Of a stretch of DNA of 34,707 bases, positions 1 to 34,707 are shown one piece after another. The position numbers were made by a program, and so were the translations under genes. The notes under the pieces were generated by a model, which worked only from the letters and a program-made list of their open reading frames with translations, was not told where the DNA came from and did not search any database. Each line of letters opens with the position of its first letter. Positions within the stretch are counted from its first letter, which is position 1. The DNA comes from Gammaproteobacteria bacterium (lineage in GTDB: Bacteria > Pseudomonadota > Gammaproteobacteria > Pseudomonadales > Azotimanducaceae): assembly GCA_009837725.1 (NCBI GenBank), contig VXSY01000218.1, positions 1-34,707 of the forward strand. The letters run 5' to 3'.

Positions 1-190
1 CGTCGACAACCCAACACCGGCGATTCGCAACGCCAGTTCAGAGCTTCCCTAACGGGCGGGACTTTCTGCGCGCCACGAAGGACGCACGCGTCGGCCCCCT
101 TTTGCAGGCGCAAAGGCACACCGTCTTCCCTCGTCGTTTTCTGCTGACTTGACGAGGTACGAGCCGGAGCAGACTCGGGAGACGAAGACA
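1..190. other. Left window edge, leader of der
   Basis: No gene is recognisable here. A short open frame (starting at base 2, stop TAA at 50-52) could be the tail of an upstream gene, but the last residues do not resemble BamB, which usually precedes der in gammaproteobacteria. A purine-rich Shine-Dalgarno-like stretch (GGGAG around 178-182) precedes the der ATG at 191. I see no convincing promoter. Confidence 0.4.
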
Positions 191-1576
191 ATGCCCACAG
201 TGGCTCTCGTCGGGCGGCCCAACGTCGGCAAGTCCACCTTGTTCAACCGCCTCTGCGGCGGTCGTGATGCATTGGTGGCGGACTTCCCGGGCCTCACCCG
301 GGACCGTCGCTATGGGAGGGCGGAAGTGGAGGGTCACACGATCTCCGTGGTGGACACCGGCGGCCTCGGCGACATGGCGACCGCCGATACGGAAATGGCG
401 GACGCAGTGGCAGCGCAGGTTTGGCAGGCCGTCGACGAGGCGGACGTTCCGGTGATGCTGGTGGATGCCCAAACGGGCGCTTCCGCTACGGACGACGAAA
501 TCGCCGAGGGCCTGCGTCGTCGGGGCAAGCCCGTGGTGTTGGTGGCGAACAAGGCCGACGGCACCGATCCGGCGGTGGCGCATGACTTCTGGGGGTTGGG
601 TCTCGGCGAAGCGCTGCCGCTTTCCGCGCTGCGGGGGCGCGGTATGGGACGCTTGCGCACGGCGCTGGCCGAAGCACTGCCGCCCGTAGAGGATGCCGGC
701 CAGGAGGAGGCTGAAGACGGCATCCGCGTTGCCATCGTTGGCCGCCCCAATGTGGGCAAGTCGACGTTGGTGAACCGCCTTGCCGGAAGCGACCGCCAAG
801 TCGTGTTAGACCGCCCGGGCACCACCCGCGACGCCATCGACATCCGCGTTGGCAATCACGTGCTGATCGACACGGCAGGTTTGCGGCGGCGGTCGCGGGT
901 GTCGGAGGCAATCGAGAAGTTCTCGGTGATCAAGTCGCTCGAAGCGCTCGAACGGGCCCATGTTGCGGTGCTCCTCATCGACGCCGAGGACGGCCTTGTG
1001 GACCAAGACCTGCACCTGATGCGCCACGCCATGGACGCGGGCACGGGACTCCTGCTGGCAGTGAACAAGTGGGACGGCCTGTCGCCTGATCGGCGCCTTG
1101 CGGTTCGCTCCGCGCTCGACCGGCGCATGGACTTCGCGCCCTGGGTGTCGATTCGCTACATCTCGGCCCGAACCGGCGCCGGCGTTGGCAAGCTCATGGG
1201 CTTGGTGGACGACATCCACGGCGCCGCTGCCTTCGACACCAGCACGCCACAGCTCAACCGCATCCTCGAAGAGGCCGTTCGCGCGCATCCGCCGCCGATG
1301 GTGCACGGACGCGCCATTAGGCTCCGCTACGCGCACAAGGCCGGCGCCCATCCACCGACCCTCATGCTGCACGGAAACCGCACCGAAGCCTTGCCGGCGA
1401 GCTACCTGCGTTACTTGGAGAACCGCTTCCGCGCCGCGCTCGACCTCGCCGGAACGCCGCTCCGCATCCAGACTCGCACCGGAGAAAACCCGTGGGGAGA
1501 CCGCAGAAACAAACTCACCGAGCGCCAGATGCGACAGCGGCGCCGGCTGATCCGCCATCGGCTGGGGAAGCGCTGA
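191..1576 (+). CDS. der: Ribosome biogenesis GTPase Der (EngA)
   Basis: Der is an essential cytoplasmic GTPase that binds the 50S precursor and helps its maturation. The 461-residue product has the double G-domain layout unique to this family. The first P-loop GRPNVGKS is at residues 8-15, followed by DTGG and NKAD. The second P-loop, again GRPNVGKS, is at 184-191, followed by DTAG and NKWD. The last ~115 residues form the KH-like domain, ending in a basic tail rich in Arg as usual. The ATG at 191 is preferred over an in-frame TTG at 149 because it has a GGGAG ribosome site and places the P-loop at the usual distance. The gene is convergent with the M23 peptidase; the gap between them holds repeat copy A. 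Length and motifs are normal, so identification is secure. Confidence 0.97.
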   Translation: MPTVALVGRPNVGKSTLFNRLCGGRDALVADFPGLTRDRRYGRAEVEGHTISVVDTGGLGDMATADTEMADAVAAQVWQAVDEADVPVMLVDAQTGASATDDEIAEGLRRRGKPVVLVANKADGTDPAVAHDFWGLGLGEALPLSALRGRGMGRLRTALAEALPPVEDAGQEEAEDGIRVAIVGRPNVGKSTLVNRLAGSDRQVVLDRPGTTRDAIDIRVGNHVLIDTAGLRRRSRVSEAIEKFSVIKSLEALERAHVAVLLIDAEDGLVDQDLHLMRHAMDAGTGLLLAVNKWDGLSPDRRLAVRSALDRRMDFAPWVSIRYISARTGAGVGKLMGLVDDIHGAAAFDTSTPQLNRILEEAVRAHPPPMVHGRAIRLRYAHKAGAHPPTLMLHGNRTEALPASYLRYLENRFRAALDLAGTPLRIQTRTGENPWGDRRNKLTERQMRQRRRLIRHRLGKR

Positions 1577-1642
1577 GCTGGGGGCGGCGGCGCTCGCCCT
1601 CCTCGTGCGGCAGGAACGCCAAGGCATGACGGGTGCCAGCGA

Positions 1643-1808
1643 GAGGCTGGTTTGTTGGTTGCGTTGTTCGAGGCTTGCTCTTTTTGGCGTCGTCTGGAGC
1701 GCGGGTTGCGGTGGCCTTGGCCGGCTCCGCTGCGTGCGCGCCTTTCGGCACGCTTGGAGGGCGGGACGCCCTCCGTCCAGAGAGACCCTCGCATGGCAGG
1801 GGCTGTTG
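1643..1808 (+). repeat. Dispersed intergenic repeat, copy A
   Basis: This ~166-bp stretch matches, with scattered substitutions and small indels, the reverse complement of 19770-19933. Shared blocks include GAGGCTGGTTTGTTGG at the left end and CAGGGGCTGTTG at the right end. Inside is a hairpin, GGAGGGCG (1756-1763), loop GGA, CGCCCTCC (1767-1774). In copy B the stem is kept with a different loop. The copy lies between the 3' ends of der and the M23 gene. Reading frames across it are not preserved between copies, so it is probably non-coding. Confidence 0.85.
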
Positions 1809-1835
1809 GGTTCGGTGTTTTGCCGGCTAGCCCCA

Positions 1836-2681
1836 TCAGCCACCGGGCGGTGCGTCGTCCACCAGCGCGTTCAGCACGGCCATCATCCGTTCTGGATCGA
1901 CCCGAACGCCCGCCAAGCTCACGCTCCAGTGCAAGTGCGGCCCGGTGGATCGCCCGGTGGCCCCGACTTGGCCCAGGACGTCACCCCTGGCCACCGTCTG
2001 ACCCTCCTGCACGCCGATCGCGTCGAGGTGGCAATACATCGTCACCAGACCGCCGCCGTGATCGACCATCACCGTGTTGCCATTGAAGAAGTAGTCGCCG
2101 GTGACCGCGACGATGCCGGGAGCGGGGGACTCGATGGGCGTTCCGGTACTGGCCGCGATGTCGAGGCCGGAGTGCGGGCTGCGGGGCTGGTCGTTCCAGA
2201 AGCGGCGCAGGCCAAACACGCTTGAGTGGCGGCCCTCAACCGGTTTCAGGAATGGTACGGGGCTTGCGGCAACAGGAGTCCGCAGCGCGTATGCGGCGCG
2301 CATTGTCGCGGTTTCGCGGTTGATGCGTTCGAGGTCAGCCGGATCTGGGTCCACCATGCGGCGGTTGCTGGTGCGAAGCCGCTGCTCCGGATAATTGCGA
2401 TGCACCACCTCGTAGGCGAGCTTGGCGGTGTCGGTCAGCGTCGCCACTTCAAGCGCGCGCGGACCCGGCTCGGCATCGAGTGCGGCACCGACGATGGCGT
2501 GGCCATCGAGCACCAGCACTTGCTCGCCATTCACGCTCGCCGTGACTGCATCGATGGGAAGTGGCACTGCAGCGACGCCGCCAACTTCGATCTTGATGGT
2601 AGTGGCCGGCGCCGCCGCGCCGGCGAGGGCCAGCAACCAAAGGCAAAGGCCTCGCCTAAAGCGCCGCAACAGACCGGTCAT
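1836..2681 (-). CDS. M23 family metallopeptidase (LytM-like)
   Basis: This is a predicted exported zinc endopeptidase acting on peptidoglycan cross-links. The 281-residue product begins with a basic stretch and hydrophobic core (residues 1-26, ending AAAPA), consistent with a signal peptide. It then has a ~115-residue N-terminal region and a C-terminal LytM domain from about residue 145. The zinc ligands are present: H170 and D174 (HSGLD) and the HLH pair H249/H251, so it should be catalytically active rather than an EnvC/NlpD-type activator. No LysM or coiled-coil domain is visible. The start ATG overlaps the xseA stop as ATGA and has a strong GAGGAGG ribosome site inside xseA, so the two are co-transcribed and probably translationally coupled. 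The exact substrate bond cannot be told from sequence. Confidence 0.9.
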   Translation of the reverse strand: MTGLLRRFRRGLCLWLLALAGAAAPATTIKIEVGGVAAVPLPIDAVTASVNGEQVLVLDGHAIVGAALDAEPGPRALEVATLTDTAKLAYEVVHRNYPEQRLRTSNRRMVDPDPADLERINRETATMRAAYALRTPVAASPVPFLKPVEGRHSSVFGLRRFWNDQPRSPHSGLDIAASTGTPIESPAPGIVAVTGDYFFNGNTVMVDHGGGLVTMYCHLDAIGVQEGQTVARGDVLGQVGATGRSTGPHLHWSVSLAGVRVDPERMMAVLNALVDDAPPGG

Positions 2682-4075
2682 GTTTCCTCCTCCACTCGTC
2701 GGTGCTCCTTTCCGGTCACGGCCGCCTCGATGGTGCCGTCTGCGACGTGGGCCCGGATACGTTCCCCAGCCGTCACCTGTTCGACGCTGGAAACCGGGCT
2801 TCCCCACTTGCCCTCTCCCTTGGCGACGATCGCGTAGCCGCGCCCAAGAGTTTGCAGGGGACTCACGGCGTGGAGGCCCCGCGCGATGGATTCGCTCCGC
2901 GCGGTCGCGTCGAGCAGCCGTCGCGCCATGCCAGTGCGCAGACGCTGCTTCACCTGCTGCAATTGCGCCGCGAGACCCTCGATGCGCTGTCTTGGGCTGG
3001 CGCCCTGCAGCAATCGCGTGCTGTGTTCGATTGCGGTGGCTGCCGTGGCGAGGCGTGTCGTCATTCCCCTTTGCAGACGCAACGTCAACTCGTCGGTGCG
3101 TTGCATCCACTGCTCCGCGCTTCTGCCTGGATGGACAAGCCGACGCGCCGTCGCCGACAAGGACTGCAGATGGCTCCGGACGCGTGTTGAGGCTTGAAGC
3201 CCCAATGTTCGCTCCAGGCGGTCGAATCGACGACGCAGATCGCCCTGATCTGGCGTGGCGAGTTCCGCTGCAGCGGTTGGCGTGGCGGCGCGCTGATCGG
3301 CGGCGAAGTCGCAAAGCGTCACGTCCGTCTCATGGCCGACTGCGGATACGACGGGAATCGTCGTGGTTGCCACGCGCCGCACGACGGCTTCGGTGTTGAA
3401 TGCCCACAGGTCTTCGAGCGAGCCGCCGCCGCGGGTGAGGATGATCGCGTCGGGCCGACTGCGCATTCGCTCGGCGCGATCGAGTGCCGTGATGATCTGG
3501 CCAGGTGCCTCGTCGCCCTGTACGGACACATGAAACCAAGTTACGCGCAGACACGGGAAACGACGGCGCAGCACTGCCAGCACGTCGCGGGGGGCGGCGC
3601 CGGAAGGTGACGAAATCAGTGCCAGATGCCTTGGGAATGCGGGCAGGGGTCGCTTGCGGTCGGTGGCAAAGAGGCCCTCTGCAGCGAGGCTTGCCTTGAG
3701 CCGTTCCAAGGCTGCGCGCAGAGCGCCTTCGCCGGCGGGTTCCACATGCTCGACGATGGCCTGGAACTCGCCGCGGGCCTCGTACACCGACAGTCTCGCC
3801 CGCACGATCACGGTGATGCCATTGCCGAACGGCGCGCGCACGAACCGGTTGCGACTCGCGAACATGGCGCAGCGAATCTGCGCCGACCGATCGCGCAGGC
3901 TGAAGTACCAGTGGCCCGAGGCGGGCCGACTGAAGTTCGAGACCTCGCCCTCGATCCACACCCGGCCTAGCTTCTCTTCGATCAAGAGCCTCGCGGCGCC
4001 GTTGACTTCCGACACGGTGCGAATGCGGCGCTCGGTTCGCGGGTGGCCAAGAGCGGGCTGCTGGGGGCGACTCAT
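2678..4075 (-). CDS. xseA: Exodeoxyribonuclease VII large subunit
   Basis: XseA is the catalytic large subunit of exonuclease VII, which with XseB degrades single-stranded DNA to oligonucleotides in the cytoplasm. The 465-residue protein shows the N-terminal OB-fold signature (WIEGEVSNFSRP, then GHWYFSL) at about residues 40-60. The catalytic-core motifs RGGGSLEDLW and GHETDV follow, and then a long Arg/Gln-rich helical C-terminal region. No xseB is visible in the window. The ATG at 4075 has no Shine-Dalgarno; a candidate -10 box ends six bases before it, which would make the mRNA nearly leaderless. An in-frame GTG at 4015 is an alternative start. The gene is first in a two-gene unit with the M23 peptidase. 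Confidence 0.95.
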   Translation of the reverse strand: MSRPQQPALGHPRTERRIRTVSEVNGAARLLIEEKLGRVWIEGEVSNFSRPASGHWYFSLRDRSAQIRCAMFASRNRFVRAPFGNGITVIVRARLSVYEARGEFQAIVEHVEPAGEGALRAALERLKASLAAEGLFATDRKRPLPAFPRHLALISSPSGAAPRDVLAVLRRRFPCLRVTWFHVSVQGDEAPGQIITALDRAERMRSRPDAIILTRGGGSLEDLWAFNTEAVVRRVATTTIPVVSAVGHETDVTLCDFAADQRAATPTAAAELATPDQGDLRRRFDRLERTLGLQASTRVRSHLQSLSATARRLVHPGRSAEQWMQRTDELTLRLQRGMTTRLATAATAIEHSTRLLQGASPRQRIEGLAAQLQQVKQRLRTGMARRLLDATARSESIARGLHAVSPLQTLGRGYAIVAKGEGKWGSPVSSVEQVTAGERIRAHVADGTIEAAVTGKEHRRVEEET

Positions 4076-4081
4076 GGGTGG

Positions 4082-5873
<1,792 letters not shown>

Positions 5874-5880
5874 TGCATCC

Positions 5881-7479
5881 GTGACTGCTCCTCTGACGGA
5901 GGCCGAGCGCTCGCCGCCATCCGCCGTTGGCGCGGCGACAGATCGCGTTGTGGTGTTGGACTTCGGCTCCCAGTACACGCAGTTGATCGCGCGCCGGGTG
6001 CGGGAGTGCGGCGTGTATTGCGAGATCGTTCCTTTCGATGTCGACGAGGCCGTGCTCACGGCGCTCGGCGCAAACGCTTTCATCCTTTCGGGTGGCCCGG
6101 AATCGGTCACCGTCGGCGCAACGCCTCGTGTGCCCGATGCGGTGCTGGAAGGCGGCGTGCCCGTGCTCGGCATCTGCTATGGAATGCAGGCGATGGCGGC
6201 GCAGCGGGGAGGCGCCGTCGTGCCATCCACAGAGCGCGAGTTCGGTCACGCCCGGGTACGCATCCGCGAGGGCATCGACCTCTTTGCGGGGCTCGACCCG
6301 GAGCTCGATGTCTGGATGAGCCACGGCGACCGCGTGACCGACGTCCCGCCTGGCTTCGTCGTCGCCGCTGCCTCAGACAACGCTCCGGTTGCGGCGATGG
6401 CGGACGTGGGGCGGCGATGGTACGGGCTGCAATTCCATCCCGAAGTGACCCACACCCAGAGCGGTAGCGACATTTTGCGTCGCTTTGTGCGCGACATTGC
6501 CGGCTGCGAGGCGACGTGGACGCCTTCGAGCATCGTCGACCGGGCGGTGGCGTCCGTGCGGCGTCAGGTCGGCGACGGCAAGGTGCTGCTCGGCCTTTCT
6601 GGCGGGGTGGACTCGAGCGTGGTAGCCGCACTGGTCTCCCGTGCCATCGGCGATGGGCTCACTTGCGTCTTTGTGGACAACGGCCTGTTGCGCAAGGGCG
6701 AGGTGGACGAGGTACAGGCTGCGTTTGGGCCATCCAATGCACTGCCGCTGAACCTTGTGACGGTGGACGCTGCTGCCGAGTTTCTCCAAGCGCTCGCTGG
6801 CGTCGACGACCCGGAACAGAAACGTCGCGTCATCGGCCGCACCTTCGTCGAGGTCTTCGAGCGGGAGGCAGAGCGGATCGCGGACGTGGAATGGCTGGCG
6901 CAGGGCACGATCTACCCGGACGTGATCGAGTCGGCTGCCGCGCGCACGGGCAAGGCGCATGTCATCAAGTCACATCACAACGTCGGTGGTCTGCCGGAGC
7001 GGATGAAGCTGGGACTGGTGGAGCCGCTCCGGGACCTCTTCAAGGACGAGGTGCGCAAGGTGGGGCTTGCCCTGGGGCTGCCGGAAAGTCTGGTGTTCCG
7101 GCACCCGTTCCCTGGGCCGGGGCTGGGGGTCCGTGTGCTGGGCGAAGTGCGGCGCGAGTACCTGAGCGTGCTGCGCGAAGCCGACGCGATCTTCATCGAA
7201 GAGTTGCGCCGGGCCGATTGGTACGACCGCGTGGCGCAGGCGTTCGCCGTTTATCTGCCCGTGAAATCCGTAGGCGTGGTGGGCGATGCACGCCGCCACG
7301 AACACGTCATTGCCCTGCGCGCCGTGGTCACCACCGACTTCATGACCGCCAACTGGGCCGAACTGCCCCACGACCTGATCGCCACCGTCAGCAACCGCAT
7401 CGTCAACGAACTCCCCGGCGTCTCACGGGTGGTGTACGACGTGACCGGCAAGCCTCCGGGCACGATCGAGTGGGAGTAG
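5881..7479 (+). CDS. guaA: GMP synthase (glutamine-hydrolysing)
   Basis: GuaA aminates XMP to GMP using glutamine and ATP. The 532-residue product holds a class I glutamine amidotransferase domain: nucleophile C99 in GICYGMQ, with H186 and E188 in FHPEV. An ATP-pyrophosphatase domain follows, with the P-loop SGGVDSS at 240-246, and then the C-terminal dimerisation domain ending in [11 protein letters not shown], the canonical GuaA end. The start is taken as GTG 5881, 7 nt after the guaB stop; upstream in-frame codons lie within guaB. No strong Shine-Dalgarno is visible, so translation may be coupled to guaB. It converges on the uspA-type gene. Confidence 0.97.
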
Positions 7480-7798
7480 GCCCGAGGGCAAGAACAGATT
7501 TCCCAAGGCGTTGATTAGCAAACTTAGCGCCTCGAAGTCGAGTCAACACCCCAACGTGCCGGCCGGATGGTGCGGTCCCACGCGCAGCTCGGAGCGAGGG
7601 CCCGTCACGCTCTTCCCGTCGAAGGCGAAGCAACCAAGGGCCCGATGGTGCAACCAGCCCTCACCCCGCGAGACGGGCCTGGCGGCGGTTGGGAACGGCC
7701 CTGTTCCTTGGCGTCCAGCGACTCGGCCTCCCCAGCGGCTGGAAACTCCAAGGCCGGCCGTTGCCTTGGCAGAAGGCACTATGCGACAGGCAAGTGCC
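7480..7798. other. Convergent guaA/usp intergenic region
   Basis: This 319-nt non-coding gap lies between convergent genes. It contains a stem CCAAGGC (7748-7754) / GCCTTGG (7763-7769) with an 8-nt loop, and a second stem AGGCAC (7774-7779) / GTGCCT (7794-7799) touching the end of the usp gene. Neither is followed by a T-run, so they are weak terminator candidates only. It is not a copy of the 165-bp repeat. I recognise no gene in the rest. Confidence 0.4.
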
Positions 7799-8623
7799 TC
7801 ATTGCTGCCGCAACCGAACCGCCAGCACGTCGCACGTCGCCCCGTGGAGGATGGCGTTGGCGGTGGAGCCGGCGAGCAGTTGCAGGCCGTGCTTGCCGTG
7901 GGTGCCGACGACCACGAGGTCGGCACCGATGTCGGTTGCGAGCGCGTGGATTTCGGTCACCGGGTTGCCGGACAGCGCGTAAATCGCCTCCTCCTCCACG
8001 CCGAAGGCATCGGCGAGGTGGGCGAGCTTCTGTGCCGTCGGTTCACCGATGGCGTCGTGGGTCACCGTACACAGCGTCACCTCGGCGCCGCAGTGCGCCG
8101 ACACCCGGCCCGCATGCTCGAGCACCTCGAACGAGTCGTCGGACAGGTCCACGGCGACCAGGATGCGCTCGTAGTTTCCGGATGCCGGCCCCCGGCCATT
8201 GAGATGGACGGCGAGCACGTCGCAGGGCGTGCCGTGCAGCACGGAGTTGGAGGTCGAGCCGAACATCGCTCGGGGTCCGCTGCGCCCGTGTGAGCCGACG
8301 ACCACGAGGTCGGCGCGGTTCTTGGCGTAGTCGTGCAGGGCGTGTGCCGGACGACCGTCGAGAACCTGACGCTTGGCCACACCCCGTGGCGTGCAGACCC
8401 GCTCGAGAAAACCGAACGCCTGCTTGCGGACGGCGTCGTCGAGTTCTTCGGAGTTCTGGAACGAGCCCACCGGATACTCGAAATGCTGGTGGTGAAGCTG
8501 AGTGCAAGCGTGGACTGCCTCGATGCAACCTGGGTCCGTCAGTTCGCAGGCCCGCCCAAGCACGAGCGCCGCATTGTCTTGGTGCACGTCCAAGCCCACC
8601 ACCACTTGCTCGAATGCGTTCAT
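7799..8623 (-). CDS. Tandem-domain universal stress protein
   Basis: This cytoplasmic protein of the UspA superfamily has two Usp domains in one chain (274 residues). Each domain carries the ATP-binding signature G-x2-G-x9-G-S/T: GSHGRSG...FGSTSN from residue 110 and GTHGKHG...AGSTANA from 240. Nucleotide binding is therefore likely in both halves, as in UspE-like proteins. The second domain begins near residue 152 (YERILVAVDLSDDS). The start codon has an excellent ribosome site (GAGGAGG about 7 nt upstream). It lies 221 nt downstream of the CCA-adding enzyme on the same strand and may be independently transcribed, though I could not find a convincing promoter. The specific stress role cannot be inferred. 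Confidence 0.92.
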   Translation of the reverse strand: MNAFEQVVVGLDVHQDNAALVLGRACELTDPGCIEAVHACTQLHHQHFEYPVGSFQNSEELDDAVRKQAFGFLERVCTPRGVAKRQVLDGRPAHALHDYAKNRADLVVVGSHGRSGPRAMFGSTSNSVLHGTPCDVLAVHLNGRGPASGNYERILVAVDLSDDSFEVLEHAGRVSAHCGAEVTLCTVTHDAIGEPTAQKLAHLADAFGVEEEAIYALSGNPVTEIHALATDIGADLVVVGTHGKHGLQLLAGSTANAILHGATCDVLAVRLRQQ

Positions 8624-8717
8624 CGCCTTCCTCCTCGACTAGCTGGCCTCGCGGGTGCGTCGCAGTGCGCTACGCGAGCCGCTGGCCTGCTTCCTTCGTT
8701 TGCGTTGCCACACCCTC

Positions 8718-8751
8718 GGGGGCAGTGTCCGTTTTCGGCGCGGCTGCCCCC
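8718..8751. other. Stem-loop between cca and usp
   Basis: GGGGGCAG (8718-8725) and CTGCCCCC (8744-8751) form a perfect 8-bp stem with an 18-nt loop in the 221-nt gap between the CCA-adding enzyme and usp. No T-run follows on either strand. It could limit read-through or stabilise mRNA; its function is unknown. Confidence 0.4.
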
Positions 8752-8844
8752 TCGCGAAAGCGCAGACGCACTGAACGTAACGCGCAAGACACCGGCTCGG
8801 AAGGATCGAAAGGCGATAAGCGAGGGCTGCTTTAGAACCGGGAG

Positions 8845-10254
8845 CTATTGCGGCTCCGGTGTGCCCGGTGCCGCTTCGGGGTTTGTGGAGGCACCGAGTA
8901 CGGCATCGAGGATGCGGTCCGGGTCACTCCAGCCATGTGCGTCCTGCACGGCGCGGCAGCGACGGAGGACGTCGCTGAAATCTGCTCCCGGCTTGAGACC
9001 GCGAGCGATGAGATGGCGGCCGAGCACGGCATTGGGGGGTGAACGGTCGGCGACGGCAAGGGCGCGGGCACGCGCCAGAAAGCGGTCCCCTTCGGAGAAC
9101 GACCGTGCCAATGCCTCCTCGGTGGTGCGGCCGAAATGGTCGGCGCGGGCGGTGCGCACCAAGAGCTCCATGGTCACGCCGTCGGCTGCGAGCTTTCGTG
9201 CCAAGCGTCGATAGGCGCGATCGCCAGCGCCCTGCGCCACGAACTGGGCCGGGGCGAGATGGTGTCGCACCAGCGCACAGGTGCGCTTGACCAGCGCGTG
9301 CGATGTGCGCAGGTTGTCTAGGAAGGTGCGGGTGGGCGCGATCCCGGCTTCCGAGTGGCGCGGCGATCGAACCGTCCCGCCGTCCGTGGTTAGCGTAACG
9401 AGTGGCTTGCCGAAGTCATGGCACAGGGCGCCGAACATGAGCGCCGCGTCTTCGTCTTCGTCGCCGGTGCGAAGCATGGCTGCCTCGTCCACGACCATCA
9501 GCGTGTGGGTCCACACGTCCCCTTCCGGATGCCAGCGCGGGTCCTGTGGAACGTCGACCAGGGCGGCGAGTTCCGGGAAGTGGCCGAGGAGCCCGGAGCG
9601 GCGCAGAAATGCCAAGCCAAGGGCCGGGCGCACGCCGCGCAGGAGCAACTTGCGGAACTCCTCGCGCTTGCGCTCCGGCGAGATCTCGGCCAGCTCGAGT
9701 TGGCCGCACAGGCGTACGAGTTCTTCGTCCGGCGTCATGTCGAGCCGGGCGCAAAACTGTGCAACGCGCAGCCCCCGCAGAGGGTCCTCGGGAAACGTGG
9801 CCGTGTCCGTTGCCCGCAAGATGCGACGTTCGAGGTCGCGGCGTCCGCCATGCGGATCGAGGATCTTCCCGCCGGGCAGCTCCATGCCCATGCTGTTGAT
9901 GGTGAGGTCACGCCGCCGTGCCGCTTCGGCGAAGTCCAGGCCTGGATCCACCTGCACATCAAAGCCTCGATGGCCCGGACCGCGCTTGCTGTCGCGACGC
10001 GGCAGCGAGAACTCGGCATGGACGCCGGCGCCGTCGAGGCGCAGCACTCCGAACGCTCGACCAACGCGCCGCACTCGGCCGAACCGGGTTAGAACGCCTT
10101 CGAGGTCTTCGAGTGCGAGCCCGAAGACCTCGATGTCCATGTCCTTGGCGTCGTTGCCGAGGCACAGATCGCGCACGAAGCCGCCCACGGCGACTGGGCG
10201 TCCGCCCGACGCTACGATGGCTTCGGCGATAGTCTTGATGCGGGAGTCCAGCAT
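8845..10254 (-). CDS. cca: CCA-adding/poly(A) polymerase family protein with HD domain
   Basis: This is a class II nucleotidyltransferase that most likely adds or repairs the 3' CCA of tRNA. The 469-residue product shows GGFVRD (24-29), the metal-binding DMDIE (D38, D40) and RRDLTIN (114-120). The tRNA-NT core follows to about residue 220. An HD phosphohydrolase domain comes next, with H250 and the H279-D280 pair (LCHDFGKP), as in the E. coli multifunctional Cca. The start ATG at 10254 fits the family N-terminus (a few residues before the GGxVRD strand). An upstream ATG at 10290 is possible but has no ribosome site. A TATGAT box ends six bases before 10254, giving possible leaderless transcription. 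Poly(A) polymerase activity cannot be excluded, but no C-terminal basic PcnB tail is seen. It is divergent from tadA. Confidence 0.88.
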   Translation of the reverse strand: MLDSRIKTIAEAIVASGGRPVAVGGFVRDLCLGNDAKDMDIEVFGLALEDLEGVLTRFGRVRRVGRAFGVLRLDGAGVHAEFSLPRRDSKRGPGHRGFDVQVDPGLDFAEAARRRDLTINSMGMELPGGKILDPHGGRRDLERRILRATDTATFPEDPLRGLRVAQFCARLDMTPDEELVRLCGQLELAEISPERKREEFRKLLLRGVRPALGLAFLRRSGLLGHFPELAALVDVPQDPRWHPEGDVWTHTLMVVDEAAMLRTGDEDEDAALMFGALCHDFGKPLVTLTTDGGTVRSPRHSEAGIAPTRTFLDNLRTSHALVKRTCALVRHHLAPAQFVAQGAGDRAYRRLARKLAADGVTMELLVRTARADHFGRTTEEALARSFSEGDRFLARARALAVADRSPPNAVLGRHLIARGLKPGADFSDVLRRCRAVQDAHGWSDPDRILDAVLGASTNPEAAPGTPEPQ

Positions 10255-10260
10255 CGGACG

Positions 10261-10266
10261 ATCATA
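10261..10266 (-). promoter_or_regulatory. Candidate -10 box of cca
   Basis: TATGAT on the minus strand lies six bases before the ATG at 10254, so transcription starting at the usual distance would begin on the A of ATG. No good -35 is visible, which lowers confidence. Confidence 0.35.
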
Positions 10267-10307
10267 AGCGCGAGAAGGGAGCACAGGCATTCGATGAGGG
10301 CCGCACG

Positions 10308-10796
10308 ATGACCGGTGTGGCGGCGCAAACCGACCATGAACACTGGATGCAGGTTGCGCTGACGGAGGCGCGGCAGGCTGCGCTGGCCGGCGAGGTGCCG
10401 GTTGGCGCCGTGGTGGTCGTTGCTGGTCGGGAGGTGGGGCGTGGGCACAACCGTCCGGTATCGGCGGGGGACCCCACCTCCCACGCGGAGATGGAAGCGC
10501 TCCGCGACGCCGCGCGACAGACGAGGAATTACCGCCTCCCCGGGGCAACGCTGTATGTCACGGTTGAGCCTTGCACCATGTGCGCCGGTGCGCTGGTTCA
10601 CGCCCGGGTTGAGCGACTGGTGTTCGGTACCCGCGAGCCCAAAGCCGGCGCCGTGCGAAGCGCGGCGAGGGTGCTCGATTGGGAGCATCTCAACCACAGG
10701 GTCGCCGTGGTGGAGGGCGTGCTGGCGGAGGACTGTCGCGAGCTGATGTCGTCATTCTTTGCTCACCGGCGAGGAGAGGCGAGCACACCCCAATAG
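10308..10796 (+). CDS. tadA: tRNA-specific adenosine deaminase
   Basis: TadA deaminates the wobble adenosine 34 of tRNA-Arg(ACG) to inosine. The 162-residue enzyme has the cytidine-deaminase fold zinc motif: H59-A60-E61 (catalytic Glu E61) and P88-C89-T-M-C92. It also has the family segments GAVVV near the N-terminus and RNYRLPGATLYVT before the cysteines. Length is typical. The start ATG lies 54 bp from the divergent cca start, so promoters for both must overlap in this short gap. purL begins 95 nt downstream behind its own candidate -10 box. Identification is secure. Confidence 0.96.
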   Translation: MTGVAAQTDHEHWMQVALTEARQAALAGEVPVGAVVVVAGREVGRGHNRPVSAGDPTSHAEMEALRDAARQTRNYRLPGATLYVTVEPCTMCAGALVHARVERLVFGTREPKAGAVRSAARVLDWEHLNHRVAVVEGVLAEDCRELMSSFFAHRRGEASTPQ

Positions 10797-10843
10797 CAGC
10801 TACGGCCTCGTGCTCGCATTCGGGGTCGTTGGGGCTGGGCGAA

Positions 10844-10849
10844 TACAAT
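10844..10849 (+). promoter_or_regulatory. Candidate purL -10 box
   Basis: TACAAT, a 5-of-6 match to the sigma-70 -10 consensus, lies in the tadA-purL gap. It would start transcription near 10856, 36 nt before the chosen purL start. A matching -35 is not evident. Confidence 0.45.
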
Positions 10850-10891
10850 GGACCCTTGTACCCAAACGACGCTGGCCCCTGCCGACTACTC

Positions 10892-13800
10892 GTGACCAAC
10901 GAACTCGTCGTTTTCACCGGGCCGCCCGCCCTGACGCAAGCTCGGCTCTCAGCCAAGCTTGCCGAGCTGCGCCGGGTTGATCCGGCGGCGTCTGGCCTCT
11001 TTGCTGAGTTCGTTCACTTTCTGTTCCTGCGTCGGCCCTTGAGCGTCGGCGAGCGTCGTGTGATGGATGGGCTGCTTGCCTACGGGCCGCGACACGCCTT
11101 GCCGGCGCGTGTTGGCGAACCGTTGTGCGTGGTCACTCCCCGGCCCGGCACGATCTCGCCGTGGTCGAGCAAGGCGACGGATATCGTCGTTCGCTGCGGC
11201 ATCGATGCAATCGAGCGGGTGGAGCGCGGCGTGCGCTGGCATGTTGCTGGGTCGCGGCGCCCGGAACTCGCAGCGTTGCTACACGACCGCATGACCGAAC
11301 GCCCGGTGTTCGACGACGACTTCGCCTTCCTCACGGCCGTCGAGACGCCGCGCCCGCTTGCGAAGGTCGCCCTCGGTAACGAGCCCACCGCCGCGTTGCT
11401 CGTCGCCAACAGAGACATGGGCCTCGCGCTGTCGGACGACGAGGTGGACTACCTCGCAACCACGTTTGCCGGGCTCGGTCGAGACCCCACGGATGTGGAA
11501 CTCATGATGTTCGCGCAAGCGAATTCCGAGCATTGTCGCCACAAGATCTTCAATGCGGCATGGGTTGTGAATGGCAAGGAGGTGCCGCAAACCCTGTTCG
11601 GCATGATCCGCAACACCCATCGTGCCATCAACGGTGCCGGTGTCCTCTCGGCCTACTCCGACAATGCCGCCGTCATCGAAGGCCACCACACCGAGCGATT
11701 CCGGCCGGACGACGACGCAATCTATCGTCCTCGCCCGGAGCCGGCGCACATCCTGATGAAGGCGGAAACGCACAACCACCCGACCGCCATCGCGCCCTAT
11801 CCGGGCGCGGCGACTGGGGCCGGTGGCGAGATTCGCGATGAAGGCAGTGTTGGGCGTGGTTCCAAGCCGAAGGCCGGACTCGCCGGATTCACAACCAGCC
11901 ATTTGGAACTCGGCGAGGAACTGGAGCCTTGGGAGCTTGGTCGCGGCGGTCCGGGCAACGTGGCTTCGGCGCGGGAGATCATGCTCGATGGGCCGCTCGG
12001 CGCTGCCGCATTCGCCAACGAATATGGTCGCCCCTGCCTGACCGGCTACTTCCGCACCTTCGAGGCCATCAGCGCCGAACCGGATACCACATGGGGTTAC
12101 CACAAACCGGTGATGATCGCCGGCGGGGTGGGCACCGTGGTGGAGCGCGACGTCCACGCCGCGGACGTACCGTCGAGTGCCCGCTTGGTGGTGCTGGGCG
12201 GCCCGGCCATGCTGATCGGCCTGGGCGGTGGCGCCGCTTCGAGCATGGCTTCCGGCCAGAGCTTGGCGCAGCTCGACTTTGCCTCCGTACAACGCGACAA
12301 CGCGGAGATGCAGCGCCGCTGTCAGGAAGTCATCGACCGCTGCACAGACCTAGGCGAAGGCAATCCCATCCGCCTGATTCACGATGTGGGCGCGGGTGGC
12401 CTTGCCAACGCACTGCCGGAGCTGGTGCGCGAAGCGGGCCTCGGCGGCCGCTTCGACATCCGCGCCGTGCCGAGCGCCGATGGCGGCATGTCGCCCATGG
12501 AAATCTGGTGCAACGAGTCGCAGGAGCGCTATGTGCTTGCCGTGGCGCCGCAGGACATGCGGACGTTTGAAGCCATCTGTCGCCGCGAGCGCTGTCCGTT
12601 TGCCGTGGTCGGCGAGGCAACCGCGACGACGGATCTTGTCGTCGAGGACTCGCTCTTGCGGAGCTTGCCGGTGCGGATGAGTCTCGACGCGCTGTTTGGC
12701 CACCCGCCACGGGTGACGCGGAGCTACCAGGTTGCAGCAGCTCCTCTGGGCAGGTTCCGACACCGCGACATCGATCTGGCAGAGGCGCTGGCCCGTGTGC
12801 TGCGATTCCCCGCGGTGGCGTCGAAGAAGTTCCTCGTCACCATCGGCGACCGCAGCGTCACGGGGCTGGTGGCGCGGGACCAGATGGTGGGCCCGTTTCA
12901 AGTCCCAGTGGCCGACGTTGGGGTGACGCTGGCGGGATTCGACACCTACCGCGGTGAGGCGATGGCCATGGGGGAGCGTTCGCCGGTAGCGGTGCGGGAC
13001 GCTCGCGCGGCGGCGCGGCTTGCAGTGGCAGAGGCTCTGACCAATCTCTTCGCAGCGCGGGTAACGGACTTGCAGCGCGTGGTGCTGTCGGCGAACTGGA
13101 TGGCGGCCGCCGGCCACGAGGGTCAGGACCAGGCGCTGCGGGAGGCGGTCACGGCGATCGGTGAGGAGCTCTGCCCCGCGCTTGGCATCGCGGTGCCCGT
13201 GGGCAAGGACAGCCTGTCGATGCAGAGCCGCTGGAAGTCCGAGGACGACGTGGACCAGCGCGTCGTATCGCCGGTGACGCTGAACGTGACGGCTTTCGCG
13301 CCCGTGACGGATGCGCGACACACATTGACGCCCTTCCTTCCGGAAGATGTCCGAGAACTGTTCCTGGTTTCACCGGGACAGCGCCGTCGGCTCGGTGCCA
13401 GTGCGCTGGAGCAGTGCTTCCCCGAGTATGTCGAGGGCATTGGTGCAGCGCCACCTGATGTGGACGCTGGCCAGCTCAAGCAAATGCTGGAGACGTTGCA
13501 CGCGCTTTGTGCCGAAGGTCTGGTGGGAGCGTGGCACGACCGCTCCGACGGGGGCCTCTTCGTGTCGCTGCTTGAGATGGCCTTCGCGAAGCGTTGCGGG
13601 TTGGACATTCGCCTCGACACTGACGATGCCTTGGCGGAGCTGTTTGCCGAGGAAGTGGGCGTCGTGCTCGGACTGCGCGTTGGCGATGTGCCCGACGTTG
13701 AGAAGCGGCTACAGGAGGCAGGAGTTTCGTGCGAGCCGGTGGGGCGACGACGCGATGACGAGCGCATCTGCATCTATGCCGGCGACGAGCTGGCATTTGC

Positions 13801-14758
13801 CCGCACACGCTCCGAGTTGGAGCGCCGCTGGGCATGCGTCAGCCACCACATGCAGCGCATTCGCGACGACGCGACCTGTGCCGATGAGGAACTCGCCGCC
13901 GTCGACTCGGACGCCACCAAACTCCGGTTCCGTGCCTCTTTCGATCCGGAGGAGGACATTGCGGCGCCCTACGTCGCAAGCGGGATTCGCCCGCGTGCGC
14001 TGATCCTGCGCGAGCAAGGCGTGAACGGCCAGATCGAGATGGCGGCGGCATTCCACCGCGCCGGCTTCGAGGCGGTGGACATGCACATGAGCGACGTGTT
14101 CGCTGACCCCGACGTGCTCAAGAGCGGTCAAGTGCTGGCGGTGTGCGGTGGCTTCTCGTACGGGGACGTGCTCGGCGCCGGCGGCGGCTGGGCCAAGTCG
14201 ATCCTGTTCCACGCCGAGGTGCGCGATGCGTTCGCCGCGCTCTTCGACCGCGACACCCTGACGCTCGGCGTCTGCAACGGCTGCCAAATGCTGGCGCAGC
14301 TCAAGTCGCTCGTTCCGGGCGCAGAATGCTGGCCGGCGTTCGTCGCCAACCGCTCCGAGCGCTTCGAGGCGCGCACGGTCAACGTCCGGGTGAACGACGT
14401 GGGCTCGCCGTGGCTTGCCGGCATGGCTGGAGCCCTGCTCCCCGTCCCCCTCGCACACGGCGAAGGACGCACCGAGTTCGCGACGCAGAAGGACGCGAAC
14501 TCCGTGTTTGCCAACGGCCTGGCTGCCGTGCAGTTCGCAAACGCCGATGGCGCAACTTCCACAACCTATCCCGCCAACCCCAATGGCTCGGACGCCGGTC
14601 TCGCCGGCGTAATCTCCGCAACCGGCAAGGCGTTCATCCTCATGCCGCACCCAGAACGCGCCTTCCGTGCCGTGCAGAACTCCTGGACGCACGAATCGTG
14701 GGGTGAAGATGGCCCTTGGCTGCGCTTGTTCCGCAACGCCCGTGTAGCCCTTGGCTGA
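10892..14758 (+). CDS. purL: Phosphoribosylformylglycinamidine synthase, large single-chain form
   Basis: PurL converts FGAR to FGAM with glutamine and ATP, the fourth step of purine synthesis. At 1288 residues it is the long proteobacterial form, fusing the domains that other bacteria keep as PurS, PurL and PurQ. Visible are the N-terminal PurS-like part and the linker with SEHCRHKIFNA. Two AIRS-type halves follow (GIRDEGSVGRGSKPKAG-like region around residues 310-330, and DGGLF/HDRSDGG near 880). The C-terminal amidotransferase has nucleophile C1128 (GVCNGC) and the PHPERAF His/Glu pair near the end. GTG 10892 is the chosen start: it gives the usual N-terminus and follows a candidate -10 box. 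Longer in-frame extensions overlap tadA and are unlikely. It is convergent with the Nudix gene. Confidence 0.97.
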   Translation: MTNELVVFTGPPALTQARLSAKLAELRRVDPAASGLFAEFVHFLFLRRPLSVGERRVMDGLLAYGPRHALPARVGEPLCVVTPRPGTISPWSSKATDIVVRCGIDAIERVERGVRWHVAGSRRPELAALLHDRMTERPVFDDDFAFLTAVETPRPLAKVALGNEPTAALLVANRDMGLALSDDEVDYLATTFAGLGRDPTDVELMMFAQANSEHCRHKIFNAAWVVNGKEVPQTLFGMIRNTHRAINGAGVLSAYSDNAAVIEGHHTERFRPDDDAIYRPRPEPAHILMKAETHNHPTAIAPYPGAATGAGGEIRDEGSVGRGSKPKAGLAGFTTSHLELGEELEPWELGRGGPGNVASAREIMLDGPLGAAAFANEYGRPCLTGYFRTFEAISAEPDTTWGYHKPVMIAGGVGTVVERDVHAADVPSSARLVVLGGPAMLIGLGGGAASSMASGQSLAQLDFASVQRDNAEMQRRCQEVIDRCTDLGEGNPIRLIHDVGAGGLANALPELVREAGLGGRFDIRAVPSADGGMSPMEIWCNESQERYVLAVAPQDMRTFEAICRRERCPFAVVGEATATTDLVVEDSLLRSLPVRMSLDALFGHPPRVTRSYQVAAAPLGRFRHRDIDLAEALARVLRFPAVASKKFLVTIGDRSVTGLVARDQMVGPFQVPVADVGVTLAGFDTYRGEAMAMGERSPVAVRDARAAARLAVAEALTNLFAARVTDLQRVVLSANWMAAAGHEGQDQALREAVTAIGEELCPALGIAVPVGKDSLSMQSRWKSEDDVDQRVVSPVTLNVTAFAPVTDARHTLTPFLPEDVRELFLVSPGQRRRLGASALEQCFPEYVEGIGAAPPDVDAGQLKQMLETLHALCAEGLVGAWHDRSDGGLFVSLLEMAFAKRCGLDIRLDTDDALAELFAEEVGVVLGLRVGDVPDVEKRLQEAGVSCEPVGRRRDDERICIYAGDELAFARTRSELERRWACVSHHMQRIRDDATCADEELAAVDSDATKLRFRASFDPEEDIAAPYVASGIRPRALILREQGVNGQIEMAAAFHRAGFEAVDMHMSDVFADPDVLKSGQVLAVCGGFSYGDVLGAGGGWAKSILFHAEVRDAFAALFDRDTLTLGVCNGCQMLAQLKSLVPGAECWPAFVANRSERFEARTVNVRVNDVGSPWLAGMAGALLPVPLAHGEGRTEFATQKDANSVFANGLAAVQFANADGATSTTYPANPNGSDAGLAGVISATGKAFILMPHPERAFRAVQNSWTHESWGEDGPWLRLFRNARVALG

Positions 14759-14797
14759 GGCCGTTGCCGTCGGGCGTTTTGAAGGGAAGGGGTGCTG

Positions 14798-14815
14798 CCT
14801 AGCCCCGGGGCTAGG
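14798..14815. terminator. 18-bp perfect palindrome between purL and the Nudix gene
   Basis: CCTAGCCCCGGGGCTAGG is a perfect palindrome that overlaps the Nudix stop codon (TAG on the minus strand, 14811-14813) and sits 39 bp after the purL stop. A nearly identical core (CTAGCCCGGGCTAG) overlaps the leuA stop. No T-run follows, so a termination role is only a guess. Confidence 0.4.
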
Positions 14816-15377
14816 AGGGTTGGGTTCGGGCTTGTCCTCGCGTAGGCCGGCTGACGACGATGTCCTCCATGCGCACTGGGAAGTGGCCCTTGGTTCGGTC
14901 CTCGAAGTAGTGGCGCAGCGTCTGGGTGACGACGGGGAAGGCGAGTTCATCCCACGGTACCTGCCCCTGCTCGAACAGCCGCGCCTCCAGAGTTTCCTCG
15001 CCGGCCGCGAAGCCACCGAGCAATCGGGCGCGAAAGAAGAAGTAGATTTGCGAGATGTGGGGTAGGTTGAACACTGTGTAGAGGCCGTCGATCTCCACCT
15101 CCGCGTTGGCTTCCTCGAGGGTTTCGCGCATCGCGCCGGCGGCTGTCGTCTCGCCCATCTCCAGAAAGCCGGCGGGTAGCGTCCAGCGGCCCTTGCGCGG
15201 TTCGATGGCGCGACGACACAGGAGCACGGCACCGTTCGCTATCGGCAGCGTACCGGTGACGATCTTCGGGTTGACGTAATGCACCATTTCGCACGCGTCG
15301 CATACAAAACGCTCGCGGTTGTCACCCTGGGGCACGCGCAGGCGAACGCTGCCGCCGCAGGCGCTGCAGTAGTTCAT
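14811..15377 (-). CDS. Nudix hydrolase with N-terminal zinc ribbon
   Basis: This 188-residue cytoplasmic protein hydrolyses a nucleoside-diphosphate-X substrate that cannot be specified. The N-terminus is a four-cysteine zinc ribbon (C4, C7, C26, C29). The Nudix box follows at residues 70-92: G70, E76, R84-E85 and E88-E89, with the usual late glycine replaced by Asn, as in some relatives of this NudC-like subgroup. I chose ATG 15377, which puts CSAC at the extreme N-terminus as in homologues. An upstream ATG at 15428, with a weak AAGG site, would add 17 residues. It is divergent from the carbonic-anhydrase-like gene and converges with purL, with only 52 bp between stops. Confidence 0.88.
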   Translation of the reverse strand: MNYCSACGGSVRLRVPQGDNRERFVCDACEMVHYVNPKIVTGTLPIANGAVLLCRRAIEPRKGRWTLPAGFLEMGETTAAGAMRETLEEANAEVEIDGLYTVFNLPHISQIYFFFRARLLGGFAAGEETLEARLFEQGQVPWDELAFPVVTQTLRHYFEDRTKGHFPVRMEDIVVSRPTRGQARTQPS

Positions 15378-15477
15378 CCGGCTGTGTTCATTCGTTCGGT
15401 GCGCGGGTGGCGAGAATTCACGAAGCATAAACGCCTTGGCGAGCTAGGAGGCTGCGCCGTGGAAAACCATCGAGTCG

Positions 15478-15545
15478 AAGGAACGAGCGAGCTTCCTTTC
15501 GCAGTTTTCGCGTAGCGAAAATCTGCTGGAGGGCGCCGAAGGCGC
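15478..15545. repeat. Cluster of three hairpins, divergent intergenic
   Basis: Three stem-loops follow one another. AAGGAA (15478-15483) pairs with TTCCTT (15493-15498). TTTTCGC (15505-15511) and GCGAAAA (15515-15521) have a GTA loop, flanked by GCAG and CTGC one bulge away. GCGCC (15533-15537) and GGCGC (15541-15545) have a GAA loop. The cluster lies in the 285-nt gap between the divergent Nudix and carbonic-anhydrase genes. No coding frame is evident. Confidence 0.6.
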
Positions 15546-15662
15546 GCGAGAGCGGCCGTGCGCCGGCTTGCGGCGCGTTTGCGGTGCGTTTACGGTGCGC
15601 GCTCTACGGCGTGTCTGGTTGCACGAGGGAAACCAAGCGATGCGGGCAAGGCGGAGAAGGCC

Positions 15663-16199
15663 ATGATCCACGCTCTCGAAGGCCGCCGGGTTCGCGCCGC
15701 GAATCCGCATTTCATTGCTCCGACTGCAGTGGTCATCGGCGATGTGACCATCGGTCCCGAGTCGTCCGTCTGGTGGGGCGCCGTGCTGCGCGGCGACTAC
15801 GACCGCATCACCATCGGCGCCCGCTCCAACGTGCAGGACAACGCCGTCATCCACATGGACGAAGGGTTCCCGGTGACCATCGGCGACAGCGTCACGATCG
15901 GCCACAAAGTGGTGCTGCACGGCTGCACCATTGGCGACAACAGCTTGGTCGGCATCAACTCGGTGGTGATGAACGGCGTCACGATCGGTCGCGACTGCCT
16001 GATCGGCTCGAACGCACTCCTTACGGAGGGGAAGACCATCCCGGACCGCTCCCTGGTGATCGGTTCGCCGGGCAAAGTGGTGCGCGAGCTGTCGGACGAA
16101 CAGGTGGCGGAGATCACCGACTTCGCCGACCGCTATGTGCGCAACTTTCGCCGCTACCTCACCGACCTCGAGGTGCAGGCAAGCGCCGATCCGGCGTGA
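15663..16199 (+). CDS. Gamma-carbonic anhydrase family protein (YrdA-like hexapeptide repeat)
   Basis: This 178-residue left-handed beta-helix protein belongs to the gamma-carbonic anhydrase/YrdA family. Repeated hexapeptide-type strands run from about residue 17 to 140 (for example VTIGPE, ITIGAR, VTIGDS, CTIGDN, VTIGRD). The three metal-binding histidines are present as H64 (AVIH), H81 and H86 (GHKVVLHGC), with the RGDYD motif at 43-47, so a metal site is likely. Whether it hydrates CO2 is not predictable; many members have no detected activity. ATG 15663 has a strong GGAGAAGG ribosome site. purT follows 14 nt downstream, so they probably share a transcript. Confidence 0.9.
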
Positions 16200-16213
16200 C
16201 GCGGCGAGATCGA

Positions 16214-17398
16214 ATGACCCGAGTCGGTACGCCCCTCGCGCCCTCGGCTACCCGAGTGATGCTGCTTGGCGCTGGGGAGCTCGGCAAGGAGGTGGCCATC
16301 GAGTTGCAGCGCCTTGGTGTCGAGGTGGTGGCGGTGGATCGCTATGCCAACGCCCCGGCGATGCAGGTTTCGCACCGCAGCCATGTGGTAGATATGCGGG
16401 ATCCCGACGAACTGCGTCGCGTCATCGAGCGCGAGAGCCCGCACCTCGTGGTGCCCGAGATCGAGGCCATCGCCACGCCCACTTTGGTGGAAATGGAGCG
16501 CGAAGGGCTGCATGTCATCCCCACGGCGCGTGCCGCCCGGCTGACGATGGACCGCGAGGGCATCCGGCGGCTTGCCGCCGAGACGCTTGGCGTGCCCACC
16601 TCGCCTTATCTCTTTGCCGAAACGGAGGAGGAGTACCGCGCTGCAGTGGGACAGATCGGTACGCCGTGCGTGGTCAAGCCCGTGATGAGTTCGTCAGGCA
16701 AGGGCCAGTCCCTCGTGCATTCGCCGGCGGATGCCGAATCCGCATGGCAAGCGGCGCGGGCCGGTGCGAGGGGCGGTGGCGAGAAAGTCATCGTCGAGGG
16801 CTTCGTCGCCTTCGACTACGAGATCACGCTACTCACTGTCCGCCACGTCGGCGGCACGTCCTTCTGTGAACCCATCGGCCACCGTCAGGAGGGAGGCGAC
16901 TACCGCGAGTCATGGCAGCCGCAACCCATGTCGGCCGCGGCGCGGGCGGAGTGTGAACGCATCGCCGAGCTGGTGACCGGCGATTTGGGTGGCTACGGCC
17001 TCTTCGGCATGGAGTTTTTCATCCGCGGCGACGAGGTTTGGTTCAGCGAGGTCAGCCCACGCCCGCACGACACCGGCATGGTCACGCTGGTGGGGCAGCA
17101 ACTGTCGGAGTTTGCCTTGCACGCTCGGGCGATTCTCGGCTTGCCGATCCCCGTCATCCGCCAACACGGCGCGTCGGCCTCGGCGGTGATCCTCGCCCAC
17201 GGCAAATCAGCAAACCTGACCTACGGTAACCTCGATCAAGCGCTGGCCGAAGCCGACACGGAACTGCGCTTGTTCGGCAAACCGGATGTAGATGGTGAAC
17301 GCCGCATGGGTGTGGCCCTGGCGCGCGCCGACAGCGTCGATGTCGCCCGAAGGCTGGCGCGGAAGGTCGCGGCCGGCGTGCGCGTGCAGTTGCGTTAG
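16214..17398 (+). CDS. purT: Formate-dependent phosphoribosylglycinamide formyltransferase
   Basis: PurT makes formyl-GAR from GAR, formate and ATP, the folate-independent version of purine step three. The 394-residue ATP-grasp enzyme has the N-terminal [12 protein letters not shown] nucleotide-binding turn. The ATP-grasp core follows, with [14 protein letters not shown] near residue 150, FGMEFF and the catalytic loop [14 protein letters not shown] near 280. It ends with the usual C-terminal subdomain ([10 protein letters not shown], then MGVALA). Length matches the family. It follows the gamma-carbonic-anhydrase-like gene by 14 nt. Together with purL, guaB and guaA it makes four purine genes within 13 kb. 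No purN is seen in the window. Confidence 0.96.
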
Positions 17399-17473
17399 CC
17401 GAGCGGGGATTCGTCTGGTGTGGGCGGCCGGGCGGGTGCGTCCATGGTGCCGCCCTGTGAGGGGCGGTTGCAC

Positions 17474-17502
17474 TTGACGATGCTCATCGCCCATCGCATG
17501 AT
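17474..17502 (+). promoter_or_regulatory. Candidate promoter of the small membrane protein
   Basis: TTGACG (17474-17479), a 17-nt spacer and CATGAT (17497-17502). The start would be near 17509, 45 nt before the ATG at 17554. The -35 is good (5 of 6) and the -10 moderate (4 of 6). Confidence 0.45.
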
Positions 17503-17553
17503 CTGGTCAGACACGGCAAGCCCTGCAACGGAGAAGCGTTCGGAGCAAGAACA

Positions 17554-17757
17554 ATGGTCAATTCCAACGAAGGACTCGAACAAAGGGTTGCGGCCATTGA
17601 AGCCACTCTCGAACACTTGGCCACCAAGGCGGACATTGAAAGCGTCAAAGCGCTCATTGCGGAGCGCGAGACGACCATGCTTCGTTGGCTGATGGGCATG
17701 GTGGCCGCCAGCGCCCTCGCGGTGACGATCGCGCTTGTGCGCACGTTCATGGGCTGA
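17554..17757 (+). CDS. Small coiled-coil/membrane protein (DUF1640-like)
   Basis: This predicted protein of 67 residues has an amphipathic N-terminal coiled coil (about residues 5-40, heptads of Leu/Val/Ile/Ala). One membrane helix at the C-terminus (about 43-63) ends with a short positively charged tail. The segment LATKADIESVKALIAERE followed by MLRWLMG resembles the C-terminus of bacterial DUF1640/XhlA-type proteins, which are usually longer. The ATG has a GGAG site 8 nt upstream and its own candidate promoter. Codon use is like that of neighbouring genes, and there are no overlapping genes, so I consider it real. The function is unknown; a membrane-anchored oligomer is the only inference the sequence allows. 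Confidence 0.72.
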   Translation: MVNSNEGLEQRVAAIEATLEHLATKADIESVKALIAERETTMLRWLMGMVAASALAVTIALVRTFMG

Positions 17758-17773
17758 CGCGGTAGATCCTTGC

Positions 17774-17801
17774 TTGCACGCCGTCTGGCGTTCTGTATAG
17801 T
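17774..17801 (+). promoter_or_regulatory. leuA promoter
   Basis: TTGCAC (17774-17779) and TATAGT (17796-17801) with a 16-nt spacer. Transcription would start near 17808, leaving a leader of about 190 nt before leuA that contains the leucine-rich leader peptide. Confidence 0.7.
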
Positions 17802-17844
17802 GCGTCTCCGACTTTGGCCAACCGGACTCAAAAGACCACTCGCC

Positions 17845-17910
17845 ATGAACGCCCGCGGTCCGCATACGCGCCCGACACGCACACTTCTGCTCCTGCTCCT
17901 GCCGGCGTAG
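17845..17910 (+). CDS. leuL: Leucine-rich leader peptide of leuA
   Basis: This 21-residue open frame starts 37 nt after the predicted transcription start. Its last third is six consecutive leucine codons (CTT CTG CTC CTG CTC CTG, 17884-17901), followed by Pro-Ala-stop. Such a run directly before 2-isopropylmalate synthase is the hallmark of ribosome-mediated attenuation, in which stalling at Leu codons senses charged tRNA-Leu. The stop codon lies in a hairpin: TGCCGGC (17900-17906), loop GTA, GCCGGCA (17910-17916). A second stem, AGACCT (17957-17962) / AGGTCT (17974-17979), sits just upstream of leuA. Neither is followed by a clear T-run, so the terminator itself is not established. The Shine-Dalgarno is weak. 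Confidence 0.75.
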   Translation: MNARGPHTRPTRTLLLLLLPA

Positions 17911-17979
17911 CCGGCAACGTTCATTTGACAGGGCCGCAATAGCCCATCCGCCCCAAAGACCTTTCAAGCCCCTAGGTCT
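17900..17979 (+). promoter_or_regulatory. Putative leuA attenuator region
   Basis: Leader RNA between the leader-peptide stop and leuA. It contains the TGCCGGC/GCCGGCA hairpin over the stop codon, GGGC (17931-17934) / GCCC (17942-17945), and AGACCT/AGGTCT. CTTTGG near the leader 5' end (about 17812-17817) can also pair with CCAAAG (17953-17958), overlapping the last stem, so alternative foldings are possible. No textbook U-tract terminator is visible. Confidence 0.45.
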
Positions 17980-18000
17980 CGCGAAGTTGGTGTGTGTCCA

Positions 18001-19710
18001 ATGACTGTGAATCCGCAAGCGTTCCCGTCTGGCAGCCGCAAGGGTGCCATGCCGTTCGAGAAATACCGCTCCTTCGAGCCGGTTGCCCTGCCTGATCGAG
18101 CGTGGCCCGAACGCGTGCTCGACGCTCCGCCGCGCTGGTGCAGCGTCGATCTGCGCGACGGCAACCAGGCCCTGATCGATCCCATGAACGTGGACGAGAA
18201 GCTCAGCATGTTCGAGCTCCTGCTCGACATCGGCTTCGTCGAGATCGAAGCCGGCTTCCCCGCTGCGTCGCAGCCGGACTTCGACTTCATTCGCAAGATC
18301 ATCGACGACGGGCTCCTGCCGGACAACGTTGCGCTGCAAGTGCTTTGCCAGGCGCGGCCGGAACTCATTGCCCGCACCGTGGAGGCGCTTGAAGGTGCGC
18401 CCAATGCGATCTTCCACCTCTACAACTCCACCTCCACGCTGCAGCGGCGCGTCGTATTCGACCTGGACCGGGCCGGCATCGTGGACCTTGCCGTGCGCGG
18501 CACGCAGGTGGTGCGCGAGGGGGTCGCCGCGCTCAAGGACACGGAAGTCACGTTCGAGTATTCGCCGGAGAGCTTCACCGGCACTGAGCTCGACTTCGCC
18601 GTGGACATCTGCGACGCCGTGGCGAACGAGTGGGGCGCCACGGCCGAGTCGCCCATCATCGTCAACCTGCCTTCCACGGTGGAAATGGCGACGCCCAACA
18701 TCTATGCAGACCAGATCGAGTGGTTCTGCCGCAACTTCCCGGAGCGGGAGCGCATCGTCGTCAGCCTGCACACGCACAACGACCGCGGCACCGGCGTCGC
18801 GGCCACCGAACTCGCGTTGATGGCGGGCGCCGAGCGGGTGGAAGGCACGCTGTTCGGCAACGGCGAACGCACCGGCAACTGCGACATCGTCACGGTGGCG
18901 ATGAATCTCTTCTCCCAAGGGGTGGACCCGGAACTGGACCTGCGCGACATGCCGCGCATCCGCCGCACCGTGGAGGCCATCAACAAGCTGCCGGTGCATG
19001 AGCGTCACCCCTATGCAGGAGATCTGGTCTTCACCGCCTTCTCCGGCTCGCACCAGGACGCCATCCGCAAGGGCATGGCGCGACTTGACGAGTCACGCTG
19101 GGAGGTGCCCTACCTCCCGATCGATCCGGCCGATGTGGGCTCGTCCTACAAGGAAGCGGTACGGGTCAACAGCCAGTCGGGCAAGGGCGGCGTGGGATTC
19201 GTGCTTGAGGAGCACTATTCCATTGCCTTGCCGCGCGAGATGCTGGTGGAGTTCTCCAAGGTGGTACAGGCGCTCACCGAACGCCTGGACCGCGAGGTGC
19301 GGGCGGAAGAGATCTTCGATGCGCTCTTGGCGGAATACGTCGTCAGTGATGGCCCCTATCGCTTGATCGACTACGACCTTGCGAGAGCGGAAGACGATGG
19401 CCAGCGCTGCACCGCTCGGCTGGAGGTTCCGGACGGCGAAGTGGCAATCTCCGGCGTCGGTTCCGGCCCCATCGAAGCTTTCGTCAACGGCATGGTGACG
19501 ACGCTGAACGAGCCGCTCAACATCATTGACTACTCCGAACGGTCGATGGCCACGGGCAAGGATGCGAGCGCCATTTGCATCGTCACTGTCGCCGGTGATG
19601 ACGACTCCGTCTCGTTCGGCATCGGCGTGAGCCAGAACACGATCACGGCATCCTTCGGCGCGATCGTTTCCGCGGTGAACCGCCGCTGGCGGGGGGCGCG
19701 GGGGGACTAG
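18001..19710 (+). CDS. leuA: 2-isopropylmalate synthase
   Basis: LeuA condenses acetyl-CoA with 2-ketoisovalerate, the committed step of leucine synthesis. The 569-residue product is the long type found in Pseudomonas and actinobacteria. The N-terminus has KYRSFEPV. The catalytic TIM barrel starts at WCSVDLRDGNQ (R52-D53) and has metal ligands H257/H259 in LHTHNDRGTG. NGERTGNCDIV follows, and then the C-terminal leucine-binding regulatory domain (about 430-560), so feedback inhibition is expected as well as attenuation. I chose ATG 18001; ATG 18049, nearer KYRSF, and GTG 17992 are alternatives. The stop codon sits in the palindrome CTAGCCCGGGCTAG, after which repeat copy B begins. No leuB, leuC or leuD is in the window. 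Confidence 0.96.
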   Translation: MTVNPQAFPSGSRKGAMPFEKYRSFEPVALPDRAWPERVLDAPPRWCSVDLRDGNQALIDPMNVDEKLSMFELLLDIGFVEIEAGFPAASQPDFDFIRKIIDDGLLPDNVALQVLCQARPELIARTVEALEGAPNAIFHLYNSTSTLQRRVVFDLDRAGIVDLAVRGTQVVREGVAALKDTEVTFEYSPESFTGTELDFAVDICDAVANEWGATAESPIIVNLPSTVEMATPNIYADQIEWFCRNFPERERIVVSLHTHNDRGTGVAATELALMAGAERVEGTLFGNGERTGNCDIVTVAMNLFSQGVDPELDLRDMPRIRRTVEAINKLPVHERHPYAGDLVFTAFSGSHQDAIRKGMARLDESRWEVPYLPIDPADVGSSYKEAVRVNSQSGKGGVGFVLEEHYSIALPREMLVEFSKVVQALTERLDREVRAEEIFDALLAEYVVSDGPYRLIDYDLARAEDDGQRCTARLEVPDGEVAISGVGSGPIEAFVNGMVTTLNEPLNIIDYSERSMATGKDASAICIVTVAGDDDSVSFGIGVSQNTITASFGAIVSAVNRRWRGARGD

Positions 19711-19720
19711 CCCGGGCTAG
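19707..19720. terminator. Palindrome at the leuA stop codon
   Basis: CTAGCCCGGGCTAG is a perfect 14-bp palindrome that includes the leuA TAG. It matches the core of the palindrome at 14798-14815. The role is unknown; no T-run follows. Confidence 0.35.
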
Positions 19721-19769
19721 GCAGGCTTCGCGAGCCCTCCTTGAACAAAGCCCGCCGCGAACGCGAAAG

Positions 19770-19933
19770 CAACAGCCCCTGCCGTGCGAGGGCCTCTCTG
19801 GACGGAGGGCGTGCCCTCCAAAGCGTGCCGAAGGCGCGCACGCAGCGGGCCGGCCAAAGCCACCGCAAACCCGCGTCCCAGACAGCGCCAACAAAGCGCC
19901 AACCTCAAACAACGCCACCAACAAACCAGCCTC
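19770..19933 (-). repeat. Dispersed intergenic repeat, copy B (inverted)
   Basis: This is the reverse complement of copy A (1643-1808), roughly 85% alike by eye over ~164 bp. The internal stem GGAGGGC / GCCCTCC is kept while its loop differs. It lies between the stops of the convergent leuA and CcsA-like genes, the same context as copy A. Confidence 0.85.
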
Positions 19934-19950
19934 GACCCGCACCGAGGAAC

Positions 19951-20748
19951 TTACCCCGAGAGGAATTCGATCACGAACTTGCCGCCGAAATAGGCGAGGG
20001 CGAGGACCGCGAACGCCACCAGCGCCAGTAGCGTCGTGGTGCGGCCGCGCCAGCCAAAGAGGAAGTGGCCGCCTAGCAGGACCACGTAAAGGAGCCATGA
20101 CGCCGTGGCGAGGGTGGTGTGCTGCACGAGATGGGGCGCAAACACATCGTCGAGGAAGGCGAGGCCCGTAACGATCGCGCCGGTGAGGAGCGCAAGCCCA
20201 GTCCACAGCAGCACGAACAGCATCGACTCCATCGTCTGCAGCGGCGGCAACCCGGTGGCTGCGCCGATGGCCTCGTGGTGCCGCAGGCGCCGGTCCAGGA
20301 CGAGATACAGCAAGGATTGGAACGCCGCCAAGGCCAGCACCGAGTACGCCGCCACAGCCACCACCGCGTGCGCAACGAGGCCGAAGTCCACCTGCGTCCT
20401 GCGCCCGGTCGTGCCGCCAAACAGGAGCGAGCCAACAATCGCCAGCGCCGCGATGGGCAGCAGCAGCAGATAGAGGTTGTGCAGTGGCTGCGCCAGCGAC
20501 ACCAGTAGCAGAGCCGCCACCAGCACCACGGCCACCAGCGAGGCGACCACGAACAGCGAAAAGTCCACGCCGTCGGGTGGCACCATCGCCAGCCATACGC
20601 TGACGGCGTGCAGCAGCGCAGCGGCGCCGGCGATGCTCCGCGTGGTCTTGCCGGCCATCGAGTTGCGGGCACGAAGATGACGCGCCACAAGGAGGGCCCC
20701 TGCAAGGTAAAGGACAATCGCCGGGATGCCCGGCAACGCGGCGCTCAT
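19951..20748 (-). CDS. CcsA/YpjD-family inner-membrane protein
   Basis: This 265-residue polytopic membrane protein has about eight hydrophobic helices. It is assigned to the cytochrome c assembly (CcsA/CcmC/YpjD) family by its helix pattern, by conserved histidines next to helices (for example LVAHAVVAVAAYS and APHLVQHTT), and by its position divergent from ffh. A cytochrome-c-assembly-like gene in that position is common in gammaproteobacteria. In E. coli the equivalent YpjD has no firmly established haem role. The classical tryptophan-rich haem-handling loop is not apparent, so a haem function is uncertain. The start is ATG 20748, without a clear ribosome site. The 3' end is 18 nt from repeat copy B. 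Confidence 0.8.
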   Translation of the reverse strand: MSAALPGIPAIVLYLAGALLVARHLRARNSMAGKTTRSIAGAAALLHAVSVWLAMVPPDGVDFSLFVVASLVAVVLVAALLLVSLAQPLHNLYLLLLPIAALAIVGSLLFGGTTGRRTQVDFGLVAHAVVAVAAYSVLALAAFQSLLYLVLDRRLRHHEAIGAATGLPPLQTMESMLFVLLWTGLALLTGAIVTGLAFLDDVFAPHLVQHTTLATASWLLYVVLLGGHFLFGWRGRTTTLLALVAFAVLALAYFGGKFVIEFLSG

Positions 20749-21100
20749 CGGAGTCAGGCGTCAGCGAACAAGATTGCAGGGCTTTGAGTTTCGCACAAGG
20801 ATGCAGCCGTGGCGACCGCTGGGCCGCCGAGCTAGCGCGCCCTTGCGGGCGCGTCGGCAGTTGCTTCGCAACTGCTGGCCTACGGGTTCGCTTACGCTCA
20901 CCCTTCGTGCTCGCGTTCGCTCGCAGCTACGGCGGCTGGGGCTTCGTCAACCGTCACCCTGGCTGCGCCCATCGAGGCAAGGAAGGCAGTGCTCGCTTCC
21001 CAGGCTGTCTACGGCTGATTCCGCCAGGCAAGCTGGTTTTCCGGGGCAGACGAAAGGCGTCCGGTATGATGCGCCGCTTCCGCCTGAGCACACCTTCACC
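20749..21100. other. Divergent intergenic with tandem hairpins, ffh leader
   Basis: This 352-nt non-coding region holds two adjacent perfect hairpins. CGCGCCC (20836-20842), loop TTGC, GGGCGCG (20847-20853). GCAGTTGC (20857-20864), loop TTC, GCAACTGC (20868-20875). A further short stem, GCGTTCGC-like, lies near 20910-20925. The second hairpin's left half and loop recur at 4137-4152. A TATGAT -10 box (21065-21070) precedes ffh. I see no gene here. Confidence 0.6.
21065..21070 (+). promoter_or_regulatory. Candidate ffh -10 box
   Basis: TATGAT (5 of 6) lies 30 bases before the ffh ATG; the transcript would start near 21077. No good -35 is visible at the right distance. Confidence 0.45.
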
Positions 21101-22474
21101 ATGTTCGACAGTCTTACCGATCGCCTTTCGCGGGCGCTGCGCAGCGTTGCCGGCAGGGGGCGGCTGACCGAGGACAACATCGCCGACTCCGTGCGCGAAG
21201 TGCGCATGGCACTGCTGGAAGCCGACGTGGCGCTGCCGGTGGTGCGCAGCTTCACCGCGGATGTCCGCAAACGTGCCGTTGGTCGCGAGGTTGCCGGATC
21301 GGTTGCGCCTGGCGATGCCTTCGTGCAGGTGGTGCATCAGGAACTCGTGCGCCTCATGGGGGATGCGAACGATGGCCTGAATCTCGCCGCCACGCCGCCG
21401 GCCGTCGTGCTCCTGGCGGGGCTTCAGGGGGTTGGCAAGACGACGGCGGCAGCCAAGGTCGCCCGCTACCTGACTGAGCGCGAGCAGCGCAAGGTGTCGC
21501 TGGTCAGCGCGGACGTGTACCGGCCGGCTGCCATCGACCAGCTTGGCACGTTGGCGGGTGAGACCGGCGCCCACTTCATAGCCAGCACGCCCGAGGAAAC
21601 GCCAACCGCAATCGCCGAGCGCGCCCTGCGCGAGGCGAAGGTGCGGTTCGACGACGTTCTCATCGTCGATACCGCCGGCCGACTGGCGATCGATGACGAC
21701 ATGATGGCCGAGATCGCCGCTCTGCACGAAGTCCTTGACCCCGCCGAGACCCTTTTCGTGGTGGACGCCATGACCGGTCAAGATGCGGCGGTCACGGCTC
21801 GCGCCTTCCACGACGCAGTGCCGCTCAGCGGCGTGATCCTGGCCAAGGCGGACGGCGATGCCCGTGGCGGCGCGGCGCTTTCCGTGCGAGCCGTCACCGG
21901 CAAGCCGATCAAGTTCCTCTCCACCGGCGAGCGCACCGACGCCCTCGAACCGTTCCATCCGGAGCGCATTGCCTCCCGCATCCTCGGCATGGGTGATGTG
22001 CTGTCGCTGATCGAGGAGGCCGAGCGCAAGGTAGACCGCCGCCAAGCGCAACGGCTTGCGCGCAAGATCGAACGGGGCCGCAAATTCGATTTGTCCGACT
22101 TCCGCGAGCAACTCCGCCAGATGTCGAACTTGGGCGGCGTCACCGCCATGATGGACAAGATGCCCGGCATGGCGCAGATGGGAGCGCAGAACCCCAGCGT
22201 TGACGACGGCATGTTTCGGCAGATGGGCGTCATCATCGATTCGATGACCCCCCGCGAGCGACGCTACCCGGACCTCCTCAACGGCTCCCGGAAGCGTCGC
22301 ATCGCCAGCGGCAGCGGCACCGAGGTGCAGGACATCAACCGATTGCTGAAGCAATACCGCCAGATGCAGAAGATGTTCAAGAAGGTAGGCCGCAAGGGCG
22401 GGATGCAGAAGCTCATGCGGGGGATGGCAGCCGCCGGCGGCCAGGCCCGGGCGCAAGGCCGTCGGCGGCGGTAG
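21101..22474 (+). CDS. ffh: Signal recognition particle protein Ffh
   Basis: Ffh binds 4.5S RNA and the signal sequences of nascent membrane proteins, and delivers them to FtsY. The 457-residue protein has the N domain (1-90) and the GTPase G domain. The G domain carries the P-loop GLQGVGKTT, DVYRPAAIDQL, DTAGR and the DGDARGG closing loop. The Met-rich M domain follows (about 300-435), with the RNA/signal-binding SGSGTEVQDIN motif and a GGMQKL region, and then a short basic tail. The G4 motif, usually TKxD, reads A248-K-A-D251, a small departure from consensus. ATG 21101 starts with the typical MFDSLTDRL. The 4.5S RNA gene is not in the window. Confidence 0.98.
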   Translation: MFDSLTDRLSRALRSVAGRGRLTEDNIADSVREVRMALLEADVALPVVRSFTADVRKRAVGREVAGSVAPGDAFVQVVHQELVRLMGDANDGLNLAATPPAVVLLAGLQGVGKTTAAAKVARYLTEREQRKVSLVSADVYRPAAIDQLGTLAGETGAHFIASTPEETPTAIAERALREAKVRFDDVLIVDTAGRLAIDDDMMAEIAALHEVLDPAETLFVVDAMTGQDAAVTARAFHDAVPLSGVILAKADGDARGGAALSVRAVTGKPIKFLSTGERTDALEPFHPERIASRILGMGDVLSLIEEAERKVDRRQAQRLARKIERGRKFDLSDFREQLRQMSNLGGVTAMMDKMPGMAQMGAQNPSVDDGMFRQMGVIIDSMTPRERRYPDLLNGSRKRRIASGSGTEVQDINRLLKQYRQMQKMFKKVGRKGGMQKLMRGMAAAGGQARAQGRRRR

Positions 22475-22571
22475 GCCTCGGCGCCCTCGAATGCAGCTCG
22501 TGTGCCCAAGGGTGTCTTTGCGGAGAACCCCGTAGCCGGTCCGGCATCTCGCGTCCGCTCATTGCTGGCTT

Positions 22572-22610
22572 CGCCTCGGGCCCAGCCATGCGGCCCTTTG
22601 CCCCGAGGCG
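22572..22610. terminator. 9-bp stem between ffh and rpsP
   Basis: CGCCTCGGG (22572-22580) and CCCGAGGCG (22602-22610) are perfectly complementary with a 21-nt loop, which itself can form GGGCC/GGCCC. It is 98 nt after ffh and 58 nt before the rpsP -10. It may be a terminator or processing hairpin, but there is no T-run. Confidence 0.4.
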
Positions 22611-22667
22611 TGGGCGGCGAAGAGTTGCTTGACCGGTTTCGACCCCACCAACTCCCCACGTTTTCCG

Positions 22668-22673
22668 TATAAT
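22668..22673 (+). promoter_or_regulatory. rpsP operon -10 box
   Basis: A perfect TATAAT, 36 bases before the rpsP ATG. The transcript would start near 22680. The -35 is not clear at 17-nt spacing; a TTGACC (22629-22634) lies too far upstream. Confidence 0.6.
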
Positions 22674-22709
22674 GCCGCGCCTTTCAATCAGGGGTGGCGC
22701 GCAACCAAG

Positions 22710-22985
22710 ATGGTCACCATTCGTCTGGCCCGGCACGGCAGCAAGAAGAATCCCTTCTACCATGTGACCGTGGCGGAACGCTCGGCCAAGCGCGACGGGC
22801 GCTTCATCGAGCGTGTCGGCTTCTACAATCCCCTCGCCCGCGGGCAGAGCGAAGGGCTTCGCATCGATCTCGACAGAGTCGATCACTGGCTCTCGGTTGG
22901 CGCCCAACCCACGCAGCGGGTGCGCCAGCTCGTGGCCGAGGTGCGACGGGCGACGGTTCAGCAAGCGGCTGCCGAACCTGCCTGA
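22710..22985 (+). CDS. rpsP: 30S ribosomal protein S16
   Basis: S16 is a small-subunit assembly protein bound to the 5' domain of 16S rRNA. The 91-residue product begins [19 protein letters not shown] and contains the family motifs [14 protein letters not shown] and [12 protein letters not shown]. It ends in an Ala/Gln/Glu-rich tail typical of gammaproteobacteria. It is the first gene of rpsP-rimM-trmD-rplS. The ATG has only a weak ribosome site. rimM starts 37 nt downstream. Confidence 0.98.
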
Positions 22986-23022
22986 GCGCTCCGTACCGCC
23001 TTCGGCCGAGGCCCGAGCGGTC

Positions 23023-23529
23023 GTGGTTGTGGCGGCAATCGGCGCACCGTTTGGCGTTCGCGGCTTCGCGCACCTGCGATCCTTCACCGATCCGCCGGAC
23101 AATGTGCTCGACTACCAGCCTTGGCTTGCCCGCCGCGACGGTCGCTGGATGGACACGAGCGCCGAGGTCGAACGCCACCGGGGAGGCATCGTGGCTCGTC
23201 TTGCCGGCATCGACAATCGTGACGACGCGGCGGCGCTCAAGGGAGTCGAGATCGGCGTGCCGGCTGCCAGCTTGCCGGCGCCAAACGAGGACGAGTTCTA
23301 CTGGCGCGACTTGGTTGGCAGGGAGGTGCGGAATCTCGAAGGCGTGGTGCTCGGCACGGTGGCCGACATGATGGCCACCGGCGCTCACGATGTGATGGTG
23401 CTGGACGATGACGGCGCGGAGCGCCTGATTCCCTTCGTCCGGGCGCATGTGCTTGCCGTGGCCGGCGCTGCGGCAGCGACCGCGAAGCCCGGCCCCCTGC
23501 TGGTGGATTGGCAACCGGACTGGAACTGA
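23023..23529 (+). CDS. rimM: Ribosome maturation factor RimM
   Basis: RimM assists late assembly of the 30S head and binds S19. The product is about 168 residues. The N-terminal RimM domain shows GAPFGVRGFAHLRSFTDPP, and the C-terminal PRC-barrel domain begins near YWRDLVGREVRN and ends at LLVDWQPDWN. No ATG is available at the expected place, so the start is taken as GTG 23023, which gives the usual two to four residues before the first strand; GTG 23029 is also possible. It sits between rpsP and trmD with 2 nt to the trmD ATG, suggesting coupled translation. Confidence 0.92.
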   Translation: MVVAAIGAPFGVRGFAHLRSFTDPPDNVLDYQPWLARRDGRWMDTSAEVERHRGGIVARLAGIDNRDDAAALKGVEIGVPAASLPAPNEDEFYWRDLVGREVRNLEGVVLGTVADMMATGAHDVMVLDDDGAERLIPFVRAHVLAVAGAAAATAKPGPLLVDWQPDWN

Positions 23530-23531
23530 CG

Positions 23532-24350
23532 ATGCGCGCCGCGGTGGTCACCATCTTTCCCGAAGTCATCCGCGCTGCGATGGCGGAGGGCGTCGTCGCG
23601 CGGGCCGTACGGGAAGGTCGGCTCGACATCGAACTGGTGAATCCCCGCGAACATGCCGACGATCGACGCCGCAATGTGGACGACCGCCCGTTTGGCGGTG
23701 GGCCGGGCATGGTCATGCAGGCGGCGCCGCTTGAGGGTGCGGTGGCGGTGGCACGGGAGAGCCTGCCAGGCTCTGCCCCGGTGATCCTGCTGTCGCCTCA
23801 GGGAGAAAGGTTCCGACAGCAGACGGCGACGGAACTCGCCGCGAGCGAGGGTTTCGTGCTTGTGGCGGGGCGCTACGAAGGTATCGACGAGCGTTTTGTG
23901 GAGCAGAACGTGGATCGCGAGATTTCTATCGGCGACTATGTGCTGAGCGGTGGAGAACTGCCGGCGCTGGTCGTCATAGATGCGGTGGCGCGGCTGCTGC
24001 CCGGGGCGCTCGGCAATCCCGCCTCGGTGCTCGACGAATCGCATATGGACGGATTGCTCGATTGGCCGCACTATACGCGCCCGGAGATTCACGCGGGGCG
24101 ATGCACTCCGTCGGTGTTGCTGAGTGGCAACCACGCGCAAGTGGCGCGCTGGCGCCGCCGCGAAGCCCTCGGTCGAACCTGGCAGCGCCGCCCGGAGCTT
24201 TTGCTTGACCGCGACATTTCACCGCGCGACCGGGCACTCTTGGCGGAATACATCGCCGAGCAACCTGCCGCCGTAGCTACTCCGGCAACAGATGCCGCAC
24301 GCACACACACGCAAGGAGACGAGCCCAATGCGCCGCAACAAGATCATTGA
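23532..24350 (+). CDS. trmD: tRNA (guanine-N1)-methyltransferase
   Basis: TrmD methylates G37 next to the anticodon, preventing +1 frameshifting. The 272-residue SPOUT enzyme shows [13 protein letters not shown] (51-62), the knot segments [10 protein letters not shown] and [24 protein letters not shown] (around 113-154), and the [12 protein letters not shown] region. The C-terminal ~25 residues form a polar, low-complexity tail (Ala, Thr, Gln, Asp, His) beyond the usual end. The final 23 nt overlap the start of rplS, and the rplS ribosome site is inside trmD. The ATG starts 2 nt after the rimM stop. Function is certain. Confidence 0.97.
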
Positions 24351-24675
24351 AGCGCTGGAGAACGAACAGACGCGAGAGCTGCCGCCGTTCGCGCCGGGCG
24401 ACACCGTCACCGTTCAGGTTCGGGTGCGGGAGGGGTCCCGTGAACGTCTGCAGGCGTTCGAGGGCGTCGTCATCGGCAAGCGCAACCGGGGCCTCAACTC
24501 CTCTTTCACGGTGCGCAAGATGTCGCATGGCGTTGGCGTCGAGCGCACCTTCCAAACCCACAGTCCACTGATCGCGTCGCTGAACGTGAAGCGGCGCGGT
24601 GATGTGCGCAAGGCCAAGCTCTACTACCTCCGTGAACGCACCGGCCGCGCGGCGCGGATTCGCGAGAAGGTCTAG
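24328..24675 (+). CDS. rplS: 50S ribosomal protein L19
   Basis: L19 lies at the 30S-50S interface. The 115-residue product carries the family signatures [47 protein letters not shown] and [15 protein letters not shown]. The ATG has a strong AAGGAG ribosome site (24313-24318) within the trmD coding sequence, allowing high independent translation despite the 23-nt overlap. It is the last gene of the operon; I see no T-run terminator immediately after it. Confidence 0.98.
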
Positions 24676-25151
24676 ACATTTTCAGCGGCGCTGCAGATGC
24701 TGGTGGAAGCGGGCCGACGGCGCATCTTCACGCCAAGTTTCCTGGTTCACGCAAAGCGGCCGGAGACCGGCTGACCGCCGAGCCCGCATTTCTCACCAGC
24801 CCTCTACTGCGGCCGACGATGCACTCGCTGTGGCTGCGCGTGCTCGCTCCAGCCGGCTCAACATAGTGCGCAGCTATGCCTTCGCCGTCTTCCACCGTGC
24901 CTCCTGGCACGCGTGCGCCCGCAGCCACAGCGGCGCCTCGTCGCCCTCGCTACGAGGGCTGGTGAGAAATGCGGGCTAGTGCCGGCGCACGGTGGGTCGA
25001 GGCTGCGCAAGGATGGCCGGAGCCGCTCGATGTTCCAAAGGCGGGCACATCCTCGCCCCTTGGCCGCCGTGAGGCTTCAGCGCTACCGAGTCCGTCAGCG
25101 GTGTCGGAGGCGGTACACTGGGTACCTCGCCTCTGCGAGGGACCCTTGCCA
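24676..25151. other. rplS-xerD intergenic region
   Basis: This 476-nt gap contains the palindromic element at 24781-24977. Downstream of it is ordinary GC-rich sequence with a TACACT (25114-25119) that could serve as an xerD -10 box, and a GAGGGA ribosome site just before xerD. No gene is recognised. Confidence 0.5.
24781..24977. mobile_element. MITE-like palindromic element
   Basis: A 197-bp unit is bounded by perfect 24-nt inverted repeats: 24781-24804, starting AGCCCGCATTTCTCACCAG, and 24954-24977. Inside, similarity between the arms continues imperfectly, including CGCTGTGGCTGCG on the left and its complement CGCAGCCACAGCG on the right. The whole can therefore fold into a long stem. It has no transposase gene. 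No obvious target-site duplication is seen (left flank ...CCGCCG, right flank AGTGCC...). It looks like a non-autonomous miniature transposable element or a large REP-type element; nature unproven. Confidence 0.6.
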
Positions 25152-26066
25152 ATGTCGTCTGGGGATGTCGCCGCCGCGTCGACAGGCTCGATTGACCGAC
25201 ACCTCGACTCGCTCTGGCTCGAACGCGGGCTTGGCCGCGCCACACTGAACGCCTACCGCCAAGATCTCGAAGGCCTGCAAGCGTGGCTGGAACGGGACCC
25301 GGCTGAGGCCTCCGAGGCGGACTTGCGCGATTACATGGCCTCGCGTTTGGAAGCCGGCCACTCGGCTCGTTCCATCTCCCGCTTCCTTTCGGCAGCGCGC
25401 GGCTTGTATCGCAAGCTGGTGGAGGATGGCGTGCTCGACCGGGACCCGAGTGCCAACTTGGACCGGCCCCGTCTCGGTCGCCCGTTGCCGGCAACGCTGT
25501 CGGAACGGGAAGTGGAGCGACTCCTGAACGCGCCCGACAGTTCCGACCCCACCGGCAATCCCATCGGCTTTCGCGACCGCACCATGCTGGAGACGCTCTA
25601 CGCGACGGGCCTCAGGGTCTCGGAGCTTGTTGGCCTCACGCTGTCGTCTTTCAGCGACCGTCGCGGCACGGTACAGGTGATCGGCAAGGGTGGTCGCGAG
25701 CGCTTGACGCCGGTGGGCGAGGTGGCGCTGGACTGGCTGCGGCAGTACCTGGCCCTCGCCCGTCCCGTGCTGCTGCGGGGGCGCGCTTCCGACGTGCTCT
25801 TCCCCAGCAACCGCGGCGTCGCGATGACCCGACAGACATTCTGGCATGCGGTGAAGCGTCACGCCGCCGTCGCCGGGATCGACCGCAGCATTTCGCCACA
25901 CACTCTGCGCCACGCCTTCGCGACGCACCTGGTCAACCACGGCGCGGACCTGCGCGTGGTGCAGCTCATGCTCGGCCACGCCGACCTCTCCACCACGCAG
26001 ATATACACGCACGTGGCGCGCGCACGCCTGAAGGAACTGCACGCCGAGCACCATCCACGAGGATGA
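25152..26066 (+). CDS. xerD: Site-specific tyrosine recombinase XerD
   Basis: XerD with XerC resolves chromosome dimers at dif during division. The 304-residue protein has an N-terminal SAM-like core-binding domain (about 12-105) and a C-terminal catalytic domain. All catalytic residues are present: R155 (ATGLRVSEL), K179 (GKGGRER), H250 and R253 (HTLRHAFATHL), H276 (LGHADLSTTQ) and the nucleophile Y285 (IYTHV). It is assigned as XerD rather than XerC because of its position before dsbC and hom, as in Pseudomonas. I chose ATG 25152, which has a GAGGGA site; in-frame starts further upstream enter the palindromic element. dsbC follows after 218 nt. Confidence 0.94.
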   Translation: MSSGDVAAASTGSIDRHLDSLWLERGLGRATLNAYRQDLEGLQAWLERDPAEASEADLRDYMASRLEAGHSARSISRFLSAARGLYRKLVEDGVLDRDPSANLDRPRLGRPLPATLSEREVERLLNAPDSSDPTGNPIGFRDRTMLETLYATGLRVSELVGLTLSSFSDRRGTVQVIGKGGRERLTPVGEVALDWLRQYLALARPVLLRGRASDVLFPSNRGVAMTRQTFWHAVKRHAAVAGIDRSISPHTLRHAFATHLVNHGADLRVVQLMLGHADLSTTQIYTHVARARLKELHAEHHPRG

Positions 26067-26210
26067 CATGCCGGCGCATTGGATGCCGAGAGGACGGCTC
26101 AGCTTGGGTACAAGCCGGCCAACACTCTGACAGGACGGGTGTGCGCGTAAGTCTCCCGTGCCTGTGCGGCTTCCGCTTACCTCTGTCCACCTTCCTGGTG
26201 CCTTGCGCCG

Positions 26211-26216
26211 TAGAAT
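26211..26216 (+). promoter_or_regulatory. Candidate dsbC -10 box
   Basis: TAGAAT (5 of 6) in the xerD-dsbC gap. Transcription would start near 26223, about 60 nt before the dsbC ATG. The -35 is weak. Confidence 0.4.
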
Positions 26217-26284
26217 GCCGGCTTTCGCGCCCCTTCCACGGCGCACGCCCCAAAGCGGCAGAAAACGAGGGTTCAGTTTTGGCC

Positions 26285-27046
26285 ATGAAGCAAACAACGC
26301 AGCACGCGGCTATCGCCGCGCTTTCTGTGCTCTTGACCATGACCGGGCTTGCCTTTGCGCAAGAGACGGAAGATGAGGTCGTCGAGAGCGAGGTCGTCGA
26401 CCCGCTCGTGCATCTTCGAACGCTGCGCCCGGAACTCGACTTCACCGCCGTGCGATCCGCTCCGGCGGAAGGGTTGTTTCGGGTGGAGATCGGTGCCGAG
26501 TCCTTCTACATCACTGCCGACGGTCGCTACCTGATCGCCGGCGACATGTACCGCATCGACGCCACCGCCTTGCGCAATGTCGACGAGGAACGTCGCACTC
26601 GGCGACGCGCTGCCATGATCGAGGCGCTTCCCGAAGGCGATGCCGTGACCTTCACGCCGCCGGGCGGCGCCGTGGCGTCCGTGAATGTCTTCACCGACGT
26701 GGATTGCGGCTATTGTCAGATGCTGCACCAGTCGATGGCGGACTATCACGACCGGGGAATCGAGATTCGCTACCTCGCCTACCCGCGCGGCGGCGAGGAG
26801 TCTGAGACTTGGCACCGCATGGTATCGGCGTGGTGTGCAGACGACCGCGAATCCGCCATCACAGCGCTTAAGGCGGGCGACGAGATTCCGAACCGCACTT
26901 GCGAGAACCCGGTTGCGCGGCATTACGAGATCGGTGTCGCTTCCGGCGTCACTGGCACCCCCTCGCTCGTGCTGCCGGACGGGACGATGGTGCCGGGTCT
27001 CGTTGCCGCGGAGGAACTGGCGGAGCTGCTGGAGCTCTCCCCTTGA
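26285..27046 (+). CDS. dsbC: Thiol:disulfide interchange protein DsbC
   Basis: DsbC is a periplasmic disulfide isomerase kept reduced by DsbD. The 253-residue precursor begins with a signal peptide (1-25, hydrophobic core AALSVLLTMTGLAFA). An N-terminal dimerisation domain follows, and a thioredoxin-like domain with active site C141-G-Y-C144. A second conserved cysteine pair, C184 and C206, and the cis-proline loop GTP (224-226) are present. These match the DsbC/DsbG family; CGYC favours the isomerase. The start ATG is chosen to begin the signal peptide; a GAGGG ribosome site is somewhat distant. The stop overlaps the hom start (TTGA). Confidence 0.95.
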   Translation: MKQTTQHAAIAALSVLLTMTGLAFAQETEDEVVESEVVDPLVHLRTLRPELDFTAVRSAPAEGLFRVEIGAESFYITADGRYLIAGDMYRIDATALRNVDEERRTRRRAAMIEALPEGDAVTFTPPGGAVASVNVFTDVDCGYCQMLHQSMADYHDRGIEIRYLAYPRGGEESETWHRMVSAWCADDRESAITALKAGDEIPNRTCENPVARHYEIGVASGVTGTPSLVLPDGTMVPGLVAAEELAELLELSP

Positions 27047-28368
27047 GCGCGACAGAAGGCAGGGACCCGTTGCGGGTAGGGTTGGCAGGGCTCGGCACGG
27101 TGGGGCAATCGGTTGCCGCGCTGCTAGTCGGTGACGCGGCGGACGGCATTGCCCGCCGCGCCGGACGCCGCATCGAACTCAAGCGGGTGGCGAGCCGCAC
27201 CCCCAAGCCCGATGTCGATATCGGCGGTGTCCCGTTCTCGACTGACTTGGGCTCCCTGGTCAGCAATGACGTGGATGTGGTGGTGGAACTCATCGGCGGC
27301 GACACCACCGCGCGGGATTTGGTTTCGTCCGCTCTTGGGGCCGGCCAATGCGTCGTCACCGCCAACAAGGCGCTGCTTGCGGCCTGCGGGGACGAACTGT
27401 TTGCGCTGGCGCAGCGCCAGGGCGCGCCGCTCGGCTTCGAGGCGTCGGTGGCTGGCGGCATCCCCATCATCAACGCGTTGCGCACCGGGCTCGCCGCAAA
27501 CGACATCGGCTGGATCGCCGGCATCGTCAACGGCACGTGCAACTACATCCTGACGCAGATGGCGTTGGCGGGACAGAGTTTCGCCGATGCCCTCGCTGAC
27601 GCCCAACGCCTAGGCTATGCCGAGGCCGATCCCACCTTCGATGTCGAAGGCATCGACGCCGCGCAGAAGCTTGCCATCCTCGCGGCATTGGCCTTCGATA
27701 CGGACATCGACATCGATGGCGTTCACGCCGAAGGCATCCGCGGCGTGGACAGCGAGGACATCGCCTATGCCGACGAACTCGGCTTCGCCATCCGCCACTT
27801 GGGTTTGGCCCGGGTTGCCGGTGACGGGCTTGAGGCGCGTGTGCATCCGGCGCTGGTGCCGAATGAGGTGCTGCTCGCGAAGGTGGATGACGTGATGAAT
27901 GCCGTGATGGTGCATGGCAGTGCCGTCGGTGGCACGCTCCACGTTGGACCCGGCGCTGGCGGAATGGCGACGGCTTCTGCGGTGGTGGCAGATCTCATCG
28001 AGGCCGCGCGCGGAACGCTGCCGACACCGATTCCGGCGTCACGTCGGCTCCCGGCGCTCGGCATACGGGCCGTGTGCTGCCCTTGGTATCTGAAGATTCC
28101 GGCGGTGGATCAACCGGGTGTCTTCGCCCATGTGGCGGAGGTGTTGGGGGAGCACGGCATCTCGATCGAGGCGGTGATCCAGCGTCCGCAAGACATCCAT
28201 CCCGGCGAAGCACCGTGGGTGCCCATCGTCATCCTCACCGACGAGGTGGCGCAGGAGGTGATCGACGACGCGGTCAAGGCAATCGAAAGCGTCGAAGGAG
28301 TGACCGGCAGCGTCACGCACTTCCGGGTGGTGAACCCAGACGCTTTGGCTACGCAAGGCGACGCATGA
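27043..28368 (+). CDS. hom: Homoserine dehydrogenase
   Basis: Hom reduces aspartate semialdehyde to homoserine, for threonine and methionine. The 441-residue product has the NAD(P)-binding GLAGLGTVGQSV at the N-terminus, TANKALLA, the substrate region SVAGGIPIINALRTGL with NGTCNYIL, and DVEGIDAAQKL. A C-terminal ACT domain (about 355-430, beginning YLKIPAVDQPGVFA) suggests allosteric control by threonine. The start is taken as TTG 27043, overlapping the dsbC stop as TTGA, with GGAG 9 nt upstream; TTG 27070 is an alternative. thrC, its usual neighbour, is absent; recJ follows with an ATGA overlap. Confidence 0.95.
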   Translation: MSATEGRDPLRVGLAGLGTVGQSVAALLVGDAADGIARRAGRRIELKRVASRTPKPDVDIGGVPFSTDLGSLVSNDVDVVVELIGGDTTARDLVSSALGAGQCVVTANKALLAACGDELFALAQRQGAPLGFEASVAGGIPIINALRTGLAANDIGWIAGIVNGTCNYILTQMALAGQSFADALADAQRLGYAEADPTFDVEGIDAAQKLAILAALAFDTDIDIDGVHAEGIRGVDSEDIAYADELGFAIRHLGLARVAGDGLEARVHPALVPNEVLLAKVDDVMNAVMVHGSAVGGTLHVGPGAGGMATASAVVADLIEAARGTLPTPIPASRRLPALGIRAVCCPWYLKIPAVDQPGVFAHVAEVLGEHGISIEAVIQRPQDIHPGEAPWVPIVILTDEVAQEVIDDAVKAIESVEGVTGSVTHFRVVNPDALATQGDA

Positions 28369-30185
28369 CGTCGCCTGCGGCGCCGGCTCCGGACGACCCA
28401 GCACCGGAGCGGCCTTGGGGCGCCTCGACGGACGAACTGCCGTTCGCCACTTCAGCGGGAGCCAGAGCGCGCAGCATTCGCCTGCGGGCAGCGCCGGACG
28501 AGCTCCCGGCCCTGGGCCTGCCAGCATTTCTGGCACGCACTCTGGCAAGCAGAGGCGTGGCAGGACGGGGCGAATTGGATCTGCCGCTGACGGACCTCCA
28601 CCCGCCAACCGCGCTGCCGGGAATCGACCGAGCGGTCGCACGTCTCGGAACCGCACTTGAGGGCAACGAACGCATCCTGATCGTCGGCGACTTCGATGCC
28701 GATGGTGCCACCGCCTCTGCCTTGTGCGTTTCGGCTCTGCACGCGTTCGGCGCGACCGAAGTGGATTACCTCGTACCCAACCGCTTCGAGTACGGCTATG
28801 GCCTGACGCCGGAACTGGTGCGGGTGGCGTTTGCGCGCAAGCCGAATGTGATCGTGACGGTGGATAACGGCGTTGCCAGCATCGAAGGCGTACAGCTCGC
28901 GCAGGACGAAGGGATGGACGTGATCGTCACCGATCACCACCTGCCCGGCGACGAACTGCCGGCCGCGCACGCCATCGTCAACCCGAACCTGGCGGACAGC
29001 GAGTTCCCAAGCCGCGCCCTTGCCGGTGTGGGGGTCGCTTGGTACGTGATGGCGGCGTTGCGCGCTCGGCTCCGAGCAGCCGGACACTTTGAGGAACGAT
29101 CCTTGGCGGTGCCGAACATGGCCGAGTGGCTCGACCTCGTGGCGCTCGGCACGGTGGCGGACGTAGTGCCGCTCGATCGCAACAACCGCATCCTGGTTCA
29201 CCAAGGCATCCGACGAATGCGCGCGGGGCGCTCACGGGTGGGCATCCGCGCCTTGGTGCAGGCGTCTCGGCGCTCGCTCGCTCGGCTGAGTGCGCAGGAC
29301 CTGGCCTTTGCCGTGGCGCCCCGTCTGAACGCCGCCGGCCGCCTTGACGACATGAGCACCGGCATCGCTTGCCTCCTCATCGGCGACGAGGTGGGAGCCC
29401 GTGATCTGGCGGGACGTCTCGACGCGTTGAACCGCGAACGTCGCACCATCGAGGCGGACATGAACGAGGGTGCACAGTTGCTCATCGAGGAGCAACCCGA
29501 GGGCAGAGCTTCGATCTGCGTCTATCACGAAAGCTGGCACCAAGGCGTCGTCGGCATCGTTGCCGGCCGCATGAGAGAGCGCTATCACCGCCCGGTGATC
29601 GCCTTTGCGGACGCCGGCGGTGCTACACCCGACGAGATCAAGGGCTCGGCCCGCTCCATCCCGGGCCTCAACATCCGCGACGCGATCGCTGACGTGGCGG
29701 CCCGCTTCCCGGGCCTCGTGGGCAAGTTCGGCGGCCATGCGATGGCGGCCGGTCTATCGTTGCACCGCATCCAGCTCGAACGTTTCCGCAACGCCTTCGA
29801 GAAGGCGGTCGCGGCGCGGGTGACCGAGCGCGACTTGGCCGGCGACATCTTCACGGACGGCGAACTGCATCCAACTGACCTTGAGCTCGACAACGCCCGG
29901 CTGATCGAGCGCCATGGTCCTTGGGGTCAGTCCTTCGAAGAGCCCACCTTCCACGGCGATTTCGACATCGTCGCCCAGCGCGTTGTGGGCACTTCCCACC
30001 TGAAACTCGTGCTCAAGGCCGGCGAGCGAGTGGTGGACGCCATCGCCTTCAATCAGACCCGCGTCAGGTCCCGTCGCATCCGCGCCATCTATCGCCTAAG
30101 CGTCAATGACTACCAAGACACGGAAACGCTGCAACTGGAAGTGGAAGCCTTGGCGCCATTGCAAGACGAAACCAGCGCAGCGTAG
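28365..30185 (+). CDS. recJ: Single-stranded-DNA-specific exonuclease RecJ
   Basis: RecJ degrades single-stranded DNA 5' to 3' in RecF-pathway recombination and mismatch repair. The 606-residue protein carries the DHH phosphoesterase motifs: D109, D111 and D113 in GDFDADG, D167 in VDNG, and the signature D190-H191-H192. LGTVADVVPL follows, with its D266. The DHHA1 domain with FGGHAMAAGL and a C-terminal OB-fold (about 490-600) follow. An N-terminal Pro/Ala/Asp-rich extension of about 30 residues makes it longer than typical RecJ (about 577). The ATG overlaps the hom stop, so translation is coupled to hom, an unrelated metabolic gene. Confidence 0.96.
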   Translation: MTSPAAPAPDDPAPERPWGASTDELPFATSAGARARSIRLRAAPDELPALGLPAFLARTLASRGVAGRGELDLPLTDLHPPTALPGIDRAVARLGTALEGNERILIVGDFDADGATASALCVSALHAFGATEVDYLVPNRFEYGYGLTPELVRVAFARKPNVIVTVDNGVASIEGVQLAQDEGMDVIVTDHHLPGDELPAAHAIVNPNLADSEFPSRALAGVGVAWYVMAALRARLRAAGHFEERSLAVPNMAEWLDLVALGTVADVVPLDRNNRILVHQGIRRMRAGRSRVGIRALVQASRRSLARLSAQDLAFAVAPRLNAAGRLDDMSTGIACLLIGDEVGARDLAGRLDALNRERRTIEADMNEGAQLLIEEQPEGRASICVYHESWHQGVVGIVAGRMRERYHRPVIAFADAGGATPDEIKGSARSIPGLNIRDAIADVAARFPGLVGKFGGHAMAAGLSLHRIQLERFRNAFEKAVAARVTERDLAGDIFTDGELHPTDLELDNARLIERHGPWGQSFEEPTFHGDFDIVAQRVVGTSHLKLVLKAGERVVDAIAFNQTRVRSRRIRAIYRLSVNDYQDTETLQLEVEALAPLQDETSAA

Positions 30186-30283
30186 GACGCACGTGCTGCA
30201 AATTCGCAGGGCTACGGGCGGCCGGCGCCAAGCGCGGCACAAATCAAAGTGAGACACCTGGCAATGGTGTGGAGGGAGCGGGA

Positions 30284-30790
30284 GTGAAGTGGTCCGTTGG
30301 CGTGCTTGTCGTCGTCGTTGTCGTGGTTTTGGCCGGGCTGACTGGCAGGAAGTCGGTTCATGCCGAGCGGATCATTGCCGGCTCGCCGGAGGCGATCTGG
30401 GCCGTGCTGACCGACACCGCAAGCTATGGTGAATGGAACCCGATCTTTGTCCGTGCTACGGGGCGCTATGAGGAGGAGGGCACCATGCACTATCAGATGA
30501 AGACGGCGGATGGGGGCGCCACGGAGGTGGATGCGCGGGTCAAGCGGGTTATCCACGAACGAGAGATCAACCAGTTCGGCGGGATGCGAGGCGTGCTCAC
30601 CTTCAATCACACCTGGCAGCTTGAGCCAACGGCCGGCGGCACGCGGGTGACGCAACGCGAAGAATATCGTGGCATCGGCGTTTGGTTCTGGGATCCGGCC
30701 TGGGTAGAGCAGGTGTATGAGGAAGCCCTGGTGGCATTGGAGGGTCGCGTGCGGGGGCGACTCGGGAGCTCTGCTCCTCTCGACTCATGA
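30284..30790 (+). CDS. Membrane-anchored SRPBCC (START-like) domain protein
   Basis: This 168-residue protein has an N-terminal hydrophobic helix (residues 3-20, including seven consecutive valines) followed by a START/SRPBCC ligand-binding domain. The domain shows the opening strand HAERIIAGSPEAIWAVLTD, the W51-N-P motif, and the late TRVTQREEYRG and C-terminal amphipathic helix. Members of this superfamily bind hydrophobic ligands or act as cyclases; the ligand is unknown. GTG 30284 is preferred over GTG 30269 because of the GGAGG site (30271-30275) 8 nt upstream. The first helix may be an anchor or uncleaved signal. It is convergent with the DUF836 gene. Confidence 0.82.
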   Translation: MKWSVGVLVVVVVVVLAGLTGRKSVHAERIIAGSPEAIWAVLTDTASYGEWNPIFVRATGRYEEEGTMHYQMKTADGGATEVDARVKRVIHEREINQFGGMRGVLTFNHTWQLEPTAGGTRVTQREEYRGIGVWFWDPAWVEQVYEEALVALEGRVRGRLGSSAPLDS

Positions 30791-30916
30791 GTCGAGGCCA
30801 AACGGCATTGGTTTTGCTTCTACAAGAGCGACGAAGGGCGTGTAGCCCAACTCGCGTGCTGGTCGTATAGCGGTCGGTGCCGCATTCGGCCGCAGCAGCC
30901 GCTTTGACTGCGCGGC
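30791..30916. other. Convergent SRPBCC/DUF836 gap
   Basis: 126 nt between convergent stops. It does not contain the 165-bp repeat or the CTAGCCC-type palindrome. I see nothing distinctive. Confidence 0.4.
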
Positions 30917-31159
30917 TCAGTCGGCGTTGAGTGTTTTTGACACCGCCTTCGCGTCGAAGGGCCAGTCGTGCTCGGCGTTGCCGATGATGAGTACGGGCAC
31001 GCGGTGCGCATAGCGGTCGAAGGTTGCGTCGTCTTCGGTGACCTCGATCGTGACGAGGGTGTGGCCGGCCGTGTCTGGCATACTCGCCAACCATTCGAGG
31101 GCCTCATCGCATAGGGTGCAGGAGGCCGTCACTACCAGTTGCAGCTGCGGGCGGTTCAT
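30917..31159 (-). CDS. Glutaredoxin-like protein, DUF836 family
   Basis: This small 80-residue thioredoxin-fold protein belongs to the DUF836 (glutaredoxin-like) family. After the first strand (QLQLVVTASC) it has the redox motif C14-T-L-C17, then DEALEWL, and a cis-proline near HRVPVLII. The order strand-CxxC-helix-strand-RVPV is typical. The partner is unknown. The ATG at 31159 has a good AGGGAG ribosome site. The start codon shares one base with the TTG start of the divergent C39-like gene, so each gene's promoter must lie inside the other's coding sequence unless the latter starts downstream. Confidence 0.85.
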   Translation of the reverse strand: MNRPQLQLVVTASCTLCDEALEWLASMPDTAGHTLVTIEVTEDDATFDRYAHRVPVLIIGNAEHDWPFDAKAVSKTLNAD

Positions 31160-32109
31160 TGTCGGAAAGCTCCCTCTTCGCCGCCACACGGTTCGCGTCA
31201 GGGGACGTAGATTACCCGCTGCCGATCGCTGGCGAGGCGGATTGGCAGCCATCTGCATCGGGCACCACCGCGGCGGTTCGGGTGGCCTTGCCGGCGGTGC
31301 CGGCCGGACACCTGATCGCCGCCAGTCTCGCGAGCCCTGATGCCGATGCGCCGTTCCGCTTCCTTTTGCAGGCGCGGGAGGCGGTGGCGGCCACAGGTTG
31401 TTTCGGGATGGTCGCAGGCCCGGATGCGGCACTCGGCTGCGACGGGATCGACGTGCTGGTGGATTGCTTCGTCAGTCGTCGTCCTCTCGCCGCTGCGGAG
31501 TTGGTCGTTGAAGTCGACTCGCCCGTGCCCCCGCGCACCTACCTGCTGAACGTGGTCGTTCGGCCCGTCGAGACGATGCCGTGCGGAACGCCAGCGGAGG
31601 TGGCGCCCATCGCCCTGCCGGCCTTGAGCCAGACCAGCCTGCACGAAAGCGTTCGTGGGGGCGCTTGCTCCCCGACTTGCGTAGCCATGGTCGTTCGCTC
31701 GAGGGTTGCCGGTGCGAGCCACGAGGCCATCGCCGCCACCACCGCGCATTGGCCCAGTCGGATGCTCGGCGTCTGGCCGCAGAATCTCTGGGCAGCGGCG
31801 CGATACGGGGTCGTCGGCGGCATCGAGCTGCTGCACGACTGGCAACCGATCGTTATGGCACTGGAAGCTGGTTCCCCTGTCGTCGCCAGCATCCGCTTCG
31901 AGGCCGGTGCACTTGCCGGAGCGCCGCTCGAACGCACATCGGGGCATCTCGTTGTGTTGCGCGGCATTCGCCGCGGTCGGGTGCTTGTGCTGGATCCGGC
32001 CGCGCCCGATGGCACCGTCGAACGGAACTACGACGCCGGCGAGTTCGCCAATGCGTGGCTGCGTCACCGCGGCGCGGCTTACGTCTTTGCCGATGGCCGG
32101 CTATCGTAG
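31159..32109 (+). CDS. C39-like cysteine peptidase family protein
   Basis: This 316-residue predicted cytoplasmic protein has no signal peptide. Residues 1-150 form a beta-rich N-terminal domain I cannot assign. Residues 155-316 match the stand-alone C39-type (papain-fold) peptidase domain: C170 in ACSPTCVAMV, H263 in GHLVVLRG and D279 in VLDPA, a complete Cys-His-Asp set. The usual CGPT is CSPT with a second cysteine at 174. It is not fused to an ABC transporter and has no bacteriocin gene nearby. The only start codon in frame before the conserved region is TTG 31159, overlapping the divergent DUF836 start. It leads a compact + strand group with a membrane protein, a GNAT and an S9 peptidase. 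Substrate unknown. Confidence 0.78.
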   Translation: MSESSLFAATRFASGDVDYPLPIAGEADWQPSASGTTAAVRVALPAVPAGHLIAASLASPDADAPFRFLLQAREAVAATGCFGMVAGPDAALGCDGIDVLVDCFVSRRPLAAAELVVEVDSPVPPRTYLLNVVVRPVETMPCGTPAEVAPIALPALSQTSLHESVRGGACSPTCVAMVVRSRVAGASHEAIAATTAHWPSRMLGVWPQNLWAAARYGVVGGIELLHDWQPIVMALEAGSPVVASIRFEAGALAGAPLERTSGHLVVLRGIRRGRVLVLDPAAPDGTVERNYDAGEFANAWLRHRGAAYVFADGRLS

Positions 32110-32113
32110 GGCC

Positions 32114-32386
32114 GTGAAGTATCTGATCCGCTTTCTGCTGCTCATGCTCGGCGTCGCACTGACGACGCTTGGGCTCGTGTATTGGCAGTCGCGTGGGTTT
32201 TCGCTGGAGGGAATGCTCCTGTTCGACAACGGCTGGCGCCCCCATCCCATCCATATCCTCGCGCTCGGCATCAGCTTGATCCCGCCGTCGCTGTGGGAGA
32301 TCTTCGTGCTGGAGGCCGCCGCCAAGGCGGCCCGCGAACGCACCGATGGCGCGCTCACGGCACAAGAACGGCTCGGCGATGGCTGA
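32114..32386 (+). CDS. Small membrane protein, unknown function
   Basis: This 90-residue product has a first hydrophobic helix at about residues 4-23 and a second around 50-68 (ILALGISLIPPSLWEIFVL), followed by a charged C-terminal helix (AAKAARERTDG). I recognise no family. GTG 32114, 4 nt after the C39-like stop, is the likely start; ATG 32093, overlapping that gene, is also possible. Its last 8 nt overlap the start of the GNAT gene (ATGGCTGA), so it is embedded in the operon. The frame is conserved through the overlaps and codon use resembles that of the neighbours, which supports it as real. Confidence 0.68.
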   Translation: MKYLIRFLLLMLGVALTTLGLVYWQSRGFSLEGMLLFDNGWRPHPIHILALGISLIPPSLWEIFVLEAAAKAARERTDGALTAQERLGDG

Positions 32387-32930
32387 CGAAAGCCAGGAAG
32401 GGCGGGTGTATATCCGATCGGTTGTGGGTGGCGACCGGCGCGAAGTGCTTGCGCTCGCACGCGAGAGTCGCGAGACCCATCATCCCTGGATCGCGCCACC
32501 GCTCACCGCGCACATGTTCCGTCAGTATCTGCGTCGCATAGAGCGCAGCGACCACGAGGGCTTCGCCGTGTGCGTCAAGGCAACCGACGAGATCGCAGGC
32601 ATCATCAACATCAACAATGTCGTACGGGGCTCGTTCCTGTCCGCCTCGCTCGGCTATTACTTGGGCAGCCGTTTCGTCGGCAACGGCTACATGGTCGAAG
32701 CGCTCACACTGGTGAAGCAACACGCCTTCCGGCGCCTGGGCCTGCACCGAATCGAGGCGAACATCCAACCCGACAACATCCGTTCGCTCAATCTGGTGAA
32801 GCGATGCGGATTTGTCCGCGAAGGGATTTCGCCAGCGTATCTGTTCATCAATGGCGCCTGGCGCGACCACGAGCGCTGGGCGGCCGTTGACGACCGCGAC
32901 ACACTGAGCCGCACGGACACCTGGCGATGA
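32379..32930 (+). CDS. GNAT family N-acetyltransferase (RimJ/RimL-like)
   Basis: This 183-residue cytoplasmic acyltransferase is of the RimJ/RimL (Acetyltransf_3) type. The acetyl-CoA-binding region is in LGYYLGSRFVGNGYMVEAL (about 92-110), followed by the family segment FRRLGLHRIEANIQPDN and SLNLVKRCGFVREG. These proteins acetylate protein N-termini, aminoglycosides or small molecules; the substrate cannot be told. The chosen ATG overlaps the end of the small membrane protein gene, and the stop overlaps the S9 peptidase start as ATGA. The tight packing suggests a functional link to both neighbours or simply a shared transcript. Confidence 0.88.
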   Translation: MADESQEGRVYIRSVVGGDRREVLALARESRETHHPWIAPPLTAHMFRQYLRRIERSDHEGFAVCVKATDEIAGIININNVVRGSFLSASLGYYLGSRFVGNGYMVEALTLVKQHAFRRLGLHRIEANIQPDNIRSLNLVKRCGFVREGISPAYLFINGAWRDHERWAAVDDRDTLSRTDTWR

Positions 32931-34707
32931 CTTCTCGGTCCACCCGTGGGGGCGCACCCGATGGGCCAGAGCGGCGCCCGTTCGGAACATGGCCGTCTCC
33001 GGTCGATGCTGAACTTGCGAGCGTAGGCGAGTTGCGTCTCGGCGAAATCCGGGCGGACGGCAGCGATCTGTATTGGATCGAAGGGCGTCCCGACGAGGCA
33101 GGGCGCTCGACCCTGATGCGACGCCGGCACGGCGAGACGCAGGAACTCACGCCAGCGCCATTCAATCCGCGCAGCAGAGTTCACGAGTACGGTGGCGGTG
33201 CGTTCTGCGTCGCGCCCGGCACCGACGACACCGCCGGGCGCGTCTTTTTCGTTCATTTTGCCGACCAGAATCTCTACGAGGCACGACACGGCGACGAACC
33301 GCGTCGCGTCACTGACGGCGACAGCGATGAACGCTTTGGCGACCTGCAATGGGACGGTGCTCACGTGCTGGCGGTGCGGGAGTCGCATCCGGCGAGCCCG
33401 GACGAGGCGGCCGAAGCGCGGAACCAACTCGTGCAGATCGATGTTGAGACGGGTGCTGTCACCGTGCTGCACACGGGTCACGACTTCTATGCCAGCCCGC
33501 GTCAGTCCGGCCACGGGCGGCTCGCATTCCTCGCCTGGGACCATCCGAACATGCCTTGGGACGGCACGCAGCTTTTCGTCGGCGACCACGCGCCCGGTGT
33601 TGCCCTCGCCAACATCACCACCGTCGCGGGAGGCGTTACGGAGTCCGTCGTGCAGCCCGAGTGGGACGGCGACAGCCTCGTCTTTGCCTCGGACGCCGGC
33701 GGCTACTGGAACCTCTTCGCCTGGGACGAGACCGGCATCGCTCACATCCTCCGCGACGATGCGGAGTACGCTGGCCCCGCGTGGGGCCTGGGCAGCCATT
33801 GGTATGTCGTGGCGGCGCCGGGACTCTTGGTTGCGCGGCGAGTGGAAAACGGCCGTCAAGGTCTTGTCATCGTCGATCGTGAACGGGGGTTCGCGAGCCC
33901 GGTGGATGCGCCCTATGACTCGTTTGGCAGTCTCGCCCGCGCTGGTAGCGGCGTCGCCTGCATCGGCGGTCGCGCCAATGCCCCGAGCGAACTCGGCATC
34001 ATCGATATCGCGACGGGAACGGTCGTGGTGGTCGCTGGCGGAGGCACGCTCCCCGTATCGGAAGGGGTTGTCTCCGCCGCCGAGCGCATTACCTTTCCAA
34101 CCACCCTCGGCGACTGCCACGCCTGGTTCCACCCGCCGCGCAACGGTGCCGTGCAGGGCCTGCCCGGCGAGCGGCCGCCGCTGTTGGTCATCACCCACGG
34201 CGGCCCTACCGGCAGCGCCTCGCCGGACCTTTCCTGGCGCACGCAGTACTACACCTCGCGAGGCTGGGCCGTCGCGAATGTGGACTACGGTGGCAGCACC
34301 GGCTATGGCCGCGCCTATCGGCAGCGTCTCGAAGGCGGCTGGGGCGTGGTGGACGTGGACGATTGCGTCGCCTGCGTGCGCCACCTTGCGGCACACGGAC
34401 GCGTCGATCCGGCCCGCACTGCCATTCGCGGCGGCAGCGCCGGTGGCTACACGACGCTCGCGGCCCTCGCCTTCGCCGACGCCTTCCGCGCTGGCGCCAG
34501 CCATTACGGAATCGGCGACCTCAAGGCCCTCGCCAACGACACGCACAAATTCGAGTCGCGCTACGTAGATCGCCTGGTAGCGGCGAAAGACATCGAGGCG
34601 CGCTCGCCCATCCGCCACGCCGATCGCATCGACTGCCCGGTGATCTTCTTTCAAGGCACCGAAGACCGCATCGTGCCGCCGAACCAGACCGAGGACATGC
34701 GGGTGGC
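32927..34707 (+). CDS. S9 family prolyl oligopeptidase-type serine peptidase (partial)
   Basis: The frame stays open to the window end (593 complete codons), so the C-terminus is missing. The N-terminal part (about 20-360) is a beta-propeller-like region with repeated strands. The C-terminal alpha/beta-hydrolase part has the oxyanion segment THGGPTGSASP, the nucleophile S504 in GGSAGGYTT and the acid D580 in GTEDRIVPP. The catalytic histidine is expected about 30 residues later, beyond the window. This pattern fits acylaminoacyl peptidase/dipeptidyl peptidase-like S9 enzymes acting on short peptides. No signal peptide is seen, so it is probably cytoplasmic. ATG 32927 overlaps the GNAT stop (ATGA). 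Confidence 0.9.
   Translation, partial: MTSRSTRGGAPDGPERRPFGTWPSPVDAELASVGELRLGEIRADGSDLYWIEGRPDEAGRSTLMRRRHGETQELTPAPFNPRSRVHEYGGGAFCVAPGTDDTAGRVFFVHFADQNLYEARHGDEPRRVTDGDSDERFGDLQWDGAHVLAVRESHPASPDEAAEARNQLVQIDVETGAVTVLHTGHDFYASPRQSGHGRLAFLAWDHPNMPWDGTQLFVGDHAPGVALANITTVAGGVTESVVQPEWDGDSLVFASDAGGYWNLFAWDETGIAHILRDDAEYAGPAWGLGSHWYVVAAPGLLVARRVENGRQGLVIVDRERGFASPVDAPYDSFGSLARAGSGVACIGGRANAPSELGIIDIATGTVVVVAGGGTLPVSEGVVSAAERITFPTTLGDCHAWFHPPRNGAVQGLPGERPPLLVITHGGPTGSASPDLSWRTQYYTSRGWAVANVDYGGSTGYGRAYRQRLEGGWGVVDVDDCVACVRHLAAHGRVDPARTAIRGGSAGGYTTLAALAFADAFRAGASHYGIGDLKALANDTHKFESRYVDRLVAAKDIEARSPIRHADRIDCPVIFFQGTEDRIVPPNQTEDMRV

Follow-up and report, generated by a model that had tools for sequence, protein, structure and literature searches.

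The closest described relatives of the repeat considered here are the REP/BIME elements associated with RAYT transposases (TnpA_REP), in which a GC-rich palindrome headed by a 5′ tetranucleotide recurs in many intergenic copies, with inverted pairs, tandem arrays and a single-copy RAYT gene beside the palindrome (PMC2817692, PMC8266576). TnpA_REP binds REP as a folded single strand, cleaves mainly at a CT next to it and is able to join strands, and for some of these enzymes the last two bases of the head matter most (PMC8266576). In REPINs, which are REP doublets that form hairpins, two inverted REPs and a spacer make up the likely mobile unit, and tandem arrays again occur (PMC3116915); in the GTAG- and CGTC-tagged REP superfamilies, structured spacers occur and placement is mostly between convergent and unidirectional genes (PMC3733652). 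The family described here, F1, resembles all of these and departs from each. Its 5′ tetranucleotide is conserved, but mostly reads GGAG outside F1 and GGAC in F1 instead of the usual GT(A/G)G; a second hairpin follows the palindrome, and F1 continues with a third hairpin and a long run of C/A-rich sequence; and REPs lie only on the upstream side of the RAYT gene, unlike the original description of a RAYT flanked by two inverted REPs (PMC2817692, PMC8266576). Unlike REPINs, F1 has a spacing of about 156–187 bp, and the two copies that introduced us to it retain one good REP each (PMC3116915), whereas in comparison with the tagged superfamilies neither tag is present and the spacer exceeds the usual 20–100 bp (PMC3733652). 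We read F1 as a new family, restricted to one clade, within a known class of selfish repeats, and not as a special insulator between converging genes.

The family came to attention through an earlier note on the window, that is, the whole 34,707-nt stretch of DNA analyzed, which reported a diverged, inverted pair of repeats lying between convergent genes and keeping a GC-rich stem while its loop varied. Each of these observations held. Copies A and B are homologous and inverted relative to each other, with 87% identity over 172 nt (BLAST, E = 5e-51) and an alignable length of about 170–220 bp; Pfam places copy A between der (+) and an M23 peptidase gene (−) and copy B between leuA (+) and a CcsA-like gene (−), both convergent gaps; and the GGAGGGC/GCCCTCC stem is kept around a TCC loop in A and a GT loop in B. 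The profile extends copy A to 1607–1825, somewhat wider than first given, and copy B to 19757–19936. The features are as follows.

1607..1825, minus strand: copy A, a type I member of composite repeat F1 (174.7 bits with the nhmmer profile; BLAST)
1775–1778, minus strand: head tetranucleotide of copy A, GGAC (sequence)
1756..1774, minus strand: H1 of copy A, REP palindrome GGAGGGCG-TCC-CGCCCTCC (sequence)
1736..1753, minus strand: H2 of copy A, second hairpin GCGTGCC-GAAA-GGCGCGC (fold, pair counts; simple REPs are laid out alike)
1708..1730, minus strand: H3 of copy A, GCGGAGCCGGCCAAGGCCACCGC (fold, pair counts)
1643..1707, minus strand: F1-specific C/A-rich extension of copy A (alignment)
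1590..1604, minus strand: second REP of copy A, degenerate and inverted, at its 3′ end (judged against copies whose 3′ REP is intact)
19757..19936, plus strand: copy B of F1, type I, without a 3′ inverted REP (nhmmer profile hit, 156.7 bits)
19800–19803, plus strand: head of copy B, GGAC (sequence)
19804..19819, plus strand: H1 of copy B, GGAGGGC-GT-GCCCTCC (sequence)
19823..19839, plus strand: H2 of copy B (sequence, fold)
19845..19866, plus strand: H3 of copy B (sequence)
19867..19928, plus strand: C/A-rich extension of copy B (alignment)

Read along its C/A-rich strand, F1 proceeds from an optional 5′ segment and the head through three hairpins, H1 (GGAGGGCG-TCC-CGCCCTCC), H2 (GCGTGCC-GAA-GGCGCGC) and H3 (GCGGAGCC..GGCC-AA-GGCC.ACCGC), into C/A-rich sequence of ~65 nt, and full copies are additionally closed by an inverted H1. 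The window repeat is thus longer than a plain REP, a composite of the REP with a C/A-rich extension of ~100 nt. Two end types exist: type I, to which the window copies belong, begins GAGCCCTCCTCGAACAAAGCCCGCCGGC, and type II begins AGCCTGTCGGACTTGGC, ends near GTCCCCTTGATG and has both REPs intact. Two intact REPs are absent from copies A and B.

The window's genome (G000; 4.66 Mb in 303 contigs) yielded 55 BLAST pieces and 56 matches to the F1 core pattern, against 0 matches to the reversed control pattern, so that the genome-wide count proposed in the earlier note gives at least 56 core copies rather than two. The true number should be higher still, because ~19 contig ends fall in or beside F1 and because tandem arrays with a 156–157-bp unit are present. 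Core copies also occur in the two closest sister species, 31 in G005 and 6 in G010, whose genome is 74% complete, and F1 was absent from the 13 other congeners and 42 other relatives among the 58 genomes searched in all. Judged by Der, which in G000 is 93% identical to its counterparts in G005 and G010 and 55–60% identical to those of other congeners, the three species are a tight group. Among GTDB contigs, the exact 24-mer core was found in metagenome-assembled genomes matching G005 and G010 and in one Ruegeria contig; viral contigs gave no match to it. The Ruegeria match (Ruegeria sp. Alg231-54, L079:1170-1193), a single exact 24-base hit outside the clade, is probably due to chance.

The palindrome itself is more abundant than F1. 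Exact GGAGGGCG-NNN-CGCCCTCC sites number 176 in G000, 241 in G005 and 49 in G010, and zero in the 13 other congeners. In 20 stretches without F1 it takes a simple form, consisting of a GGAG head, H1 and a short second hairpin, which stands singly or as an inverted pair at distances of 72, 82–84 or 112 bp; one direct pair lies 187 bp apart. Of the gaps holding these simple REPs, 15 are tandem, 4 are convergent and 1 is divergent; one site of this sample lies inside a called ORF. Two inverse REPs around a linker are common to the simple doublets and type II F1. Of 44 non-F1 copies, 31 have a GGAG head, and among 34 F1 heads GGAC occurs 19 times and GGAG 6 times. The stem of F1 is a REP palindrome.

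The earlier note proposed looking for a RAYT or other transposase with matching ends, and a RAYT gene with the F1 palindrome upstream of it is present. G000, G005 and G010 each have exactly one gene with a Y1_Tnp hit, assigned in all three above cut-off to NF047646 (REP-associated tyrosine transposase, RAYT) and matching the solved TnpA_REP structure 4er8 across the HxH and DYI regions (E = 4e-7). Upstream of this gene lies GGAGGGCGGGACGCCC in G000, which is the same palindrome, and G005 has two complete REPs there in opposite orientation, both with a GGAG head and a second hairpin; the chance of one REP near the RAYT gene, estimated from density, is ~3%. As the same palindrome adjoins its gene, we take the RAYT to be the probable cognate enzyme. 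No REP lies downstream, where the gene abuts the next ORF, and with REPs on one side of the RAYT only, we class the system as REP-like and RAYT-associated rather than as a textbook REPtron. The mere possession of a RAYT is not specific, since congeners without this REP also have RAYT sequences, as expected for other REP types; in one of these, G004, the RAYT scores 77.7 bits, just below cut-off, and is flanked by GTAG-headed palindromes. Counting against the RAYT model, G010 keeps the same palindrome despite a RAYT only 64% identical. As a separate observation, the RAYT of G000 is 98% identical to that of G005 and 64% to that of G010 (genes at L187, L188 and L189), unlike Der, which is 93% identical in both comparisons, suggesting replacement or fast change of the transposase.

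Taken together, these features make it likely that F1 is a composite built on a REP, non-autonomous and BIME/REPIN-like, presumably moved by the RAYT. The first two hairpins form the REP module, comprising a GGAG or GGAC head, the GGAGGGCG/CGCCCTCC palindrome and the second short hairpin; this module also exists alone or as inverted pairs and, in F1, is joined to H3 and the C/A-rich stretch. The single-copy RAYT, a Y1 HUH transposase, would recognize the folded single-stranded palindrome together with the head, cut beside the palindrome, and copy or move the segment into new intergenic sites; both the identity of the mover and the mode of movement are inferred. Since GGAG retains the final AG, cutting at CT may be expected here, and a GGAC head would presumably alter it. 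That F1 heads are mostly GGAC speaks against the model, in that type I copies, the window pair included, may be remnants or serve the enzyme poorly as substrates. The 156-bp tandem arrays could have arisen by unequal exchange between modules, and insertions may persist where they are harmless, at gene 3′ ends and in other intergenic DNA.

Mobility is visible in the sister species. For 36 G000 sites, the flanking DNA was located in G005 and G010. Nine sites hold F1 continuously in G000 and G005, and at three (L088, L091 and L099) this extends to all three species, whereas at ~16 sites anchored on both sides F1 is absent from G005. Where the gap with F1 in G000 measures 200–300 nt, the clearest empty sites retain 19 nt in G005 and 4 nt in G010 (L130), 5 nt (L101), 15 nt (L093, in G010), 24 nt (L083, in G010) and 30 nt (L094). 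With several orthologous sites empty in sister species, we conclude that F1 copies insert. L090, a candidate clean empty site in G005, was not counted, as an F1 remnant is kept there. These occupied and empty sites, along with the high copy number, the inverted REP pairs and the single RAYT, bear out the suggestion of the earlier note that the repeat might be a REP/BIME-like element or a miniature element. The latter deserves separate consideration as a MITE moved by a different transposase, for example of the DDE type, with the REP picked up as part of its sequence; in its favor are the long conserved unit and the clean occupied and empty sites, and the alignments of empty sites reveal no readable exact cleavage site and no RAYT-specific footprint. 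The same alignments, in which the exact ends are uncertain, show by eye neither target-site duplication nor terminal inverted repeats at the outer ends, the REP module spreads without the F1 extension too, and the sole Y1 transposase gene has this very REP beside it, all of which render such a MITE unlikely.

The two window gaps have their own history. Their orthologs in the sisters, between genes about 90% identical, are devoid of F1 and instead carry GTAG-headed palindromes and the repeat GGCAGTTCGC..GCGAACTGC. That both gaps have been occupied by two REP types is in keeping with permissive sites, although with two cases in view it is also conceivable that a hairpin of some sort is functionally required there. 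A more elaborate scenario, which we offer as a possibility on the doubtful side, is that the clade evolved a RAYT/REP system with a head changed from GTAG to GGAG and a two-hairpin recognition module, upon which type I F1, with its GGAC head, extra hairpin and C/A-rich arm, would be a second-order parasite that became its own replicating unit and re-colonized gaps held in the sisters by an older GTAG-REP. As a side observation, the identity of G000 and G005 varies from stretch to stretch, being 98–99% in some and about 91% in others (L195, L196 and L197 of G005), which suggests recombination between the lineages.

The position of both window copies raises the idea, put forward in the earlier note, of a bidirectional terminator or insulator selected between convergent genes. 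All classed F1 copies do lie in gaps or at contig edges, but the convergent preference is marginal. The gene-context sample comprised about 380–490 kb of stretches chosen around repeats and centered on F1, with genes called by a home-made codon-model caller whose 3′ ends are exact and starts approximate, so that convergent calls are the safest. Within it, the 38 gaps with F1 are 14 convergent, 16 tandem and 8 divergent; convergent gaps account for 14/38 F1 sites against 27/135 other gaps or, equivalently, F1 occupies 14/41 convergent and 24/132 other gaps (Fisher p = 0.05; length-weighted binomial p = 0.03). Published REPs, too, are found mostly between convergent and unidirectional genes (PMC3733652), and F1 placement therefore follows the ordinary REP pattern. 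The weak bias, together with GC-rich hairpins ~98% paired across copies and the hairpin repeats at both window sites in the sisters, is what a terminator or insulator can claim in its favor. It is nonetheless very unlikely: 24/38 sites are tandem or divergent (bias p = 0.03 to 0.05), no T-tract follows H1 and no terminator-like site is found there, F1 is missing from many orthologous gaps, and gaps of the same kind are filled by several unrelated repeat families.

The hairpins themselves are well paired across copies. Over 64 distinct copies, pairing amounts to 98% in the two H1 helices, 99% in H2 and 93% in the outer helix of H3. Double changes are few, GC to AU at the eighth pair of H1 in two copies and GC to AU in H3 in one; at columns 44/55 of H2 the pairs are UG in 39, CG in 11 and UA in 11. 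The covariation score of 0.052, against 0.045 in shuffles, was reached by 5/500 shuffles. A maintained hairpin agrees with both the pairing and this thin covariation, which fall short of strong proof; selection on the stem, as proposed in the earlier note, is suggested by the ~98% paired stems but not strongly shown, compensatory changes being scarce. An alternative H2 pairing, GCGTGC/GCACGC, was rejected, its columns 44/59 being mismatched in 13 copies versus 2 for the chosen pairing. Could F1 then be a structured RNA, either an sRNA or a cis-regulatory element, that multiplied by duplication? The covariation and the C/A-rich strand of copy A, which folds better than its shuffles (z = −3.25), lean that way, but copy B reaches only z = −1.23, double changes occupy just 3 cells, and F1 is variably present or absent between sisters and restricted to one clade. 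RNAalifold on a wide F1 alignment gave almost no consensus structure, and Rfam 15, applied to the window and five loci, returned 0 matches at the gathering threshold. We regard this explanation as highly improbable, and a composite element, presumably moved by the RAYT, as the reading to carry forward.

Seen as such, F1 lets REP turnover be followed as a natural experiment across three species, in which occupied sites can be paired with empty ones and one palindrome family numbers tens to hundreds of copies in three sisters while missing from all other congeners examined; its non-GTAG REP head makes the co-evolution of head and RAYT testable; and it cautions against taking every hairpin repeat found between convergent genes for a regulatory device.

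Other repeat families share the sampled DNA. F2, a two-hairpin repeat (GCGCGCCC..GGGCGCG, GGCAGTT..AACTGC), lies in a divergent gap of the window at 20831–20910 (+) and has 39 matches in the sampled stretches. F3, a third palindrome family with about 40 matches there, forms inverted pairs of GGAGGGAAGGCATTCTGCCTTCCC in G000 (L132:6068-6200 and L131:1925-2050). F4, another intergenic repeat of ~150 bp (CGAAGCCGAGCCAACACCAACGTGCCGGCC...GACGGGCC; window 7531–7681, +), is more convergent-biased than F1, with 6/8 classed copies in convergent gaps (Fisher p = 0.002, same sample).
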